DNA from: Mucilaginibacter rubeus
Lineage (GTDB): Bacteria; Bacteroidota; Bacteroidia; Sphingobacteriales; Sphingobacteriaceae
Assembly: GCF_014643835.1 (NCBI RefSeq)
Contig: NZ_BMKD01000003.1
Coordinates: 496,001 to 560,000 of the forward strand
Reading direction: 5' to 3'
DNA: 64,000 bases
Shown here: one piece after another, positions 1 to 64,000 of the stretch
How the letters are laid out: each line of letters starts with the position of its first letter
Numbering within the stretch: the first letter of the stretch is position 1
Made by a program: the position numbers and the translations under genes
Notes under the pieces: generated by a model
Told to the model about the DNA's origin: nothing
Database searches by the model: none
What the model saw: the letters and a program-made list of their open reading frames with translations, nothing else

Positions 1-398
1 CCCTTAGGTTCTGTCGCCAAAACCAGTTTAATGTTCAACTTTTGTGCCACGTCCATCACCTGTACCACATCCTGTATGGCTACAGTTTTGTCAACATACA
101 AAACTATAGTAAGTTCGGTAGCCAGGGTTTTGTAACCCGCCAGTGTAGTTTGCAAAGCATCCACCGGGATCTCTTTTTTATCTACGTAGTACTTCAGGTC
201 TTTGGTTACTGAAACGGTTATGGTTTTTTTAGATACCGACTGCCCTGTTGATGATTTAGGCAACACCAGCTTAATAACGTTAGGGTTGGTAACTGTTGAG
301 GCTATGAGGAAAAACAGCAGCAGGAAAAACATAATATCGTTCATTGCCGATGTATGTACTTCTGCCGATGCGCCCCTGTGTCGTTTTCTTAAATTCAT
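1..398 (-). CDS. ExbD/TolR family biopolymer transport protein (3' end cut by window edge)
   Basis: Reading the minus strand from the ATG at 398 gives 132 codons open to the window edge. The protein has a short basic N-terminus (MNLRKRHRG), then one membrane segment around residues 18-34 (MNDIMFFLLLFFLIAS). It carries the intramembrane Asp expected of ExbD/TolR proton-channel subunits. A periplasmic domain follows, with the ExbD-like strand LTIVLYVDKTV and the helix IQDVVQVMDVAQ. Family members run about 130-145 aa, so only a few residues are missing. The start overlaps the stop of the ExbB gene (ATGA, 395-398), implying translational coupling. With ExbB it should form a proton-driven motor energising an envelope process; TonB-type or Tol-type use cannot be decided here. 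A partner such as TonB may lie just outside the window. Confidence 0.9.
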   Translation of the reverse strand, partial: MNLRKRHRGASAEVHTSAMNDIMFFLLLFFLIASTVTNPNVIKLVLPKSSTGQSVSKKTITVSVTKDLKYYVDKKEIPVDALQTTLAGYKTLATELTIVLYVDKTVAIQDVVQVMDVAQKLNIKLVLATEPK

Positions 399-1108
399 TT
401 GCTCGGCTCCTCTAACAGGTCAATAAATTCAATGGCATCGGTTTCCAGCTTCAGGATCACCTTATCAACCATCATATTCAAAATATGATAGCACACGTAA
501 GCTACGATACCCACAAACAAACCTGCGGCTGATGTTACCATTTTTACATATAAACCGCCAGAGATTACACCCATGCTGATGTTATCGGTTTTTGAGATAT
601 CATAAAAGATCTTGATTACACCGGCAATGGTACCCAGGAAACCAAACATCGGCGCTATACCGGCTACGATACCTAAAATTCCAATATTTTTTTCCAGTTT
701 GGATACTTCCAGCTTACCAACGTTTTCAATAGCCCCTTCGATATCTTTTATAGGGCGACCAATGCGCAATAAACCTTTTTGCAGCATGCGCCCAAGCGGC
801 GTGTTATTGTTACGGCAAATAGCAATGGCCGATTCCAAATTGCCCGAGTGGATACTTGAACGTACCTGTACCATCAGGTTTGATTCATCACGAGATGCTT
901 TACGGATAGTAAAGTAACGTTCAAAAAATATTACCAGCCCCAGTACAGCTAAAATACCTATCGGGATCATTACCCAGCCACCCTTGATCAGCAGGTCGCC
1001 AAAGCGAAGTTCTTCAGTTGGCAGTGCTGCGGTTGTTACGGCGTGGTTTGCGGTATCTGCCAGGTGTTTGGCGGTATCTGTAATTTGCTGAATTAATAAT
1101 AAAGTCAT
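395..1108 (-). CDS. MotA/TolQ/ExbB family proton channel protein
   Basis: This 237-aa inner-membrane protein has the ExbB/TolQ arrangement. A membrane segment near residues 43-62 (WVMIPIGILAVLGLVIFF) precedes a cytoplasmic loop with the typical GRMLQKGL-like helix. A conserved C-terminal pair of membrane helices follows, around 140-165 (GILGIVAGIAPMFGFLGT) and 185-212. The G-x-A-P-x-x-G-x-L-G-T motif of the MotA/TolQ/ExbB domain is clear. It would form the pentameric channel around ExbD and use proton motive force. Its start overlaps the stop of the HU/SPOR gene (ATGA, 1105-1108) and its stop overlaps the ExbD start, so three consecutive genes are translationally coupled. The long N-terminal extension (residues 1-40) is typical of Bacteroidota members. 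Confidence 0.93.
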   Translation of the reverse strand: MTLLLIQQITDTAKHLADTANHAVTTAALPTEELRFGDLLIKGGWVMIPIGILAVLGLVIFFERYFTIRKASRDESNLMVQVRSSIHSGNLESAIAICRNNNTPLGRMLQKGLLRIGRPIKDIEGAIENVGKLEVSKLEKNIGILGIVAGIAPMFGFLGTIAGVIKIFYDISKTDNISMGVISGGLYVKMVTSAAGLFVGIVAYVCYHILNMMVDKVILKLETDAIEFIDLLEEPSK

Positions 1109-2172
1109 TTCGTGGAATCAGTAATTTGTTTTGAGTATGTGTCTTTAGTTATTTTTCCTTGTGATATGAGTTTTTTTCTCACGGCTTCTGCTTCCTCGGA
1201 TGAGGAAAACCCTCCAATTATGATCTTGATCCGCGGACCGGTTCCGGGGCCTTTCAGCAGACGGGCATCAATCCCCCTGCTTTTATAATCTTTAACCGCC
1301 TCATTGCTTTTGGTTATCGTTTTAAACGATCCTAAAAATATCGCAAACTCCGGCTGTGCTACGGTATCTGTTTTGGCTGCCGGATTATTTAACGCTTCAA
1401 CAGGTTTAGAAATTGCCTTTGCCGTATCAGCAACAGTTGGAGTGGAATCCTTTTGGATCCTATCCGGCTTAATTATGGGAGCAGCTTTGGGCTTTTCAAC
1501 CTTTGGTTGTTCTTTAGGGCTGTCATTGTTAAGATGTAATAGTGCGGGGTTATATTTATATACGCCAAAAGCTGCTGCGGCAAGTATAACCACTGCAATT
1601 GCTATTATAACCCAAATGCTGATACCCCGCTTAACTTCGGGTTCATCATCAATATACTCAGGCTGCTCAACAAGGGTTGCGTTTGCAGGCGGCGGTGTAT
1701 AGGTTTGCTGTAGAGATATAGCCGTAGGCAAAGGCGGCGGCGGTGGCGGCGGGGGCACGTAGTTAACCTTGTTAATGGTTACCGGAGTAAGGCCAAAAAA
1801 CAAAGGATCGCTGCCCGGTGCCTGTTCCTGCGGTCTGAAAGCAATTTTGCCTTCCTGCATATAAAACCAGCCTAATTGGGCAAAAGGTACTTCATGCAGC
1901 ACCAGCTCCTGCTTAAGGCTGTTGATGTATTTTTCGGTGAAATATTTGGATGATGCCAGCGAGATTTTTTTCTTTTCGGCGATATGGCGTGTCAGGATCT
2001 CATCGTCTTTAGCCTCCTGATCAAAATGCAGCTTATGACCGGGCGGATAAAAAGTTGCCTGTACATCATCATAATAGCCATTTACGCGCAGGCGCGAAAA
2101 GCAGCCCAAGCCAGGTACACTTATTTCGGTGTACCGGCCGAGTAGTTCGCTTAAATAATTGGCTATATCCAT
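1105..2172 (-). CDS. HU-CCDC81-like and SPOR domain membrane protein
   Basis: This 355-aa protein appears to have three parts. Residues 1-135 resemble the HU-CCDC81 type of HU/IHF-like domain found in Bacteroidota (MDIANYLSELLGRYTEISVPGLG at the start, then a second segment near 70-130). A linker carries eight consecutive prolines (140-147). One membrane helix lies at about 184-205. A C-terminal SPOR domain at about 275-350 (FAIFLGSFKTITKSNEAVKDY, then IKIIIGGFSSSEEAEAV) would bind peptidoglycan lacking stem peptides. With the N-terminus in the cytoplasm, the protein could link nucleoid or cytoplasmic DNA to septal wall; this is inference from domain families. It overlaps the ExbB gene by 4 nt and sits 40 nt after the barrel gene, so it probably works with the proton motor. 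Confidence 0.85.
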   Translation of the reverse strand: MDIANYLSELLGRYTEISVPGLGCFSRLRVNGYYDDVQATFYPPGHKLHFDQEAKDDEILTRHIAEKKKISLASSKYFTEKYINSLKQELVLHEVPFAQLGWFYMQEGKIAFRPQEQAPGSDPLFFGLTPVTINKVNYVPPPPPPPPLPTAISLQQTYTPPPANATLVEQPEYIDDEPEVKRGISIWVIIAIAVVILAAAAFGVYKYNPALLHLNNDSPKEQPKVEKPKAAPIIKPDRIQKDSTPTVADTAKAISKPVEALNNPAAKTDTVAQPEFAIFLGSFKTITKSNEAVKDYKSRGIDARLLKGPGTGPRIKIIIGGFSSSEEAEAVRKKLISQGKITKDTYSKQITDSTK

Positions 2173-2212
2173 CCGGTAAAAATACGGTTAATTTTAAAAC
2201 ATCAAACAGGGC

Positions 2213-4084
2213 TTAAAACGAGTACCCTACCCCGCCAAAGATATTAAATCCGTAGTTAGGGTAGTATAACCAATTTTGATACGAACTGCTCAGGATATTA
2301 TTAGCCTGCGCAAATACCGAAAACCTGCTGTTTATCCTGTATTCTACACTGCCGCTCAGGTCGCCAAAGCCCTTAATAGGCTGTTTAATCTGGTTGTAAA
2401 CCGGGCTTCCCGGGGTAGAAGTTGGTGCCAATACCAATAACCTGTCGGTTGTTGAGCCGCGGATAAGCAACGAACCTGTAACGGTCAATTTGCTGTCGAT
2501 ATGTATAGCAGTACCTGCAGTTAATAAAAATTTAGGCAAATTCCATGGCTCACTTTCTTTAGCCATTTGATAGTCTTTTATTTCAACGCGGCCGAAAATG
2601 TTAAAATCGTCTGTTGCTTTAAAATCCAGCTCGCCATTAAAGCCGTTTACGCGGGCTTTGCCATCATCATAAATAACAGTGAATTTGTTGCCTTCAGCGT
2701 TGAAGTTACTCACCATTAAAGGCATGTTTTTAATGCTGTTGCGGTACACGGAAGCTTTGAAGCTTAAGCCGGGGGCCAGGGTGCCTTTTAAACCGGCACT
2801 GATATCCAGTTGATCAACTGAGTTTTTGATGTTGATGTTTTGGCCGATGAAGGGATTGATCATGGCAAAATCGTGCAGTGAAGAGCGGTTTACATCGCCC
2901 TTAGCTTCAACAAAAAGGCGTACATATTTAGGGATTACCTGTACCTCCAATTTAGCGGCTGGGAAAATGTAAAACTTACCAAAATCGCCAAACTCTTTTA
3001 CGATGTTAACGCCTGCATCTATTTTATAGTTATCGCCCTGAAATTTAATATAAGGGTTGACACGTGCAATGTTATTACCAAGACTGTAAAGGCTGTCTTT
3101 CTGGCTGGCCAGATCCAACGATCCGCTTAAGCCTGCATAAAACTGCTTAACAGTTTGATTTAGAAAGCCTGAAATAACTACATTGTTTTCACGTGCCTGG
3201 TAAGCATTGCTAAATGCGTATCCTTTTAACTTTACAGCATAGGTAAAGTCGTTTTCAACGTCTTTGTAATTCTTTGCCAGTTCAACCTCGCCGCTTATGG
3301 TATTGAAGTGCTGTTTTGTCGGTACAAAATTGTTGTCGGGAGCATCCTGGTTGTAACCGTAAAAATAGGTACCTAAACGATTGTAGTTGATACGGCCTGA
3401 GATATTGTTATCGCCAATGATACTTTTGCCAAATACGCCAACGTCATCACGGCTTTGGGTTTGTTTTTGCAGTGAGCCAGATTGCGACAAATGTTTAATG
3501 AAACCGCCAAATTGTAAAGCCTCATCACGACCGTTGGCAAAATAGCCTTCGCCATAAATGGTTTTCAGGTTGCCAAAACCAACTTTAGCATAATTGTTGG
3601 TTAAAACAGAATCCTGTTCTGCCGGCCTTTTCATTGGGTCAAGCTGCCTGATCTCGGAGTTTTGCTCCTGGCGTTTATCGAGCGGGGCATAGGTTAAAGG
3701 TGCTTTAAACGGCACTTTATCTTCCAAATCAGGGTTACGACGGATCTTTACCGCATCGGCCAGCACTGGTTTGTAGGCAGTGGTCACTACAATTTCTTCT
3801 GATAAGCTACCGCCATTGGCAGCGTTGTTGGGATTATTGCCGCCTCCCTTCTTAGTTGTATCCTGCGCTGTTTTTGCAGCAGCATCGCCTAAGCTTTTGC
3901 TGTCTGTAGCTTTTTTAGCTATAGGTTTTGGCGCGGTCTTTTTGGGTGCCGGTTTAGCGGCAGGCTTTTTAGTTGCAGTTTTTACTGTTGCTTTTTTGGT
4001 AGATTTCTTTGTTTGTGCCTGGGCAGGAACAAAGTATAATGCTATTATTAAGGTAAGCAGCGTATATGTGTATCTTGAGTTCAT
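2213..4084 (-). CDS. TonB-receptor-like outer membrane beta-barrel protein
   Basis: This 623-aa exported protein has a signal peptide at residues 1-23 (ending VPAQAQ). A low-complexity Lys/Ala/Pro/Thr stretch covers about 25-75. A region rich in alternating aromatic and polar strands then runs to a C-terminal Phe (GFNIFGGVGYSF), the usual beta-barrel end signal. Strand motifs such as RINSRFSVFAQANNIL match the last strands of TonB-dependent receptors, but no full plug domain was recognised. The Lys-rich segment could interact with peptidoglycan or with the SPOR protein; that is inference. It lies between the TPR gene (28 nt upstream) and the HU/SPOR gene (40 nt downstream), so it is probably the outer-membrane part of the same assembly. 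Substrate transport is not shown. Confidence 0.8.
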   Translation of the reverse strand: MNSRYTYTLLTLIIALYFVPAQAQTKKSTKKATVKTATKKPAAKPAPKKTAPKPIAKKATDSKSLGDAAAKTAQDTTKKGGGNNPNNAANGGSLSEEIVVTTAYKPVLADAVKIRRNPDLEDKVPFKAPLTYAPLDKRQEQNSEIRQLDPMKRPAEQDSVLTNNYAKVGFGNLKTIYGEGYFANGRDEALQFGGFIKHLSQSGSLQKQTQSRDDVGVFGKSIIGDNNISGRINYNRLGTYFYGYNQDAPDNNFVPTKQHFNTISGEVELAKNYKDVENDFTYAVKLKGYAFSNAYQARENNVVISGFLNQTVKQFYAGLSGSLDLASQKDSLYSLGNNIARVNPYIKFQGDNYKIDAGVNIVKEFGDFGKFYIFPAAKLEVQVIPKYVRLFVEAKGDVNRSSLHDFAMINPFIGQNINIKNSVDQLDISAGLKGTLAPGLSFKASVYRNSIKNMPLMVSNFNAEGNKFTVIYDDGKARVNGFNGELDFKATDDFNIFGRVEIKDYQMAKESEPWNLPKFLLTAGTAIHIDSKLTVTGSLLIRGSTTDRLLVLAPTSTPGSPVYNQIKQPIKGFGDLSGSVEYRINSRFSVFAQANNILSSSYQNWLYYPNYGFNIFGGVGYSF

Positions 4085-4112
4085 TGCTTGTCTTTTTTTA
4101 TATTACTCTTTG

Positions 4113-7100
4113 TTACTGTTTGTTAGTTGTATCGGGCTGGGCAGTTTCTTTGGTGCCTGCGGCAGGGGCTTTGGTTTTGCGGCCGCTCAGTTTATCCAGC
4201 TTCTCTTTAGCAGTAGGTAATATGTCGTCATCGGCTTTATAGTTATCAATGATACTTTGCAGGGTTGCCTTGGCCTGGAAGGTATCTTTTAAGCCTACAT
4301 AGGTGTCAGATAACAAAATGTATGTTTTGGCTACCCAGTAATCATAGTTTGGCATTTCCTTGGCCAGGTCAAAACACATTTTTTGTGCTGTTTTATAACG
4401 GCCTTTTTCATACTCAATGAGTGCAAGGTTGTAACGGGCTTCGGCAGCGGCAACGGTTTTAGTGTTGGTTGCAGTATAGGTGAACTGTTTAACAGCCAGG
4501 GTAGTATCGCCGGTTGAAAGATAAGCCTTACCTTCGTACAAGCCGGTTTTAAATTTATCTTCCTGCGATGTTTTATCATTTGTTTTAACCAGCTCGGCGT
4601 ATTTAATGGCATCATCGGTCATTTGCATTTCCGAATAGCAGTACATCAGGTTAGTAATGGCGAATGTATAATCGGCTTTATATTCTGAATTGGTTTCGAG
4701 CCTTTTAAGGAACACTACAGCTTCGTTATATTTCTTTTGCTGCATGTATAATTTAGCCATGCTGATCAATGCCTTTTCGCTGTAGGCGCTGGTCCAGTCG
4801 TTCAGGATCACGTTATAATCAACAACAGCCTCTTCTGTACGACCTAAATTGGCCAATCCCTGCGCGCGAATAAAGCGTGCCTGTTTTTCGTAGATCTGTT
4901 TGCTTGGAAACTTATCGAAGTAAGCGTTTACCGCGCTTACAGTACCCTGCCAGTCGCCTTTAAGGTAAAGGTTGTTGGCTGCGGTGATCATGATGCTTTC
5001 CTGATCGGAGGTGGTATAATTACCGATAGGGGTGGTGCCTGCATAGTTAATAAATGTTTGGGCGTCACCTTTATCAGTGTAGATCTTTTCGATCTGTTTT
5101 AAAGATTGTTTGGCCTCATCGGTTGACGAGTAATCCTGTACTACTTTTTTGAATGATTCAATAGCAAGGTCATCGTTGCCCGCGTTGTAATCAATCAAAC
5201 CGATAGTAACCAGTGCGCGTGGCACATAGCTGCTGCGCGGATATTTCTGGATCATGGCCTGCAGATCGGCTTTGGCTTTATCACCGTCTGTTTTCAGGAA
5301 GTAGGTATAAGCTATCTCGAATGAAGCGTCATCTGCATAATCAGAGTTAGGGAATTTGTTCAGTACATCATTCAATGTACTGATCTTGGTATCCAATGAA
5401 CCCTGTAAACCCTGGATCATACCACGTTGAAACAACGCATAATCTTCGCCCTGATTGTGCATGGCTATGATGCGGTTATAGTAGGTCATCGCACTGCCGT
5501 AACTCTTCATCACAAAATAGCTATCGGCAAGGCGGGTGATGGCATCATTCTGGGTGTTGGCGTCTTTTACATCGCCTTGTAAAAACTTCTCGAAGTAATT
5601 GGCTGCTTTTTTGTACTGCTCGTCGCCAAAGGCCGCGTAAGCCAAAGCATAGTTGGCGTAGTTAGAAACATCAGTTTCCTTAGCTTCAGGCATGCTCAGG
5701 AATTTCTCGAAATTCTCTACCGATTCGCCGTATTTACGAACCTCGAACATGGCCTCTGCCATCCAGTAAGTAGTTAAGGCTTCAGTTTTGCTATCAACCG
5801 GATCTTTCAGCGAACGCAGGAAGATACCAATCGCATTCTCAAATGCACGCTCGTTATAAAATTCCAATCCCCGGTAGTAAGTAACTTTTTGATAAGCTAA
5901 ACGTGCACTCTGGCTTTTATTAGGGATGGGCTCCAGGATCTCCACAGCTTCTTTATAGCTGCGTGAGTTTAGTAATTCTTCACCCAATAATACCTTAACC
6001 TCGTCAATACGTTTTGAACGTGGGTATGTAGCCAGGTATAACCTTGTAGCGCCTAAAGCCTGCAGGTTAAAGTCGAGCTCGTATGATAGTTTGGCGTACT
6101 CATAAAGGGCATCCTCTTGTAATTGCTTATCATAATCAAGCTTGGAGGCATTGAGGAAAGCGTTACGGGCACTCTGTTTATTGTTCATTTTCAGGAACAC
6201 ATCGCCCAGGGTATAGTTACCGCTTTGGCTGTAAACATCGTGCTGTTCAACCAATTTTTCCAGTTCGCTGGCAGCTTTGGCATAGTTGCCTACCTTATAA
6301 TAGGTATAACCCATCTGGTAGCTGTCCTGCGTGTTTTGGGTACGGCCCTGATCCCGGTCTTCAAAACGGCCATAGTACTTAACCGCGTTGTCATAATCGG
6401 CTTTAGCAAAGTACGATGCAGCGATGATGCGCAGCATTTCCGTTTCGTTTTGCTGATGGGTTTTATTTACAATAGGCACAGCGTAGTTAAGCACATCATC
6501 GTAACGCTTATCTAAAAAGTAAACTGCCGAGATGTAGTAAGGGTAGCTGTTTTCGTATTTTTTTGAGTTTTTAAGCTTTTCAAAATTTACCAGTGCCAGG
6601 TGATAGTCCTTGTTTAAATAAGCTATATAAGCAAAGTAATAAGTAGCATCCTCAGTAAATTCCGACCTTTTGTTTTTAACCTCGCCAAAAAGCAGTTGGG
6701 CATTTTTGTAATCCTTTAACTCAAAATAGGCGTAACCCTTACGAAATTTATACTCGGTATTGTCATGGCCGTTAAGCTCGCCTGCCTCAACCTTGTTAAA
6801 CCAGCGGATAGCGTCTTCATATTTACCTTGTTTAAAATACGATTTACCAATCTGGAAAAAAGCCTGTTTGGTAAGCGGATTTTCAGGGTGTTCTTTTATA
6901 AAACGGAGAAACATGCTTTCGGCATCATCATTGCCCAGGTTAAGGGCGCAGAATGCTTCATAATACTGGCAGTTTTCTTTAGTGAGCGATAGCTCAGTTT
7001 CAAACTGTGGCTGGGTGCTTGTTTTAATTTTGTAAGCTTCAACCAGGCGAAATTGTTCGGCCGCCGAAGCAAATTTTCCTTTGTCCATCAAATCAATAGC

Positions 7101-7214
7101 CGCGTGATAAGTGCGGTAAATTTGAGTGGAAGGATTTTGCTGGGCTCGTGCAGCTGAAAATAAAAATACGGGAATGAGCAGGGTGATGTATCTTGTTTTG
7201 ATCATAAAGCGCAT
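4113..7214 (-). CDS. Large exported tetratricopeptide repeat protein
   Basis: This 1033-aa protein has a signal peptide (MIKTRYITLLIPVFLFSAARAQ). The ATG at 7205 is an equally good start to the upstream one at 7214. After the leader nearly the whole chain is TPR repeats about 34-37 residues apart, with repeated A-x-x-x-F, Y-x-x-A and G-x-x-Y-x-x-A signatures. Many contain YAKA, YEEA or YKEA cores, and the first block resembles the YbgF/CpoB-type TPR. The C-terminus is a short Lys/Thr/Ala-rich tail. TPR proteins are scaffolds. Its place as first gene of the ExbB/ExbD, SPOR and barrel set suggests a periplasmic or outer-membrane platform for that complex, somewhat like CpoB in the Tol system (inference). 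A TTG-N21-TACTTTTG promoter lies upstream. Confidence 0.88.
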   Translation of the reverse strand: MRFMIKTRYITLLIPVFLFSAARAQQNPSTQIYRTYHAAIDLMDKGKFASAAEQFRLVEAYKIKTSTQPQFETELSLTKENCQYYEAFCALNLGNDDAESMFLRFIKEHPENPLTKQAFFQIGKSYFKQGKYEDAIRWFNKVEAGELNGHDNTEYKFRKGYAYFELKDYKNAQLLFGEVKNKRSEFTEDATYYFAYIAYLNKDYHLALVNFEKLKNSKKYENSYPYYISAVYFLDKRYDDVLNYAVPIVNKTHQQNETEMLRIIAASYFAKADYDNAVKYYGRFEDRDQGRTQNTQDSYQMGYTYYKVGNYAKAASELEKLVEQHDVYSQSGNYTLGDVFLKMNNKQSARNAFLNASKLDYDKQLQEDALYEYAKLSYELDFNLQALGATRLYLATYPRSKRIDEVKVLLGEELLNSRSYKEAVEILEPIPNKSQSARLAYQKVTYYRGLEFYNERAFENAIGIFLRSLKDPVDSKTEALTTYWMAEAMFEVRKYGESVENFEKFLSMPEAKETDVSNYANYALAYAAFGDEQYKKAANYFEKFLQGDVKDANTQNDAITRLADSYFVMKSYGSAMTYYNRIIAMHNQGEDYALFQRGMIQGLQGSLDTKISTLNDVLNKFPNSDYADDASFEIAYTYFLKTDGDKAKADLQAMIQKYPRSSYVPRALVTIGLIDYNAGNDDLAIESFKKVVQDYSSTDEAKQSLKQIEKIYTDKGDAQTFINYAGTTPIGNYTTSDQESIMITAANNLYLKGDWQGTVSAVNAYFDKFPSKQIYEKQARFIRAQGLANLGRTEEAVVDYNVILNDWTSAYSEKALISMAKLYMQQKKYNEAVVFLKRLETNSEYKADYTFAITNLMYCYSEMQMTDDAIKYAELVKTNDKTSQEDKFKTGLYEGKAYLSTGDTTLAVKQFTYTATNTKTVAAAEARYNLALIEYEKGRYKTAQKMCFDLAKEMPNYDYWVAKTYILLSDTYVGLKDTFQAKATLQSIIDNYKADDDILPTAKEKLDKLSGRKTKAPAAGTKETAQPDTTNKQ

Positions 7215-7377
7215 ACTAACGATAGTGCGAAAATAGCTAAACCAAAAAGAGGCTTTTCACATTAGAAATTAACAATTGTGGATAACACTTCTTTTAACGA
7301 AGGTAATACTTAAGATAATATCCATGTGGAAAACTTTAAAATTGTTGAGTACTGCCGTGGTACCGGCTATGGATAAT

Positions 7378-7409
7378 CAAAAGTAATAATTACACGTTAA
7401 ACAGTGCAA
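7378..7409 (-). promoter_or_regulatory. Bacteroidota-type promoter for the TPR-to-ExbD operon
   Basis: On the minus strand TTG (7409-7407) is followed after 21 nt by TACTTTTG (7385-7378), matching the TTG-N17-23-TAnnTTTG consensus of Bacteroidota primary sigma. Transcription would start near 7372, leaving a leader of about 160 nt before the TPR gene. No transcript data; the match is by eye. Confidence 0.5.
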
Positions 7410-7477
7410 TTTATTTGTATTTTGAGCATTATAATACCCCCGGGGGCGACGTGCCCCATCCATTATTTTTACCAATT

Positions 7478-8575
7478 ATGAGTAGCGTTCTTAACAGAGG
7501 CGGATTGTGGTTACCGGTTATTTTGTACATGTTGGTGTTTTGTCCGTTAAATTCAAAAGCACAAAAAACAAATGCCGAAATTGTTTTAACAAACAGGCAG
7601 TTAAATGAAAAGCCGAACGAATTTTATATCGCAAGCGTTACTGATGAACGGCCCGACCGGAGTGCTGTTGCCTGGTTATTTTCGGCCACAGGTAATTTGC
7701 CTGCAGTAAAGTATAAAGTTGATTTACAGGGAGGGGCAGCAACAGCTGTTAAACAATTTGCTGATTATGCTATCCCTGTTAATAAGATGTTACGCCCGGT
7801 GGTCATCCGCATTAAGAAGTTAAAGCTTACTGAAACGGCAATGGCCGATGGCAGGATAGAAGGCCGGCTGGACATACAATTGTGGTTTGAATTGAAAAAA
7901 GCTGAGAACAATGTGCATTTGATTGATTACCCGGCAGCTACAACATACTATCGCGGTGCAGGGCAACAATATGATACCGGGGTGCTGTTGAGCCGGGCCC
8001 TTGAAGCTGGCCTGATGTATTTTAACAGATGGATGAATCGTGAAGCCGACACTAATATTAAATTGGCTAAAGGAGTAAAATTAATCTTTACCGATTATTC
8101 TGAACAACCGGAAGGCGATACCATCTACTACTCGGCCAAGCGGCCTTTAACCTGGAATGACTTTCAGGATAAAGCCCGGGGCGAAAAGTATGTTGCCGAA
8201 GTGCAGCCAAGTTTTGGTTACACAGAACAGGTAGAAGTAGTAAAGTCGATAGTGGTAGTGAAGATAAGCATGCGCGTGTTTTTGCCTAAAAGTGCCGCCT
8301 GGGTAAAGCCGGAAGGACGTACAGACTATGCTCTAAATCATGAGCAGCGGCATTTTGATATTGTAGCGGTAATAGCCCGGCATTTTAAGAGGGCCCTTAT
8401 GACTATGAAACTCCCGGTTGATAACTATGATGGCTATATTAATGTACAATACCTTGACTCGTACCGTGAAATGAACCAGCTACAAGATCAGTATGATAAC
8501 GAAACCAGTCACGGTACAAACCAATACTACCAACAGGAATGGAATATGAAGATAGATGGATTTTTAAGAGATTAA
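7478..8575 (+). CDS. DUF922-like putative zinc-dependent protease, exported
   Basis: I place the start at the ATG at 7478, giving 365 aa, because it is followed directly by a hydrophobic export signal (VILYMLVFCPLNSKA). The reading frame stays open upstream to 7415 but that extension is proline-rich and unlikely. The C-terminal half resembles DUF922: LTWNDFQDKARG near the middle, then NHEQRHFDIVAVIARHFKRAL near the end. The HEQRH sequence fits an HExxH-type metal site in which the final His is kept. The N-terminal half (VTDERPDRSAVAWLF) is unrecognised. The gene stands alone between divergent and co-directional units. Protease activity is inferred from the motif only. Confidence 0.72.
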   Translation: MSSVLNRGGLWLPVILYMLVFCPLNSKAQKTNAEIVLTNRQLNEKPNEFYIASVTDERPDRSAVAWLFSATGNLPAVKYKVDLQGGAATAVKQFADYAIPVNKMLRPVVIRIKKLKLTETAMADGRIEGRLDIQLWFELKKAENNVHLIDYPAATTYYRGAGQQYDTGVLLSRALEAGLMYFNRWMNREADTNIKLAKGVKLIFTDYSEQPEGDTIYYSAKRPLTWNDFQDKARGEKYVAEVQPSFGYTEQVEVVKSIVVVKISMRVFLPKSAAWVKPEGRTDYALNHEQRHFDIVAVIARHFKRALMTMKLPVDNYDGYINVQYLDSYREMNQLQDQYDNETSHGTNQYYQQEWNMKIDGFLRD

Positions 8576-8762
8576 GACAGGAGATTCAACACGCCCGAGC
8601 CCGGGGGATAAATAGCACATATATGAATTTAAATTCGTGGATGTCAGCATAATGTTACATGGCATAATACATCCTTATACTGTGCAGGACTTATTTTTCT
8701 TATGTTTACTCTCCTTTATATAATTGGATTGTTAATTTTAGGATCATAAGCAAGGGGGCGAA

Positions 8763-9797
8763 ATGAATTTTGGCGGAGTTACCATAAAGGATATTGCTAA
8801 AGAGTTAGGGATCTCACCGTCAGCGGTTTCCAAGGCGCTTAAAGACAGTCATGAAATTGGCGAAAAAACCAAGGCGCTTGTACTGGAGTGTGCTAAAAGG
8901 CTCAACTATCAGCCCAATCTTAATGCCCAAAGCCTTAAACGGGGCAACAGCAAATCTATCGGCATTGTAGTTTCAACTATTGAGAACCAGTTTTTTTCGC
9001 AGGTGATCAATGGCATCGAATCAGTAGCACACAGTAAGGGATATAATGTGTTTATTACACAAACCCATGAATCGTATGAGCTTGAAATGCAAAATGTACG
9101 TCACCTGACTTTTCGCTCCATTGATGGTTTGCTGATCTCCCTCTCAACCGAAACCAACAATATTGATCATCTTAAAGAGCTTCATAAAAAAGGATTACCG
9201 ATAGTTTTCTTTGATAGGGTAAGCGATGAAATTGATACCCATAAAGTAGTAGCTGATAATTTTGCCGGCGCCTACGATGCTACAACCCAGTTAATTGATG
9301 CGGGATATCGCAAAATAGCGCATATCACCAGTTCGGTAAATGTATCTATCACAGCCGAACGCTTGAGGGGATACAAAGGCGCACTTGAACAACATGGTAT
9401 AATACCTGATGAAAAATTGATCAAGTACTGCCCGCATGGTGGTAAAGACCTTGCCGAGATCGAAAACGCGCTAAGTGAATTGTTTTCTGAAAGTAAGCCC
9501 GATGCTATTTTTACAGCCTCCGACAGGATCACGACTACGACCTTGTCCCTTCTTCATAAATTAGGCTTCCGGATTCCTGCTGATATCGCTTTGCTCGGCT
9601 TCACCAATACCCAACTGGCCGAAGTTTTAAACCCGCCGCTAAGTGCTGTTTATCAGCCCGGTTTTGAAATGGGAAAAAAGGCAACCGAAATGCTGATCAG
9701 CATTATCGAGAGCAAGCGGCCTGTTACAGAGTTTGAAACTACCGTATTGCCTACCCGGGTTTTTATCCGCAGTTCCTCTCAACCGGTAAAAGCTTAA
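8763..9797 (+). CDS. LacI family transcriptional regulator
   Basis: This 344-aa cytoplasmic regulator has an N-terminal helix-turn-helix (VTIKDIAKELGISPSAVSKA) with the LacI hinge region near residues 50-60 (LNAQSLKRG). A periplasmic-binding-protein-like sensor domain follows from about 65 to 335 (SIGIVVSTIENQFFSQVINGIE; FFDRV; DAIFTASDRI). A strong ribosome binding site (AAGGGGGCG) lies 5 nt before the ATG, unusual among its neighbours. It lies 108 nt upstream of the GH43 gene in the same direction, and an inverted repeat before GH43 could be its operator. It is clearly related to the LacI protein at 59884-60912, sharing SFFSQAINGIES-like and FFDRV segments. The effector is probably a pentose or other sugar (inference). 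Confidence 0.92.
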   Translation: MNFGGVTIKDIAKELGISPSAVSKALKDSHEIGEKTKALVLECAKRLNYQPNLNAQSLKRGNSKSIGIVVSTIENQFFSQVINGIESVAHSKGYNVFITQTHESYELEMQNVRHLTFRSIDGLLISLSTETNNIDHLKELHKKGLPIVFFDRVSDEIDTHKVVADNFAGAYDATTQLIDAGYRKIAHITSSVNVSITAERLRGYKGALEQHGIIPDEKLIKYCPHGGKDLAEIENALSELFSESKPDAIFTASDRITTTTLSLLHKLGFRIPADIALLGFTNTQLAEVLNPPLSAVYQPGFEMGKKATEMLISIIESKRPVTEFETTVLPTRVFIRSSSQPVKA

Positions 9798-9865
9798 TAT
9801 TAAATACCTGATTGGTAATAAATGTATGCTTAACATTTGTTGTTTTTGTGAAAACTTTTACAGAT

Positions 9866-9893
9866 TTTTAGCGCATTATAAACTACGCTAAAA
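9866..9893. promoter_or_regulatory. Inverted repeat upstream of GH43, possible LacI-family operator
   Basis: TTTTAGCG (9866-9873) and CGCTAAAA (9886-9893) form a perfect 8-bp inverted repeat with a 12-nt spacer, ending 12 nt before the GH43 start codon. The position suits an operator for the adjacent LacI regulator, but LacI operators are usually more compact, so an mRNA hairpin is equally possible. Confidence 0.4.
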
Positions 9894-9905
9894 CCTTTCA
9901 GCTCT

Positions 9906-10955
9906 ATGAAAAAAATGTTCACTGCCTGTTTGCTGCTGCTTTTATTTTCCAGCACGGCAATTGCACAAAATACCGGCAATAAAACTTTTACCAACCCGTT
10001 GCTGCCATCAGGCGCCGATCCCTGGGTGATCTGTAAAAACGGGTTTTACTACTATACCAATTCAACAGGGGGCAATATTGTTATCTGGAAAACAAAAGAT
10101 ATTACCAAGCTGAGCACTGCACCTAAGAAAGCTGTTTGGGCGCCGCCGCCTGGTACAGCTTATTCCAAAGACATATGGGCGCCCGAACTCCATTTTATAA
10201 ATGGCAAATGGTATGTATATTTTGCCGCGGATAATGGCGATAACAATAACCATCGCATATATGTACTGGAAAATAGCTCGGCCGACCCAATGGAAGGTAC
10301 CTGGGAGTTTAAAGGAAAAATAGCAGATAGCACCGATAAATGGGCTATTGACGCTTCGGTATTTGAAAATAACGGTAGTTGGTATATGATCTGGTCGGGC
10401 TGGGAAGGAGACCATAACGGTCAACAGAATATTTACATTGCTAAAATGAAAGACGCAATGACCATCGGCAGCGAACGCGTGAAAATATCGAGCCCGGCTT
10501 ATCAATGGGAAACCAATGGCGATCTGCATGATGCCGGTAACCCGGCACATGTAAGCGTAAATGAAGGACCGGAAATTTTGAAACATAAAGATAAGTTATT
10601 CCTGATCTATTCGGCCAGCGGCTGCTGGACTGACTTTTATGCATTGGGCATGCTTACCGCTTCTAAAAATAGTGATCTGTTGAACCCTAACTCATGGATC
10701 AAAACAGAGGAGCCGGTATTTAAGCAATCTCCTGAAAGCAGCGTTTACGCGCCCGGTCATAACTCATTCTTTAAATCGCCAGATGGAAGGGAGGACTGGA
10801 TCCTGTACCATGCCAACTCAAACCCTAACGAAGGCTGCGGTAATAAACGTTCGCCACGCGCGCAAAAATTTACATGGAATAAAGATGGCTCGCCCAATTT
10901 TGGTGTGCCACTGAAAGATGGACAGCCTTTGGTTGTACCTTCAGGAACGAAATAG
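9906..10955 (+). CDS. Glycoside hydrolase family 43 protein
   Basis: This 349-aa secreted enzyme has a signal peptide at 1-20 (LLLLLFSSTAIAQ). It shows the five-bladed propeller signatures of GH43: GADPWV with the general base Asp38, WAPELHFINGKWYVYFAA in the second blade, AIDASVF with the pKa-modulating Asp149, and NEGPEI with the acid Glu220. All three catalytic carboxylates appear present. GH43 enzymes act mostly on alpha-L-arabinofuranosides or beta-xylosides; the sequence alone does not separate these. It follows the LacI gene and has no other carbohydrate gene beside it, so it is probably a small regulated unit rather than part of a full utilisation locus. The ORF ends at 10955 with no clear terminator. 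Confidence 0.9.
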   Translation: MKKMFTACLLLLLFSSTAIAQNTGNKTFTNPLLPSGADPWVICKNGFYYYTNSTGGNIVIWKTKDITKLSTAPKKAVWAPPPGTAYSKDIWAPELHFINGKWYVYFAADNGDNNNHRIYVLENSSADPMEGTWEFKGKIADSTDKWAIDASVFENNGSWYMIWSGWEGDHNGQQNIYIAKMKDAMTIGSERVKISSPAYQWETNGDLHDAGNPAHVSVNEGPEILKHKDKLFLIYSASGCWTDFYALGMLTASKNSDLLNPNSWIKTEEPVFKQSPESSVYAPGHNSFFKSPDGREDWILYHANSNPNEGCGNKRSPRAQKFTWNKDGSPNFGVPLKDGQPLVVPSGTK

Positions 10956-11124
10956 CATTCGGGAATAACCGGCGTCGTGATTTCGATAGAGCAGAAGGCT
11001 CGGAATGTGTGCCGGAGCGAAGGAGAACTTATACAAGCTGTCTGTATAGTTTGTAGCAGGACGTATAAGATTTCGACGAGGAACGAGGAGAAATGACATT
11101 GATTTAAATCTCTGCTCCATCTTC
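10956..11124. repeat. Intergenic stretch with degenerate repeat-like sequence
   Basis: No gene is seen. The stretch contains CTTATAC (11028-11034) and GTATAAG (11063-11069) as an inverted pair. It also holds purine-rich GAGCGAAGGAGAA and GACGAGGAACGAGGAG blocks next to AAATGACA. This looks like a decayed dispersed intergenic repeat, but no second full copy occurs in the window. Confidence 0.35.
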
Positions 11125-11160
11125 TTGACAAATGTCAATTTCCTTCTTATCAAATGTCAA
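11125..11160. promoter_or_regulatory. Two Crp/Fnr-type boxes 22 bp apart upstream of SDR gene
   Basis: TTGACAAATGTCAA (11125-11138) is a perfect TTGAC-N4-GTCAA palindrome, the geometry of Crp/Fnr family operators. TTATCAAATGTCAA (11147-11160) is a second copy with two changes in the left half. Their starts are 22 bp apart, so both lie on the same DNA face. With a TAGATTTG box at 11183-11190 the second site is centred near -41 and the first near -63, matching class II and class I activator positions. Confidence 0.65.
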
Positions 11161-11182
11161 TGTACAGGTTATAGCATCGCGG

Positions 11183-11190
11183 TAGATTTG
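11183..11190 (+). promoter_or_regulatory. Promoter -7 box of the SDR gene
   Basis: TAGATTTG matches the Bacteroidota TAnnTTTG box 23 nt before the ATG. No TTG element is present at the expected -33 position, which is instead occupied by a Crp/Fnr-type half site, as expected for an activator-dependent promoter. Confidence 0.55.
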
Positions 11191-11213
11191 TATCAACAAA
11201 AGAACGATACAAA

Positions 11214-12071
11214 ATGTCAAAAACAATTTTTATAACCGGAACAAGTACAGGATTTGGTAAATTAACCACTATAACCCTTGCAAATGCAGGCCATACCGTA
11301 ATAGCAGGTATGCGCGGAATAAATGGCAAAAATGAAACTGTAGCCAAAGAGCTTTCAGCCTTGCCAAATGTTGAAGTAGTTGAGGTAGATATTACTGATG
11401 ATAATTCAGTTAAAGCTGCTTTTGAATATACATTAACCAAATACGGCCATATTGATGTGTTGGTGAACAATGCCGCAGTTTCAGGCTTTGGCGTACTGGA
11501 AGCTTACTCGCTCGATCAGATCAGGCAGATGTTTGAAGTGAATTTTTATGGAACCCTGCGCACCATCTTTGCGGTTTTGCCGGGGATGCGTAAAGCTAAA
11601 AATGGCCTTATCGTCAACATTACATCGGGTGCAAGTGGTCATACCCTGCCGTTCATGATTCCTTATCTTGCTTCCAAATTTGGGGTAGAAAGTATTACCG
11701 AAGGTTTAAAGGATGAGCTTGCGCAGTTCAACATCGAGAGCGTTAGTATCCAGCCGGGCGTTTATCCAACCGAAATGAATAATGGCAGCAAAACAGGCAT
11801 CCATGCCGATAAACCGGAAGTTGTGGCCGAATACGGCGAGACCTCAGCACAGCAATTTAACGCCATGGGCACAGCGCTTTTCAGCAAAATGGCCGAGTTT
11901 AACATGGACCCTCAAACTATTGCCGATGGTATATTGAGGCTGGTTGAAATGGAAAAGGGTACCCGCCCGTTGCGTTATCCACTTGATGCCGTAGCGCAGG
12001 GTACCGACCAGGAATTTATTGATGCCCGCGCCGCTATCAAAACAAAATGGTTAAGCAAATACACCGCATAA
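11214..12071 (+). CDS. SDR family NAD(P)-dependent oxidoreductase
   Basis: This 285-aa classical short-chain dehydrogenase has the cofactor motif TGTSTGFG at residues 8-15, the NNAA motif near 85, and the active-site Tyr and Lys in YLASK near 151-155, with the catalytic Ser probably in NITSGAS upstream. The segment IAGMRG after the second strand lacks the acidic residue typical of NAD-specific enzymes, hinting at NADP. The substrate is unknown; the family includes enzymes for steroids, sugars and quinones. It is followed 67 nt later by a Crp/Fnr regulator in the same direction, and preceded by two Crp/Fnr-type boxes, so the pair is probably a self-contained regulated unit. A terminator-like hairpin separates the two genes. 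Confidence 0.9.
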   Translation: MSKTIFITGTSTGFGKLTTITLANAGHTVIAGMRGINGKNETVAKELSALPNVEVVEVDITDDNSVKAAFEYTLTKYGHIDVLVNNAAVSGFGVLEAYSLDQIRQMFEVNFYGTLRTIFAVLPGMRKAKNGLIVNITSGASGHTLPFMIPYLASKFGVESITEGLKDELAQFNIESVSIQPGVYPTEMNNGSKTGIHADKPEVVAEYGETSAQQFNAMGTALFSKMAEFNMDPQTIADGILRLVEMEKGTRPLRYPLDAVAQGTDQEFIDARAAIKTKWLSKYTA

Positions 12072-12097
12072 CCTAATTATAAAAAGATTACCCGAAC

Positions 12098-12136
12098 AAA
12101 AGCAAATATCCCCGGATAAAGGAGATATTTGCTTTT
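12098..12136 (+). terminator. Terminator or attenuator hairpin before the Crp/Fnr gene
   Basis: AAAAGCAAATATC (12098-12110) pairs perfectly with GATATTTGCTTTT (12124-12136) around a 13-nt loop, and the 3' arm runs into TTTTATAT. The arm ends 2 nt before the ATG at 12139, and the only purine-rich ribosome site (AAAGGAG) lies in the loop. It may terminate SDR transcription or control translation of the regulator. Confidence 0.6.
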
Positions 12137-12138
12137 AT

Positions 12139-12720
12139 ATGTTTGAGCAATTTAAAGAGTACATTGGCCAGAAAGCAACACTCACCGAAGCCGACTATGC
12201 TAAAATTGAAGCAGTTTGTATTTTTAAAAAACTCCGTAAAAAGCAGTATTTATTGCAGGAAGGCGATGTTTGGAAGTATAACGCTTTTATAACCAAAGGC
12301 TTGGTTCGATTTTACAGCGTTGATGAAAATGGCCGCGAAAACATAGTAAGCTTTGCTAAAGAAAACTGGTGGACAGGCGACCGTGCCAGTCTGCTTACCG
12401 GCGAGCCTTCTAAAAATAATATTGATGCTATTGAGGATACAGAACTGATACTGATTACCAAAACAAACTTCGACAGGCTTTGCCGTGATATACAGGCTTT
12501 TAACGATATGGTTAATGCCATTCTGAACAAAAGTTTCATCACCAGTCAAAACCGCATTCACTCGGCCATTGCCTTTACTGCCGAGCAAAAATATCTTGAT
12601 TTTGTGCAGAAATATCCCGATCTCTCGCTAAGGGTGCCACAGGCGATGATTGCATCTTACTTAGGCATTACCCCCGAAACCTTAAGCCGTGTACGAAAAG
12701 AAACTGTAAAGAAACATTAA
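12139..12720 (+). CDS. Crp/Fnr family transcriptional regulator
   Basis: This 193-aa regulator has an N-terminal cyclic-nucleotide-binding-like beta roll (about 20-125: LLQEGDVWKYNAFITKGLVRFY, ENWWTGDRASLLTGE). A C-terminal winged helix carries the recognition motif VPQAMIASYLGITPETLSRVRK at about 166-187. There is no N-terminal Cys cluster, so it is not a classical iron-sulfur Fnr, and the Arg of the cAMP-binding motif is not evident, so the ligand is unknown. The TPETLSR recognition helix is typical of many Bacteroidota Crp-like proteins. Its likely target is the twin TTGAC-N4-GTCAA site upstream of the preceding SDR gene. The stop overlaps the convergent HD gene by 4 nt (12717-12720). Confidence 0.9.
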   Translation: MFEQFKEYIGQKATLTEADYAKIEAVCIFKKLRKKQYLLQEGDVWKYNAFITKGLVRFYSVDENGRENIVSFAKENWWTGDRASLLTGEPSKNNIDAIEDTELILITKTNFDRLCRDIQAFNDMVNAILNKSFITSQNRIHSAIAFTAEQKYLDFVQKYPDLSLRVPQAMIASYLGITPETLSRVRKETVKKH

Positions 12721-13307
12721 CCCTGAAACTTCATCAGTTCAATGTTTTTCTTCTTCATGGCTTGCAATACCGTTTTACCGTATTCTGTAAAATATTGGTG
12801 TTGTTGTAACAGGCTTAAATTAAGGGTATGCCATTCTTTGTCGCTATATTGCTTATCCAGATGTACTTCCCATTCCTGTTTTAAATCATGGGCAAAATCC
12901 AGGTAGTTTACAGATGCCAGGTGGTGCATATCGGCATCGCAAATAATTTGCTGGATAAGATTTTGGGGCGATTGCGGTACTTTTGTAGCTTCAATACAAT
13001 CCCATACCTGTTGTATAAAATCATTATTGTAATGGTGCTGCATTAAAAAAGTACCGGCAATAACCATGCTGGTATCTTCATGTCCCTTGTAATGGTAAAG
13101 GTAGCCGGTGTCATGAAACCAGGCGGCCACTGTTAAGATAGTTAATTCCTGTCTTTTTAATTTATTGTGCCCGGCAATTTCAATGGCGGCGTTTACCACC
13201 CTTTGTGTATGTTCCAAATTATGAAAATACATAGTTGCCGGAAGGTTTTCTTCCATTAAGGAGGTAACGTAGGCAGCGGTCCTTTTAACAATACTTATGG
13301 CAGACAT
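12717..13307 (-). CDS. HD domain-containing phosphohydrolase
   Basis: This 196-aa soluble protein has an HD metal-site pattern: YFHNLEHTQRV (His), AAWFHDTGYL (His-Asp doublet), YKGHEDTS, and a later Asp in IICDADMHHL. HD proteins hydrolyse phosphomonoesters or diesters such as nucleotides and cyclic dinucleotides; this small single-domain version is of unknown specificity and could be a (p)ppGpp- or nucleotide-directed enzyme. It is convergent with the Crp/Fnr gene, overlapping it by 4 nt, and divergent from the DoxX-like gene 167 nt away. The C-terminal part (residues 130-196) is helical and unrecognised. Confidence 0.85.
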   Translation of the reverse strand: MSAISIVKRTAAYVTSLMEENLPATMYFHNLEHTQRVVNAAIEIAGHNKLKRQELTILTVAAWFHDTGYLYHYKGHEDTSMVIAGTFLMQHHYNNDFIQQVWDCIEATKVPQSPQNLIQQIICDADMHHLASVNYLDFAHDLKQEWEVHLDKQYSDKEWHTLNLSLLQQHQYFTEYGKTVLQAMKKKNIELMKFQG

Positions 13308-13474
13308 GTGAGTGATGCGATACTACCCTCACATTCTGTAGAAATTCTGGATAAATGATAGCCTGCATGCCTCTCAACAAAAAGATGACACTTTTATCTT
13401 ATTTGTGTAAACATGGATTTTGCGTTTTTAAGCAGGATTTTAAACCTGTATTTTAGGTGCATAAATGTTGATAG

Positions 13475-13915
13475 ATGAAAAATACACTTCAAATAGCACA
13501 ACTTTATTTGCGCTTTGCTTTAGCGATTGGTTTTTTGCTGCCCGTGGCAGATCGCTTGGGTTTCATGGGGCCGGCAGGGCAAAATTCAGTAAGCTGGGGT
13601 AGTTGGGATAATTTTGTGGTTTATACCAATACGTTGATGCCATATTTGAGCCGGTGGATGGCAGGTGTCATGGGTTTTTTAGCAACAGTGGCCGAGGTTT
13701 CAATAGCCATCATGTTTATTGTAGGTTTTAAGACTCGTACGGCGGCTTATGCAAGTTTTGCCCTTACGCTTACTTTTGCCCTTTGCATGACCATATTTTC
13801 AGGAATCAAGGCTCCTTTTAACTATTCGGTTTGGGCCGATAGCGCGGGTAGTTTATTACTGGCAAGTATAGCTACTTATCGCTGGAGCATTGATTTTATA
13901 TATGATGAAGCTTAG
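13475..13915 (+). CDS. DoxX-like integral membrane protein
   Basis: This 146-aa protein has four predicted membrane helices: about 9-27, 60-83, 86-108 and 118-137. It resembles the DoxX/TMEM35-like family, with the early Arg in YLRFALAIGFLLPVADRLG and the GFKTRTAAY loop. Members are linked to thiosulfate:quinone oxidoreductase and redox stress, but most have no known function. It is convergent with the flavin monooxygenase gene, whose stop lies only 23 nt away. No signal peptide beyond the first helix. Confidence 0.75.
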   Translation: MKNTLQIAQLYLRFALAIGFLLPVADRLGFMGPAGQNSVSWGSWDNFVVYTNTLMPYLSRWMAGVMGFLATVAEVSIAIMFIVGFKTRTAAYASFALTLTFALCMTIFSGIKAPFNYSVWADSAGSLLLASIATYRWSIDFIYDEA

Positions 13916-13938
13916 TGTTTGTTAAGGTCTTTTAGTAT

Positions 13939-15486
13939 TCATTTACCTTTGAAGGTATCAAAATAACCGCTTATCAAACCTGGGCTTATTTCATCGCTAA
14001 GCAGGCCTATATAATTGTCGGGCCGTATTAACAGGTATAAACCTGATTGTACCCCTAATTTTTGCCAGCTTTCATTAAGGGGTAAATTAACTACTTTGAT
14101 ATAATTTATTAAGTGATCAGGAATTAGGCCGTCGTACCCAATGCTGCCAATACATAACAGGTGAAATTTGGGTTCCAGGAGCAAATGATAGATGCTTTGT
14201 AGTTTGCCTTCGTTAGTGGTCATAACGTAGGGGCACCTGTCGCCGGCACTAAATTTTAGCTTCTGTTTAATAAACTGCAGGGAAAGCGGGCTTTTTCTGT
14301 ACGAATACCAAATTTGGGACAAGATCCTGAAAATGCGTTTTGAGATGCATTGGGTTGACAGTACGAGGCATAAAATATTGGGCATAACGTAGGTGCGTAA
14401 TTGATATAAGAACCAGTTACAGCTTGTCATGAATGCAAATATTTTATCGGTAAATTTCATGAGCCATTGGGCAAAAGGGTACCGTTCGTCATGATAGGTA
14501 TTAATAAGTTTATCATCAGCAACGCCCTGCAGCACCAGGGCCAGTTTCCAGGCCAGGTTATGTGCATCCTGCAAGCCGGTATTCATGCCCTGTCCACCTG
14601 CGGGACTATGAATATGTGCGGCATCGCCCAATAAAAAACATCGGTTTATCCTGAAACTGTTAACACAGCGGTGATGTAGTTTATAAACTGAAAACCAGTT
14701 TAATTTTTCTATGTTCAGCGACAGCTTAATGTTGGCCGTGATCACATCTTTAAGATCATCAAAAATAACATTTTCTTTGCCTGCAAAACCTTCGGGGAGG
14801 GTACCTAAAATGCGGTAATTACCGTTGCCATACATGGGGAAAAAGGCGCAGAAATTAACATGCGACAGTGATGCAATGAGCTTGTTTGCTGGTTGCAGCC
14901 AGCTAAGCTTTACATCGGCCACAAAAAATTTATTTTGGTAGGTGCCTCCTTCAAAACTTAATCCCAGTTGCTGCCTTACCGGGCTCGATGAACCGTCGCA
15001 AGCCAGCAAGTAGGAGGCTTGAATACTTATTTTCCTGAACGGATCACTTTTATCGTAAAGACTGGCCACAACGTGATCATCATGCTGTTCAAAACTAACC
15101 AAACTGGTTCGCCACAAAACGTCACGGCCTGTAGCTTTTAATTGCTCGTAAAGCAGTTCCTCGTTTTTAAACTGTTCAAATGCCTGCAGGTTGGGGAAAT
15201 CGGTGAGTCCGTTGCCTGCGTTGGCTGTTTCAAGTACTGCTTTTTCCCGGCCATTCATGTAAATTGCAAATTTGCCAATCACCTGTCCCTGTTCAAAAAC
15301 AGTATCAGCCAAGCCCATTTGCTGGTAAATTTCCATGCTGCGTGCCGTAACCAGCATAGCCCGCGACTCATGGGTAGGTGCCGGCTTGGTATCGATAATA
15401 ATAAACTCAACGTTAAAGCGGGCCAGCTGGCAGGCGGCCATTAAACCGGTTGGCCCGGCACCGATAATAATTACTTGTGTATGCAC
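13939..15486 (-). CDS. FAD-dependent aromatic-ring monooxygenase
   Basis: This 515-aa class A flavin monooxygenase of the PheA/TfdB/MhpA type has the Rossmann motif IIGAGPTGLMAACQLA at 6-21 and an acid residue after the second strand (FIIIDTK). It also has the DG motif LLACDGSSSPVRQQLGL at about 160 and the GD motif LLGDAAHIHSPAGGQGMN at about 275, all as expected for FAD and NAD(P)H binding. The C-terminal 130 residues resemble the thioredoxin-like domain of this group but are divergent. It probably hydroxylates a phenolic or polyketide-like compound. It lies 57 nt downstream of the HTHP haem gene and is followed by a convergent gene, so AraC-HTHP-monooxygenase probably form one unit. Confidence 0.88.
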   Translation of the reverse strand: MHTQVIIIGAGPTGLMAACQLARFNVEFIIIDTKPAPTHESRAMLVTARSMEIYQQMGLADTVFEQGQVIGKFAIYMNGREKAVLETANAGNGLTDFPNLQAFEQFKNEELLYEQLKATGRDVLWRTSLVSFEQHDDHVVASLYDKSDPFRKISIQASYLLACDGSSSPVRQQLGLSFEGGTYQNKFFVADVKLSWLQPANKLIASLSHVNFCAFFPMYGNGNYRILGTLPEGFAGKENVIFDDLKDVITANIKLSLNIEKLNWFSVYKLHHRCVNSFRINRCFLLGDAAHIHSPAGGQGMNTGLQDAHNLAWKLALVLQGVADDKLINTYHDERYPFAQWLMKFTDKIFAFMTSCNWFLYQLRTYVMPNILCLVLSTQCISKRIFRILSQIWYSYRKSPLSLQFIKQKLKFSAGDRCPYVMTTNEGKLQSIYHLLLEPKFHLLCIGSIGYDGLIPDHLINYIKVVNLPLNESWQKLGVQSGLYLLIRPDNYIGLLSDEISPGLISGYFDTFKGK

Positions 15487-15543
15487 GATGTATTACCGGG
15501 CTTAAAATATGAAATTAATTGGCAAAGCTCGGCCATTGTTGCG

Positions 15544-15783
15544 CTATCGCCAGTAATTATTAGCTGCAGCTATTGTAGCAAATTCGGTTGCCACTGTTTG
15601 CCCTACGGCAATGAGCATCGCTGCGTCTTCGGCGTAAACACCTCTTAGCTTACCACGAATTTCGGCATCGGGCTGAGTTACTTTGATGATGAGCCTTGCC
15701 ATTTTAATAGCAAGTTCACGGCCTTCCTGTGGAGTTGCTGTGATTAAGGAGTTGCCCGGGATTAATTGTACTTCTTCTGACAT
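15544..15783 (-). CDS. Hexameric tyrosine-coordinated haem protein (HTHP)
   Basis: I start this at the ATG at 15783, giving 79 aa; the frame is open further upstream but that extension overlaps the AraC gene. From residue 13 the protein closely matches the HTHP family as I remember it: LITATPQEGRELAIKMARL, TQPDAEIRGKLRGVY, and ATEFATIAAANNYW at the C-terminus. Tyr50 falls where the haem-ligating Tyr of the Silicibacter protein lies, and Arg residues near 43 and 47 precede it. Known HTHP forms a hexamer with one haem per subunit and weak peroxidase and catalase activity. It lies between an AraC regulator and a flavin monooxygenase, so it may deal with peroxide leaked by the monooxygenase or use the same substrate (inference). 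Confidence 0.85.
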   Translation of the reverse strand: MSEEVQLIPGNSLITATPQEGRELAIKMARLIIKVTQPDAEIRGKLRGVYAEDAAMLIAVGQTVATEFATIAAANNYWR

Positions 15784-15841
15784 GATGATAAATTTAATTA
15801 ATTGGTTATTAGGTTGATTAAATAAGATTGTGAATAGCTTA

Positions 15842-16714
15842 TTAAAAAACAGGTTGCAATACAGTGCCCCTTTTCTTAAAATCAGAAAAGCTGATCCCGG
15901 TAGCATTTTTAAAGAATTTACTGAAATGGGCCATATCGCAAAAACCCAGGTCATACGCTATTTTTTTCATGCAGTTGTCGGGGTGTATAGCTTGTTTTTT
16001 AGCTTCGGCTGCAACTCTTTGCCTGATGTGATGGCCGGCCGATTGTCCGGTCAATTTTTTTACCACTTCGTTAAGGTAATTGGGGGTTACAGATAATCTG
16101 TCGGCGTAATCGGCCACCATTTTATACTCCCTGAAGTTTTTATCGAGCAAGCTTATGAAGTTTTGTAATATGGAGGTATTGCGCGACTGTTTCGGCGCTT
16201 GTTCCATCGATTCCAACTGGCGTGAAAGATAGATGAGGAAGATCTTAAAATATCGTTTTAATATTTCGGCACGGTAAAGATTGTGCCGGCTATATTCTTT
16301 CATCATTATTTCGGTAATATCATTCATATCATCGGCCAGTTCGCTGTTAATGGTAACGATTGGTGTTTGATTAAATATTTGATGGATAGGGTTGTATATA
16401 AGGTCGCGGCCATAATCATCTACATCCAAAAACGAATCGGTGAACGATATTACGTAACCATGCAGGCTATTGCTAAATTTAAGATCATGCAGCTGGCCGG
16501 GTTTTATTAGCAGCAACTGATTGGTGTTAACCGCCTCCTTTTGCAAATTGAGCCTGTAATAGCCGTTGCCTGAAACTATCCATATCAGCATGAAATAATT
16601 GTTGGGAAGATCGACGCCGTTTTCTTTGATCCATTCGATAGTATGGATTTTGAAAGGGAGGTAATAAGATGCTTTCTCAAAATGTAACGGTGCAAAATCG
16701 TTAAATTGTTTCAT
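15842..16714 (-). CDS. AraC family transcriptional regulator
   Basis: This 290-aa regulator has an N-terminal cupin-like sensing region (about 25-110: LIWIVSGNGYYRLN, LLIKPGQLHDLKF) and a C-terminal double helix-turn-helix (about 185-285). The latter carries the AraC signature VTPNYLNEVVKKLTGQSAGHH and IAYDLGFCDMAHFSKFFK. It precedes HTHP (58 nt) and the monooxygenase on the same strand, and is likely to regulate them in response to an aromatic or similar small molecule. The signal molecule is not known. Confidence 0.92.
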   Translation of the reverse strand: MKQFNDFAPLHFEKASYYLPFKIHTIEWIKENGVDLPNNYFMLIWIVSGNGYYRLNLQKEAVNTNQLLLIKPGQLHDLKFSNSLHGYVISFTDSFLDVDDYGRDLIYNPIHQIFNQTPIVTINSELADDMNDITEIMMKEYSRHNLYRAEILKRYFKIFLIYLSRQLESMEQAPKQSRNTSILQNFISLLDKNFREYKMVADYADRLSVTPNYLNEVVKKLTGQSAGHHIRQRVAAEAKKQAIHPDNCMKKIAYDLGFCDMAHFSKFFKNATGISFSDFKKRGTVLQPVF

Positions 16715-17225
16715 GGCTGCGAAGTTTAAAGCTTGTAAAGCATGTGCCTTCTCTCTAATTTCGTGCCGATGTTTTTATTTTATTGATAGTCAGTTGTTTG
16801 CATTGTGTTTTGAATGATGGAGCTTAACGAAATATCATCATATTGCTACTTACGGAACGAAATATCGCATCTTTTTTATGTCACTAAACACATACTCGCC
16901 GGCAATCACTTGTCAACAGAACGGGTTGTTAAATGGTATCAGGAAAAACAATTTTACCGTTTATACCGACATGAACGCGGCTTAAGGTTGGAGTATAATA
17001 TATAATATCGCGGGGTATTAATTATATAAATTAATATTGGTTTTATTGCAGGCAGGTAAATGCGATATGTAATTTATACATCAAAATCCATGTTTAATAC
17101 ATCGGCCGGTTTTATGAAGTATATTATTTTTATAAGTTGAATTTGAGTACAGGTTTATGTGTGTGGAGTTATGTGTAGCGAACAAGAACCTGTTAGTTTT
17201 AGGCTGACCATAAAAATAATATCAA
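16715..17225. other. Intergenic region of 511 nt, no convincing gene
   Basis: It separates the AraC unit from the plus-strand kinase. It holds an AT-rich inverted repeat, TATTAATT (17016-17023) and AATTAATA (17029-17036). A 63-codon open frame at 16814-17005 lacks recognisable features and is not called. Divergent promoters presumably lie here but no full consensus was found. Confidence 0.5.
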
Positions 17226-18191
17226 GTGAATATCAATAAAAACTTATCGCGGTTTTATTGCAAGCTGACACTAACGGGCATTTTGCTTTTGATATCCACA
17301 AACTCGCCGGCGCAGCGTCACGATCATATCTTCCAGGCTGTTTTGTGGGCAAAAAATAGTGCGTTTGTTATGAGATGGGATCTTATAATTGTCGGCATTG
17401 TGGCGTTGCTTTTCGTTTTTGGGGGGGCTTATGTTGGTTATTGGCAAAAGCAAATAAACAGTAAACGGTTGCAGCTAAAGGAGAAGGAGATCAGTGAGCA
17501 AAGTCAAATGCTGCAGCTTTTAACTGCGGATAAAAACCGCTTGCTTGATGAAAAGGACTGGTTACTGAAAGAGGTGCATCACCGGGTAAAAAATAACCTG
17601 CAAATAGTGATGAGCCTGCTTAACACCCAATCGGCATTTTTAAAAAATAACGCGGCACTTGCTGCCATCCGTGAAAGCCAGAACCGTGTACAGGCTATAG
17701 CGCTTATCCATCAAAAATTATACAGCAGCTCAAACGTAGCCTTTATTGATATTGCTGTTTACATCAACGAACTGGTTAATTATCTTGCCGATTGTTACGA
17801 CGCTCATGAACGGGGAATCAGGTTTGAACAGCAAATTGAACGTGTTAAAATAGACGTTGCCCAGGCCGTACCTGTCGGCCTTATGCTCAATGAAGCTATT
17901 ACCAATGCTATTAAGTATGCTTTTCCGCACAAGCGTGGCTTTATAAACATCTCGCTTGGTACACTTGATGATAATAATATCATGTTGAGCATTGCCGATA
18001 ATGGTATTGGCCTGCCGCAAGGTTTTGATATTAAAGAAGCGTCGTCATTGGGTATGGAAATGATGAAGGCCCTGAGCAAGCAGCTTGGCGGGAATTTTAA
18101 AATGGAAAATAGCGAGGGCGTGTCAATAACCCTGGTTTTCCGTGCCGAAAAGAATTTCGGGAATATCGAAAATGAATACTATCCTATATAG
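17226..18191 (+). CDS. Sensor histidine kinase (HisKA_2 type)
   Basis: This 321-aa protein starts at GTG (17226). It has an N-terminal hydrophobic leader (LTGILLLISTNSPAQ), a second membrane helix at about 52-71 (LIIVGIVALLFVFGGAYVGY) and a coiled linker. The HisKA_2 phosphoacceptor motif is EVHHRVKNNLQIVMSLL near residue 117. A HATPase_c domain follows with LNEAITNAIKYAF (N box), ADNGIGLP (G1) and SLGMEMMKALSKQLGG (G2). HisKA_2 kinases in this phylum often act with separate response regulators, none of which is adjacent. No large periplasmic sensor is present. The gene opens a run of plus-strand signalling genes reaching to 20247. Confidence 0.9.
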   Translation: MNINKNLSRFYCKLTLTGILLLISTNSPAQRHDHIFQAVLWAKNSAFVMRWDLIIVGIVALLFVFGGAYVGYWQKQINSKRLQLKEKEISEQSQMLQLLTADKNRLLDEKDWLLKEVHHRVKNNLQIVMSLLNTQSAFLKNNAALAAIRESQNRVQAIALIHQKLYSSSNVAFIDIAVYINELVNYLADCYDAHERGIRFEQQIERVKIDVAQAVPVGLMLNEAITNAIKYAFPHKRGFINISLGTLDDNNIMLSIADNGIGLPQGFDIKEASSLGMEMMKALSKQLGGNFKMENSEGVSITLVFRAEKNFGNIENEYYPI

Positions 18192-18354
18192 TATTAACGT
18201 CCTATTTGTCTTGGGTCATATGTAATTTGTACTACTGAAACCATAATTAGTACATTGATTTCGGGTATTTCCGGCCCGAACTTTACATTGTTAAATAACA
18301 GTTAATAATTAAGCATTAATTAATTGTGCGATAAAAGTGTAAAGCCCTCATGCT

Positions 18355-18762
18355 ATGAAAAAGTTTGTTTGTTTGGCAGTTGCCTTCTTTACAAGTGTGT
18401 TGATGTTTATAGCAACAGGTTTATTTATTAAGCTTAACACATGTTTGATGGAACAACTGGTGCCCGCCAGATTTTTCATAATCGTGCTTTATAGTATATG
18501 TTCATTGAAATTTGCTTTGCTGGTTATTATGCTTATGCCGGACAAACCCGTGCTTAAGCAAATAAGCATTGGTTTTATATCGGCCGATATGTTTTTACAG
18601 CTATCGGGCAGCGTCACCGGCTTGGCAATAAGCGTACCTGTGCCGCTTATTGCAATACAGGCATTGCTCCTGCTTTTTTACATGACTTTGCAAGGCGGTT
18701 TATGGCTTTATAAGGCCAATGCAAACACTATTGAAAATGAATTGATGGCATCACCTATTTAA
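18355..18762 (+). CDS. Small four-helix membrane protein, unknown function
   Basis: This 135-aa protein is not recognised. It has four likely membrane helices at about 4-26, 39-61, 68-88 and 93-115, a Met/Leu/Ile-rich composition, and a short polar C-terminus. Its last base overlaps the start of the next ORF (TAATG at 18760-18764), so the two are translationally coupled. Position between two histidine kinases suggests a signalling or regulatory accessory, but nothing in the sequence proves this. Confidence 0.65.
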   Translation: MKKFVCLAVAFFTSVLMFIATGLFIKLNTCLMEQLVPARFFIIVLYSICSLKFALLVIMLMPDKPVLKQISIGFISADMFLQLSGSVTGLAISVPVPLIAIQALLLLFYMTLQGGLWLYKANANTIENELMASPI

Positions 18763-19106
18763 TGAATGACAATATGCATCACTATGATGAACAATTGATT
18801 AACCTCATTATTGATCTGCAGGAGCGGGGCTTTAATCACGATTTTGTAATTGAGAATGAATATATCAGGTGCTTACAATACAACGAACTGATTTCGCCCG
18901 ATGATTTTGATATCCTGGAAACCTATCACTGCAAATCATCGGGAAAGAATAATGATTGTAGTTTGGTGTATGCCATTCGGTTAATTAACCATGACATGAA
19001 GGGCATATTAATGAGCGATTACGGGGTGTACATTAAAGGGATGTCATTAAGCTTATGGTCAAAATTTAATAATGTAATCAGGTTAAATCTATCAGTAATA
19101 AAATAA
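18762..19106 (+). CDS. Hypothetical 114-aa soluble protein
   Basis: This protein is not recognised. It is acidic, without a signal peptide or membrane helix, and rich in Asn, Asp and Ile (DEQLINLIIDLQERGFNHDF; ISPDDFDILETYHC). It is coupled to the preceding membrane-protein gene and lies 22 nt before a PAS kinase gene. The coupling on both sides supports a real gene. Confidence 0.6.
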   Translation: MNDNMHHYDEQLINLIIDLQERGFNHDFVIENEYIRCLQYNELISPDDFDILETYHCKSSGKNNDCSLVYAIRLINHDMKGILMSDYGVYIKGMSLSLWSKFNNVIRLNLSVIK

Positions 19107-19128
19107 AATTTAAGAAAAACATATCCAA

Positions 19129-20247
19129 ATGAACAGGGAAATCAGAAATATGGAAAGCCGGGCGGGGCTAATGCCCGAACATACCATAGGAGCAGCATAC
19201 ATAGGCAATTGGAAAATCCAGCTCCGGTCAAATAGGGTATCCTTTTGCCCGCGGATGCGCAAGATGCTTGAGCTATCAAAGGGATATGATGAAAATATCG
19301 AACAACTTTTTGGGCTGGTTAAACCCGGGCAGTTGAGCGGACTTATCCATGAGTTTAAGGTTGCCTCCTTTAATGGTACCAAATTTGAAAAGCAGGTGCA
19401 AATTGTAACTCCATCCGGTACCGAAAAATGGATCCGGCTTACAGGTGTTTTATACTCACGCAGGTGGGGTACTGCCGAACAAATGATTGGTACCATTGAA
19501 GATGTTACTCAGAAAGTTAACGAGGAATGCCTGAGCATGGCTATTGTAAATCATGAACTGCGTGCGCCGTTAACTATTATAAAGCTCAATACCCAGTTTT
19601 TAATTAACCATCTTGCACTCAGCATCAATAAACAACCGGTGAGGTTGCTGAACATGGTTGATCAGCACATTAACGGGATGACCAAACTGATTGATGAATA
19701 TTTATCACCATCAACCGGCGAGGACAGATCAACACAGCTCAATTATAGCCTGTTTGATATTAACGACCTGGTTGATACAGTGCTTGGTGAAATGAGGATC
19801 CTTTATCCCGGGCACCGCTTTTGTAAATATCCCACTGCCGATAGCATTTTGGTTAGGGGAGATAAATACAAGATTATCCAGGTGCTGATCAATTATTTAA
19901 CCAACGCTGCCAAATTTTCGCCACCATGCTCACACATTAACATTAATATAGACTGTAACGAAAATGATGTTGAAGTATCGGTGCATGATGAGGGGGTAGG
20001 GATTAATGAGGAAAGCAGCCAGGCGCTGTTCCAGAAGTTTTACCAGTGCAATCAAAAATCGATAAGGCAAAAAAACAGCAAAGGCCTGGGTTTGTATATT
20101 GTGAAAAGCATTATCCAAAAACATGGCGGTACAGTGAAGGCCGAAAACGGAAAGGATGGAGGTGCTGTATTTTCTTTTAGCTTGCCGCTTAACCAGCAAA
20201 ATAAATTTAACGTCACCAGCCCGGAAGCAATAAAACTAATGGCATAA
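19129..20247 (+). CDS. PAS-type sensor histidine kinase, soluble
   Basis: This 372-aa protein has an N-terminal PAS-like region at about 20-125, including GTEKWIRLTGVLYS and IGTIEDVTQKV, the usual PAC end. A HisKA dimerisation motif VNHELRAPLTIIKLN lies near residue 140. The HATPase_c domain carries the N box (INYLTNAAKFSP), G1 (DEGVGI) and G2 (GLGLYIVKSIIQKHGG) motifs. No membrane segment is visible, so it probably senses a cytoplasmic signal. It is followed after 86 nt by an Rrf2 regulator with a strong palindrome between them. Linkage to the nitric-oxide genes is by position only. Confidence 0.9.
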   Translation: MNREIRNMESRAGLMPEHTIGAAYIGNWKIQLRSNRVSFCPRMRKMLELSKGYDENIEQLFGLVKPGQLSGLIHEFKVASFNGTKFEKQVQIVTPSGTEKWIRLTGVLYSRRWGTAEQMIGTIEDVTQKVNEECLSMAIVNHELRAPLTIIKLNTQFLINHLALSINKQPVRLLNMVDQHINGMTKLIDEYLSPSTGEDRSTQLNYSLFDINDLVDTVLGEMRILYPGHRFCKYPTADSILVRGDKYKIIQVLINYLTNAAKFSPPCSHININIDCNENDVEVSVHDEGVGINEESSQALFQKFYQCNQKSIRQKNSKGLGLYIVKSIIQKHGGTVKAENGKDGGAVFSFSLPLNQQNKFNVTSPEAIKLMA

Positions 20248-20269
20248 ACTGTCAGGTTTAAGTAAACGA

Positions 20270-20301
20270 AACAATAAAAGATATTTATATCTTTTATTGT
20301 T
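20270..20301. promoter_or_regulatory. 32-bp near-perfect palindrome, likely operator of the Rrf2 gene
   Basis: AACAATAAAAGATAT (20270-20284) and ATATCTTTTATTGTT (20287-20301) are perfect 15-bp arms with a 2-bp centre. The inner AAGATAT-TT-ATATCTT recalls NsrR-type half sites (AAGAT...). It lies just upstream of the promoter box at 20314, where a repressor would block RNA polymerase. Confidence 0.7.
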
Positions 20302-20313
20302 GATTTAAATAAT

Positions 20314-20321
20314 TACTTTTG
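20314..20321 (+). promoter_or_regulatory. Promoter -7 box of the Rrf2 gene
   Basis: TACTTTTG matches TAnnTTTG 12 nt before the ATG at 20334. It overlaps the TTG that would otherwise serve as an upstream start, so the protein almost certainly begins at 20334 with a very short leader. Confidence 0.55.
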
Positions 20322-20333
20322 CTTTATAAAGCA

Positions 20334-20771
20334 ATGGGAATATTTTCAAAAACATGTGAGTATGCGGTAAGGGCGGTATTTTTTATAGCCCAGCGCACCG
20401 CCGACGGCAGTAGGGTTGGCATAAAGGAAATAGCCGTAAACATTGATTCGCCCGAGCATTTCCTGGCTAAAATACTTCAGGATTTAAGTAGAAGAGGTAT
20501 TATTCAATCGGTAAAAGGGCCCAACGGCGGTTTTTATCTTGATGCACAAAGCCTGGCCCGCCCGCTATCAGATGTAATAGAAGCGGTTGATGGCGGTGGC
20601 ATATTCAGGGATTGTGGTTTAGGGTTAAAAGAGTGTTCGTCAAAAAATCCATGTCCCTTGCATCATGATTTTTTAGATGTAAGGAACCGTTTACAAAACA
20701 TGCTTGAATCTATCACCATAGGCCAGTTCAACGAAGACCTGAACCTGGGAATTGTAGTACTGAAAAAATAA
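20334..20771 (+). CDS. Rrf2 family transcriptional regulator, probably NO- or redox-sensing
   Basis: I start this at the ATG at 20334 (145 aa), since an upstream TTG overlaps the promoter box. The winged helix (FSKTCEYAVRAVFFIAQ, SPEHFLAKILQDLSRRGII, KGPNGGFYL) is diagnostic of Rrf2. Three cysteines at 94, 101 and 107 (C-x6-C-x5-C) match the iron-sulfur binding cluster of IscR/NsrR-type proteins. It lies upstream of a truncated haemoglobin and flavohaemoglobin, the classic targets of NsrR. I infer that it senses nitric oxide through an iron-sulfur cluster. It probably represses its own gene through the palindrome at 20270-20301. Strict NsrR orthology is not proven. Confidence 0.88.
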   Translation: MGIFSKTCEYAVRAVFFIAQRTADGSRVGIKEIAVNIDSPEHFLAKILQDLSRRGIIQSVKGPNGGFYLDAQSLARPLSDVIEAVDGGGIFRDCGLGLKECSSKNPCPLHHDFLDVRNRLQNMLESITIGQFNEDLNLGIVVLKK

Positions 20772-20900
20772 ATCGCCCACCCGAAAAGTTAGGCGCGGTC
20801 AAAGCATTCCAATTTTAATGAATTAAATAAAAGAGGATGTTGAAGTAGTTAATTAAAGGATAAAAAGGTATTAATATATTATATAAAAACCAAGTTAATA

Positions 20901-20928
20901 CCTCAAAGAAATCCGATGGACTTTGAGG
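20901..20928. terminator. Hairpin downstream of the Rrf2 gene
   Basis: CCTCAAAG (20901-20908) and CTTTGAGG (20921-20928) form a perfect 8-bp stem with a 12-nt loop, 130 nt after the Rrf2 stop. There is no U-tract, so a terminator role is uncertain. Confidence 0.35.
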
Positions 20929-20944
20929 TGATATGAAAAGTAGA

Positions 20945-20977
20945 AGACTTACGAAATTTCAAAAACTTCATAAGTCT
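20945..20977. repeat. Dispersed palindrome AGACTTACGAAG, copy 1 (degenerate)
   Basis: The arms AGACTTACGAAATTT and its near-complement AAACTTCATAAGTCT form a hairpin with two mismatches. It is the same element as the perfect copy at 52354-52386 more than 30 kb away, so it is a dispersed repeat. Confidence 0.7.
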
Positions 20978-21005
20978 GGGCTCTGCAACTTGTCGCGAAT
21001 AGCCG

Positions 21006-21126
21006 GTTGAAATACACTAAATGGTCTTTTTACGCGCGATTCTTAGACCGGTTTATACTGGCAAGGTGGTTAGGCTCAATGGAATAATAATTGTGATGGT
21101 TACTGCTAAATAGCGTGTATTTCAAC
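21006..21126 (+). other. Possible structured leader closed by a 12-bp stem
   Basis: GTTGAAATACAC (21006-21017) pairs perfectly with GTGTATTTCAAC (21115-21126) across 97 nt, and the second arm ends 14 nt before the haemoglobin start codon. Inside, GGTCT and AGACC can form a further stem. It could be a cis-regulatory RNA or a pair of inverted operator sites; the choice needs comparison with homologues. Confidence 0.45.
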
Positions 21127-21140
21127 AAATAAACAAACTA

Positions 21141-21527
21141 ATGAACGATATAGAAGACCTAACATCAATTAAAATACTGGTTGATGAATTTTACACCAGG
21201 GTGCGCCTCGATGGTTTATTGGGGCCTGTTTTTGCCGAAGTTATAAAAAACGACTGGCAGCCGCACCTTGATAAAATGTACGCTTTCTGGAATGCTGCAT
21301 TGTTTGGCGTTGCTGGTTTCAGAGGCAATCCCTTTGCCAAACATGCACCGTTGCCTATAAATGACGAGCATTTTAACCGTTGGCTGGAGCTGTTTACCCA
21401 AACGGTTGATACGCACTTTGCCGGGCCAATGGCTGATGATGCTAAGAACAGGGCGGGCCTGATGGCGGTAATGTTTCAGAGCAAACTCGCTAATATGAAG
21501 GGTGGGACCGGCAGGACTATTGTGTAA
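21141..21527 (+). CDS. Group III truncated haemoglobin
   Basis: This 128-aa globin has the group III pattern: LVDEFYTRVRLDGLLGPVF at helices A-B, W-x-x-HLDKMYAFWNAALFG, the RGNPFAKHAPLPI loop, and DEHFNRWLELF with the proximal His of helix F. The C-terminal MMAVMFQSKL helix is also kept. Truncated haemoglobins of this type bind oxygen, nitric oxide or other small ligands, and several protect against nitrosative stress. It lies 42 nt before hmp in the same direction, and downstream of the Rrf2 regulator, so it is probably part of an NO response. Confidence 0.92.
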   Translation: MNDIEDLTSIKILVDEFYTRVRLDGLLGPVFAEVIKNDWQPHLDKMYAFWNAALFGVAGFRGNPFAKHAPLPINDEHFNRWLELFTQTVDTHFAGPMADDAKNRAGLMAVMFQSKLANMKGGTGRTIV

Positions 21528-21569
21528 TCCCCGTAGCCGCGTAATTAATTATAAATATATACTGTTAAA

Positions 21570-22784
21570 ATGATGATTACTAAAGAACAAAAAGAGCTGG
21601 TTAAAGCCACAGTGCCTGTATTGAAAGAGCATGGAGTATTATTAACAACTCATTTTTACAACCGGATGTTTACTCATAACCCCGAACTTAAAAATGTGTT
21701 TAACATGGGCAATCAGCAAAACAGCAAACAACAAACCGCTCTTGCCATGGCTGTACTGGCTTATGCCGAGCATATAGAAAATCCGGGCGTGTTAATGCCC
21801 GTGCTTGATGGCATTGGTCAAAAACATACAAGTCTTGATATCAGGCCCGAGCATTATGCTATTGTTGGCGGTCACCTGATTGCCTCAATCAGCGAAGTAT
21901 TGGGCGATGCCGCTACACCCGAGCTGCTCGAAGCATGGACTGTTGCTTACAATCAGCTGGCGGCCATTATGACTGGCCATGAACAAAACCTTTACAGTAA
22001 ACAAGTGGCTAAAAAAGGTGGCTGGACAGGCTGGAGGCCATTTGTGGTAAAACAGAAAGTAAAAGAATCGGCAGAAATCACTTCCTTTTACCTTTATCCT
22101 ACGCACGGCGGAGCGGTACCGGATTTTACGCCCGGTCAGTTTTTAAGCGTGCGTTTGTTTTTGCCCGAGCTGAACCTGTTACAACCCCGTCAGTACAGTA
22201 TTTCAAGTGCGCCTAATGGCGAGTATTACCGGATTTCGGTTAAACGCGAAGCTGGAACAGCTTTGCTTGCCGATGGCATGATCAGCAACCGCCTGCATAA
22301 TTTTGTTAATGAAGGTGATATCATCGAGGTATCTGCGCCGGCAGGTGGCTTTGTGTTAAATGGCGATGGTGACCACCCGATAGTTTTTATAAGCGGAGGT
22401 GTTGGCCAAACCCCATTAATGAGCATGATGGAAAGCCTGATCAAAAGCGGCAGTAAGCGACCAAAAACATGGGTTCACGGTTGCCGCGATAAAAATGTGC
22501 ATGCTTTTAAAGAAGTTATTGAACACTGGGAAGGTAAAAACGAAGAGGTTAAAAAACATATTTTTTATAATGAGGTTGAGGAAGGAACCTCTGACGACTT
22601 ATATGAAGGCTGGGTTGACCTGAACCAACTGGGCGATGAGATCTTTGAGCCCAATACCGAATATTACATTTGTGGACCGGCAGGTTTTATTGAACTGCAT
22701 TACCGCGAATTGGTTAAAAAAGGGATCGATAAGCAACTGATCCATTTTGAAGAGTTTGGCCCCCAAACTTTGCAGTTGAACTAA
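21570..22784 (+). CDS. hmp: Flavohaemoprotein, nitric oxide dioxygenase
   Basis: This 404-aa protein has an N-terminal globin domain at 1-140 (VLKEHGVLLTTHFYNRMF, with the proximal His in IGQKHTSLDI) and a C-terminal ferredoxin-NADP reductase module. The FAD motif RQYSISSAP is near 210, then GGVGQTPLMSM for NAD(P)H binding near 275, and YICGPAGF near 370. The length matches Hmp (about 396 aa). The enzyme converts nitric oxide to nitrate using oxygen and NADH. With the truncated haemoglobin 42 nt upstream and the Rrf2 regulator before it, it forms a nitric-oxide detoxification operon. Two ATGs in a row open the gene; the second (21573) is an equal candidate. Confidence 0.96.
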   Translation: MMITKEQKELVKATVPVLKEHGVLLTTHFYNRMFTHNPELKNVFNMGNQQNSKQQTALAMAVLAYAEHIENPGVLMPVLDGIGQKHTSLDIRPEHYAIVGGHLIASISEVLGDAATPELLEAWTVAYNQLAAIMTGHEQNLYSKQVAKKGGWTGWRPFVVKQKVKESAEITSFYLYPTHGGAVPDFTPGQFLSVRLFLPELNLLQPRQYSISSAPNGEYYRISVKREAGTALLADGMISNRLHNFVNEGDIIEVSAPAGGFVLNGDGDHPIVFISGGVGQTPLMSMMESLIKSGSKRPKTWVHGCRDKNVHAFKEVIEHWEGKNEEVKKHIFYNEVEEGTSDDLYEGWVDLNQLGDEIFEPNTEYYICGPAGFIELHYRELVKKGIDKQLIHFEEFGPQTLQLN

Positions 22785-22797
22785 AAGCAATTGTTAA

Positions 22798-22843
22798 TTG
22801 GTGCTGAAGCAGGCTATTTTATCAAAAACTACTTCAGCATCAA
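22798..22843. terminator. Hairpin between convergent hmp and deacetylase genes
   Basis: TTGGTGCTGAAG (22798-22809) pairs with CTTCAGCATCAA (22832-22843), 11 of 12 positions, around a 22-nt loop. It lies between two convergent stops and could end both transcripts; there is no long U-tract. Confidence 0.4.
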
Positions 22844-22861
22844 TTAAACTATCCAATATAA

Positions 22862-24202
22862 TTATCCCTTCTTTAGCGTTACTATGCCTTCATTTGGCTG
22901 AGCCTGATAGAGTACATAGGTACCGTGCTGATCTTTAGCTGTACTAATCTTTTTGCTTTTTGAACCCTGGGTCACTGTTGCATTTGTCCAGCCTGGTGAT
23001 ACGTAGGTTTTGAGCGTTAACGGCAGATAATACATTTTGCCATCAAGGCTATGGCTTACTTTTACCTGTATTATGTTTCCTGTAGTTGAAGCATCGGCCT
23101 TGCCGTGCTCACGTTCGCGCATATAACGGGTTACATCGCCAAAAGTTGCTACCCATAGTTTATCGTTTTCGCTTTTGATGTATTGGAAATATTCATCGAG
23201 CAGAGTGCTTGGCAAGGCTTCGTAACCCATACCGTCAACCCCATGGAAAACAAGTACCAGCCAGGTATTGGTATGATTAAGCGTAGTATCAACCCAAAGC
23301 TTCATCATAGGTAGCGGTGTTTTTGTAGTTGCGCCGCGCTGCCATTGAATATAATCTTTATCTGTTGAGCCGGGTGTTTGTTTGCTGGCGCGATCAATTT
23401 CCTTTAACCATGGTTCGGGCATGCGATTGCGTAGGGCTGGATAAATTTTGAGTGCGTAGCCCATCACACGGTCGTTTTCAAAACCGTACGGGCACTCGGC
23501 CGAAAAGGTATGTTTAGGGCCAAGCTGGGCCAGGATATCGGCCTTGCTTTTTTCCAGTTCCCAAAGCAGGTTTGGCTCATCAAGTCCGGGCATACTGGGG
23601 TGGGTGATAGAATGACTGGCAAACTCGTAACCTTTGGCTGCATCTTTTCTGAAATCATTCCAGGTTGAACCTATGGATTGTTTAAACTCATCATTAGGTT
23701 CATAACCCGGTTTCAATTCGCCATTGCGGGCTTTAGCATAGATGTCATCCAGCACCTTAAAAGCTTTTTCCTTTTTACCGCTATCGTACAAACTTCCGGC
23801 CTGCGTATGCGAAGCGATGGTACCCATATAACCCAAATACCCTGTGGCCGAGCACCGCTCAAAAAAGTTTTGATCGTTGGTTGATACAGTTGCCGATTCT
23901 TTGATGATCTCCTTTACCGGGCGGCCAATAAATTTCCCATGGTATTTGGATCCAGGAATGGATCCGGTAATGATGAAAAATGTTGCTGGCATTTTAAGGC
24001 GTTCCATTACGGGTAGGGCTTTCCTGAACTGGTTCATGGAGCCATCATCGTAAGTAAGGGAAACAGCCCCGGTTTTGCCGTATTGCCATTTGGTTATTTC
24101 GGTTGTGCCCGGTTTGGTTTGGGCGTTGCTTTGCAAGCCTTGCAAGGCAATAAATGCTGTGAGCAGCAGGGTTTTAATTGGTTTATGATTGGTGGTAAGC
24201 AT
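22862..24202 (-). CDS. Exported polysaccharide deacetylase (NodB family)
   Basis: This 446-aa protein has a signal peptide at 1-28. Its NodB motif 1 is SLTYDDGS, with Asp52 and Asp53. A likely motif 2, SHSITHP, supplies His197 and His201 as metal ligands. Motif 1 and motif 2 are about 145 residues apart, much more than the usual 50, so residues 85-190 are an insertion. The C-terminal 110 residues look like a beta-rich module (SHSLDGKMYYLPLTLKTYV). Family members remove acetyl groups from chitin, peptidoglycan or xylan; the substrate here is unknown. The gene is divergent from the alpha-2-macroglobulin gene and convergent with hmp. Confidence 0.85.
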   Translation of the reverse strand: MLTTNHKPIKTLLLTAFIALQGLQSNAQTKPGTTEITKWQYGKTGAVSLTYDDGSMNQFRKALPVMERLKMPATFFIITGSIPGSKYHGKFIGRPVKEIIKESATVSTNDQNFFERCSATGYLGYMGTIASHTQAGSLYDSGKKEKAFKVLDDIYAKARNGELKPGYEPNDEFKQSIGSTWNDFRKDAAKGYEFASHSITHPSMPGLDEPNLLWELEKSKADILAQLGPKHTFSAECPYGFENDRVMGYALKIYPALRNRMPEPWLKEIDRASKQTPGSTDKDYIQWQRGATTKTPLPMMKLWVDTTLNHTNTWLVLVFHGVDGMGYEALPSTLLDEYFQYIKSENDKLWVATFGDVTRYMREREHGKADASTTGNIIQVKVSHSLDGKMYYLPLTLKTYVSPGWTNATVTQGSKSKKISTAKDQHGTYVLYQAQPNEGIVTLKKG

Positions 24203-24358
24203 AACTAAAATTAACTTTTTAAATTAATTTACAAAGTAATATTGCTGTTTCAATTGGCTGGATATGAGGTCTGAAAACTATTTATGGAAAAAGATTTGTA
24301 ATTGCATCTTAAAGGTAGAGTGATTGATCAACCGTTAAAAAACGTTAAATTTTAACCT

Positions 24359-27300
24359 ATGGATATTTTATATCTTGGTACGTCGTTTAAACATCAACCA
24401 AAACCATTATCCAGCATGTTACCACAACTTGCCAAAAACCTTGCCTGTTTGCTTGTCTTAAGCTTAATTATTTCTGTTAACCCGATATGGGCACAAACTA
24501 AATATGACGTGCTCAATTTCCGGATCGATTCGTTGGCCGCAGTAGGCTTGCCTAAATCAGCATTGAAGGAGGTTGATAAGCTCGACAAGCTGGCCCACGA
24601 TGAAAGTAATGCGCCGCAGCAAATTCGTGCAGTAATTTACCGGATGACATTTCAGTCGTACATTGAGGAAAATGCCTTGTCTGCCATTATCTCCCGGTTA
24701 AAAGCGGATATTGATAAGGCGAAGTTCCCCGTAAAGCCGGTGCTGCAATCAATGCTGGCCGAAATGTACTGGAATTATTACAAGGACAATCGTTACAATT
24801 ACAGCCAGCGGAGCCGCCTTGAAACGCCCGGCAACGATTACACCAAGTGGGACCTGCAAACCATCATTTCAGAAACAGCAAAACAATACCGGCTATCGCT
24901 TGCAGATACAAAACAGTTACAGGCCACGCCAATCGGCACTCTTGATGGTGTTTTAAAGGGCGATAAAAGCATCCGTTATTTGCGGCCCACACTTTATGAC
25001 TTACTGGTACAGCGGGCTTTTGAATTCTTTTTGGCTGACGAACCGGAAATCATCAAACCCAAAATGGCGTTCTCTGTGAATGATCCTGCTTTTTTTGGAG
25101 ATGCCGGTTCATTTGTTAAGTTGAACGTCAATAGTGTCGACACCGCTTCGTCCTGGTATCAGGGAATTAAGTTGTTGCAGCAGGTTACAGCATTTCATCT
25201 GCACGAAAACAATACAGATGCCCTCGCTGATCTGGAACTGCAACGTCTTAAATTTCTGCATATAAAATCTACTTTAAGCAATGCCGACTCGTTGTATCTG
25301 GCGAGCTTAAAACGTACAACAGCCAATTATGCTGCTAAACCGATAAGTGCCGAAGCTTTAGTACAAATGGGGCTTTACTATCAAAATATTGATAGCCTGG
25401 TTACAGCGCATAGTTATTATGAAAAAGCTAAAGAGTTATTTCCGAACAGTATAAGTGGAAAAAACGCGAAGGCTTACATTCATGAGCTAGAGCAACAGGC
25501 CTTATCAGCCCAGGTTGAAGAGGTATATGCTCCCGGCAAACCATTATTAGCAAGCTTGCAGTATGCTAATATTAAACAGGCAAAGTTTGCAATTTATAGG
25601 GTTACCGATGCGCAAATAAATCAGCTGAAAAAAGGCAATAACCAGGATGAAGAATGGGAGTTAAACATCAGCAAAAAGGTGTATGATTTTGTAACCAAAT
25701 TAAAGCCCGCGGAAACCGGCGAACTTTTGCTGCCTGATATGCACGATTATAAAAGCCACCATGCCGAATTTAAAATAGCACCGTTGCAGCCGGGCAATTA
25801 TTTTATAGTAGTTGATGATGCTTTGCAAAATAAGCCTGCATTAACCGGTTTAGCGCGTTTTAGGGTAAGTGGTTTAGCCTACGTGACACGGCAACGGCCT
25901 AACGGAGTAAAAGAGATCAGGGTACTTGATCGTGATAGCGGAAAACCGCTTAAGGATGTAACGGTTGATGTATACAATACTTATAACGGTAAAGACAAAA
26001 TGTTAAGGAACCCTATCAGTAAAGGCAACTCCGATGCTGACGGAGTATTCACTTTTACATGTAGAGGCAATTACTATAATGTAGACCTTTCAACTGACAA
26101 TGATCGGCTAACCGGCAGGCAAAACTATGTTTATGGTGTTGTAGAAACATCGCAGCCGTCTGCCGAGCCTGTCGAAAAAACAATTTTATTTACCGACAGG
26201 CAGATCTATCGCCCGGGGCAAACAGTTTATTTTAAAGCGTTGCAGATAAGTACGTTGAATAATAAAAGCAGCATTGTGCCTAACGCGCAGATTATTGTTA
26301 GTTTGTTTGATGCCAACAGACAAAAGCAGGGCAGTCTGAACCTTAAAACCAATGAGTACGGTACCGTAACAGGTTCATTTATTATACCTCAGCAAACGCT
26401 GGGTGGAATGATGTCTGTAATTACTGATCATGGCTCGGTAACGATCCGCGTTGAGGAATACAAACGGCCTACATTCCAGGTAACATTTTCGCCGGCAAAG
26501 GAAACGTATAGGTTCAATGACTCCGTACGTATCAAAGGTAAAGTTACCGCGTTTTCTGGCTACGGGTTATCTGGCGCAGGAGTAGCTTATCACGTTAGGC
26601 GAACACCAGCATATCGCCCTTATTATTTAAAAATGGGAGGTAACGACTACATCGTAGGAGGCACGCCGGCTGAGATAGCATCTGATACCATTAAAACAAA
26701 TACCAATGGCGAATTTCAGTTTGCATTTAAAGCTTCACCCGGTAACGGAAAAGTTCCGGATATGTATAATTACAGTATCGCCGCCGATGTAACTGATGGA
26801 AGTGGTGAAACACAGTCGGCAAATACCGAAGTCAAAGTAAGCGATAATGTGCTCGATCTGGATGGGACAGTGCCTGAAGAACTTTCAGTCAAGGATAAAT
26901 TAACTATCCCGGTAAAGCTTAACAATATAAATGGCCAGCCGCAAAACGGTATGCTGAATGTGAAGGTGTATTCGTTAAGGCAACCAGAAAGCGTGTTCAA
27001 AAAACGGTTATGGGAAGCGCCTGATCAACACCTGATGGATGCCGGTGAGTTTAAAAAGCTGTTTCCGGGCTATGCCTATAAAAAAGAGGACAAGCAGGAA
27101 AACTGGCAAACAGATAAAACTATTATCGACGACCGCATAACTGTTGCAGATAGTACCTATAGCCAACTTGATCTGGCGGCAATGAAACAACAGCCAACCG
27201 GCGTTTATAAATTGGTTATAAATGCCAGGAGCGGTAAGGGCGATACTACATCGCAAACATATTTTATCAAATTTCACGCTGAGGCTGGCAGGGCACCAGA

Positions 27301-30300
27301 TATGGATAGCTGGGCAACTGTCATTAATGATAAAATAGATAAGGCCGGGCAAACTGCCGAATTTTGGTTGGGCACAAGCAGGGAAACCCATCTCCTGGTT
27401 GAAAAATATGAGGGGCCTAAAATGCTATCGGCAGAGTGGCTTACTGTTAGCGGCGGTCAGCAGCGGAGCTTAAAAATACCTGTGCCTGCAACCGCTAAAA
27501 ACAATTTCGCGGTGCAATTTTTAATGCTGAACGATAACCGTTTGTACCGCAGCTATACCCACATCAAAATAAAAGACATTACATCGGCATTAAAGGTCCG
27601 GTTGCTTACTTTCAGAAATAAGTTACAGCCCGGCGAAAAAGAACAATGGAAAGTACAGGTATCGGCGCCTGGTAAAGAAAAGGAGCAAGCCGAATTATTG
27701 GCCGGTATGTATGATGCCTCGCTCGATGACGTTGCAATTCCGCAAACCTGGGATAAGCAATTACCAACATATGACGGCAACAATATCTATTATTTCAGTT
27801 GGGAAAATTATGATCAATTTGTAGAGTTAATTAGCACTGCGCCCTTTGATTATTCCCGATACTATCAAACACCCATTGTTGCAAGTTTTAATTATGAAAC
27901 GTTGGATTGGGCGGACTACAATTACTTTGGCGGTTATAACTATGGTTACAACAACTATCTCGCATCCGTATCAAATTATAAAAATGGTTCTGCTAAAGAC
28001 AGGCAGATAGAGGCTTTGTTCATCAAAAACTCAGCCCTTGTAAAAAACGGCTCAATAGTAAGCGGCCGGGTGCTTAACCTGTTTAAAATGCCAATAGCAG
28101 ATGTTAAGATCGCAATCAAAGGCACAAATATTAGTACAACATCCAATTCATTAGGTTTTTATAAGATTAAAGTACCCAAAAATGCTACACTGGTGTTTAG
28201 CGGAAAGTACCTGGCTACGTTATATATGAACCCGCCGGTAAATGGGTATGTGCGGATGGGTTTGAAAAATGCCGCTCGTGTAAGATTTAACGGAAAGGAT
28301 TATCTGAAGAAAACGTCTGCGGATACGGATGGATACATGGCAGTTAGTGAGCCGGTTGGCAATAGTGATATGACAGGAGTTGTCGAAAGTGAACCTAACG
28401 CAATGTACGCGTTGGCGGGAAGAGCGCCCGGGCTACAGGTTGCTTACGATGTAGCATCGGTAAATCAATATGCTAACAATAAAGTAGTTTTGCGGGAAAT
28501 AGCCGTAAAGCCTGTTGGGAAATTTGATAAAGAATTACTATCTGTTGGTTATGGTACACTTAAACCCATCGCTACCCGCAAAAACTTTAACGAAACCGCT
28601 TTCTTTTACCCGCAGCTCCGTACAGATGAAAAAGGACAGGTATTGATTGAGTTCACCATGCCCGAGGCGCTTACCAAATGGAAGTTCAGGGCTTTTGCGC
28701 ATAACAAACAATTGCAGCTTGGATATACAGAAGCTGAAGTTGTTACACAAAAACAATTGAGCATAAACGCCAATATGCCCCGCTTTTTACGTGAAGGTGA
28801 TACGGTGACCGTTTCCGCGAGGTTGGCTAATTTAAATACAGAACCACTGAAAGGGAATGTTGAGTTGCGACTATTCAACGGCATTAATATGCTGCCTGTT
28901 TCATTATTGGTAAACAATAGCGAGGCGCAGCAAAAGTTTGAGATTGATGGCTCTGCAACAAAACCAGTTTCTTTCAAATTGGTAATTCCGTCTGGCCTTG
29001 ATGCGCTTACTTATCGCTTAACTGCCGATGCGGGTAAATACACCGACGGCGAAGAAAATACTATCCCGGTATTGCCAAACCGTATGTTGGTTACCGAAAG
29101 TTTGCCGATGATGGTGCGGGCCGGGCAAACTAAAACATTCAATTTTGATAAGCTAATTAACAATAGCAGCATCACGTTAAAAAGTAAAACTCTCACGCTG
29201 GAGTACAGTCAAAATCCAGCCTGGAATGCTGTGCAGGCCATTCCTTACATGATGGAGTTTCCGTATGAGTGTTCGGAACAATTGTTTAGCCGTTATTATG
29301 CCAATAGCTTGTCGACAGATTTGATCAGTAAAATGCCGCTGATTAAGCAGGTATTTGATCAATGGAAAAGTGGCGACAGTAAAGAATTGCTCTCCAATCT
29401 CGAAAAGAACCAGGAATTAAAAGCCACACTGCTCGAAGAAACACCATGGCTGCAGGATGCTCTTAGCGAGTCGGAGCAAAAGAAAAGGATAGCCCAGCTT
29501 TTTGATCTCAATAAAATGAGCTACGAAATGAAGGCTAACCTGGATAAACTGAAACAAAAGCAATTACCGAATGGCGCTTTCTCCTGGTTTGGGGGCAATT
29601 ATGCCGATGATTACATCACCCGCCATGTTTTGGAAGGAATAGGACAGCTTTATCACCTGAAGATAGCCACAGCCGATAATAAAATATTAAAAGAGATTGC
29701 CGGCAAAGCGCTTGGGTATATGGATGCCGGGCTGGTAAAACAGGATAAAGAAGAGAAGAAACAAAAGGACTATCAAAAAAGAGAGATTGGTTACGATGAA
29801 GCCCATGCGTGGTACGTGCGGAGTTACTACACTGATAAGCCAATGGAACCGGCGTTAAAATCTATCTTCAATAATTATCTGAAACGAGCCGAAGATCAAT
29901 GGGTAATGCAAAGCATTTATGAGCAGGGAATGATAGCCGTGACTATGTTGCGCAACGGCAAGCCATTGGTGGCAAAGGCCATCATTAAATCGCTGATGGA
30001 AACTACACAAACTTCGGATGAGATGGGAATGTACTGGGGTAAAAACATGGTTGGTTATTACTGGTACCAGTCGCCGATTGAAACGCAAAGTTTAATGATT
30101 GAGTTGTTCACTGAGGCTGGTAATAACGCAAAAGCGGTTGAGGAAATGAAAATATGGCTTATGCGCAATAAGCAAACCAATAACTGGAAAACCACCAAAG
30201 CGACTGCTGCTGCTGTATATGCCCTATTGCTGAAACAGGAAGACTGGCTGCAAGGTGGCGCATCTGAAATTAAGCTCGATAATAAGCCTGTCGCCGATTT

Positions 30301-30898
30301 AAAACCGGATGTAAAGGCTGATGCAGGTACAGGCTATATCAAAGCCAGTTGGGGTGACGAGCAAATAAAGCCGTCATTAGGCAAGGTGGAGATCAAAAAC
30401 AAGGGGAAATCCATCAGCTACGGTGCAATGTACTGGCAGTACCTGGAGCAAATGGATAAGATCACCCCATCGCAAACGGATATTCACCTTGAACGTAAAT
30501 ACTTTATTAAAAAACAAACAGATGCAGGGCCTATATTACAGACAGTTGATGCGGCTCATCAGCCTAAAACCGGCGATCTGCTCAAAGCGGTGATTTATTT
30601 AAAAGCCGGTCGTGATTATGAATATGTTCAGTTGAAAGATCTTCGCCCGGCGGGTGCAGAGCCCGTATCAGTTCTGTCCGAATATAAATATCAGGATGGC
30701 TTATCCTATTACCAGGTAAATAAAGATGTCGCTACCAATTTTTTTATTAGTAATTTAAATAAAGGCAATTATGTGTTTGAATACGAATTGCGGGTAGTAC
30801 AGCCTGGCAATTATTCAACGGGGATTACCAGTATCCAATGCATGTACGCGCCGGAGTTTAATGCACATAGTGAGGGGAGCAGGGTGGTGTTTAAGTAG
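24359..30898 (+). CDS. Alpha-2-macroglobulin family protein with inserted SusC-like segment
   Basis: This 2179-aa exported protein has its signal sequence after residue 20 (NLACLLVLSLIISVNPIWAQ), so the ATG at 24416 is an alternative start. MG domains follow, with the hallmark KTILFTDRQIYRPGQTVYF near 607. An insertion near 1231-1370 has a carboxypeptidase-regulatory-like fold (GRVLNLFKMPIADVKIAIKG) and a plug-like echo (YALAGRAPGLQVAYD). The A2M core (FYPQLRTDEKG) is near 1412. The thioester motif C-S-E-Q is at 1638-1641, so the Cys and Gln needed for covalent trapping are kept. Bacterial members trap attacking proteases in the periplasm or at the surface. The usual partner PBP1C is not adjacent. 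The SusC-like part suggests a surface or outer-membrane attachment. Confidence 0.9.
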   Translation: MDILYLGTSFKHQPKPLSSMLPQLAKNLACLLVLSLIISVNPIWAQTKYDVLNFRIDSLAAVGLPKSALKEVDKLDKLAHDESNAPQQIRAVIYRMTFQSYIEENALSAIISRLKADIDKAKFPVKPVLQSMLAEMYWNYYKDNRYNYSQRSRLETPGNDYTKWDLQTIISETAKQYRLSLADTKQLQATPIGTLDGVLKGDKSIRYLRPTLYDLLVQRAFEFFLADEPEIIKPKMAFSVNDPAFFGDAGSFVKLNVNSVDTASSWYQGIKLLQQVTAFHLHENNTDALADLELQRLKFLHIKSTLSNADSLYLASLKRTTANYAAKPISAEALVQMGLYYQNIDSLVTAHSYYEKAKELFPNSISGKNAKAYIHELEQQALSAQVEEVYAPGKPLLASLQYANIKQAKFAIYRVTDAQINQLKKGNNQDEEWELNISKKVYDFVTKLKPAETGELLLPDMHDYKSHHAEFKIAPLQPGNYFIVVDDALQNKPALTGLARFRVSGLAYVTRQRPNGVKEIRVLDRDSGKPLKDVTVDVYNTYNGKDKMLRNPISKGNSDADGVFTFTCRGNYYNVDLSTDNDRLTGRQNYVYGVVETSQPSAEPVEKTILFTDRQIYRPGQTVYFKALQISTLNNKSSIVPNAQIIVSLFDANRQKQGSLNLKTNEYGTVTGSFIIPQQTLGGMMSVITDHGSVTIRVEEYKRPTFQVTFSPAKETYRFNDSVRIKGKVTAFSGYGLSGAGVAYHVRRTPAYRPYYLKMGGNDYIVGGTPAEIASDTIKTNTNGEFQFAFKASPGNGKVPDMYNYSIAADVTDGSGETQSANTEVKVSDNVLDLDGTVPEELSVKDKLTIPVKLNNINGQPQNGMLNVKVYSLRQPESVFKKRLWEAPDQHLMDAGEFKKLFPGYAYKKEDKQENWQTDKTIIDDRITVADSTYSQLDLAAMKQQPTGVYKLVINARSGKGDTTSQTYFIKFHAEAGRAPDMDSWATVINDKIDKAGQTAEFWLGTSRETHLLVEKYEGPKMLSAEWLTVSGGQQRSLKIPVPATAKNNFAVQFLMLNDNRLYRSYTHIKIKDITSALKVRLLTFRNKLQPGEKEQWKVQVSAPGKEKEQAELLAGMYDASLDDVAIPQTWDKQLPTYDGNNIYYFSWENYDQFVELISTAPFDYSRYYQTPIVASFNYETLDWADYNYFGGYNYGYNNYLASVSNYKNGSAKDRQIEALFIKNSALVKNGSIVSGRVLNLFKMPIADVKIAIKGTNISTTSNSLGFYKIKVPKNATLVFSGKYLATLYMNPPVNGYVRMGLKNAARVRFNGKDYLKKTSADTDGYMAVSEPVGNSDMTGVVESEPNAMYALAGRAPGLQVAYDVASVNQYANNKVVLREIAVKPVGKFDKELLSVGYGTLKPIATRKNFNETAFFYPQLRTDEKGQVLIEFTMPEALTKWKFRAFAHNKQLQLGYTEAEVVTQKQLSINANMPRFLREGDTVTVSARLANLNTEPLKGNVELRLFNGINMLPVSLLVNNSEAQQKFEIDGSATKPVSFKLVIPSGLDALTYRLTADAGKYTDGEENTIPVLPNRMLVTESLPMMVRAGQTKTFNFDKLINNSSITLKSKTLTLEYSQNPAWNAVQAIPYMMEFPYECSEQLFSRYYANSLSTDLISKMPLIKQVFDQWKSGDSKELLSNLEKNQELKATLLEETPWLQDALSESEQKKRIAQLFDLNKMSYEMKANLDKLKQKQLPNGAFSWFGGNYADDYITRHVLEGIGQLYHLKIATADNKILKEIAGKALGYMDAGLVKQDKEEKKQKDYQKREIGYDEAHAWYVRSYYTDKPMEPALKSIFNNYLKRAEDQWVMQSIYEQGMIAVTMLRNGKPLVAKAIIKSLMETTQTSDEMGMYWGKNMVGYYWYQSPIETQSLMIELFTEAGNNAKAVEEMKIWLMRNKQTNNWKTTKATAAAVYALLLKQEDWLQGGASEIKLDNKPVADLKPDVKADAGTGYIKASWGDEQIKPSLGKVEIKNKGKSISYGAMYWQYLEQMDKITPSQTDIHLERKYFIKKQTDAGPILQTVDAAHQPKTGDLLKAVIYLKAGRDYEYVQLKDLRPAGAEPVSVLSEYKYQDGLSYYQVNKDVATNFFISNLNKGNYVFEYELRVVQPGNYSTGITSIQCMYAPEFNAHSEGSRVVFK

Positions 30899-31273
30899 AA
30901 TGATAAGCTTTAAAGTAAAAAGTGAAGTCTCCGACCTCGGATGATTATGCCTGTAATCTTCAGACTACGGTGGTTCAAATAGCGAGGCTGTATAAATCAA
31001 ATTTACCGACCCATGACGTTGTGTTACCTGTGAATTGAAATTGGCTGATAATATTTATACAAAAAGAGGGTTAACATATTTTTGTATAAATAAGTGTCAA
31101 TTATTTGATTATGAGTTATATATGTGAATGTTAACCCCGAATTCTGTTAACCCTGTTAAACCCCTTTTTGTCAGTAAAGGCAACTCACAATTATAGCTTA
31201 AGTACCCAGATAAGCCAACAAAAAAACCCGGAGCTTTTAACTCCGGGCCGTGGATGTGATAAAAACTTAGGTA
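30899..31273. other. 375-nt intergenic region with repeats and terminators
   Basis: No gene is seen. A 13-bp perfect inverted repeat, ATTTATACAAAAA (31053-31065) and its complement (31079-31091), may end alpha-2-macroglobulin transcription. GTTAACCC-like words occur at 31130, 31146 and 31155, with an inverted copy at 31068. The terminator of the minus-strand operon is listed separately. Confidence 0.55.
31219..31247 (-). terminator. Rho-independent terminator of the AhpD/TonB receptor operon
   Basis: CCCGGAG (31227-31233) and CTCCGGG (31241-31247) form a GC-rich stem with a 7-nt loop, followed on the minus strand by a run of T (A at 31220-31226 on plus). It lies 27 nt past the last minus-strand stop. 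Confidence 0.85.
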
Positions 31274-31828
31274 TTAAACTTTCTTAAAAATGCTTGATAT
31301 GTAGCCGACCTCTGCGCGTTCGGGTGCCCGGTCAATGTAGATTTGTCTATCTTGTGGTGCCCATGTACCTAAGCCGTCAACATAGCGGTTAAACATGCAA
31401 AAAGCCGCGGCAATTAGTACAGTGTCATGGATCTCCTTATCATCAGCTCCCTCCGAGCGGGCCGCTTCAATTTGCTCGGTAGTTACATGTTTACCGCCTT
31501 TTTGTACGCTGCCGGCAATGGCCAATAGGGCTTTCATTTTCGCTGAAAGATCAGTTGCCGAAAAGTTGGCTTTGATGGCGTCTATCTCATCAATATTGCA
31601 GCCAAGGTAATAGCCGGCTACTGCACCGTGTACATTTTGGCAAAAGAAACAATCGTTGAGGTAGGATACATAGGTTGCTATCAGTTCCCGTTCTCCGCGC
31701 GATAGGGAATTGTTGTCATCGCGAAGCAGTTGTTCGGCAAGGGCATTTAACGGGGCCTCTGTTTCCGGACTATAAAACATCAGGCCGCGGATGCCGGGCA
31801 GGTCGTTATTTAATTCTATATGTGCCAT
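31274..31828 (-). CDS. AhpD-like carboxymuconolactone decarboxylase family protein 1
   Basis: This 184-aa helical protein carries the AhpD active-site pattern E-x11-C-x2-C-x3-H in ERELIATYVSYLNDCFFC followed by QNVH. The C-terminal NRYVDGLGTWAP is typical of the peroxidase-related branch of this family. AhpD proteins reduce peroxides or peroxiredoxins using the CxxC pair. It is the last gene of a minus-strand operon and shares its fold and motif with two paralogues, 31846-32391 and 36550-37110. Its substrate is unknown. Confidence 0.88.
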   Translation of the reverse strand: MAHIELNNDLPGIRGLMFYSPETEAPLNALAEQLLRDDNNSLSRGERELIATYVSYLNDCFFCQNVHGAVAGYYLGCNIDEIDAIKANFSATDLSAKMKALLAIAGSVQKGGKHVTTEQIEAARSEGADDKEIHDTVLIAAAFCMFNRYVDGLGTWAPQDRQIYIDRAPERAEVGYISSIFKKV

Positions 31829-31845
31829 ATCTGTCTGGTTAAAAA

Positions 31846-32391
31846 TTAATGCTGCGGTTGTGGTAATACATAGCCTTTAGCCATACGTTTGCCCATTTCG
31901 GCATAAGCTTCCGGGTCGGTAGGGGTAAGGCTGGCAAGCCCGTCAACATAGCGGTTAAACATGCTGAACGCGGCTGCTATCAATACCGCGTCGTGAATTT
32001 CGCGATCAGTAGCGCCTTCTGCACGGGCTGCGTCAACGTCTTCCTGTTTTACTTCTTTACCCAGGATTTGTACTTTGCCCGCAATATTTAGCAGGGCTTT
32101 TAGTTTAGCGCTGATGGGCGCTTCGGTCATATCGCATAAAACTTCGTTAACAATGAGGGCGTCATCCTCATATAAACAACGGGCAGCGGCGGCATGACTG
32201 CTGTAACAAAATGTGCAGTTGTTACGATAGGATACGTAGGTAGCAATCAGCTCGCGGTCGGCCGGACTTAAGGTTGACTCTCCGCGTAATAATACTTCAG
32301 CCAGTTCATACAAATACTGACCGGTTTCGGGCCTGAACATTACCAGCGAACGGATGCCCGGAACGCCTTCGGGTACATTGATGTGTGCCAT
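31846..32391 (-). CDS. AhpD-like carboxymuconolactone decarboxylase family protein 2
   Basis: This 181-aa paralogue of its downstream neighbour has E-x11-C-x2-C-x3-H in DRELIATYVSYRNNCTFC followed by YSSH. The YVDGLASLTP end is also shared. It lies 17 nt before paralogue 1, and the MFS gene lies 74 nt upstream. Retention of both Cys and the His in all copies argues that each is catalytic. Confidence 0.88.
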   Translation of the reverse strand: MAHINVPEGVPGIRSLVMFRPETGQYLYELAEVLLRGESTLSPADRELIATYVSYRNNCTFCYSSHAAAARCLYEDDALIVNEVLCDMTEAPISAKLKALLNIAGKVQILGKEVKQEDVDAARAEGATDREIHDAVLIAAAFSMFNRYVDGLASLTPTDPEAYAEMGKRMAKGYVLPQPQH

Positions 32392-32397
32392 ATTTTT

Positions 32398-32429
32398 AAT
32401 TAGTGAATTAGTGAGTTATTGAATTAGTG
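32398..32429. repeat. Four tandem octamers AATTAGTG between MFS and AhpD-like genes
   Basis: Units AATTAGTG, AATTAGTG, AGTTATTG and AATTAGTG follow one another without gaps in the 74-nt space between two operon genes. The neighbouring stretch 32440-32485, reaching into the MFS stop region, is also low-complexity (AGCTTT/GGCTTT words). Confidence 0.6.
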
Positions 32430-32465
32430 ATTTTTTTAATTTTCTAAGCTTTCGGCTTTAAGCCT

Positions 32466-33740
32466 TCAGCTTTTTGCTTTTTCCTCGCCTTCGGCTTTCT
32501 CCTGTACAAATAATACTACCAGCAAGCCTATTATAAATACCAGTGAAAAGATGAATAGCGAGTTACCGTAGCCTCCCAGGGTTGATACCAGCACGCCTAC
32601 AAATAAAACCGCGGTAGCTGTAAAAATACGCCCGATGTTGAAGCAAAAGCCTGTTGCAGTTGCTTTGATGCCGGTTGAAAATAATTGGGGGATATAGGCT
32701 GATAATACGCCCTGGCTCGCCCCAAAGAATAAAGCCAGTATTATTATCTCGATATAAACTGCCGTACTGAATGTAGTATTAGTTTTAAACAGGACGAATG
32801 ACATACCTGCGCAAACCGCAAAACAGATCACCATGGAGCGCCTTATAGATAGTAAATTAACAAGCCATCCTGAAAAGAAACCACCGGTTAACCCACCCAT
32901 GCCCATACACATCATGCTCAGGCCGCGTTCTTTTGCGGCATCATGGTCGGTAATCAGGCTTTGCACCCAGGTAGGTAGCCACGAAAATATGGCCCATAAA
33001 CCTATCAGCATTGTACCGAAGGTTAAGGAGCCAACAATAAGCTCGCGGCGATGGCTTTTAGAGAGGAGCTTGTTCAAGGGATTTTCGCGGTTGGCGATAT
33101 CGTTACGGTAGTTGAGCCAGTTTTCAGATTCATTCAAAACCAGAGCGCCTATCAATGCCAATGCAAGAGGGATTACCCCGACTAAAAAGCCCGACCGCCA
33201 TGACGATACAATAAAGTTGATTAGCCCTGCAGAGAAAATACCTACCGGGAAAGCTATGGAAAGAATGCCTATGATCACTGCTTTGCTTTTGGCCGGCCAG
33301 ACTTCGCTCACCAGCGTTATGGATGTTACCAAAACGCCGCCTACGCCAAAACCGCTGAAAAAGCGGCAACACAGCACGCCCCACCAGGTTGGCATTAACC
33401 CGGTTAAAATGGTAAATACGCCATAGCTGCCAATGGCGAGCAGCAAGGCTTTTTTCCGACCCATTTTATCGCTGATTACCCCCCAGGTAAAACCACCAAA
33501 GGCCCAGCCGAATATAAAAATGGCATTGATATACCCGCTGATGGCGTTGATTTCATTGGCCGGAACGGCACCCTGTAGATCCTTTACCACAACAGGCAAG
33601 TAAACCGACATCAGCGTGGAAACCGAACCGCCCAGGGCAGTACTAAAAAAACAGATCACAAACAGCACCATCCTATAGGCGGCACTGAGGTTTGTTTGAG
33701 GTTTTGCAAGCTGCTGTTCTTCAATTGCTAAAGTGCTCAT
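32466..33740 (-). CDS. MFS transporter (aromatic acid or sugar type)
   Basis: This 424-aa protein has 12 predicted membrane helices and the MFS loop 2-3 motif GVISDKMGRKKALL near residue 85-98. A second copy-like signature occurs in the middle half. The PF07690/PF00083-type layout and the long central loop at 205-225 (ENWLNYRNDIANREN) recall the aromatic acid:H+ symporter group, but the substrate is unknown. The C-terminal tail (EKAEGEEKAKS) is low-complexity and coincides with simple repeats in the DNA. It is 6 nt from the TonB receptor gene, so the receptor and the transporter probably move the same compound across the two membranes. Confidence 0.88.
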   Translation of the reverse strand: MSTLAIEEQQLAKPQTNLSAAYRMVLFVICFFSTALGGSVSTLMSVYLPVVVKDLQGAVPANEINAISGYINAIFIFGWAFGGFTWGVISDKMGRKKALLLAIGSYGVFTILTGLMPTWWGVLCCRFFSGFGVGGVLVTSITLVSEVWPAKSKAVIIGILSIAFPVGIFSAGLINFIVSSWRSGFLVGVIPLALALIGALVLNESENWLNYRNDIANRENPLNKLLSKSHRRELIVGSLTFGTMLIGLWAIFSWLPTWVQSLITDHDAAKERGLSMMCMGMGGLTGGFFSGWLVNLLSIRRSMVICFAVCAGMSFVLFKTNTTFSTAVYIEIIILALFFGASQGVLSAYIPQLFSTGIKATATGFCFNIGRIFTATAVLFVGVLVSTLGGYGNSLFIFSLVFIIGLLVVLFVQEKAEGEEKAKS

Positions 33741-33746
33741 GTTATT

Positions 33747-36515
33747 CTATTTTAAAAGGTCATCAAATACTATTGAAACATAATAAATGGCGCCAATTGC
33801 CGGCGAACCATATGATTGGTAAATACGGTTGTTGAAGATATTGCTGCCACCAACTTTAATTGTTGATTTAAATTTTGGCAGTTTTTTGTTGAACTGCAGA
33901 TCAACAACTGAATAAGCATCAACGCGACCGGGGCGGGTACCGTTAAATGTGCCATACCAGTCGTAAGCAGTTTGCCAGTGCCATGCCGCGTTAAAACCGA
34001 AATCATTGATTACGTTGCTGTTGCCAAATGTTGCATTGGTGCCCCATTTTGGTGTATTGAAAGCCGCAATATTGTTAGGATTAGCGTTGCGAAGGTTAAA
34101 TACTGATAAAGTTGCGTTACCACCCAAAGCGTAACCGCCGTTAAGCAGGTATGTTAAACCGGCGCTTGCTCCCTGGGCCGATACTTTATCCGGTGCGTTG
34201 GTATACAACTGGAAGGCGTGAACCTTACCGTTAGGAATATCAGTTGCGGAGGCTGTGGTAATCTGGCCATCAGAACCAAGAATTGGATTGCTGGGTTGAA
34301 TAACCACAGTATTCAGAATAAAGTTGGTGTAGCTGCTGTAATAGTAGTTTACGTCAATCAGTAATTTATCCATCATCAAGCCTTTATAGCCCACTTCAAA
34401 TGCTTTTTGCTGCTCTGGTTTAATGTAGGCTACGCTTGCTTTTTGGAGCAGCCCCTTGTTTTGTTCGATAGCCTGTGGGAATGACGTACCGCTTTGTACC
34501 GCCTTGCCAAACGCAGCGCCAAAAGCGCTTACCGATGACGAGGTGAACGAGTTTTCATAAACGTTTAAGCCCTTGCTGTTATTAGGCGCACCGCCCAAAA
34601 TAGTGATAGGGCCTACGTTAAGGTGGATAAACTGATCAACAGGGGTTGGGTTCCTGAAACCGGTTTGATATGATGCCCTGAAGTTTGAGGTTTTATCAAC
34701 CGTATAAACTGCCGAAAAGCGAGGGGTGAAGCTGCCTTTAAAGTTTTCGTTTTTATCGTAACGGATAGAGGCTGTCAGTTTCAAATTATCATCAAACAGC
34801 TTTTTAGCAGCCTGTAAAAACGAACCGTACTCTTTAATGGTTACACGATTTACCTTGTCATCAAACAAACTGCCATTGGTAAACATCCTGTAATCGCGGA
34901 AACTGCCGCCTGCCAAAAGCTCAAACACTTTTATGGCGCTGGTAAAATCATACTGGCCTTCGGCATGGTAAAATTTACTGTTACTGAAAACACCCGCTCC
35001 GCTCAAGCCATAATTGTGGATAGATGCATTTTTGGCATTGTTAAATTCAGCAGTACCCGGTAAAAAACGGCCCTGATCAGCAAAAGTTCTTGCGGCAGAA
35101 TTGCTATTTGGCGTAACACCACTTACCGAACCGTTAAACGCAGCCGCATAACGGGTAAACCAGGTATCATCGGCTTTATCAGGTGTTACAGTGTTTCCGT
35201 TCAGGTCTTTTACCCAGTCGCGGTTGATGAATTGGGCCAGGGAGCGGGTATTATATGAGTCGTGCGAATTTTCTTCAACCGAGTAGCCGCGGACGAAGAA
35301 GTTGCTGCCTTTTAACTCAATCCTGTGTGTTTGCAAAACAAAGTTATTCAGATCGAAACGGCTGCTGCCGGTATAGCTTGCAGTACCGCGGCCGTAGTTG
35401 TATTGGTAGATTGCCTCCAGGTTATTGCTGAAACGGTATTGTAATGCGCCGTTAAGTTTAAGGCTGTAAACGTTGTAGTTCATCAGGTCTTTTTCCTCAT
35501 AACCTGTTCTGGAAACCAAGCCAATGCCGGGTAAGGTTTTTGTAACCTCATCTCCATAAATATTTAGCGCATCGCGCCCGGGGTTGTTAGGCCCACGTTG
35601 TGCTGCCGGTGTTGAAGCGCTTACGTCGGTATAGTTATCGGCATACCAGTCGCGCCCGGTCAGGTATGAGGCATTGATTTTAAACGCGAATTTATCGTTG
35701 AAAGCTTTGGCATAGCGGGCTGCAAAATCATACAAGCCCTGTGGTTTAACAACCGATTCGCCGAAGTGATTAAGGCCTGTTTTTACCTGCACGGTTAAGC
35801 CCTGGTATTTGAAAGGATCTTTGGTTTTAAGTGAAAGTAAGCCGTTAAAAGCCACCGGGCCATACAAAGCTGAAGCCGCACCTGGAATAACTTCCACGCT
35901 TTCGATATCAATATCCGAAGCGCCAAAAAGGTTACCAACTGAAAAGTTTAAGCCTGGTGTTTGATTGTCCACGCCGTCAACCAACTGCAAAAAGCGACTG
36001 TTACCCGTGCTGTTAAAGCCGCGGGTGTTGATCTGTTTATAGGTTAAACTGCTGGTAACCGCTTCAAGGCCTTTTAAGCTTTGCAAGCCATCATAAAAAG
36101 TAAACGAAGGGTTGTCCTTAATGGCTTTAAGGCTCATTTTTTCGATACTTACCGGCGATTGCAAAATGCTTTGGTTGATACGCGTTGCAGATGATACCAC
36201 CTCGTTGAGCACAATTGCCTTTTGGGTTAGCTTTATGCTGATATCATTATTGGCAGAGGTTACCTGGCTTTCCTGCACTTCAAAGCCTACTGCCGATATA
36301 ATGATAGTAAAGGGCAGCTTTAATTTATTGGCGTTTAACGTATAGCTACCTTTTGAGTCGGTAGTGGTGCCGGTGAGTTTCCCTTTTACGGAAATACTTG
36401 CGCCGGATACAGGTTTGCCTGTAGCTGCATCGGTAATGTTGCCCGTTATTTTAATTTTCTGTGCAAACAGGTTTATTGAGCTGAGCAGTAATATGATGAA
36501 TAAAAGTTTTTTCAT
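33747..36515 (-). CDS. TonB-dependent receptor with carboxypeptidase-like N-terminal domain
   Basis: This 922-aa protein has a signal peptide (1-18, ending NLFAQ) and a CarboxypepD_reg-like domain at 20-105 (ITDAATGKPVSGASISVKG). A plug domain at about 110-225 includes VDGVDNQTPGLN and VIPGAASALYGP. A 22-strand barrel runs to the end (GAIYYVSIVFDDLLK). No SusD-type gene lies beside it, so it is a non-SusC receptor, probably for a small molecule or metal chelate rather than a glycan. It is the second gene of a five-gene minus operon with AhpD-like and MFS genes. Confidence 0.9.
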   Translation of the reverse strand: MKKLLFIILLLSSINLFAQKIKITGNITDAATGKPVSGASISVKGKLTGTTTDSKGSYTLNANKLKLPFTIIISAVGFEVQESQVTSANNDISIKLTQKAIVLNEVVSSATRINQSILQSPVSIEKMSLKAIKDNPSFTFYDGLQSLKGLEAVTSSLTYKQINTRGFNSTGNSRFLQLVDGVDNQTPGLNFSVGNLFGASDIDIESVEVIPGAASALYGPVAFNGLLSLKTKDPFKYQGLTVQVKTGLNHFGESVVKPQGLYDFAARYAKAFNDKFAFKINASYLTGRDWYADNYTDVSASTPAAQRGPNNPGRDALNIYGDEVTKTLPGIGLVSRTGYEEKDLMNYNVYSLKLNGALQYRFSNNLEAIYQYNYGRGTASYTGSSRFDLNNFVLQTHRIELKGSNFFVRGYSVEENSHDSYNTRSLAQFINRDWVKDLNGNTVTPDKADDTWFTRYAAAFNGSVSGVTPNSNSAARTFADQGRFLPGTAEFNNAKNASIHNYGLSGAGVFSNSKFYHAEGQYDFTSAIKVFELLAGGSFRDYRMFTNGSLFDDKVNRVTIKEYGSFLQAAKKLFDDNLKLTASIRYDKNENFKGSFTPRFSAVYTVDKTSNFRASYQTGFRNPTPVDQFIHLNVGPITILGGAPNNSKGLNVYENSFTSSSVSAFGAAFGKAVQSGTSFPQAIEQNKGLLQKASVAYIKPEQQKAFEVGYKGLMMDKLLIDVNYYYSSYTNFILNTVVIQPSNPILGSDGQITTASATDIPNGKVHAFQLYTNAPDKVSAQGASAGLTYLLNGGYALGGNATLSVFNLRNANPNNIAAFNTPKWGTNATFGNSNVINDFGFNAAWHWQTAYDWYGTFNGTRPGRVDAYSVVDLQFNKKLPKFKSTIKVGGSNIFNNRIYQSYGSPAIGAIYYVSIVFDDLLK

Positions 36516-36549
36516 TGTGATTGGGTTTTACTTTAAATAGGGATTAGGA

Positions 36550-37110
36550 TTATTTTTTCAAATGATCATAGCCTTGCGGCAGGCGGGTATAACCATGGTT
36601 AACAAGGCGTTCGGCCAGTACGTTGTAGTAACCGGCATCGGCTGGGAGGGCAGTGGCCAATCCGTCAACATAGCGGTTATAATAGCAAAATAGGGCAGCT
36701 ATAAGCACGGTATCATGGATCTCAATGTCGGTAGCTCCGGCTGCTTTGGCACGGTCGATGGCTTCGGTAGTTACATTCCGGCCGTTTTGTGCGGTTAGTT
36801 TGGCAATTGTAAGCAGGGCTTTCATTTTCTCGGTAACCGGAGCGGTTTCGATGTTTTCCTTTACCTTTTGTGCTGTTTCGGCTTCGCCGGCAAGCAGATC
36901 GGCTGCGGCGGTGTGAGCGGTAGTGCAAAAGGTGCATTGGTTGTTGTGTGATACTATGGTGGCTATCAGCTCGCGATCAGCTTCGGATAGGGTGGATGGG
37001 CCGCGCAATAAAAATTGCGTAAGGTTACGGATAGGTTGTGCCGGTTCTTTGGCATACTCCAACAGGCCGGTAATGCCCGGCAAATGGCTTTCAAGGGTAA
37101 TATAAGGCAT
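36550..37110 (-). CDS. AhpD-like carboxymuconolactone decarboxylase family protein 3
   Basis: I start this at the ATG at 37110 (186 aa). The frame is open to 37245 but the extension has no homology feel, and paralogues begin at the same point (MPYITLESHLPGITGLL aligns with MAHIELNNDLPGIRGL). The active-site motif is E-x11-C-x2-C-x3-H in DRELIATIVSHNNQCTFC followed by TTAH. It is the first gene of the minus-strand operon, ahead of the TonB receptor (34 nt). Two palindromes lie 50-90 nt upstream. With three copies in one operon the family appears central to this system. Confidence 0.88.
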   Translation of the reverse strand: MPYITLESHLPGITGLLEYAKEPAQPIRNLTQFLLRGPSTLSEADRELIATIVSHNNQCTFCTTAHTAAADLLAGEAETAQKVKENIETAPVTEKMKALLTIAKLTAQNGRNVTTEAIDRAKAAGATDIEIHDTVLIAALFCYYNRYVDGLATALPADAGYYNVLAERLVNHGYTRLPQGYDHLKK

Positions 37111-37160
37111 AAATAATTTTTGAATGTTTGTAGGTTGGGGAAGGGGATGTACCTGTCTGG

Positions 37161-37200
37161 AGATTACTAATCTTATCGATATATAGCTATTTTCATAGCT
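37161..37200. promoter_or_regulatory. Two palindromes upstream of the AhpD/TonB receptor operon
   Basis: AGATTACTAATCT (37161-37173) is a perfect 13-bp palindrome. AGCTAT-TTTC-ATAGCT (37185-37200) is a second inverted repeat 11 nt further on. They lie 51-90 nt before the start of the first operon gene, where operators are expected. No cognate regulator gene is adjacent. Confidence 0.5.
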
Positions 37201-37297
37201 CTTGAGCCACGAATAAACTATCGACAGAAATAAATAATAACACAACAGTATAGTGGCACAGCCGCTACCCTAAAAATGAATTAAAACAGGGAGAAGA

Positions 37298-37861
37298 TTA
37301 ACAAACAGCCTTTGGCGGTTGCTCCGGAATATCCTGGTGAGCAGGAATTAACTGTTGAACCGGGTGAACAACAATTTGTTGAGTATATTTTACAGGGCAG
37401 CCAAACTCAAAATGTACAAAAGTGAAATTGAGGTTATCCTGCATAATTATCTTACCAAAGGGTACATGCTCCTTTTGCGGTACAGGGTTCTCTTTTACAT
37501 CCCTGGCGTTAATGATGTTCTTATCGGCCAGCCGGGTGGTTTCGTAGTTTGGGATGCACATCAAATAAATTGCGCGACTGGTTACGCGCATTTTTTGATA
37601 ATTGTAGCTGTTGTTGCCAAACCGGATCTGCCCATGAATATTTTCGTAGTTTTTCCAGTCGGTTATGCCAGGCATGTTTACCGGGATTACTACCTCGGTA
37701 AGGTCTTTCACATTGTAAAAGCCTTTGGCAGTTTGTTCGGCAAAGTATTTATTGCTTTTGTAAACCATGAACTGATGCAATGCCAGTTGCCCGCCTATAT
37801 TAAGCAGGTGAAAACCGAGCAGCATTAGAGCAATAAACTTCTTCAATTGGTTTACGAACAA
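37298..37861 (-). CDS. Hypothetical protein with N-terminal membrane anchor
   Basis: This 187-aa protein is not recognised. A hydrophobic segment at 8-29 (FIALMLLGFHLLNIGGQLAL) acts as signal or anchor, followed by a polar domain of about 150 residues with no repeats. The motifs VIPVNMPGITDW and VHFEFGCPVKYTQQIV recall a family of small Bacteroidota envelope proteins of unknown role. It is separated from the AhpD operon by 187 nt and is divergent from ohr. A single Cys is in FGCPVKY and another at the C-terminus (KAVC). Confidence 0.65.
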   Translation of the reverse strand: MFVNQLKKFIALMLLGFHLLNIGGQLALHQFMVYKSNKYFAEQTAKGFYNVKDLTEVVIPVNMPGITDWKNYENIHGQIRFGNNSYNYQKMRVTSRAIYLMCIPNYETTRLADKNIINARDVKENPVPQKEHVPFGKIIMQDNLNFTFVHFEFGCPVKYTQQIVVHPVQQLIPAHQDIPEQPPKAVC

Positions 37862-38078
37862 TGAGTTGCTTAAAATTGCTGTTTATAAACGTAGTATCCA
37901 AATTTATTTAGAATAATTACGCGTAATGTGTAGCTGGTTTTCTTATTCTTTACCGGTTGTGATTAAAAGTTTCAATAGCTCTCGTACTGGTTGAACTTTC
38001 GGCTTAAAGAATGTCTTGTTCACGACATGGCTTGTCCGGTTCACATAGTTAGTGATAGGGCACCGGGCGATATCAGGG

Positions 38079-38086
38079 TATCTTTG
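38079..38086 (+). promoter_or_regulatory. Promoter -7 box of ohr
   Basis: TATCTTTG matches TAnnTTTG 39 nt before the ohr ATG. No clear TTG at -33 was seen. Confidence 0.45.
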
Positions 38087-38124
38087 AGCATACAAAAAAC
38101 AAAAATTAATAAATAAATAACACA

Positions 38125-38601
38125 ATGGAAACTATTCAAGAATCAGGTATCAGTAAGATCAAGGTTATCAACGCTATCTCAGCTAATAAAATCGACAAAG
38201 TATTATATACCGGTAAAGTTCGTACAGTTGGCGGTCGTGACGGTGGTTCATCTGTTAGTACCGATGGCCAGTTGGATATCAAACATTCAACTCCCGGAAC
38301 CCCTAAACCAGGCACAAACCCCGAGCAATTATTTGCAGCAGGCTGGTCAGCATGTTTTGAAGGCGCCATCGGTATTGCTGCCGCTAAAAAAAGGATTGCA
38401 CTCCCTGCCGAATTGGCTATTGATGCAGAAGTGGATTTGGGTATCACTATCGGCGCTTATTTCCTTCAAGCCCGTTTAAATGTAAGTTTGCCAGGTTTGG
38501 ATGTTGAAGTAGCCAAAGCATTGATTGAAGAAGCACACCAAACATGTCCTTATTCAAAATTGACTTACGGTAATATCAATGTTGAGATCAATTTAGTATA
38601 A
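38125..38601 (+). CDS. ohr: Organic hydroperoxide resistance protein, OsmC/Ohr family
   Basis: This 158-aa protein matches Ohr closely, with an N-terminal extension of about 15 residues. The motifs GGRDGGSSVSTDG (Arg38), TNPEQLFAAGWSACFEGA (Glu67, peroxidatic Cys77) and HQTCPYSK (resolving Cys141) are all present. The pair of cysteines and the Arg/Glu relay support thiol peroxidase activity towards fatty acid and other organic hydroperoxides. It is divergent from the 187-aa hypothetical gene and convergent with the MBL-fold gene, with a strong bidirectional terminator between. Ohr is usually controlled by OhrR, which is not adjacent here. Confidence 0.94.
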   Translation: METIQESGISKIKVINAISANKIDKVLYTGKVRTVGGRDGGSSVSTDGQLDIKHSTPGTPKPGTNPEQLFAAGWSACFEGAIGIAAAKKRIALPAELAIDAEVDLGITIGAYFLQARLNVSLPGLDVEVAKALIEEAHQTCPYSKLTYGNINVEINLV

Positions 38602-38640
38602 ACCCCTTCCGCCCCCTGAAGGGGGTACTTTAAAAGTCAT

Positions 38641-38678
38641 AAAAAGGCCTGCTCCTGTTAAAGAGAGCAGGCCTTTTT
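38641..38678. terminator. Bidirectional terminator between ohr and MBL-fold gene
   Basis: GGCCTGCTC (38646-38654) and GAGCAGGCC (38665-38673) form a 9-bp GC-rich stem, flanked by AAAAA (38641-38645) and TTTTT (38674-38678), so it works in both directions. Confidence 0.88.
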
Positions 38679-38698
38679 ATGTATGGAAAATCACAGAT

Positions 38699-39379
38699 TT
38701 AAATCTCTATACTTTCGCCAATGGCTGGTAAAAACAATTTTATCCCTGCCTGTTCAAATTGTTTAAAAGCTTTGTCCTTATCTATTTTAATAAAGCCAAA
38801 AGTATCATAATGACCCCCCAAAACCTTATTGGCCTTAACAAGCTTTGCCGCTTCAATGGCATCTTCAACGCCCATCGTTAACATGTCCCCGATCGGGAAA
38901 ACCGCGAAATCCAGATCAATCCATCTTGCCACCAGTTCCATATCTAAGGTGAGACCGGTATCGCCACTGTAATAGAGATTACCATCATCGGTCTTTAAAG
39001 CATAACCGCAGGCCACGCCTGCATAGCTGCCATCCGGAAAGCTGGCCGAGTGTTGGGCAATGAATGATTTGGCAATGCCAAAATCAAAAGTCACCTTGCC
39101 GCCAGGGTTTAAAGGATGCACATTTTTAACGCCTTTTTTGCTGAAGTAATCATACACCTCATAAATACCCACAACCATAGCGCCTGTACGGTTGGCTATA
39201 GTTTCTACATCCAAAATATGATCGTAATGCCCGTGCGATACAAAAATGTAATCAGCTTTTATTTCATCAATGTTGATTTCTTTTGCCAATTCGTTACCTG
39301 TAATAAAGGGATCAAACAAAATGTGTTTACCTCCGGCTACTACCGAGAAGCACGAGTGACCGTAATAGTTGAGTTTCAT
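38699..39379 (-). CDS. MBL-fold metal-dependent hydrolase, UPF0173 family
   Basis: This 226-aa cytoplasmic protein has MLNYYGHSCF-type strands at the N-terminus and the metal motif SHGHYDH near 48-54 (HxHxDH). Further metal ligands are in QHSASF, SGDTGL and GGHYDTF. The length is normal for UPF0173. Family members are predicted hydrolases related to UlaG lactonase; the natural substrate is unknown. It is convergent with ohr and follows the 140-aa secreted protein gene by 27 nt on the same strand. Confidence 0.9.
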   Translation of the reverse strand: MKLNYYGHSCFSVVAGGKHILFDPFITGNELAKEINIDEIKADYIFVSHGHYDHILDVETIANRTGAMVVGIYEVYDYFSKKGVKNVHPLNPGGKVTFDFGIAKSFIAQHSASFPDGSYAGVACGYALKTDDGNLYYSGDTGLTLDMELVARWIDLDFAVFPIGDMLTMGVEDAIEAAKLVKANKVLGGHYDTFGFIKIDKDKAFKQFEQAGIKLFLPAIGESIEI

Positions 39380-39406
39380 TGGTTTGCTTTTTTATGTTAA
39401 TGATGA

Positions 39407-39829
39407 TTAGTTTAAGAGCGGAGTTAAGGCGTTTAAGACAGGCATTGGCAATAGCTTAAAATGATCGTAGGCTGTGTAGGTAAATTTACCTGTTACAGCG
39501 TTTATTTTAGGATGTAGAAATGTCATCTTTTTAAGCAGGATATTATCGGCCGAAGAATAAGCTGTGTATGGATCAGGTTTTTTGTTAAAGCCGGCAGGCA
39601 GAATGCTATCCGCTTGATTTTGTTTACTGGTATTAGCACCCGGCAACCTGAACTCCGGTGATAATTGCGAAGCGTCAAAGCGGCCTGTTTGGGAAGAATA
39701 GTTGCGTCCACCCGCCGGCAGGTTTATTTTAAAAGTAAATGCCTGCTCGGTACAATTTAGTTCGTTTGCCTGGGCATAAACCACAATGCTTAAAAATGTT
39801 GCTATGGCAATTAGCAGTAATGTTTTCAT
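39407..39829 (-). CDS. Hypothetical 140-aa secreted protein
   Basis: This protein is not recognised. It has a signal peptide at 1-19 (MKTLLLIAIATFLSIVVYAQ) and a mature part of about 120 residues rich in Asn, Pro and Ser, with one Cys (ELNCTEQAF). There are no obvious repeats or membrane segments. It precedes the UPF0173 gene by 27 nt and may share its transcript. A strong terminator lies just upstream (39841-39880), separating it from the DUF1223 unit. Confidence 0.6.
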   Translation of the reverse strand: MKTLLLIAIATFLSIVVYAQANELNCTEQAFTFKINLPAGGRNYSSQTGRFDASQLSPEFRLPGANTSKQNQADSILPAGFNKKPDPYTAYSSADNILLKKMTFLHPKINAVTGKFTYTAYDHFKLLPMPVLNALTPLLN

Positions 39830-39840
39830 GATAGTATTTA

Positions 39841-39880
39841 TTAAAAACAGGATCGACCCTGCGAAGGGCCGATCCTGTTT
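39841..39880 (-). terminator. Terminator downstream of DUF1223 and the 50-aa ORF
   Basis: AAACAGGATCG (39845-39855) pairs with CGATCCTGTTT (39870-39880), with an inner CCCT/AGGG pair, and is followed on the minus strand by TTTTTAA. It ends the transcript 10 nt after the 50-codon ORF. Confidence 0.85.
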
Positions 39881-39889
39881 ATGTTAGAT

Positions 39890-40042
39890 TTAGTTATTTT
39901 CCACCGGTTTTTTTCTCTTTCCCGTAACGCAGATCAATTCACAATCCTGCGGGTTACGTTCAAACGGTGCCCTTGTCAGGAATGATAAAGAGAACAGTGA
40001 CAAGAATCCCATTAATAACCGGCCTTGTTTCAACTTGCTCAT
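39890..40042 (-). CDS. Small ORF of 50 aa with CxxxC, between DUF1223 and terminator
   Basis: Minus-strand translation from the ATG at 40042 gives 50 residues. An N-terminal helix (LLMGFLSLFSLSFLTRAPF) is followed by a polar tail with DCELIC and a Lys-rich end. It begins 20 nt after the DUF1223 stop and ends 10 nt before a strong terminator, so it fills the only space in that transcript. The hydrophobic stretch is consistent with a membrane or exported peptide. I do not recognise a family. The tight position supports translation; the short length keeps confidence moderate. Confidence 0.5.
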   Translation of the reverse strand: MSKLKQGRLLMGFLSLFSLSFLTRAPFERNPQDCELICVTGKRKKPVENN

Positions 40043-40062
40043 GATTTTTGAATTTATGGTGG

Positions 40063-40863
40063 TTATATTTTGGCTACGGCTTCGCTGGTTAAAACAGCTT
40101 TTGTTGCAGTTAAAACCTCACCATTATCTTTGTTTTGTATAAAGCCTACTACTTCCCATTCTTGCTGGTTAAATTCTTTAGGAACGCTAATAATGGTTTG
40201 GCCTGTTTTTACCTGGCTTAGGGCAACTGTTTTTAAGTCGCGTACAATTTGGGCGTGCGATAAAGTTCTGCCTTCGTTTTCGCCGCGGGCAACTTTGCTG
40301 ATGGCTGTTTTTTGCACAACGGCTATCAGCAATTGCTGGTTATCAGTGTTGCCTGATAGTTCGTAATTTACAGCAAGCTTATCGCCGGTTTGTTGTGCTT
40401 TTAAGGAAACCTGAGCAGTTTGTGCGGTTGTTAATGCATTCGAAATCGCTTCACGAAGTGCCGGCTCATCCGAGCCAACCATCTCAGTTTTACCATTAAC
40501 TATAACTTGGGGTGTATAAACCTGGGCATTTAAATAGTAACTATATTCTTTTTGACGTTTTGAAAACATGGCATTGCTGAATACATCTTTCCAGCCGAGG
40601 TTATTCCAATAATCAACATGGTAAGCTAATATGTAAACAGGCTTTTCCTGTGACTCTTTTTGGATCCTCGCCAGCAATTCATCAGCAGGAGGACAGCTTG
40701 AGCATCCCTCTGAAGTAAACAATTCTACCAAAGCAAAACCTTTTCCGGGAGTAGTGTTGTTTTCGGTTTTAGGCGCATTTATTTTACGATTAGCGTAAGC
40801 TGCGGTAGCAAGTGCCAGTGCCACGGTACCAACACAAAAGCTAAAAATTTTTAAGGTTTTCAT
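40063..40863 (-). CDS. DUF1223 thioredoxin-fold exported protein
   Basis: This 266-aa protein has a signal peptide at 1-24. A thioredoxin-like domain follows with LVELFTSEGCSSCPPADELL, giving the redox pair Cys54 and Cys57. The segments ILAYHVDYWNNLGWKD and YTPQVIVNGKTEMVGSD are typical of DUF1223. A beta-rich C-terminal domain follows from about 165. Family function is unknown; a periplasmic thiol-disulfide role is likely. It lies near ohr and the AhpD genes, in line with an oxidative-stress theme. It is followed 20 nt later by a 50-codon ORF. Confidence 0.9.
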   Translation of the reverse strand: MKTLKIFSFCVGTVALALATAAYANRKINAPKTENNTTPGKGFALVELFTSEGCSSCPPADELLARIQKESQEKPVYILAYHVDYWNNLGWKDVFSNAMFSKRQKEYSYYLNAQVYTPQVIVNGKTEMVGSDEPALREAISNALTTAQTAQVSLKAQQTGDKLAVNYELSGNTDNQQLLIAVVQKTAISKVARGENEGRTLSHAQIVRDLKTVALSQVKTGQTIISVPKEFNQQEWEVVGFIQNKDNGEVLTATKAVLTSEAVAKI

Positions 40864-41172
40864 ATTTCTTTCGATTTTAATTTACATCAAAATTAGCCTC
40901 GAAATGGTCGCTAAAACAGCGTAAAAAAGCCCAACCGGACATATTGTAAGCTCAGTTGGGCATTGTTTGAGTCGAAAGTCTTTAGTCTTAAGTTCTCAGT
41001 TGTTTTTAATTGTAGAGACGCATAATTGCGTCCACCGTATGCAAATTACTTTAGCAAATGGTCTGCAAAGTCGCTTGTCCTGCGGGAGACGCAATTATGC
41101 GTCTCTACTTGAAAAAATTATACAGCTTTTTAGAACTTCTGACTCAACACTTCCGACTTCGAACTTAAAAGA
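40864..41172. other. 309-nt intergenic region dominated by a 97-bp repeat element
   Basis: It separates DUF1223 from the LytTR gene. Apart from the inverted-repeat element at 41012-41108 no gene, promoter consensus or terminator was recognised. Confidence 0.55.
41012..41108. repeat. GTAGAGACGC element, copy 1 (97 bp, 21-bp terminal inverted repeats)
   Basis: The 21-nt arm at 41012-41032 (starts GTAGAGACGC) is perfectly complementary to 41088-41108. Each arm is itself a near palindrome (GACGCA-N4-TGCGTC). A related 83-bp element occurs at 56509-56591. No transposase is encoded, so it looks like a small non-autonomous dispersed element. Confidence 0.8.
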
Positions 41173-41934
41173 CTATCTATTCTCGAGCCAGCTTAAAAAT
41201 ACCGGCGCTTTTTCTTTATTGATGAGTAATTTCTCGGGAGTTGGAATTGTTAGTTTCACAAACAGCTTACGCATAAAATAATGCTCCACCTCTTTTATCG
41301 CACTGAAGTTAACTATGTATTGCCTGTTGAGCCTGAAGAACTGCTCCTGCGAGAGCTGACCGCTGATCTGATCAAGCGACTGGTTAACCACATATTCCTG
41401 CTGATCAAAAGTCATGATGGTCGAAAGTTCATTGCGGATGTAGAAGAAGGCTATATTATTGGACGCTATGCTGATATACTTATTATTTTTAAATACCAGG
41501 AAGCTTTTTTTACCGGCAGGAGGCGTAACCTGCGATAGCAGGCTGCTGATATCAGGAGATGAACCCTGCTGAAAGAAATTACGCAACTCGTCTACTTTTT
41601 TAAAGGCATCGGCAATATCTGTTTTTGAGAAAGGCTTGAGTACATAATCAACGCTGTTGGCCTTAAATGCCTCTAACGAATATTCATCAAACGCGGTACA
41701 GAAAATAATAGGGCAGGACACCTTTACCGATTTAAAGATCTCAAAACACAACCCATCCGACAGTTGGATATCCATAAAAATAAGATCGGGCTGCTTGTTC
41801 TCTGAAAGATAGGCAACCGAGCTTTCAACACTCTGAAGCTTGGCAATTATTTTTGAGTGCGGTCTTAATTCTAATATGATCGTTTCAAGCGAACGGGCCG
41901 CCTTTAATTCGTCTTCAATGATGATAATGTTCAT
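41173..41934 (-). CDS. LytTR family response regulator
   Basis: This 253-aa protein has a receiver domain at 1-115 with the acidic pair IIEDE, phosphoacceptor Asp in FMDIQLSDG near 55, the Thr/Ala in FCTAFDEYS and the Lys in VLKPFSK. A LytTR DNA-binding domain follows from about 145 (FLVFKNNKYISIASNNIAFFY, FFRLNRQYIVN). It overlaps the kinase gene upstream by 20 nt, so they form a two-component system. Targets are unknown; promoters of LytTR regulators are usually direct repeats. Confidence 0.93.
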   Translation of the reverse strand: MNIIIIEDELKAARSLETIILELRPHSKIIAKLQSVESSVAYLSENKQPDLIFMDIQLSDGLCFEIFKSVKVSCPIIFCTAFDEYSLEAFKANSVDYVLKPFSKTDIADAFKKVDELRNFFQQGSSPDISSLLSQVTPPAGKKSFLVFKNNKYISIASNNIAFFYIRNELSTIMTFDQQEYVVNQSLDQISGQLSQEQFFRLNRQYIVNFSAIKEVEHYFMRKLFVKLTIPTPEKLLINKEKAPVFLSWLENR

Positions 41935-42937
41935 GTATAATAGGTAGTTTAACTTTGAATATTTTATCTTCAGATATGATCTCTATATGTTTATCAAGCA
42001 GGTGATCGTAACGCAAATTGATATTCTTAAGCCCAACACCTGTTGATGGTTCTTCAAAGCGCTTTGGTTTTATTTCGTTTTCCATAACGATGTTTTCACC
42101 CTCAGTATACAGTTTGATATGCAGGGGATGATCTAATGATACCACATTGTGTTTAATACAGTTTTCTATCAATAGCTGCAGTGTGAATGGGGGAATTAGC
42201 GTACCGCGATATTGTTCATGTATAGTATTAGTGAAAATAAAACCGTCTTCAAACCTGGCTTTAAGTAAAAAATTGTAAGCTTCTACAATTTCCAGTTCGT
42301 CGGATAAATGAATGAGGTCTAATTTTCGGCTCTCAAGCGTAAAACGGTAAAAATTTGAAAGTTTAAGGATGAAATCTACCGAGTGTTGGTCATTGGTCTC
42401 AACCATCGCCTTTAGGGTATTGAGACTGTTAAACAGGAAATGCGGGTTGATCTGCTGTTTCAACAGTTCATATTGTGCGCCAAGGTTATCGGCCTTAATA
42501 CGTTCCAACTCAACGTTAACCTGCTGGTTTTGGTAGTTCTGGTACAACAGGTTTATAAGCATATAAAATACCAGGTTAATAAGTATGCCCCTTACTTCGA
42601 TCATCAGCATTACCGGGCCAAAATTCAAATGCGTTAGTATCAGTTGCTGTATGTAGGCTAAGGCCAGCATTACCCCCATACCTATCAGCAGTGTTGTAAG
42701 GAGCCGGGAATACGAGATGCTTTTATTCAGTTGTTTATTGCCCGATTGCTTTGGCAGCGTATAGATATTATAGTACCATACAAACAATGAAAATGCTGCC
42801 GTAACCGCCGAATTCACTGCCGCTTCAGCGGGTTTAAAATGGCGTTCGGCTATTTGGGGAACGGAGGCCAACAGGCCAAGGAAAATTGAACTGCTCCATA
42901 TAATTCCGGGAGAGATTTTAAATGTTGTGTCTTTCAT
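41915..42937 (-). CDS. LytS/YehU-like sensor histidine kinase
   Basis: This 340-aa protein has four membrane helices at about 10-28, 38-57, 78-98 and 110-132. A His_kinase domain follows with QINPHFLFNSLNTL (phosphoacceptor His near 164), then a HATPase region with NCIKHNVV and STGVGLKNINLR. No large periplasmic sensor is present. The pair with the LytTR regulator is co-transcribed, as shown by the 20-nt overlap. A promoter with the expected -33 and -7 boxes lies 40-70 nt upstream. Confidence 0.92.
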   Translation of the reverse strand: MKDTTFKISPGIIWSSSIFLGLLASVPQIAERHFKPAEAAVNSAVTAAFSLFVWYYNIYTLPKQSGNKQLNKSISYSRLLTTLLIGMGVMLALAYIQQLILTHLNFGPVMLMIEVRGILINLVFYMLINLLYQNYQNQQVNVELERIKADNLGAQYELLKQQINPHFLFNSLNTLKAMVETNDQHSVDFILKLSNFYRFTLESRKLDLIHLSDELEIVEAYNFLLKARFEDGFIFTNTIHEQYRGTLIPPFTLQLLIENCIKHNVVSLDHPLHIKLYTEGENIVMENEIKPKRFEEPSTGVGLKNINLRYDHLLDKHIEIISEDKIFKVKLPIIHEHYHH

Positions 42938-43328
42938 TTATTGCAAGGGTTTGCGGAAATAAAATGGTCGCCGGGCAAATATAAAGTTAATTATGGCCTA
43001 TAGGCCAAATCTGCTGTTGTGTTACTAAAACCACCGTCAAACTTTAATCTGTTTTGACCAAACACCCCAATTATTTCCGTTTGCTGCTAAAATATAACAG
43101 GTTTCAATATGGAAATATGGGTTTATGGTACAAGCGGACATCTTATCACCTGAATTAGACATTTTAAACCGCGAATATTACGATAATAGAATTGCAGACA
43201 ATCGGTTTTGGGCGATGAGCAGATAGGGGTTTCTTAAATCAACCTAAAATAGCTTTGATCAAGATTTTTTACTTAAAATTGTACATTATTTCAGTTAACT
43301 GTTCCCGTTAAAAGCAAGCCGCTCAACA
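42938..43328. other. 391-nt divergent intergenic region, LytS and sigma factor promoters
   Basis: It holds the LytS promoter at 42976-43008 and a perfect palindrome GGCCTATAGGCC (42995-43006). No gene was seen. The side facing the ECF sigma gene has no recognised consensus. Confidence 0.55.
42976..43008 (-). promoter_or_regulatory. Promoter of the LytS/LytTR operon with a palindrome in the spacer
   Basis: On the minus strand TTG (43008-43006) is followed after 22 nt by TATATTTG (42983-42976). The palindrome GGCCTATAGGCC (42995-43006) lies in the spacer and could be an operator. The leader would be about 35 nt. Confidence 0.6.
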
Positions 43329-43868
43329 TTGGAGATTAAAGAACTTATAGATTCTATTCATTATAATAATGATGAATCTGCCTTTAATGAATTGTATAAG
43401 CTGCTGATCAATAATCTTAATCAGTTTGCCTGGTCCTTTTTGGGCGATAAGGAAGCTTGCGAGGAGATTATCAACGATCTTTTTGTAAATATCTGGACTG
43501 GCCGCCACAAGCTTAACAAGATCTCGAACCCTAAAGTATACTTTTATGTGGCTATAAAAAATGCCTGTCTTAACCATATCCGAAGTAACACCTCAAAAAG
43601 AAACCGCGACGCTCAACTTGCCGAAACCTATTATTTTCATTTATCGGTGGATCCCGCGCAATTGCTCATCAGCAAAGAGCTGCAAGCCGGAGTTCTAAAC
43701 GCTGTAAACAGTTTGCCGCCCCGTTGTAAGCTCATTTTTAAAATGGTTAAAGAGGATGATCTCTCCTGCAATGAGGTAGCCGATATCCTTGGTCTCTCTA
43801 ACAAAACTGTATTTGCCCAACTGGCCATCGCGTTGAAGAAACTGGATGAGGCACTTGGGAATAAATAG
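43329..43868 (+). CDS. ECF RNA polymerase sigma-70 factor of the PUL
   Basis: This 179-aa protein starts at TTG (43329). It shows sigma region 2 (FNELYKLLINNLNQFAWSFLGDKEACEEIINDLFVNIW) and region 4 (LPPRCKLIFKMVKEDDLSCNEVADILGLSNKTVFAQL) typical of the Bacteroidota expansion of ECF factors. It is followed by a FecR-type anti-sigma gene 84 nt later and by SusC with an STN domain. It should therefore drive transcription of the glycan-use genes when the receptor is occupied. The non-ATG start has no better alternative nearby. Confidence 0.9.
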   Translation: MEIKELIDSIHYNNDESAFNELYKLLINNLNQFAWSFLGDKEACEEIINDLFVNIWTGRHKLNKISNPKVYFYVAIKNACLNHIRSNTSKRNRDAQLAETYYFHLSVDPAQLLISKELQAGVLNAVNSLPPRCKLIFKMVKEDDLSCNEVADILGLSNKTVFAQLAIALKKLDEALGNK

Positions 43869-43952
43869 GTTGATCCCCTTCAAAAAAATATTTTAATTTC
43901 TTTTAGGAAAAACTGGGAACTGCTGTGTCCTTAAGCCAGAATACCAATTACT

Positions 43953-45020
43953 ATGAGCAAATCCAGGTTTATTGAGTTAATGGCCAAAAGCATGGGCAAA
44001 ACTGCCAGTGCTGAAGAATTGACCGAACTCGACATGTTTCTTGAACAATTTCCCGACTATAAAAAAACTTACAATGTTACCAATGCTTTAAAAGGAAACG
44101 GCACTGAAGCAACAGAAACAAAACCGGAAGAGATTAACGGAAACCTGGAGGAAATCTGGAACCGGATTAAAAGCTTGAACGAAAATTCGGCGAATGATAC
44201 TAAGATAAAACCAATGTTCAGGTGGCAATGGGTTGCTGCAGCGGTACTGGTGCTTGTTACTACAGGCGTTTTATTTTATAACAGAGCGGTACAGCAGGAT
44301 ACTTTAACCACCGAAAACATATTACATGAAATTCGTGTGCCTTACGGTAAAACCGAAAAGCTCAAACTGCCCGACGGAACACAGGTTACCCTGAATGCAG
44401 GCAGTACTTTTTCATACCCTGAGGCTTTTGAAAAAAATAGCCGGGATGTAAGCCTTACCGGCGAAGGTTTTTTTGAAGTTACCAAAAATGCTAAGAAACC
44501 TTTTCTGGTACATACTGCTAAGCTTGTTGTAAAGGTATTAGGAACGGTGTTTAATGTTAAGGCTTATAATAATGATAAAACAGTTGAAACTACGCTGTTA
44601 AAAGGTAAGGTACAGGTTGAATTAAAAAACAATCCCGAAAAAAAGATTATCCTGTTGCCTAATGAAAAGCTGATTGTTGTTAATAACCGGGAGCCTAAAA
44701 GTGTAAAGAGCAAGGAAGGTAAAATTGAATACCAGGTAACCGAATTGCCTCATGTTAAGCCGGATGAAGTGAAAGAAACAGCCTGGGTTGATAACCGCAT
44801 CCTGTTCACCAACGAGATGTTTGAAGATGTGGCTGCTCAAATTGAACGCAAATACAACGTGCAGGTTGTGTTTGAAGATCGGGCGCTTCGTACCGAGCAG
44901 ATAAGCGGTTTACTTGATAAAGAAACGTTGAAGGAAGCTTTAGGCATTATTGAACTGACCACGCCGTTCAATTTTAGGGTTGATGGACAAACGGTGTACC
45001 TGTCAAAGAAAGATAAATAA
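43953..45020 (+). CDS. FecR-type anti-sigma factor
   Basis: This 355-aa protein has a cytoplasmic anti-sigma region at 1-80 and a membrane helix at 92-110 (WVAAAVLVLVTTGVLFY). A periplasmic FecR domain lies at about 125-225 (IRVPYGKTEKLKLPDGT, LNAGSTFSYPEAF, VTKNAKKPFLVHT) and a C-terminal DUF4974-like domain at about 280-355. It binds the ECF factor at 43329-43868 until the SusC signalling domain relieves it. It lies directly between sigma and SusC, the standard order. Confidence 0.92.
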   Translation: MSKSRFIELMAKSMGKTASAEELTELDMFLEQFPDYKKTYNVTNALKGNGTEATETKPEEINGNLEEIWNRIKSLNENSANDTKIKPMFRWQWVAAAVLVLVTTGVLFYNRAVQQDTLTTENILHEIRVPYGKTEKLKLPDGTQVTLNAGSTFSYPEAFEKNSRDVSLTGEGFFEVTKNAKKPFLVHTAKLVVKVLGTVFNVKAYNNDKTVETTLLKGKVQVELKNNPEKKIILLPNEKLIVVNNREPKSVKSKEGKIEYQVTELPHVKPDEVKETAWVDNRILFTNEMFEDVAAQIERKYNVQVVFEDRALRTEQISGLLDKETLKEALGIIELTTPFNFRVDGQTVYLSKKDK

Positions 45021-45215
45021 AAACAAAATAAACTAACTAACCACTTAATTAACAGCTTATGATATTGAAAACTTACCTGTCAGATTCCTGAAATATCCTC
45101 AAATAAACAAGGGAAGAGCTGCCACTCCTCCCCGCAAACAAATAGGATTTTATTAACGGAGTAAGCTATTGTAACACAGCACTTACTCCATCCATTTATT
45201 TTCAAAACAAATGTA

Positions 45216-48200
45216 ATGAAAAAAACAAGAAGGGTGTTCCCGCTTCGTGGCGCGCCCGTGTGTCTCAAAGTTATTTTGCTGATGAAAGCAGTATTTTTAT
45301 TGGTCATGGTTACCTGTGTGCAAGTTTCTGCAAAAGTGTACTCACAGCAGAAATTTACGCTTAACCTAAAGCAGGCCGAAGTAAGCAGTGTCCTTACCAA
45401 AATTCAAAAACAAAGTGATTACCGTTTCTTTTACAACTATGCCAGTGTTAAAAAGTTGGGTAGGGTTGATGTGGATGTAAAAGACGCAACTATTGATGAG
45501 CTGCTTGCCGTTATCATTGATGATAAGCTCTCCTATAAAATGAGTGATGATCATGTAGTGATCATTGCCAACCAGGAGGATGCCAAAAACCTTGCCCTTA
45601 TAAAAGGAAAAGTTGTTGATGCCAAAGGTGAACCGCTTATTGGTGTAAACATTAGGCTTCAAGGTACTAATCAGGGTACTACTACCGATCTAAATGGTAA
45701 TTTCAGTATCGATGCCCCTGTAAACGGCGTGTTGGAAATATCTTATATCGGGTATGAAAAGAAGGTTGTTACTATAACCGGAAGCCAAACTTTAAATATC
45801 ACCCTCGTTGCCCTGCCATCTGCCTTGACCGAAGTTGTGGTTGTTGGTTATGGTACCAGCAAAAAGGTTGATGTTACGGGTGCAGTAGCAAGCGTTAAAG
45901 GATCGGATATTCAAAACTTGCCTGTTAGTACAGCGGCCCAGGCTTTAGATGGCCGTGCAAGTGGTGTAAGTATTGTTCGTAACGATGGTTCACCTGGCGC
46001 TGCGCCGAGCATCAGGATCCGTGGAACAGGTACAGTGAATGATGCCAATCCGTTAATTGTAATTGACGGTGTACCTACCAGTAACCCTGACGCGTTAAGT
46101 GACATTAACCCCAACGATATTGCCAGCGTCGACATTTTGAAAGACGCCTCTTCAAGCGCTATTTACGGTACACGTGCTGCGAATGGTGTGGTTTTAGTAA
46201 CTACGAAAAGAGGTACTTATAATCAAAAGCTGGCAACCACTGTTAACTTTTATAGCGGGTTTTCCAACACAACTAAATATCTTAATCTGCTAACGGCTCC
46301 AGATTTATTTAAATTAAAAAGGGAACGTTATACAAATGACGGCGTAGCAATTGATGCTCCATGGGATGATAATTATTATGCTACTCAAAGAACTGACTGG
46401 CAAAGGGCTATTATGGGTACCGGGCGTGTAACCAATGGCGATGTTAGTATCCAGGGTGGTAATGATGCTTCAAACTATTACTTTTCAAGCTCTATTTATA
46501 ACGAGGATGGTATTATTGATAAAACCAACTTCAAACGATACAGTACACGTATCAATTCCGAGCATAAGATAACTTCATGGTTAAAACTGGGAGAGAACGT
46601 TCAACTGACCTACGGTAATAACAATGGCTTTGATAACAATAATTCGCAAACGGGTTTGATATTTTCGGCTCTGCGTTTTAACCCGGCTATACCGCTGGTA
46701 AATCCTGATGGTACTTACGGTACATCAAAGGCTTTTGCTAATCAGTTGGGTGATATCAACAGTCCCTATGCTACTATCCAAATGGCCGACAGGTACACTA
46801 AAAAGTACAGGGCCTTGGCCAACGCGTTTGCTGAAATTACCTTTTTAAAGGAGCTGAAATTGAAGGTTAACTATGCCTTTGACGGTACATTTATCCGCAA
46901 TTATAATTTTAGTATCGCAGATAATAATCAAACAAGGCCAAACCCAAATTCTACCTTAACTCAATCTGAAGAGGAAGTATCGTCACAGTTGCTTGAATCT
47001 TTTCTTACGTATGATAAGGTGTTTGGCAAAAGTCACGTAACTTTTACAGGTGGTTATTCTTATCAAAACTTTAAAGATTACGGTTTTAACGCTCAAAGGG
47101 TTGGTTATGACGACACCGATCCCGATCAACGGGTGCTTAACCAGGGCAATGGCCAATTCAATTCAAATATCTTGCCTCAGCCATCTTCACTGCAGTCGGG
47201 CTTTGCAAGGTTATTTTATGATTTTGACAGCAGGTACCTGGCAACCGTTACTTTTCGTGCAGACGGTTCTTCCAAATTTGCGCCCGGCAAACAGTGGGGG
47301 TACTTTCCTGCATTCTCCTTGGGCTGGAGAATTACCAGTGAAAAATTCATGAAAAATATCACCTGGATTAATAACTTGAAATTGACGGGTGGTTATGGTG
47401 AGTTGGGTAATCAAAATGTACTGCCTTTTCAGTATCTAAGCTTGATCAAAATTGGCAGTACTTATGAAAATGGTGGTTATGCCTTTGGCGGCACGGGAGT
47501 AAGTGGTGCAGCTGTTACAAGTATTGCAAATCCGGATATTACTTGGGAGCGTACTGCTATGACCAACATTACCCTTGATGCTGGTTTCCTGAATAACCAG
47601 TTAAATACCACACTTACGTATTTCAATAAGAATACTAAAGATATGCTGATATCACCGCCGGTAGTAGGTTCAGCGGGTTCGGTAGCTATTCCAAATCAAA
47701 ACATCGGTACAATGAATAACAAAGGTGTCGAAGTTGAAATTAACTATCAAGGCGGCGATAAACTAAAATATTCATTCGGTGCCAATGCTTCGTTTATCAA
47801 AAATAAGGTAACTAAACTTAATGGAGAAGGTACTTTCATTGGTTCGACAGTTTACGGGCGTTCAAGCCAGGAAATCTCAAGAACATATCAGGGTCAGCCG
47901 ATAGCTTCTTTTTACGGATGGAAAACAAATGGCCTTTACCAAACCCAGGCAGAAATTGATAACGATCCGGCGCTTAAAAATGATTCGCGCAAGGCTAATA
48001 TCAAACCCGGCGATGTGCGTTTTCTGGATTTAAATGGCGATGGCCAGATTGATGGTAATGACCGCACCAATTTGGGCAATCCAAATCCTAATGCTACAGT
48101 TGGTTTGCAAGGCAGTCTTTCATACAAAGGTTTTGACTTTGCAGCAAACTTTACCGGCGTATTTGGTGTAAGCCTTTATAATGCCGATAGGATGCAAGGT

Positions 48201-48584
48201 ATTGATCCAACCTATCCGTTTAATCTTTATGCCGAAGACATGAACCGCTGGACAGGGCCGGGCACAAGCAACTCGATCCCGCGTATGTCATTAGATCGTG
48301 CTAACGACAATTATCGCACATCCGACCTGTTTGTCGAAAGCGGGAATTACTTTGCCCTCAAAAATGCCACTTTAGGTTATACTTTACCTGCAAGCTGGGC
48401 TAAAAAAGCGACACTGAAAAGCGTAAGGTTATATGCATCAGGTCAAAACATATTTTTTATAACCAATTATAAAGGATACACCCCTGAGCTTGGTTATACT
48501 AATGGCAACCTGCAGCGTGGGGTTGATGTGGCCCAGTACCCTACGGTACGTACAATTACATTCGGTATAACTGCTAAACTTTAA
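45216..48584 (+). CDS. SusC/RagA family TonB-linked outer membrane protein with STN domain
   Basis: This 1122-aa receptor starts with an unusually long leader (about 35 residues), then an STN signalling domain at about 45-120 (FTLNLKQAEVSSVLTKIQKQ, SYKMSDDHVVIIANQ). A CarboxypepD_reg-like domain lies at 130-215 (VVDAKGEPLIGVNIRLQG). The plug has GYGTSKKVDVTGAVASV and a repeated SusC signature (SIRIRGTGTVNDANPLIVIDG). A barrel runs to the C-terminus. With SusD it imports oligosaccharides in a TonB-dependent way. The STN domain links binding to FecR and sigma release. The following SusD starts 4 nt after its stop. Confidence 0.95.
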   Translation: MKKTRRVFPLRGAPVCLKVILLMKAVFLLVMVTCVQVSAKVYSQQKFTLNLKQAEVSSVLTKIQKQSDYRFFYNYASVKKLGRVDVDVKDATIDELLAVIIDDKLSYKMSDDHVVIIANQEDAKNLALIKGKVVDAKGEPLIGVNIRLQGTNQGTTTDLNGNFSIDAPVNGVLEISYIGYEKKVVTITGSQTLNITLVALPSALTEVVVVGYGTSKKVDVTGAVASVKGSDIQNLPVSTAAQALDGRASGVSIVRNDGSPGAAPSIRIRGTGTVNDANPLIVIDGVPTSNPDALSDINPNDIASVDILKDASSSAIYGTRAANGVVLVTTKRGTYNQKLATTVNFYSGFSNTTKYLNLLTAPDLFKLKRERYTNDGVAIDAPWDDNYYATQRTDWQRAIMGTGRVTNGDVSIQGGNDASNYYFSSSIYNEDGIIDKTNFKRYSTRINSEHKITSWLKLGENVQLTYGNNNGFDNNNSQTGLIFSALRFNPAIPLVNPDGTYGTSKAFANQLGDINSPYATIQMADRYTKKYRALANAFAEITFLKELKLKVNYAFDGTFIRNYNFSIADNNQTRPNPNSTLTQSEEEVSSQLLESFLTYDKVFGKSHVTFTGGYSYQNFKDYGFNAQRVGYDDTDPDQRVLNQGNGQFNSNILPQPSSLQSGFARLFYDFDSRYLATVTFRADGSSKFAPGKQWGYFPAFSLGWRITSEKFMKNITWINNLKLTGGYGELGNQNVLPFQYLSLIKIGSTYENGGYAFGGTGVSGAAVTSIANPDITWERTAMTNITLDAGFLNNQLNTTLTYFNKNTKDMLISPPVVGSAGSVAIPNQNIGTMNNKGVEVEINYQGGDKLKYSFGANASFIKNKVTKLNGEGTFIGSTVYGRSSQEISRTYQGQPIASFYGWKTNGLYQTQAEIDNDPALKNDSRKANIKPGDVRFLDLNGDGQIDGNDRTNLGNPNPNATVGLQGSLSYKGFDFAANFTGVFGVSLYNADRMQGIDPTYPFNLYAEDMNRWTGPGTSNSIPRMSLDRANDNYRTSDLFVESGNYFALKNATLGYTLPASWAKKATLKSVRLYASGQNIFFITNYKGYTPELGYTNGNLQRGVDVAQYPTVRTITFGITAKL

Positions 48585-48588
48585 AATC

Positions 48589-50067
48589 ATGAAATCGAAA
48601 ATTACAATATATATGGTTATAGGGCTGGCGTTACTCAACAGCGCCTGTAAAAAAGCACTTGATCTTAAACAACAAGGGGTTTATACCTCAGATAATTATT
48701 TCAGGAACGAAGTTGATGCTGTAAATGCGGTTTCCGGTATTTATAGCCTTTTGGAAGAAGAGGATTATGTTGGCCACGCGGAGGCTACATTTGATGTTCC
48801 ATCTGACGATTACTGGCGTTCAGGTGATCATAGCGAGGATGAGGGCATTGAGAACTTAACTTATGATGCTTCAAATGCAGCCATCAGGTATCCATGGAAA
48901 TGGAGGTATGAAACCATCAACCGGGCAACCAATTGCATCATTAACATCCCAAAGATCACCGCAATATCTGCCGATATTAAAAATCGGAGTATGGGCGAAG
49001 CTTATTTTTTACGTGCCTTTGGCTACTGGCGTTTAATGATCATTCATGGCGATGTACCTATCATTACCGAAGATGATTACTCAAAACAAACTTTTAATGT
49101 TCCAAAATCGCCAATTGAAGAAGTACGAAAACAGATCGAGTCGGACTTGTTGAAAGCGGTGGATCTTTTGCCTGAAAGCTATGGCTCTGCCGACCGCGGC
49201 CGTGTAAGCAAAGGAACTGCATTGGGCTTATTAACCAAGCTTTACATGTATTGGGAAAAACTTCCTGAGGCAATTGCAACCGGTCAAAAAGTGATTTCCA
49301 ATTCACATTACGCGTTGGCTGCTAACTACGCCGATAATTTTACCCGTGCTAACGAAACCAGCACCGAGTTGCTTTTTTCGATCCAGGCTGTACAAACCGT
49401 TGTACAAAATGACTTTACAGTTTATTACATTCCAAGATCATGGAACGGTTATGGCTTTAGTCAGCCATTACAGGGACTTGCCAATGAGTTTGAGGCAGGT
49501 GATCCGCGTAAACAGGCTACTTTATTAAGCGTTGGCGACAAGGTTGATCTGGGTGATGGCAAGGGCTTGACAACGTTTACCGCCGATCTTTCTGCTACTG
49601 GTTATGCATTTAAAAAGTACGCTGTATTTAATACTGAAGCTGATGGCGGTGGAGTTGACCACAGTTATGCTGTGCCTCTAATGCGTTCTGCAGATATTTA
49701 TTTATTAGTTGCCGAAGCCTTGATCCGTACACAAGGTGCCGGAGCTGGTGACGCTTTGATCAACCAGATCAGGCATAGGGCTTCTCCACTGTTAAAACCT
49801 GTTTCAGGAGCTGGCATGAAAGAGCTGATCCATGAGCGTCGAGTTGAACTGGCGGGTGAAGATCAACGCCATCAGGACCTGATGCGCTGGGATAAAGCTA
49901 AAATTGTGGATATAGCGGCAATTTATAACCTTGCTGTTTCCAAAGCTCCGCTTGATCAAAACAAAACGGTAACCTTTGTACGCCCTAAAAACTATTACTT
50001 CCCAATCCCCCAGGTTGAGATTGATAAGAGTAAAGGTGTGTTAGTACAGAACCCTAATTTTAAATAA
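48589..50067 (+). CDS. SusD/RagB family surface lipoprotein
   Basis: This 492-aa protein has a lipoprotein signal with lipobox LNSAC (Cys20), so it is anchored to the outer membrane. The N-terminal DNYFRNEVDAVNAVSGIYSLL and the C-terminal LIHERRVELAGEDQRHQDLMRW are diagnostic of SusD/RagB. TPR-like helices lie between. It acts as the lid of the SusC channel and binds the glycan at the cell surface. It lies 4 nt after SusC and 74 nt before GH89. Confidence 0.95.
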   Translation: MKSKITIYMVIGLALLNSACKKALDLKQQGVYTSDNYFRNEVDAVNAVSGIYSLLEEEDYVGHAEATFDVPSDDYWRSGDHSEDEGIENLTYDASNAAIRYPWKWRYETINRATNCIINIPKITAISADIKNRSMGEAYFLRAFGYWRLMIIHGDVPIITEDDYSKQTFNVPKSPIEEVRKQIESDLLKAVDLLPESYGSADRGRVSKGTALGLLTKLYMYWEKLPEAIATGQKVISNSHYALAANYADNFTRANETSTELLFSIQAVQTVVQNDFTVYYIPRSWNGYGFSQPLQGLANEFEAGDPRKQATLLSVGDKVDLGDGKGLTTFTADLSATGYAFKKYAVFNTEADGGGVDHSYAVPLMRSADIYLLVAEALIRTQGAGAGDALINQIRHRASPLLKPVSGAGMKELIHERRVELAGEDQRHQDLMRWDKAKIVDIAAIYNLAVSKAPLDQNKTVTFVRPKNYYFPIPQVEIDKSKGVLVQNPNFK

Positions 50068-50141
50068 TTATATCCTTATACCGGCAATAGGGGAGAGCCT
50101 CATGTTGCCGGTATTTATTTCCAGCGTTTAATTATCTGTTG

Positions 50142-52337
50142 ATGAGAAAGTGTTTACTTGTTGTTGCTATTATTTCATTGGGTTTTAAAGCCAGTGCCCA
50201 GGTTGATCAGAAAGCCTCGTACGATTTTATTGAAAGAGTAATTCCCGGCAAAGGTAATTTGTTTGTTGTTGAGGCTATCCCGCAACAAAACGGCAAAGAT
50301 GTATTTGAATTGGAAAGCCGTAATGGTAAAATTGTGCTGAGAGGTAATAATGGCCTTTCTATAGCATCAGCACTAAATTACTATCTTAAAAATTATTGCT
50401 TTTGCGATATCGGCTGGAATGGCACAAACCTTAATTTGCCTGCTACTTTGCCGTCAGTTAAAGGCCTCATCCATAAAACCACGCCTTACCAATATCGCTA
50501 CTACTTAAATTACTGCACGTTTAATTACACCATGGCCTGGTGGGATTGGGAACGCTGGCAAAAAGAAATTGACTGGATGGCCCTGAACGGTATCAATATG
50601 CCGCTGGCCATAACCGGCGAAGAAGCCGTTTGGCAAACCGTTTACAAAGACATGGGGTTTACTGATAAACAACTATATGAGTTTTTTAGCGGCCCTGCTT
50701 ATTTTTCATGGTTTTGGATGGGGAACATTGATGCCTGGGGCGGCCCGCTGCCGCAACATTGGATGGACTCGCATAAAGCATTACAAAAAAAGATTTTAGA
50801 GCGCGAACGCTCATTTGGGATGACGCCTGTATTGTCGTCATTTACCGGCCATGTGCCGCCATCATTTAAAGATAAATTCCCCGCTGCTAAGGTTAAAAGA
50901 ACCAACTGGGATGCCGGGTTTCCAGATGTTTTTATACTTGATCCCGACGATCCGATGTTTGAAACCATCGGTAAAAAATATATAGAGGCACAAACAAAAG
51001 AGTTCGGTACCGACCACCTGTACTCGGCCGATACTTTTAATGAAAACGTGCCGCCAACAAATGATTCAACCTACCTGGATGGTATGAGTAAGAAAGTATT
51101 CAACTCTATGGCTGCTGCCGATCCTAAAGCTATCTGGGTAATGCAGGGTTGGATGTTTCACTATAATAACAAATTCTGGCAGCCGCAACAGATTAAAGCG
51201 CTGCTTAACGCTGTGCCAAACGAGCAGATGATCGTGCTTGATTTGTACAGCGATGCCCACCCGGTTTGGAACCGTACGGAAGCTTACTATGGCAAACCAT
51301 GGATCTGGAGTATGCTCCAAAACTTTGGCGGGAACATCAGCCTGTTTGGTCGTATGCGCCATGTAGCTGCCGATCCGGCCATGGCCCTGCATGATCCTGA
51401 ATCAAAAAATATGCGTGGTATTGGTGTTACACCCGAAGGTATCGAACAAAACCCTGCGCTGTTTGCACTAATGTTGGAAAACGTTTGGAACGATACCCCG
51501 ATTGATGCCGATAAATGGGTAGCTAACTATGCGCAGCGCCGTTACGGACAAGCTAACAATCAGGCAGATGAAGCATGGCACATCCTGTTAAATTCGGTGT
51601 ACTCAGGCGGCCTAACCGAAGGCGGCCCAGAATCGATCATTGTGGCAAGGCCGATAATAAAAAAATATATCGACAGGGTATTGACCAAACTGGATTATGA
51701 CCCTATGCAATTGGTTAAAGCCTGGACGCTACTCATAAATGCTGCCGACAGCCTAAAACAAAGTGATGGTTTTCAGTATGACCTGGTTGATGTTACCCGG
51801 CAGGTGTTGGCCAATTATGCAAGTCCGCTACAGCAGAAAATGGCTCAGGCTTATCAGAATAAGGATCAGCAACAATTTAAATTATATAGCAGCCAATTCC
51901 TGGAGCTCATGGATGATATGGACGCGCTGCTAAGCACGCGCAAAGATTTCCTGTTAGGCAAATGGATCAACGAAGCAAGGACTAACGGCGTAACTGATAA
52001 GGAGAAAAACCTTTACGAGTTTAACGCCCGCGATTTGGTTACCCTTTGGGGCGATAAAGAAAGCGGTTTGCGCGAATATTCCAATCGCCAATGGGCGGGC
52101 TTAATTAAGGAATATTACAAACCACGTTGGGTAATGTACTTTGGGCAGTTGGATAAGTCGTTATCAACCAAAACCGACTTTAATGCCGAAGCCTTTGATA
52201 AGCAGGTAAAGGATTGGGAGTGGCAATGGGTAAACAAGCATGATAATGCTTATACCGATACAGCAAAAGGTGATGCCATTGAAAAATCAAAGCAATTGTT
52301 TGCGAAGTATAATGCGATGATTTTGGGGACGCGATAA
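50142..52337 (+). CDS. Alpha-N-acetylglucosaminidase, GH89
   Basis: I use the ATG at 50142 rather than the TTG just before it (731 aa). A signal peptide precedes the N-terminal NAGLU domain (about 25-110) and the catalytic barrel. The acid/base Glu301 is in DTFNEN and the nucleophile Glu432 in VTPEGIEQN; they are 131 residues apart, as in human NAGLU (316 and 446). MAWWDWERWQKEIDWMALNG and NGINMPLA are further hallmarks. The enzyme removes terminal alpha-N-acetylglucosamine from heparan-like or mucin-type glycans. It lies between SusD and GH35 in one operon. Confidence 0.94.
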   Translation: MRKCLLVVAIISLGFKASAQVDQKASYDFIERVIPGKGNLFVVEAIPQQNGKDVFELESRNGKIVLRGNNGLSIASALNYYLKNYCFCDIGWNGTNLNLPATLPSVKGLIHKTTPYQYRYYLNYCTFNYTMAWWDWERWQKEIDWMALNGINMPLAITGEEAVWQTVYKDMGFTDKQLYEFFSGPAYFSWFWMGNIDAWGGPLPQHWMDSHKALQKKILERERSFGMTPVLSSFTGHVPPSFKDKFPAAKVKRTNWDAGFPDVFILDPDDPMFETIGKKYIEAQTKEFGTDHLYSADTFNENVPPTNDSTYLDGMSKKVFNSMAAADPKAIWVMQGWMFHYNNKFWQPQQIKALLNAVPNEQMIVLDLYSDAHPVWNRTEAYYGKPWIWSMLQNFGGNISLFGRMRHVAADPAMALHDPESKNMRGIGVTPEGIEQNPALFALMLENVWNDTPIDADKWVANYAQRRYGQANNQADEAWHILLNSVYSGGLTEGGPESIIVARPIIKKYIDRVLTKLDYDPMQLVKAWTLLINAADSLKQSDGFQYDLVDVTRQVLANYASPLQQKMAQAYQNKDQQQFKLYSSQFLELMDDMDALLSTRKDFLLGKWINEARTNGVTDKEKNLYEFNARDLVTLWGDKESGLREYSNRQWAGLIKEYYKPRWVMYFGQLDKSLSTKTDFNAEAFDKQVKDWEWQWVNKHDNAYTDTAKGDAIEKSKQLFAKYNAMILGTR

Positions 52338-52353
52338 AAAAATATGAAGTTGA

Positions 52354-52386
52354 AGACTTACGAAGTTTTTAAAACTTCGTAAGTCT
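52354..52386. repeat. Dispersed palindrome AGACTTACGAAG, copy 2 (perfect)
   Basis: AGACTTACGAAGTTTT (52354-52369) and AAAACTTCGTAAGTCT (52371-52386) are perfect 16-bp arms with a 1-nt centre. It lies in the 65-nt gap between GH89 and GH35. As an RNA it would form a strong hairpin. A degenerate copy is at 20945-20977. Confidence 0.8.
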
Positions 52387-52402
52387 GGATTTTTGATGAA
52401 TC

Positions 52403-55360
52403 ATGAGAATACGCTACGTTATATTTACATTTATTTTACTACTAACCGCTTTTACAGCAGCCCACAGCCAGAGCTCAAACGATCATATTTTTCCAGCCAC
52501 AGCAGTTGCAAAGCCTTATATTGATTTTGACAGCAAAGGCTTTATTGTTCAGGGTAAACGCACATTTATCGCATCGGCCGGGTTGGAATACGCCCGCATC
52601 CCGCATGAACTTTGGTATGATAGATTACTGCGGATAAAACGGGCGGGTTTTAACTGTATAGAGATCTATACCATCTGGAATTTTCATGAAGAGCAGCCCG
52701 GTAAATTCAATTTTACCGGCGACCATGACCTTGGTAAATTTCTGGATATAGTTAAGCAACTGGGCTTATATGCCATTGTGCGTGTTGGCCCGTATTATTG
52801 TGCCGAATGGGATAATGGCGGTTACCCTATATGGCTTAAATTTAAAAAAGGACTGCTGGTGCGCGAGGACAATAAGCCTTTTGAGCAATATGTAGATCGT
52901 TTTTTTGACCATCTATTGCCGGTGGTATTCCAGAGGCAGATCAATAAAGGCGGCGCTGTGATTTTGGTTCAGTTGGAGAATGAGCACCCCAACGGCTGGG
53001 GAACAGTAATGCCTGATGGTTACTTTAAACACCTGCAGGCAAAAGCTTTGGATATGGGTATGCAGGTACCATATTTCTTCAGCGGATTACATCACGCCAG
53101 CGATCCGGCCGGTGATGGAAAACTGGATGACGATGAGCGGCCAAACCCATGGTTCTCTACCGAATTCTGGGCTGTTTGGTATTCACAATATGGAGCCAAA
53201 CCCGGTGATGCCGAACTTTACGATAGGCGCACCTGGAAAATCATTGCTCACGGTGGCAACGGCTATAACTACTACATGGCGCACGGTGGTTCAAACTTTG
53301 GCTATACCAATAATGATGAGGACGCAGCTTCATACGATTATGGCACTGGTATAGGCCAGGCCGGTGATCTGCGACCAATCTATTACACTTTTAAACGCGC
53401 CGCATGGTTCTCCCGCAGTTTTCAGAATGTATTGGAGAACAGCACTAACGCTGCGGAAACATACAAAGGCATTGCCGTTAACACAACGGTTAAAATATCT
53501 GCCCGTACAAGCCCGGCAGGTGATCTGATATTCCTGGATAATCCGGGTACATCTAAGGTAAGTTCATCATTAAATATCAAGGGTAACGAGAACCTGTTTG
53601 CGGGAAAAAAGATCAGCCTACAGCCCAAAGAGATTTATCCGTTGGTACACAATTATAGGCTTAACGATGAGGTTACGCTTGATTGGGCACTTACCCGCGT
53701 GTTTGCTATTGTTAAGCAGGCTAATACCACAACTATAATTGTTGATGCTGAAGTCGGTGAGCCGCTGTTGCTTCGTTTTAATACAAAAGTGAAAGCCTCG
53801 TCGGTATTGTCTTCGGTAAAAATCGATAACAATAATGTGCTTATCGATGAGCAAATGCCGGCAATCGCGGAAAAGGTTGTTGAATATAGTTTTAACGTTG
53901 GTTCGCAAACTGTAAGGGTTTTAGTCATGAATCGTGCTTTAACCGATAAAACGTGGATTACCGAAAGCGAAGACAAAAACTACATCATCACTGGGTTGAA
54001 CTATGTTGGTGAGGCATCGGTTAAAAATGGCCAGTTAAAATTAATAGCAGAAACGCCTTTAACCGAGAGCATAATTCAGAAAGCGGTATTATATACTGAT
54101 CGCAAGGAGATACCATTCAGCCTTGATGCGCAGAAAGGCAATCAGCAGTCAACTATCAGCTTAGCTAACTGGCAATATAAAAACGCAGCCGTTAACGCGG
54201 CAACAAATGTAAACACAAGCAGCTGGCTCAAATCAAAGGATCCGAAGCCAATGGGAGCGGATGACGATATAACTGCCGATGCCTGGTATAGGACTATCAT
54301 AAATATACCATCCAACGGAAAATATACCCTGCAGGTAAAAGGTGGCGGCAGGGGGCAAGCTTTTATTGACGGCAAACCCACGGCTAAATGGAAACTGAAT
54401 GATAATGAATTAACACTTAACCTTATCAAAGGCAAACATACACTGGCCGTTTTTGCCGCGCACGACGGCAGGGATAAGTTAGCTGCTTATCTTGGGCCGA
54501 TAGACCAGGTTGACAGCAAAGGCCTTTTCGGCAATGCGCTCATTAAAAAAGGCGGACCGTTCATTTCTGAGCTTGGCGACTGGTATTTTACCAAAGCAAA
54601 CAAAAAAGACGATGTAAAACAGGGGCCACCGGCATTTGATACATCGGTTTACAAAAAATATAAAATAGGCGCGGATGTTTTTAACCTGAAAGAGGGTTAT
54701 GCCTGGTTTCACACTACTATTCCTCAGCAGCCGGCGGGGACTTCAAAATTAGCAGTGCTGTTTAAAAGCGTTGACGAAAACGCCACCGTATTTATTAACG
54801 GTAAACAAGTAGCCCATCATGACGGCTGGAACCAGCCATTTGAAGTGAACATTACTGATGCAGAAACCTTAAAACACCCGGTTGATCTTACCCTTTTTAT
54901 TGAAAATTACTCAAATGAAGGGGGCATCGATCAATCTGTAAAAATCAATGCCATAGGTGATGCCACAGCGGTAATCAACTGGCAATTAAAAGGTGGTCCG
55001 GGTGATGCGCAAGCTGTTCAGGGCTGGACGAAGCTTGAAGCAGTTAAGCAAGTAAAAAATGGACCAGCCTTTTATCGCACCATTTTCAGTCTGCCATCAT
55101 CAGCAAGAAGTACATTCATCTGGCGTTTTGATCCCGATGGATTAGGACATGGCTCCGTTTGGGTTAATGGTCACAACTTAGGCAGGTACCCTGAAAAACT
55201 GGATATGAAAAGCCTTTATATCCCCGAATGCTGGCTTAAACCGGGTGTAAACCAGGTGGTGGTTTATGACGAAGACGGCAATAGTATCAATAAAACCCGT
55301 ATTGTGGCCGAAGAAGCCGCAGGCCGGTTAATCAAAGAAATTTCAATACCCCTTAATTAA
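52403..55360 (+). CDS. Beta-galactosidase, GH35, with extra C-terminal modules
   Basis: This 985-aa exported enzyme has a signal peptide at 1-22. GH35 catalytic residues are present: acid/base Glu194 in VQLENEHP and nucleophile Glu254 in FSTEFW. IEIYTIWNFHEEQPG and RVGPYYCAEWDNGGYPIW are family hallmarks. The C-terminal half has beta-sandwich jelly-roll domains, ending with SVWVNGHNLGRYPEK. The length is about 300 residues above the bacterial minimum, so there are two or more carbohydrate-binding-like modules. It removes terminal beta-galactose. A long palindrome lies in the 65-nt gap before it. Confidence 0.93.
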   Translation: MRIRYVIFTFILLLTAFTAAHSQSSNDHIFPATAVAKPYIDFDSKGFIVQGKRTFIASAGLEYARIPHELWYDRLLRIKRAGFNCIEIYTIWNFHEEQPGKFNFTGDHDLGKFLDIVKQLGLYAIVRVGPYYCAEWDNGGYPIWLKFKKGLLVREDNKPFEQYVDRFFDHLLPVVFQRQINKGGAVILVQLENEHPNGWGTVMPDGYFKHLQAKALDMGMQVPYFFSGLHHASDPAGDGKLDDDERPNPWFSTEFWAVWYSQYGAKPGDAELYDRRTWKIIAHGGNGYNYYMAHGGSNFGYTNNDEDAASYDYGTGIGQAGDLRPIYYTFKRAAWFSRSFQNVLENSTNAAETYKGIAVNTTVKISARTSPAGDLIFLDNPGTSKVSSSLNIKGNENLFAGKKISLQPKEIYPLVHNYRLNDEVTLDWALTRVFAIVKQANTTTIIVDAEVGEPLLLRFNTKVKASSVLSSVKIDNNNVLIDEQMPAIAEKVVEYSFNVGSQTVRVLVMNRALTDKTWITESEDKNYIITGLNYVGEASVKNGQLKLIAETPLTESIIQKAVLYTDRKEIPFSLDAQKGNQQSTISLANWQYKNAAVNAATNVNTSSWLKSKDPKPMGADDDITADAWYRTIINIPSNGKYTLQVKGGGRGQAFIDGKPTAKWKLNDNELTLNLIKGKHTLAVFAAHDGRDKLAAYLGPIDQVDSKGLFGNALIKKGGPFISELGDWYFTKANKKDDVKQGPPAFDTSVYKKYKIGADVFNLKEGYAWFHTTIPQQPAGTSKLAVLFKSVDENATVFINGKQVAHHDGWNQPFEVNITDAETLKHPVDLTLFIENYSNEGGIDQSVKINAIGDATAVINWQLKGGPGDAQAVQGWTKLEAVKQVKNGPAFYRTIFSLPSSARSTFIWRFDPDGLGHGSVWVNGHNLGRYPEKLDMKSLYIPECWLKPGVNQVVVYDEDGNSINKTRIVAEEAAGRLIKEISIPLN

Positions 55361-55373
55361 TATAATTGCAAAA

Positions 55374-56501
55374 ATGGCTGCAACAACCGAAAGATTTACC
55401 GCGCTCGATGTTTTCCGTGGTATGACCATTTGCTTCATGATCATCGTTAATGCCCCCGGTTCGGGGGCAAACGTATGGTCGCCGCTTGATCATGCATCCT
55501 GGATTGGTTTTACACCCACCGATCTCGTTTTTCCATCATTCCTTTTTGCAGTTGGCAACGCGCTTAGTTTCTCTAAAAAGAAATTTGAAACGGATGCCGC
55601 TTTTATAGGCAAGATCTTTAAGCGCACGGTGATCATTTTCCTGCTGGGGTATCTGATGTACTGGTTCCCTTTCTTCCATCGTGAAGCGGGTAATTGGGTG
55701 TTTAACCCACTAAGCCATACCCGTATCATGGGCGTGTTGCAGCGAATAGCGCTGTGCTACTTTTTTGGCGCACTGATAGTTCATTATTGCTCGCAAAAGA
55801 CGGCCATCGTTATCTCTGCTGTGCTTTTATTGGGCTACTGGGCATTCCTGATATTTTGCGGCGAACAGGGTAAAGAGTATACCATGCTTGGCAATGCGGG
55901 CACCCGATTAGATATTGTGTTAATGGGAAACGATCATTTATATCACGATAAAGGCGGTCCGATAGCTTTTGACCCGGAGGGTTTACTCAGCACCATGACA
56001 GCCATTGTGAATGTAATTGGCGGTTATCTGGCCGGAGCGTTTATACAGCGTAAGGGTAAAAACTATGAGTCGGTTGCCCGTTTGTTTATGTGCGGTGTTT
56101 TACTGATTGCTATTTCCTTATTCTGGGCGCAATTTTTCCCGGTTGCTAAAAAACTATGGACGAGTTCGTTCACACTGCTTACCATTGGTATCGACCTTTT
56201 GTTGTTGGGTTTTATGGTATTTGCCATCGAAATAAAAAAGGTAAAGAGTAGCACAAACTTCTTTCTCATATTCGGGCGCAATTCACTGGCCATATATCTG
56301 CTGTCAGAATTGCTGTTAACCGTGTTCCAAACCATTTGGGTAAAACCACAGCTAAGTTTTTACGACTGGATAAACCAAGTGCTTTATCAAAAGATCTTCC
56401 CCGGCGCATTTGGTACACTGGTATTTGCACTAGGTTATATGATGCTTTGCTGGCTGGTGGCTTGGGTGCTTGATAAAAAGAAGATCTACATAAAAATATA
56501 A
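55374..56501 (+). CDS. HGSNAT/NagX-like membrane acetyltransferase (DUF5009)
   Basis: This 375-aa inner-membrane protein has about 10-11 helices. The N-terminal motif LDVFRGMTICFMIIVN and the segment DHASWIGFTPTDLVFPSF match HGSNAT, where the corresponding His is the acetyl acceptor (here His40). It lacks the large lumenal domain of the human enzyme. Bacterial members are called NagX or DUF5009 and are thought to act on hexosamines. It lies 13 nt after GH35 and in the same operon as GH89, the enzyme that follows HGSNAT in lysosomal heparan breakdown. The joint presence suggests handling of glucosamine ends; transport rather than acetylation is an alternative. Confidence 0.85.
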   Translation: MAATTERFTALDVFRGMTICFMIIVNAPGSGANVWSPLDHASWIGFTPTDLVFPSFLFAVGNALSFSKKKFETDAAFIGKIFKRTVIIFLLGYLMYWFPFFHREAGNWVFNPLSHTRIMGVLQRIALCYFFGALIVHYCSQKTAIVISAVLLLGYWAFLIFCGEQGKEYTMLGNAGTRLDIVLMGNDHLYHDKGGPIAFDPEGLLSTMTAIVNVIGGYLAGAFIQRKGKNYESVARLFMCGVLLIAISLFWAQFFPVAKKLWTSSFTLLTIGIDLLLLGFMVFAIEIKKVKSSTNFFLIFGRNSLAIYLLSELLLTVFQTIWVKPQLSFYDWINQVLYQKIFPGAFGTLVFALGYMMLCWLVAWVLDKKKIYIKI

Positions 56502-56508
56502 TATCTAC

Positions 56509-56591
56509 GTAGAGACGCATCACATGCGTCTCCAACCAAAAGGTCAACGTTGTATTATCAGATGCTGAAGACGCATGTGATGCATCTCTAC
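56509..56591. repeat. GTAGAGACGC element, copy 2 (83 bp, 22-bp terminal inverted repeats)
   Basis: The 22-nt end from 56509 (starts GTAGAGACGC) is complementary to 56570-56591 with one mismatch. It fills almost all of the 105-nt gap between the acetyltransferase and GH92 genes, ending 15 nt before the GH92 start codon. It is related to 41012-41108 at its ends but not in its centre. Confidence 0.8.
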
Positions 56592-56606
56592 AAAACATAA
56601 TTTAAA

Positions 56607-59600
56607 TTGAAGTCATTATCCCATATCGTTTTCGCCTTAGCCGCAGTTTTATTGGGCAGCAACCTCTATGCCCAACATACAGACCATCTGCAATATGTTG
56701 ATCCGTTTATCGGTACATCACTTAGCAATGTGCTTACCAAATGGGGTAATAATGGAGGTTGTTATCCGGGAGCTGTTGCGCCGTCGGGCAGCGTACAACT
56801 AAGTCCCGAAACAAGGACTACAGGGACAAGGGGATATAACTACACCGATAGCTCAATTTATTATTTCAGTTGCTTTGGCCACATGAGCGGTTTTCCTGAA
56901 GGATCATCAGGCCATTTTTTTGTGATGCCGTTTAGTGGTAGTGAAAGTTTTGAACCGGGAAAGTCAAGCCTGCATTTTTCGCACAAAAAAGAAACTGCCG
57001 TACCGGGCTATTATAAAGTGGATTTTGATAACCAGCGGATTACCGCCGAAGCTACAGCTACTACGAGAACTGGCATGTTTCGGTTTATGTTCAATGGAAG
57101 CACTAATCCACAAATTTTCGTTGGAAATGCCGGTGAAATCCAGGCGATATCAAGTAAAGTGATCCATACTTCAGTTGCAAACGCTGTGATAAACTTTAGC
57201 GAAGGATATACGGAAAAAAAGGAAGTTAAAGGGGGCTGGGTTTTCACTTTCCCGAAGACTAAAGTGATTACTTTGCGCTTAAGTAAATCATCAGTTAGCT
57301 ATCTCAATGCACAGCATAATATTGATCAGGAAATCGGTAGCTTAACTTTTGATGAGGTTCGCGCGAAAACCGGCGGCGAATGGGCTAAAGTATTATCGGT
57401 AGTTGATATAATCGACGGTAACGAGCAAAACAAAACAGTATTTTATACGGCGCTTTACCATTCGCTGTTATTGCCCTGGGTTGTTGATGATGCTGATGGC
57501 AATTATCGGGGGAATGATGGCGAGGTTCATCAAAAAACAGGGCAAAATCAGTACGGGGCTTTCTCTCCATGGGATACTTTCCGGTCGCTGCACCCATTAC
57601 TTACACTGCTTTATCCACAGAAGCAGCAGGATGTGATCTTATCCATGCTTGATGTTTACAAGCAAAGCGGGCATCTGCCAACAGAAAGCATGACGGGCAA
57701 TCATGCTATTCCTATCATTGTTGACTCATACTTAAAAGGCATTACCGGTTTCGATAAAGAGCTTGCTTACAAGGCTATGAAGAAGGATTTGATTGATGGC
57801 CCATTCGTGCAATCGGACATGGAAGTGTACCATCAAAAAGGCTACGTTCCATTCACCAAACCTGAGTCGGTTACCCGCACTGTAGAATATGCTTATGATG
57901 ATTGGGCTTTATCGCAATTTGCCGAAAAGGCGATGGGAGATAAACAAACCGCTCAATTATTAGCAAACAGGGGATTTAGTTACCGTAATCTTTTAAATAA
58001 AGATGAACTCTTTATGCTTCCGCGTAATGGTGATGAGTTTAAACTGCAGCCCGGTACATCAGGATATAAAGAGGGCGATAAATGGGTGTACTCGTACTTT
58101 GTACCTCAAAACGGTAAAGACCTTATTAACATGACCGGCGGCAACGAACAATTCTCCGCCCGGCTTGACCCTGCCCTGCGCAATAATGTTATTCTATTTG
58201 ATAACGAAACTGTTTTCCATTTGCCTTATATGTTCAATCAGGCAGGTAAGCCTCAGTTAACACAAAAATGGGTGAGGGATATTATGCTCAACAGGTTCAG
58301 CGCCACACCCGGTGGTTTACCCGGTAATGATGACTTGGGTTCAACATCAAGCTGGTATGTCTTTAGCTCGCTCGGGATATATCCGGTATGTCCTGGTAAT
58401 CCGCTTTACGCTATCGGTGCGCCTTTGTTCAAATCTGTAACGCTTCATTTACCCAATGGCAAAAAGTTCATCATCGGCAGTAATAATTCATCTGAAAAAA
58501 ATAATTACGTACAGGCTCTGCATGTGAATGGCAAAGCCTGGCAGCAATTGGCCCTGCCACATTCGGTGTTGGTTAACGGTGGTGCAATGACTTTTGATAT
58601 GGGGAAAGCCCCAGGTAACTGGCCAACCGATAAAGATCCGATTGAGCTATCGGCCACACAAAAAAATACTGCCTTTAGTACAGCGAGTTATTCGGTCGAT
58701 AAAAAAAATGCAGTGCCTGACGAGCCGCTTGTGATAAGGTTTAAACTTAAAAATACAGGTAGCAAGGGCATTAAAACCATAAAGCTGTTGGTTAACGGAA
58801 AGCCATATAGTTATAAAAACTGCCTGGTTGAGCCGGGACAAACTGTTCAGGATTCTATTGAGTTTCGCCTTTACCCTGTGGGAAAAACGGTACTGAAGCT
58901 TGATAATACACTACCGTTGATTGTCGAAGTGAATCTGCCTGCAAAACCGCAGGAGCAAGCTTTTAAAATATCGGGGCTGGAAGTAAAACCGATGATCAGG
59001 TTGAATGAAAGCCAGGAAATAAAATACCGGATAAAAAATACTGGCGGATTAAAGCAAACCTTTATTATACCTGTAATCCAGAATGATTCGGTTGTTTTTA
59101 CCGATAATATTAAACTTGATGCCGGTGAAGTTAAAACCATTAGTCATCATATAAAAGCGTCCAAAAACGGATTTGAATATGTGAGGGTCGATACGGCGAA
59201 AACTATCTACAAGGTTTATGAAAATGCTACAGAATCATTATTACTTGATTTCGCATCGATAGCCCGTGGTAAGATAGTAGCTGATAGTTCGGGCTTTCAT
59301 AACAACGGAAATGTTATTTCATCTTCAGTAACAACTACTAATGATAAACTATTATTTAGCGATAGTACTTATTTGGAAGTCCCAAACTCACCATCTTTGG
59401 ACAATATGGATGAATCCATTACCATGATGGGATGGGTTTACCCGATGGGCAATGAGAAAGGTTTGGTTGATATCATTACCAAAGGCGATAACGATGTATT
59501 GCAAATGACCGATAACAGAACCCTGACTTTTTTTGCGGGCGGATGGGGCAGGGGCGACTGTACTGTAAACCTCCCTGCCGACTGGCAACAACACTGGCAC

Positions 59601-59840
59601 CACATTGCGGGCGTGTGCAACGGCAAAAAGCTGTATGTTTATATCGATAGTGTTTTGGCCGGAACCACGCTGTTAGAGGTAACCGCTGATCTGTCGGTAA
59701 ATAACAAATGGACGTTAGGCCGAAACGAAGAGTTTCCATCGGAACGCGTGTTTCACGGCTTTATGGACAGAGTGAAAGTATTCAAAGCCGCATTATCTGC
59801 TGATGATATCAAAAATATAGTGTCGTCAGAAAAAAAGTAA
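56607..59840 (+). CDS. Glycoside hydrolase family 92 alpha-mannosidase with LamG-like end
   Basis: This 1077-aa secreted enzyme starts at TTG (56607), followed by a clear signal peptide (MKSLSHIVFALAAVLLGSNLYAQ if read as Met). The N-terminal VDPFIGT and NNGGCYPGAVAPSG and the catalytic-domain motifs SPWDTFRSLHPL, MTGNHAIPIIVDSYLKG and GLPGNDDLGSTSSWYVFSSLG identify GH92, calcium-dependent exo-alpha-mannosidases. After about residue 690 come two CARDB-like sandwich domains, and a LamG/concanavalin-like domain covers about 900-1077. The added modules suggest surface glycan binding. A repeat element sits directly upstream. It is the last plus-strand gene of the locus. Confidence 0.93.
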   Translation: MKSLSHIVFALAAVLLGSNLYAQHTDHLQYVDPFIGTSLSNVLTKWGNNGGCYPGAVAPSGSVQLSPETRTTGTRGYNYTDSSIYYFSCFGHMSGFPEGSSGHFFVMPFSGSESFEPGKSSLHFSHKKETAVPGYYKVDFDNQRITAEATATTRTGMFRFMFNGSTNPQIFVGNAGEIQAISSKVIHTSVANAVINFSEGYTEKKEVKGGWVFTFPKTKVITLRLSKSSVSYLNAQHNIDQEIGSLTFDEVRAKTGGEWAKVLSVVDIIDGNEQNKTVFYTALYHSLLLPWVVDDADGNYRGNDGEVHQKTGQNQYGAFSPWDTFRSLHPLLTLLYPQKQQDVILSMLDVYKQSGHLPTESMTGNHAIPIIVDSYLKGITGFDKELAYKAMKKDLIDGPFVQSDMEVYHQKGYVPFTKPESVTRTVEYAYDDWALSQFAEKAMGDKQTAQLLANRGFSYRNLLNKDELFMLPRNGDEFKLQPGTSGYKEGDKWVYSYFVPQNGKDLINMTGGNEQFSARLDPALRNNVILFDNETVFHLPYMFNQAGKPQLTQKWVRDIMLNRFSATPGGLPGNDDLGSTSSWYVFSSLGIYPVCPGNPLYAIGAPLFKSVTLHLPNGKKFIIGSNNSSEKNNYVQALHVNGKAWQQLALPHSVLVNGGAMTFDMGKAPGNWPTDKDPIELSATQKNTAFSTASYSVDKKNAVPDEPLVIRFKLKNTGSKGIKTIKLLVNGKPYSYKNCLVEPGQTVQDSIEFRLYPVGKTVLKLDNTLPLIVEVNLPAKPQEQAFKISGLEVKPMIRLNESQEIKYRIKNTGGLKQTFIIPVIQNDSVVFTDNIKLDAGEVKTISHHIKASKNGFEYVRVDTAKTIYKVYENATESLLLDFASIARGKIVADSSGFHNNGNVISSSVTTTNDKLLFSDSTYLEVPNSPSLDNMDESITMMGWVYPMGNEKGLVDIITKGDNDVLQMTDNRTLTFFAGGWGRGDCTVNLPADWQQHWHHIAGVCNGKKLYVYIDSVLAGTTLLEVTADLSVNNKWTLGRNEEFPSERVFHGFMDRVKVFKAALSADDIKNIVSSEKK

Positions 59841-59883
59841 GCTGGTAGTGTCTCCTACGTTTAAGAACGATATATAACAATCT

Positions 59884-60912
59884 CTAACTGGCTGTTGATG
59901 CTCTTGCTATCAATTGCGATGGCATTATCAGTTCCTGCTTGGCTTCATTAAGCCGCCCGGACAAGCGGCCGAAAAGGATTTCCGCTGCTTGCTTTCCCAT
60001 ATCATATGCAGGTTGTAAAATAGTAGTAAGCGATGGATTAAGTATGGCCGCGGTAATTTGATTGGTAAAACAAGCAACTTTTACATCACAAGGGATCTGT
60101 AGTTTCAGTTCATCGCAAGCCAGATAAGTTGCGGTAGCCAGCTGTTCAACGGTAGCTATGATACCATCGGGTTTAACGGTTGCCAAATGCGCTTTGATTA
60201 TATTTACATTTTCGTCGGTATATTTGTTGGAGCAGGTTACTATTCCTGCATCTTTAACTACAAACCCATTGTCAGTTAAAGCGTTGCGATATCCTTGTTC
60301 CCGGGCGGTTAAAATAGAAGGATAGCCACTGATGGTAACCAGTGAGATGTTTTTACATCCGGCTTGCAATAAGTGTGTGGCTGCGTTGTAAGCGCTATTA
60401 TAGTCGTCGGTTACTATTTTATCCGCAGTAATATCCTCGCACACCCTGTCAAAAAAAACTATGGGGATGCCTGTTTCCTGTAATGTTTTAATATGTCCTG
60501 TATCCTGGGTGCTGCTGGCTACGGACATAATGAGGCCATCAACGCGTCCGCTGGCCAGGTCATTAAACATGGATGCTTCCCGTTCATAACTGTCATGGGT
60601 AAGGTAGATCAGCGCATGGTATTTTTTTGGCGCGACAATACTTTCAATGCCGTTAATGGCCTGGCTAAAAAAGCTGTCGGCAATTTCGGGTATAATGATG
60701 GCTATAGTATTGCTGCTTTGTTTGCGGAGACTGCTGGCATAAGCGTTAGGTACGTAATTTAAACGCCTGGCGGCTTCCATTACCCGCAGTTTGGTTTCAG
60801 GACTTATATCATAGCTATCGCGCAGCGCTTTGGATATGGTTGCGGTTGAAAGGTTAAGCTCTTTCGCAAGCGTTTTCATATTCACCTTATCGTTCTTATT
60901 ACCGCCGGTCAT
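59884..60912 (-). CDS. LacI family transcriptional regulator of the PUL
   Basis: This 342-aa regulator has an N-terminal helix-turn-helix (VNMKTLAKELNLSTATISKALRDSYDIS) and a sugar-binding domain (IAIIIPEIADSFFSQAINGIES, GLIMSV, IPIVFFDRV). It is convergent with GH92 and 43 nt away, so it probably controls the locus. It shares sequence style with the LacI protein at 8763-9797, suggesting gene duplication within the family. The effector is unknown; amino sugars or mannose are candidates. Confidence 0.93.
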   Translation of the reverse strand: MTGGNKNDKVNMKTLAKELNLSTATISKALRDSYDISPETKLRVMEAARRLNYVPNAYASSLRKQSSNTIAIIIPEIADSFFSQAINGIESIVAPKKYHALIYLTHDSYEREASMFNDLASGRVDGLIMSVASSTQDTGHIKTLQETGIPIVFFDRVCEDITADKIVTDDYNSAYNAATHLLQAGCKNISLVTISGYPSILTAREQGYRNALTDNGFVVKDAGIVTCSNKYTDENVNIIKAHLATVKPDGIIATVEQLATATYLACDELKLQIPCDVKVACFTNQITAAILNPSLTTILQPAYDMGKQAAEILFGRLSGRLNEAKQELIMPSQLIARASTAS

Positions 60913-61042
60913 TTTTAGTATTGGTTGTGCTTAATTGTGGAGCAATATAACGAAAAAGATGTTCAGTAGTTTCGACGCGACTCAACCTGAACGGAAGAAG
61001 GGCGTTTATATGTTAAAACAATGCGGGGTACGGTTTAAATGA

Positions 61043-61069
61043 GAAAAGGCACAATTTCTTGCGCCTTTT
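61043..61069 (-). terminator. Terminator after the second tRNA-Lys gene
   Basis: AAAAGGC (61044-61050) and GCCTTTT (61063-61069) form a stem directly after the 3' end of the tRNA on the minus strand. Confidence 0.6.
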
Positions 61070-61070
61070 G

Positions 61071-61143
61071 TGATCCCGCTGGGACTCGAACCCAGGACCC
61101 CAACATTAAAAGTGTTATGCTCTACCGGCTGAGCTACGGAATC
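61071..61143 (-). tRNA. trnK: tRNA-Lys (anticodon TTT), copy 2
   Basis: The 73-nt minus-strand sequence folds into a cloverleaf: acceptor GATTCCG/CGGGATC, D stem GCTC/GAGC, anticodon stem TAACA/TGTTG with loop CTTTTAA (anticodon TTT), T stem CTGGG/CCCAG with TTCGAGT loop. CCA is not encoded. It is identical to 61231-61303. Confidence 0.97.
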
Positions 61144-61204
61144 ATTCTTTAAATTTTTCGCTTACTAAGGCGTGGCTGTTTAAAGGCAGCTTTTGTTTTT
61201 AAAT

Positions 61205-61230
61205 AAAAAAGCCTCTTTTCAAAGGCTTTG
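61205..61230 (-). terminator. Hairpin between the two tRNA-Lys genes
   Basis: AAAGCCT and AGGCTTT (61208-61229 region) form a stem, followed on the minus strand by T-rich sequence. It may end the first tRNA transcript or act in processing. Confidence 0.55.
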
Positions 61231-61303
61231 TGATCCCGCTGGGACTCGAACCCAGGACCCCAACATTAAAAGTGTTATGCTCTACCGGCTGAGCTACGGA
61301 ATC
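61231..61303 (-). tRNA. trnK: tRNA-Lys (anticodon TTT), copy 1
   Basis: This copy is identical over 73 nt to the tRNA at 61071-61143, with the same 10-nt sequence beyond its 5' end (ATTCTTTAAA on the plus strand), pointing to a recent tandem duplication. The promoter lies 50-80 nt upstream on the minus strand. Confidence 0.97.
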
Positions 61304-61352
61304 ATTCTTTAAACTTCTTTGGTTCGGTTAACCGTTTCCGTTTAAAGTGGTG

Positions 61353-61383
61353 CAAATATAGGGTTCTTAATTATTCCCTGCAA
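61353..61383 (-). promoter_or_regulatory. Promoter of the tRNA-Lys pair
   Basis: On the minus strand TTG (61383-61381) is followed after 20 nt by TATATTTG (61360-61353), a full match to the Bacteroidota promoter. The start would be near 61346. Confidence 0.75.
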
Positions 61384-61436
61384 GCTATTTTTTAAATTAA
61401 TATTAAGGTTTTTTTAAGCCGTTAAAAACCAGTAAA

Positions 61437-62459
61437 CTACAATTTTAGAACGGCTATTTTACCACTATTCCCGGCTAATAATACAAGCTTACCATGTTTT
61501 GCCTTGCGGCAAACATTAAAACTTGTGCTATCTATTTGTTTCCATGTTTGGCCGCCGTCAGTAGTAATATTACTCCCGGGTGTGCCTGTGGAAAGAAATA
61601 TCCCGGATTTTATGTGCTCAACACTTGATTGAAAACCTGCCGGCCCTGTTTGGGGTGGTGTAAATGTGAGGACAGGGTGAACCGCCAGGATAGTCGCCAC
61701 TGAATCTGTTTTTTTATCACTGGCATAATCACCTCCGACAATAATACCGGCATTTTGCCCTATCGATATTGAAAAAGCGCCTTCACTGCTTTTTCCATGT
61801 GTAAGTGGAAGGTTTGAATACTGCCATTGATTATTGTGAGGCTGTAAGGAAATAAGCCTGGCGTTACTACCCCCTGAAACGATGTATATCGCCTCTTTGC
61901 CCGATACTCTGAGGCATGTGCCACTTGCGGCAAACGATGCCTCTCCCGGCAGTGCATTTGGGGCATTATTCGACTCGTTCCAGGTTTCACCGCCGTCTTT
62001 GGTTTCCAGCAATAAAAATTTATTGTTGATCGGGTCGCCCAAGATGTAGCCATGAAGGTTATCGGCAAAATCCATAGCGTCTAAAAAATAGGTAGTATCC
62101 GTTTTTCGATATTTTTCATGCCAGGTTTGTCCGCCATCAATTGTTTTCAAGATGAGGGACGGCGTGCCCGAACTCATGATTACAGCCTCTTTGTCGTTGA
62201 AAGCTTCAATATCCCGAAAGTCGGATTTTTCATAACCCTTTATTTGTTGCCAGCTCCAGGTTTTGCCGCCGTCGTTTGTTTTGGCGATGTATCCTTTGCT
62301 GCCGCTTATCCATGCCATATTATCATCAACTACAGATAAACCGCGGATGCTTGTTGGCTTATCCTGTTGTAAAACGGTAATAGTTTGTGCTTTCAGGGCA
62401 GAATTGAACCACAAAGAAAAAAGTAGGGTGCCTGAAATAAAAATGCGGTTTAGTTTCAT
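61437..62459 (-). CDS. YCF48-like beta-propeller protein, exported
   Basis: This 340-aa protein has a signal peptide at 1-24. It has BNR/YCF48-type blades with repeated D-G-G-x-T-W motifs: TNDGGKTW, TIDGGQTW, TKDGGETW and TTDGGQTW. Such proteins are seven-bladed propellers that assist assembly of other complexes (YCF48 for photosystem II) or have unknown extracellular roles. It lies between tRNA-Lys and tRNA-Leu with no partner gene, so a role cannot be given. Confidence 0.88.
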   Translation of the reverse strand: MKLNRIFISGTLLFSLWFNSALKAQTITVLQQDKPTSIRGLSVVDDNMAWISGSKGYIAKTNDGGKTWSWQQIKGYEKSDFRDIEAFNDKEAVIMSSGTPSLILKTIDGGQTWHEKYRKTDTTYFLDAMDFADNLHGYILGDPINNKFLLLETKDGGETWNESNNAPNALPGEASFAASGTCLRVSGKEAIYIVSGGSNARLISLQPHNNQWQYSNLPLTHGKSSEGAFSISIGQNAGIIVGGDYASDKKTDSVATILAVHPVLTFTPPQTGPAGFQSSVEHIKSGIFLSTGTPGSNITTDGGQTWKQIDSTSFNVCRKAKHGKLVLLAGNSGKIAVLKL

Positions 62460-62547
62460 TACGTTTGATATAAAGAGTTTTATGAAACCTAAGTTAGATT
62501 TTCAAAGGCCGTTAAACAACATAATATTGATTTTTTAATTTATTAAG

Positions 62548-62576
62548 TTGCAATTTGCCGGAAACGATTATATTTG
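62548..62576 (+). promoter_or_regulatory. Promoter of the tRNA-Leu genes
   Basis: TTG (62548-62550) is followed after 18 nt by TATATTTG (62569-62576), 24 nt before the mature 5' end of tRNA-Leu(CAG). Confidence 0.75.
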
Positions 62577-62599
62577 CACGCTTGTTAATAAAACGATAA

Positions 62600-62683
62600 G
62601 CCCGGATGGCGAAATTGGTAAACGTTGCGGTCTCAGAAGCCGTTGAGAATTGTCTCTTGAGAGTTCGAGTCTCTCTTCGGGCA
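62600..62683 (+). tRNA. trnL: tRNA-Leu (anticodon CAG)
   Basis: The 84-nt sequence has acceptor GCCCGGA/TTCGGGC and an anticodon stem with loop CTCAGAA (anticodon CAG). It also has a long variable arm typical of Leu, and T stem GAGAG/CTCTC around TTCGAGT. CCA is not encoded. Confidence 0.93.
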
Positions 62684-62710
62684 CGCCTTTTTTAAAGTAA
62701 GAAAAATTAG

Positions 62711-62738
62711 AATGTGAGAATTGAAAGATTCTCACATT
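62711..62738 (+). terminator. Hairpin between the two tRNA-Leu genes
   Basis: AATGTGAGAAT (62711-62721) pairs perfectly with ATTCTCACATT (62728-62738), 6-nt loop, followed by TTATT. It is likely a terminator of the first tRNA. Confidence 0.65.
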
Positions 62739-62747
62739 TTATTAAAA

Positions 62748-62831
62748 GCCCAGGTGGCGAAATTGGTAGACGCACCATCTTGAGGGGGTGGCATTCGTAA
62801 GGATGTACGAGTTCGAATCTCGTTCTGGGCA
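62748..62831 (+). tRNA. trnL: tRNA-Leu (anticodon GAG)
   Basis: The 84-nt sequence has acceptor GCCCAGG/TCTGGGC and an anticodon stem CCATC/GGTGG with loop TTGAGGG (anticodon GAG). It also has a long variable arm and T stem ACGAG/CTCGT. CCA is not encoded. It is a distinct isoacceptor from its neighbour. Confidence 0.92.
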
Positions 62832-62850
62832 CACCTCTTAAACAATTTAT

Positions 62851-63102
62851 TTAAGATCTCTTCCCCTCTTTTAATCCACTGACTTCCTGTTGTAATACAT
62901 TAACTTGTCCTTCCAGTACTTTCAACCTGATCTCATTGATCCTGCTTTGTGTTTCCTGCGATGAACGGATATCTTTAATGTCGCCTTTCAATTGGAAGTA
63001 GCCTGTCATTACCGAAACAACAATGCTTACGGTGCTGGCTATGGTGACTATCATATTCTTTATGGTAATGCCCCTGATCTCTCTGTGTTCAAATGTTGTC
63101 AT
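62851..63102 (-). CDS. Small membrane protein with coiled coil, unknown function
   Basis: This 83-aa protein is not recognised. It has a membrane helix at about 16-36 (NMIVTIASTVSIVVSVMTGYF) and a heptad-rich segment at 44-78 (IKDIRSSQETQ, IRLKVLEGQVNVLQQEVSGL). The layout recalls small phage-associated proteins of the XhlA type, but the helix is at the other end and no phage genes are near, so I do not make that call. It lies beside tRNA-Leu and is 155 nt from the SGNH gene. Confidence 0.55.
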   Translation of the reverse strand: MTTFEHREIRGITIKNMIVTIASTVSIVVSVMTGYFQLKGDIKDIRSSQETQSRINEIRLKVLEGQVNVLQQEVSGLKEGKRS

Positions 63103-63257
63103 GATGTAGATATTATAAATTGGTTAAAGAAGCACAGCATTTGTGCTATAATGGTTGTGGATGCTCCCTGAATTTATTGGAGGGGCATTTATTCCTGTGA
63201 CTTGTACCCGTAGGTGAGGTAATTTGGCTATGTTAAAACAGTAAAAGTATTTGTATT

Positions 63258-63980
63258 TTAAAACGCAATTGAACCATTAATAAATTGCTTAATACAATCT
63301 CTCCACAAAAGATATCCCTGCCCATTCAGGTGTAAACCATCGCCGCAGTCATATCGCGGGTTTAATCCGTTTCCTTTTAATAACAAGCTAAACAAATTGA
63401 CATAGATACAATCACTTTTATCACTTAACGCTTGTAGGTGCTTATTCAGCTCAACTATATTATTTAAAACAGGCTTCTGATCTTTATACTTATTCCAGCT
63501 TGTCGGAAAAACACTTTGAATAAAGATCAACGTTTGAGGTGACACGCTTTTTATTTGCTTAATCATCTTGTTAACGTCGTTTGTAACAATCCGCGGCTGA
63601 ACACCACTTAATAAATCATTTATTCCGATTTGGATAAATATCTTTCGAGGGTGTTTATCGACTATGTAATTGATCCTACTTAATACAGAGGCGGTGCCGT
63701 CTAAAGCTATGCCTCTGTTTTTAACATGAATATCATTAAACGCTTCTGCAATTTCAAAATTTTGAGTTTGACTATCACCAATAAAAACAATTGAATTACT
63801 ATCTATTTCAAAGGCTTTAAATTCAGAGTTCCGAATTTTCCAAATGATATTTTCATTTGGAAAATTTGTAGACTTCGGTGCTAAACTATTATAGAATTGA
63901 ATTTTCCTAACTAGATACATACTGGCCAGAGGCAAGCAAATAATATTTAGGACAATAGATGCCAAAAGCATTTTTTTCAT
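63258..63980 (-). CDS. SGNH/GDSL hydrolase, membrane-anchored
   Basis: I start this at the ATG at 63980 (240 aa). An N-terminal hydrophobic segment (1-23) is followed by the SGNH blocks: block I FIGDSQTQNFE with the catalytic Ser, block II NRGIALDG, block III IQIGINDLLSG (Asn), and block V CGDGLHLNGQGY with the catalytic Asp and His. The family covers esterases, lipases and acetylesterases acting on lipids or glycans; this one is probably a periplasmic or secreted deacetylase. No neighbour gives a substrate hint. Confidence 0.88.
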   Translation of the reverse strand: MKKMLLASIVLNIICLPLASMYLVRKIQFYNSLAPKSTNFPNENIIWKIRNSEFKAFEIDSNSIVFIGDSQTQNFEIAEAFNDIHVKNRGIALDGTASVLSRINYIVDKHPRKIFIQIGINDLLSGVQPRIVTNDVNKMIKQIKSVSPQTLIFIQSVFPTSWNKYKDQKPVLNNIVELNKHLQALSDKSDCIYVNLFSLLLKGNGLNPRYDCGDGLHLNGQGYLLWRDCIKQFINGSIAF

Positions 63981-64000
63981 AGTCAAATATAACAATCGTT

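Follow-up and report, generated by a model that had tools for sequence, protein, structure and literature searches.

A conserved operon of three AhpD-like paralogues, a TonB receptor and an MFS transporter in Bacteroidota

Gene content and boundaries of the operon

The DNA analysed here (the window, to which all coordinates refer unless stated otherwise) is a stretch of 64,000 nucleotides from Mucilaginibacter rubeus (contig NZ_BMKD01000003.1, positions 496,001 to 560,000). Its minus strand carries, in the order of transcription, CMD_A, a TonB receptor, an MFS transporter, CMD_B, CMD_C and a terminator, with gaps of 34, 6, 74 and 17 nt from CMD_A to CMD_C. Such close spacing on a common strand fits one operon, which is presumably read as a single transcript. 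The features are, from upstream to downstream:

37899..37906, minus strand: promoter-like box TAAATTTG, 45 nt before HYP
37298..37861, minus strand: HYP, 187 aa, with an N-terminal membrane helix, a small beta part and a C-terminal PP motif
37161..37200, minus strand: two short palindromes in the gap that separates HYP from CMD_A; nothing supports a role for them
36550..37110, minus strand (ATG at 37110): CMD_A, AhpD-like, 186 aa; PF02627, TIGR01926, motif ELIATIVSHNNQCTFCTTAH
33747..36515, minus strand: TonB-dependent outer-membrane receptor, 922 aa; Pfam CarbopepD_reg_2, Plug and TonB barrel
32466..33740, minus strand: MFS inner-membrane transporter, 424 aa; Pfam MFS_1 PF07690, PF00083
31846..32391, minus strand: CMD_B, AhpD-like, 181 aa; PF02627, TIGR01926, motif, tree
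31274..31828, minus strand: CMD_C, AhpD-like, 184 aa; PF02627, TIGR01926, motif, tree
31225..31249, minus strand: intrinsic terminator 3' of CMD_C, with an 11-pair stem, 6 G-C pairs and a T tail

The initial annotation described three AhpD-like paralogues with an E-x11-C-x2-C-x3-H site that flank a receptor and a transporter 6 nt apart, and Pfam, NCBIfam, alignment and coordinates bear out both statements. All three CMDs possess the site and score 56, 47.7 and 50.2 bits with Pfam CMD (PF02627, cut-off 23), and they pass the cut-off of 81.8 bits of TIGR01926 ('peroxidase-related enzyme') with 87.2, 91.1 and 91.5 bits. Identity to CMD_C amounts to 49% for CMD_B and 45% for CMD_A, and CMD matches in the PDB include 6k40, 2oyo, 3c1l, 2pfx and 2prr (E 9.5e-20 to 2e-18). 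In the nearest genome of the collection, where 16 candidates were scored, exactly the three operon genes match the CMD profile at E <=1e-25, a grouping that exceeds chance.

The same annotation had the operon end at a terminator on one side and at the palindromes on the other, of which the former stands and the latter probably does not. The terminator after CMD_C (31249-31225) is the best of the scan, in a region where terminator-like sites as such are not in excess (11 vs 9.8 in shuffles). The palindromes, AGATTACTAATCT at 37161-37173 and AGCTAT-TTTC-ATAGCT at 37185-37200, lie within the gap between HYP and CMD_A and are poorly conserved: the first is kept in locus L031, and they are altered or missing in L032-L034. 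No Rfam match was obtained at 37161-37200. HYP itself is situated 187 nt upstream of CMD_A on the same strand, and of the 14 loci found with the MFS profile (see below), nine have a homologue directly before CMD_A. The TAAATTTG box, which resembles the Bacteroidota -7 promoter consensus TAnnTTTG, is common to L031-L034 and persists in L034 although the DNA farther upstream differs; a search for it in L039, L040 and L042-L044, and upstream of CMD_A in four Pedobacter loci, gave nothing. Because HYP and the box are conserved and the palindromes poorly so, the operon probably starts upstream of HYP, one gene before the start proposed earlier.

A riboswitch or structured leader before CMD_A was considered and rejected, as an Rfam scan of 30500-38700 returned only sub-gathering matches and none in the leader; the upstream sequences of 13 loci, read by eye, likewise displayed no evident common structure.

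Other elements of the surrounding DNA are recorded here in their own right. A perfect 14-nt inverted repeat, TATTTATACAAAAA, with a 13-nt spacer is found at 31052-31092, between the operon terminator and the gene at 24359-30898, whose 2179-aa product has, by eye, an alpha-2-macroglobulin-type look with an inserted carboxypeptidase-regulatory-like part. At 38596-38683, after an Ohr gene, several weak sub-gathering Rfam matches coincide, perhaps at a two-way terminator.

Conservation of gene order and the three CMD lineages

A profile scan of genome contigs with the MFS yielded 14 loci, which span Sphingobacteriaceae, Chitinophagaceae and Chryseolinea and include Mucilaginibacter, Pedobacter, Paraflavitalea and Paracnuella. 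Whether the gene order recurs in other genomes was a check set beforehand, and it does: the order CMD_A-receptor-MFS-CMD_B-CMD_C is present in 11 of the 14 loci, and the full set also occurs on a plasmid of Spirosoma oryzicola. Variants are L040, with CMD_A, receptor and MFS followed by three other CMDs, and L036, with a single CMD after the MFS; the contig of L035 starts inside the receptor. Among 60 near genomes, the receptor was detected at >=71% identity in eight, all from the same genus (37 genomes of the genus examined); in each it is flanked by HYP plus CMD_A and, at the opposite end, by the MFS, and at least three CMDs are present. The MFS was found at E 1e-90 in ten of the 60, CMDs adjoining it every time; a ninth MFS-bearing genome of the genus (G016), with a completeness of 71%, has this gene at the start of its contig.

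Across the phylum, 22 of 395 genomes possess an MFS match at E <=1e-60, and the regions of all but G201 and G143 were examined. At >=47% identity CMDs adjoin the MFS in seven of seven genomes, and among the 13 regions at <=42% CMDs stand beside an MFS in G158 and G335, while G176 displays CMD-receptor-MFS. The CMD profile in turn matches 26 of the 395 genomes; in the 21 contexts viewed (all but G228, G268, G283, G377 and G392), an MFS-CMD run is present in 12, and nine harbour CMDs without such a run, so that the CMD subfamily seems to work also without these transporters. Four genomes from two families outside the class, according to the kinship label of the genome collection, carry an MFS, three to four CMDs and then a TonB receptor (L147-L150). 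Aside from this arrangement, a CMD frame of L150 (8585-10825 of that locus, the third) was observed to run into a signal peptide and a TonB receptor, be it through fusion, a lost stop or a sequence error.

The receptor varies widely. Its relatives are 59-98% identical in 13 loci, and the receptors outside the class reach just 119-134 bits with the receptor profile (L147-L149; that of L150 is cut off), compared with at least 1391 bits within it. In L071 the place of the receptor is taken by a receptor-like protein of 984 aa together with a SusD-like protein (612 bits from the Pfam-confirmed SusD of L209), and L072 has a CMD-MFS-CMD run with two CMDs and no receptor. Receptor relatives of about 40% identity gave no clue to the substrate: among 14 such regions, neighbours are shared by sets of 2-3 loci at most. 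A tree of the MFS proteins places the transporters from outside the class apart from those within it, on long branches, and its test is compatible with one common origin for the MFS that accompany CMDs. Because the receptors outside the class are so different, the CMD set looks like a stable core with an exchanged receptor, the exchange being judged from low profile scores only. The conserved operon is real, and the combination of the trio with the transporters is apparently new, in agreement with the initial annotation, which knew of no system of this make-up: none is described in the titles or abstract starts among the literature matches listed.

The descent of the CMDs was examined in a tree of 104 rows, from which rows of <=150 bits or <150 residues and L069 (a copy of L031) were dropped, with the region L107 not sampled; the root is the midpoint, and a clade denotes one side of a branch. 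One branch (100/99) unites all 20 proteins of position A, the second CMD of the four outside-class operons and two single proteins, and A can firmly be taken as an old separate lineage; the CMD_A of the window is placed in it via the near-identical copy in L031. A second group (90/93) comprises 19 B proteins, the first CMD of the four outside-class operons and one single, and B is likely, with moderate support, to be a separate old lineage as well. The C group (99/91) contains 19 C proteins, the second CMD of L040 and one single; this lineage appears less clean than A and B, with the third CMDs of outside-class operons falling near it and the second and third CMDs of L149 forming long branches. 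Proteins of one lineage are 68-70% identical and those of different lineages 47-49%, the L040 rows being assigned by the tree. Outside the class, the first CMD is nearest to B (57%) and the second to A (51%), and the third is equally close to B (46.6%) and C (46.7%).

The active site, said to be kept in all three paralogues, is complete in the window and somewhat less constant among the relatives. The glutamate, second cysteine and histidine are retained in 59 of 59 A, B and C rows; the first cysteine is retained in 17/20 A, 17/19 B and 20/20 C proteins and is replaced by threonine in L074 (A), L075 (A and B) and L103 (A and B), four of the five losses having a cysteine one position earlier. 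That three relatives have lost this residue from A or B is odd for a two-cysteine peroxidase. The same replacement is found in more distant proteins: a tblastn search with CMD_A gave 50 plasmid records, 45 of them from Streptomyces with 41-48% identity, of which 13 regions were viewed, and in all 13 Streptomyces rows scored the first cysteine is threonine with the rest of the site kept (a weaker CMD in L115, 104 bits, keeps CxxC and was left out of this count). These rows form one clade (99/95). Several of the regions (12 are annotated) hold natural-product genes, such as acyl carrier proteins, an enediyne gene or a condensation domain, and others do not; an MFS gene lies 14 and 24 nt downstream of the CMD in L104 and L110, and no TonB receptor is listed in the regions viewed.

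Genes linked to the operon

HYP has no match in Pfam, its distant homologues are just 18-21% identical, and its predicted structure is of low confidence (pLDDT 58.7; shallow alignment), as is that of the receptor (pLDDT 52.6; shallow alignment), and both models are of insufficient quality for fold searches. HYP and its relatives (L185-L202) make up a family of small membrane proteins in Bacteroidota; a C-terminal PP(P) motif is present in many of them, and their genes are often situated directly upstream of receptors, of CRTAC1, or of pairs of a MetA (Phenol_MetA_deg-like) and a PAP2-family, haloperoxidase-like gene. Divergent from HYP lies a gene for an Ohr-family peroxiredoxin (38125-38601, plus strand; TIGR03561 139.6 bits, cut-off 88.85), which is next to HYP also in L031-L033 and farther off in L034; this adjacency was not seen in L035-L044.

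Proximity tests with windows set post hoc and rounded genome sizes point to further partners: among the 26 CMD genomes, DUF3179 occurs <=1 kb from a CMD in three (0.014 expected), CRTAC1/UnbV within 5 kb in at least four (0.56 expected, P 0.002) and haloperoxidase-like genes, which are common (58 matches), within 8 kb in two (0.24 expected, P 0.02). DUF3179 adjoins a CMD in L042, and the two form a two-gene unit in eight genomes of the genus, including G156 (L154, L210-L216), in which the genes overlap or are <=13 nt apart. CRTAC proteins take part in HYP-CMD-CMD-HYP-CRTAC-CRTAC and HYP-CMD-CRTAC sets (L204, L205, L207). In G335 (L147, 1-10363), one CRTAC1/UnbV gene, 4.2 kb away, and one haloperoxidase-like gene were found after a run of MFS, four CMDs and receptor; Pfam detects no family in the examined part of the latter, and the other haloperoxidase-like gene near the operon is that of G247. 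DUF3179 and CRTAC1/UnbV are linked partners in the sense of leads, and the haloperoxidase link is a weak lead only. We know of no function for DUF3179 or CRTAC1/UnbV. Both the DUF3179 and the AhpD-like families have selenocysteine forms according to the accessible part of one report (PMC9312934), which would fit thiol-redox roles. A study of how plant-associated Bacteroidetes use phosphorus (PMC8115612) contains no haloperoxidase, CMD or MFS terms.

Possible function and known relatives

Our preferred explanation, for and against which we consider the chances evenly balanced, is an import line of receptor and MFS for a small organic compound that feeds a three-subunit thiol-redox enzyme made of the CMDs. 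A scarce compound would cross the outer membrane by way of the TonB receptor and then, probably, the inner membrane by way of the MFS; once in the cytoplasm, it would be the target of cysteine-dependent redox reactions of CMD_A, CMD_B and CMD_C, which would most likely belong to a single enzyme. AhpD-like proteins assemble from one kind of chain into trimers or hexamers, and a mixed A/B/C oligomer would therefore be the simplest reason to keep three. Since the trio is kept together with putative import genes, the imported compound should be the CMD substrate; if the three share it, an oxidised organic molecule (a hydroperoxide, quinone-like or halogenated compound) is the best guess. As there is no catabolic gene besides the CMDs, this processing might instead be detoxification. 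The uptake system of the initial annotation is partly supported, by gene order, spacing, the importer-like MFS and the thiol-redox site. Its peroxide theme is not, given that the first cysteine is lost in some relatives and in Streptomyces and that Pseudomonas aeruginosa needs its AhpD-like protein RclX to withstand HOCl and HOSCN rather than peroxide, according to the available portion of the description (PMC7950407).

This activity of RclX also favours the main rival, a possible, if doubtful, role in defence against oxidants or antibiotics, in which the CMDs would reduce peroxide, HOCl/HOBr or redox-active natural products and the MFS would export a toxin that enters via the receptor. The divergent Ohr-type gene in the window and L031-L033, the Streptomyces relatives in natural-product regions (two beside an MFS gene) and the haloperoxidase-like genes of G247 and G335 are all in keeping with such a role; however, the Ohr gene is not adjacent in L035-L044, the proximity of haloperoxidases is weak and post hoc, a TonB receptor of its own suits nutrient uptake, and the MFS scores higher with importer than with efflux families. 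Its best NCBIfam match is indeed the aromatic acid/H+ family TIGR00895, followed by MhpT (112 bits) and sialate (102 bits) importers, all far below their cut-offs. Uptake and catabolism of aromatic acids, with the CMDs as true carboxymuconolactone decarboxylases, would agree with this match, and a TonB receptor that serves an aromatic compound derived from lignin is known from the accessible part of a previous study (PMC6874591), yet we judge it improbable: the MFS reaches only 156.7 of the required 418.55 bits, the CMDs are peroxidase-related proteins of TIGR01926 with the AhpD CxxC site, and no ring-cleavage or ketoadipate gene is found among the operon genes. Uptake of a siderophore or other metal chelate, with CMDs that would free the metal or guard against peroxide formed through it, is more improbable still. 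TonB receptors often serve chelates, among receptors of known structure the colicin I receptor has the most similar sequence (E 2.4e-11), and the Spirosoma receptor bears an electronically inferred siderophore GO tag; against this, the best-matched residues (107-248) are mainly plug region, the operon genes include no siderophore-interacting or ferric-reductase gene, and in L071 the partner is a SusC/SusD-like pair instead.

An extension of the preferred import reading, which we regard as unlikely and put forward as speculation, makes A, B and C an obligate heteromer with divided tasks and its own receptor-MFS line, within a wider Bacteroidota kit for oxidised or halogenated organics, where CMDs, HYP, DUF3179, CRTAC1/UnbV propellers and haloperoxidase-like enzymes would be recombined to capture and reduce such compounds. 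If true, it would represent a novel type of redox pathway coupled to the envelope. The operon would also tie DUF3179 and CRTAC1/UnbV proteins to the same chemistry, and a CMD trio shared by two classes, by old descent or transfer, with very different receptors provides a handle on CMD function.

Most AhpD-like proteins carry an annotation as antioxidant enzymes, with no substrate assigned. The receptor for the lignin-derived aromatic reportedly works with an MFS importer, and to our knowledge its system has no AhpD-like genes. It is alike as an outer-membrane receptor for a small organic compound, but belongs, in the part of its description at hand (PMC6874591), to an aromatic catabolic pathway, which the window operon does not possess. 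A glycan importer of the SusC/SusD type does not fit, as the receptor obtains 101.9 bits with TIGR04056 (cut-off 368.25) and has CMD and MFS as neighbours. The ahpC partner gene of an AhpC/AhpD system is not seen in the operon either, none of its genes being AhpC-like and the nearby peroxiredoxin belonging to the Ohr family, and for PcaC no such model occurs among the NCBIfam matches at E <=0.001 and no pathway gene among the operon genes.

As far as the accessible parts of the reports go, a Zobellia CMD gene is induced on fresh brown algae together with antioxidant genes (PMC9296495), a Bacteroides CMD gene appears in an iron table (PMC10434189) and an AhpD-like protein is tied to chlorine redox biology (PMC9751292). 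RclX, likened here by description, is an AhpD-like protein with CXXC and a role in defence against thiol-reactive oxidants, for which a homohexamer model is described in the available text (PMC7950407); unlike the window genes, it forms a single-gene operon under RclR, with no transporter. With the AhpD and TIGR01926 enzymes in general, the window proteins share the CMD family and the E-CxxC-H site, and they differ from them in being three old paralogues, as judged by their tree, in an operon with a receptor and an MFS. The parts are thus of known kinds, and it is their combination and the long-kept trio that are apparently new.
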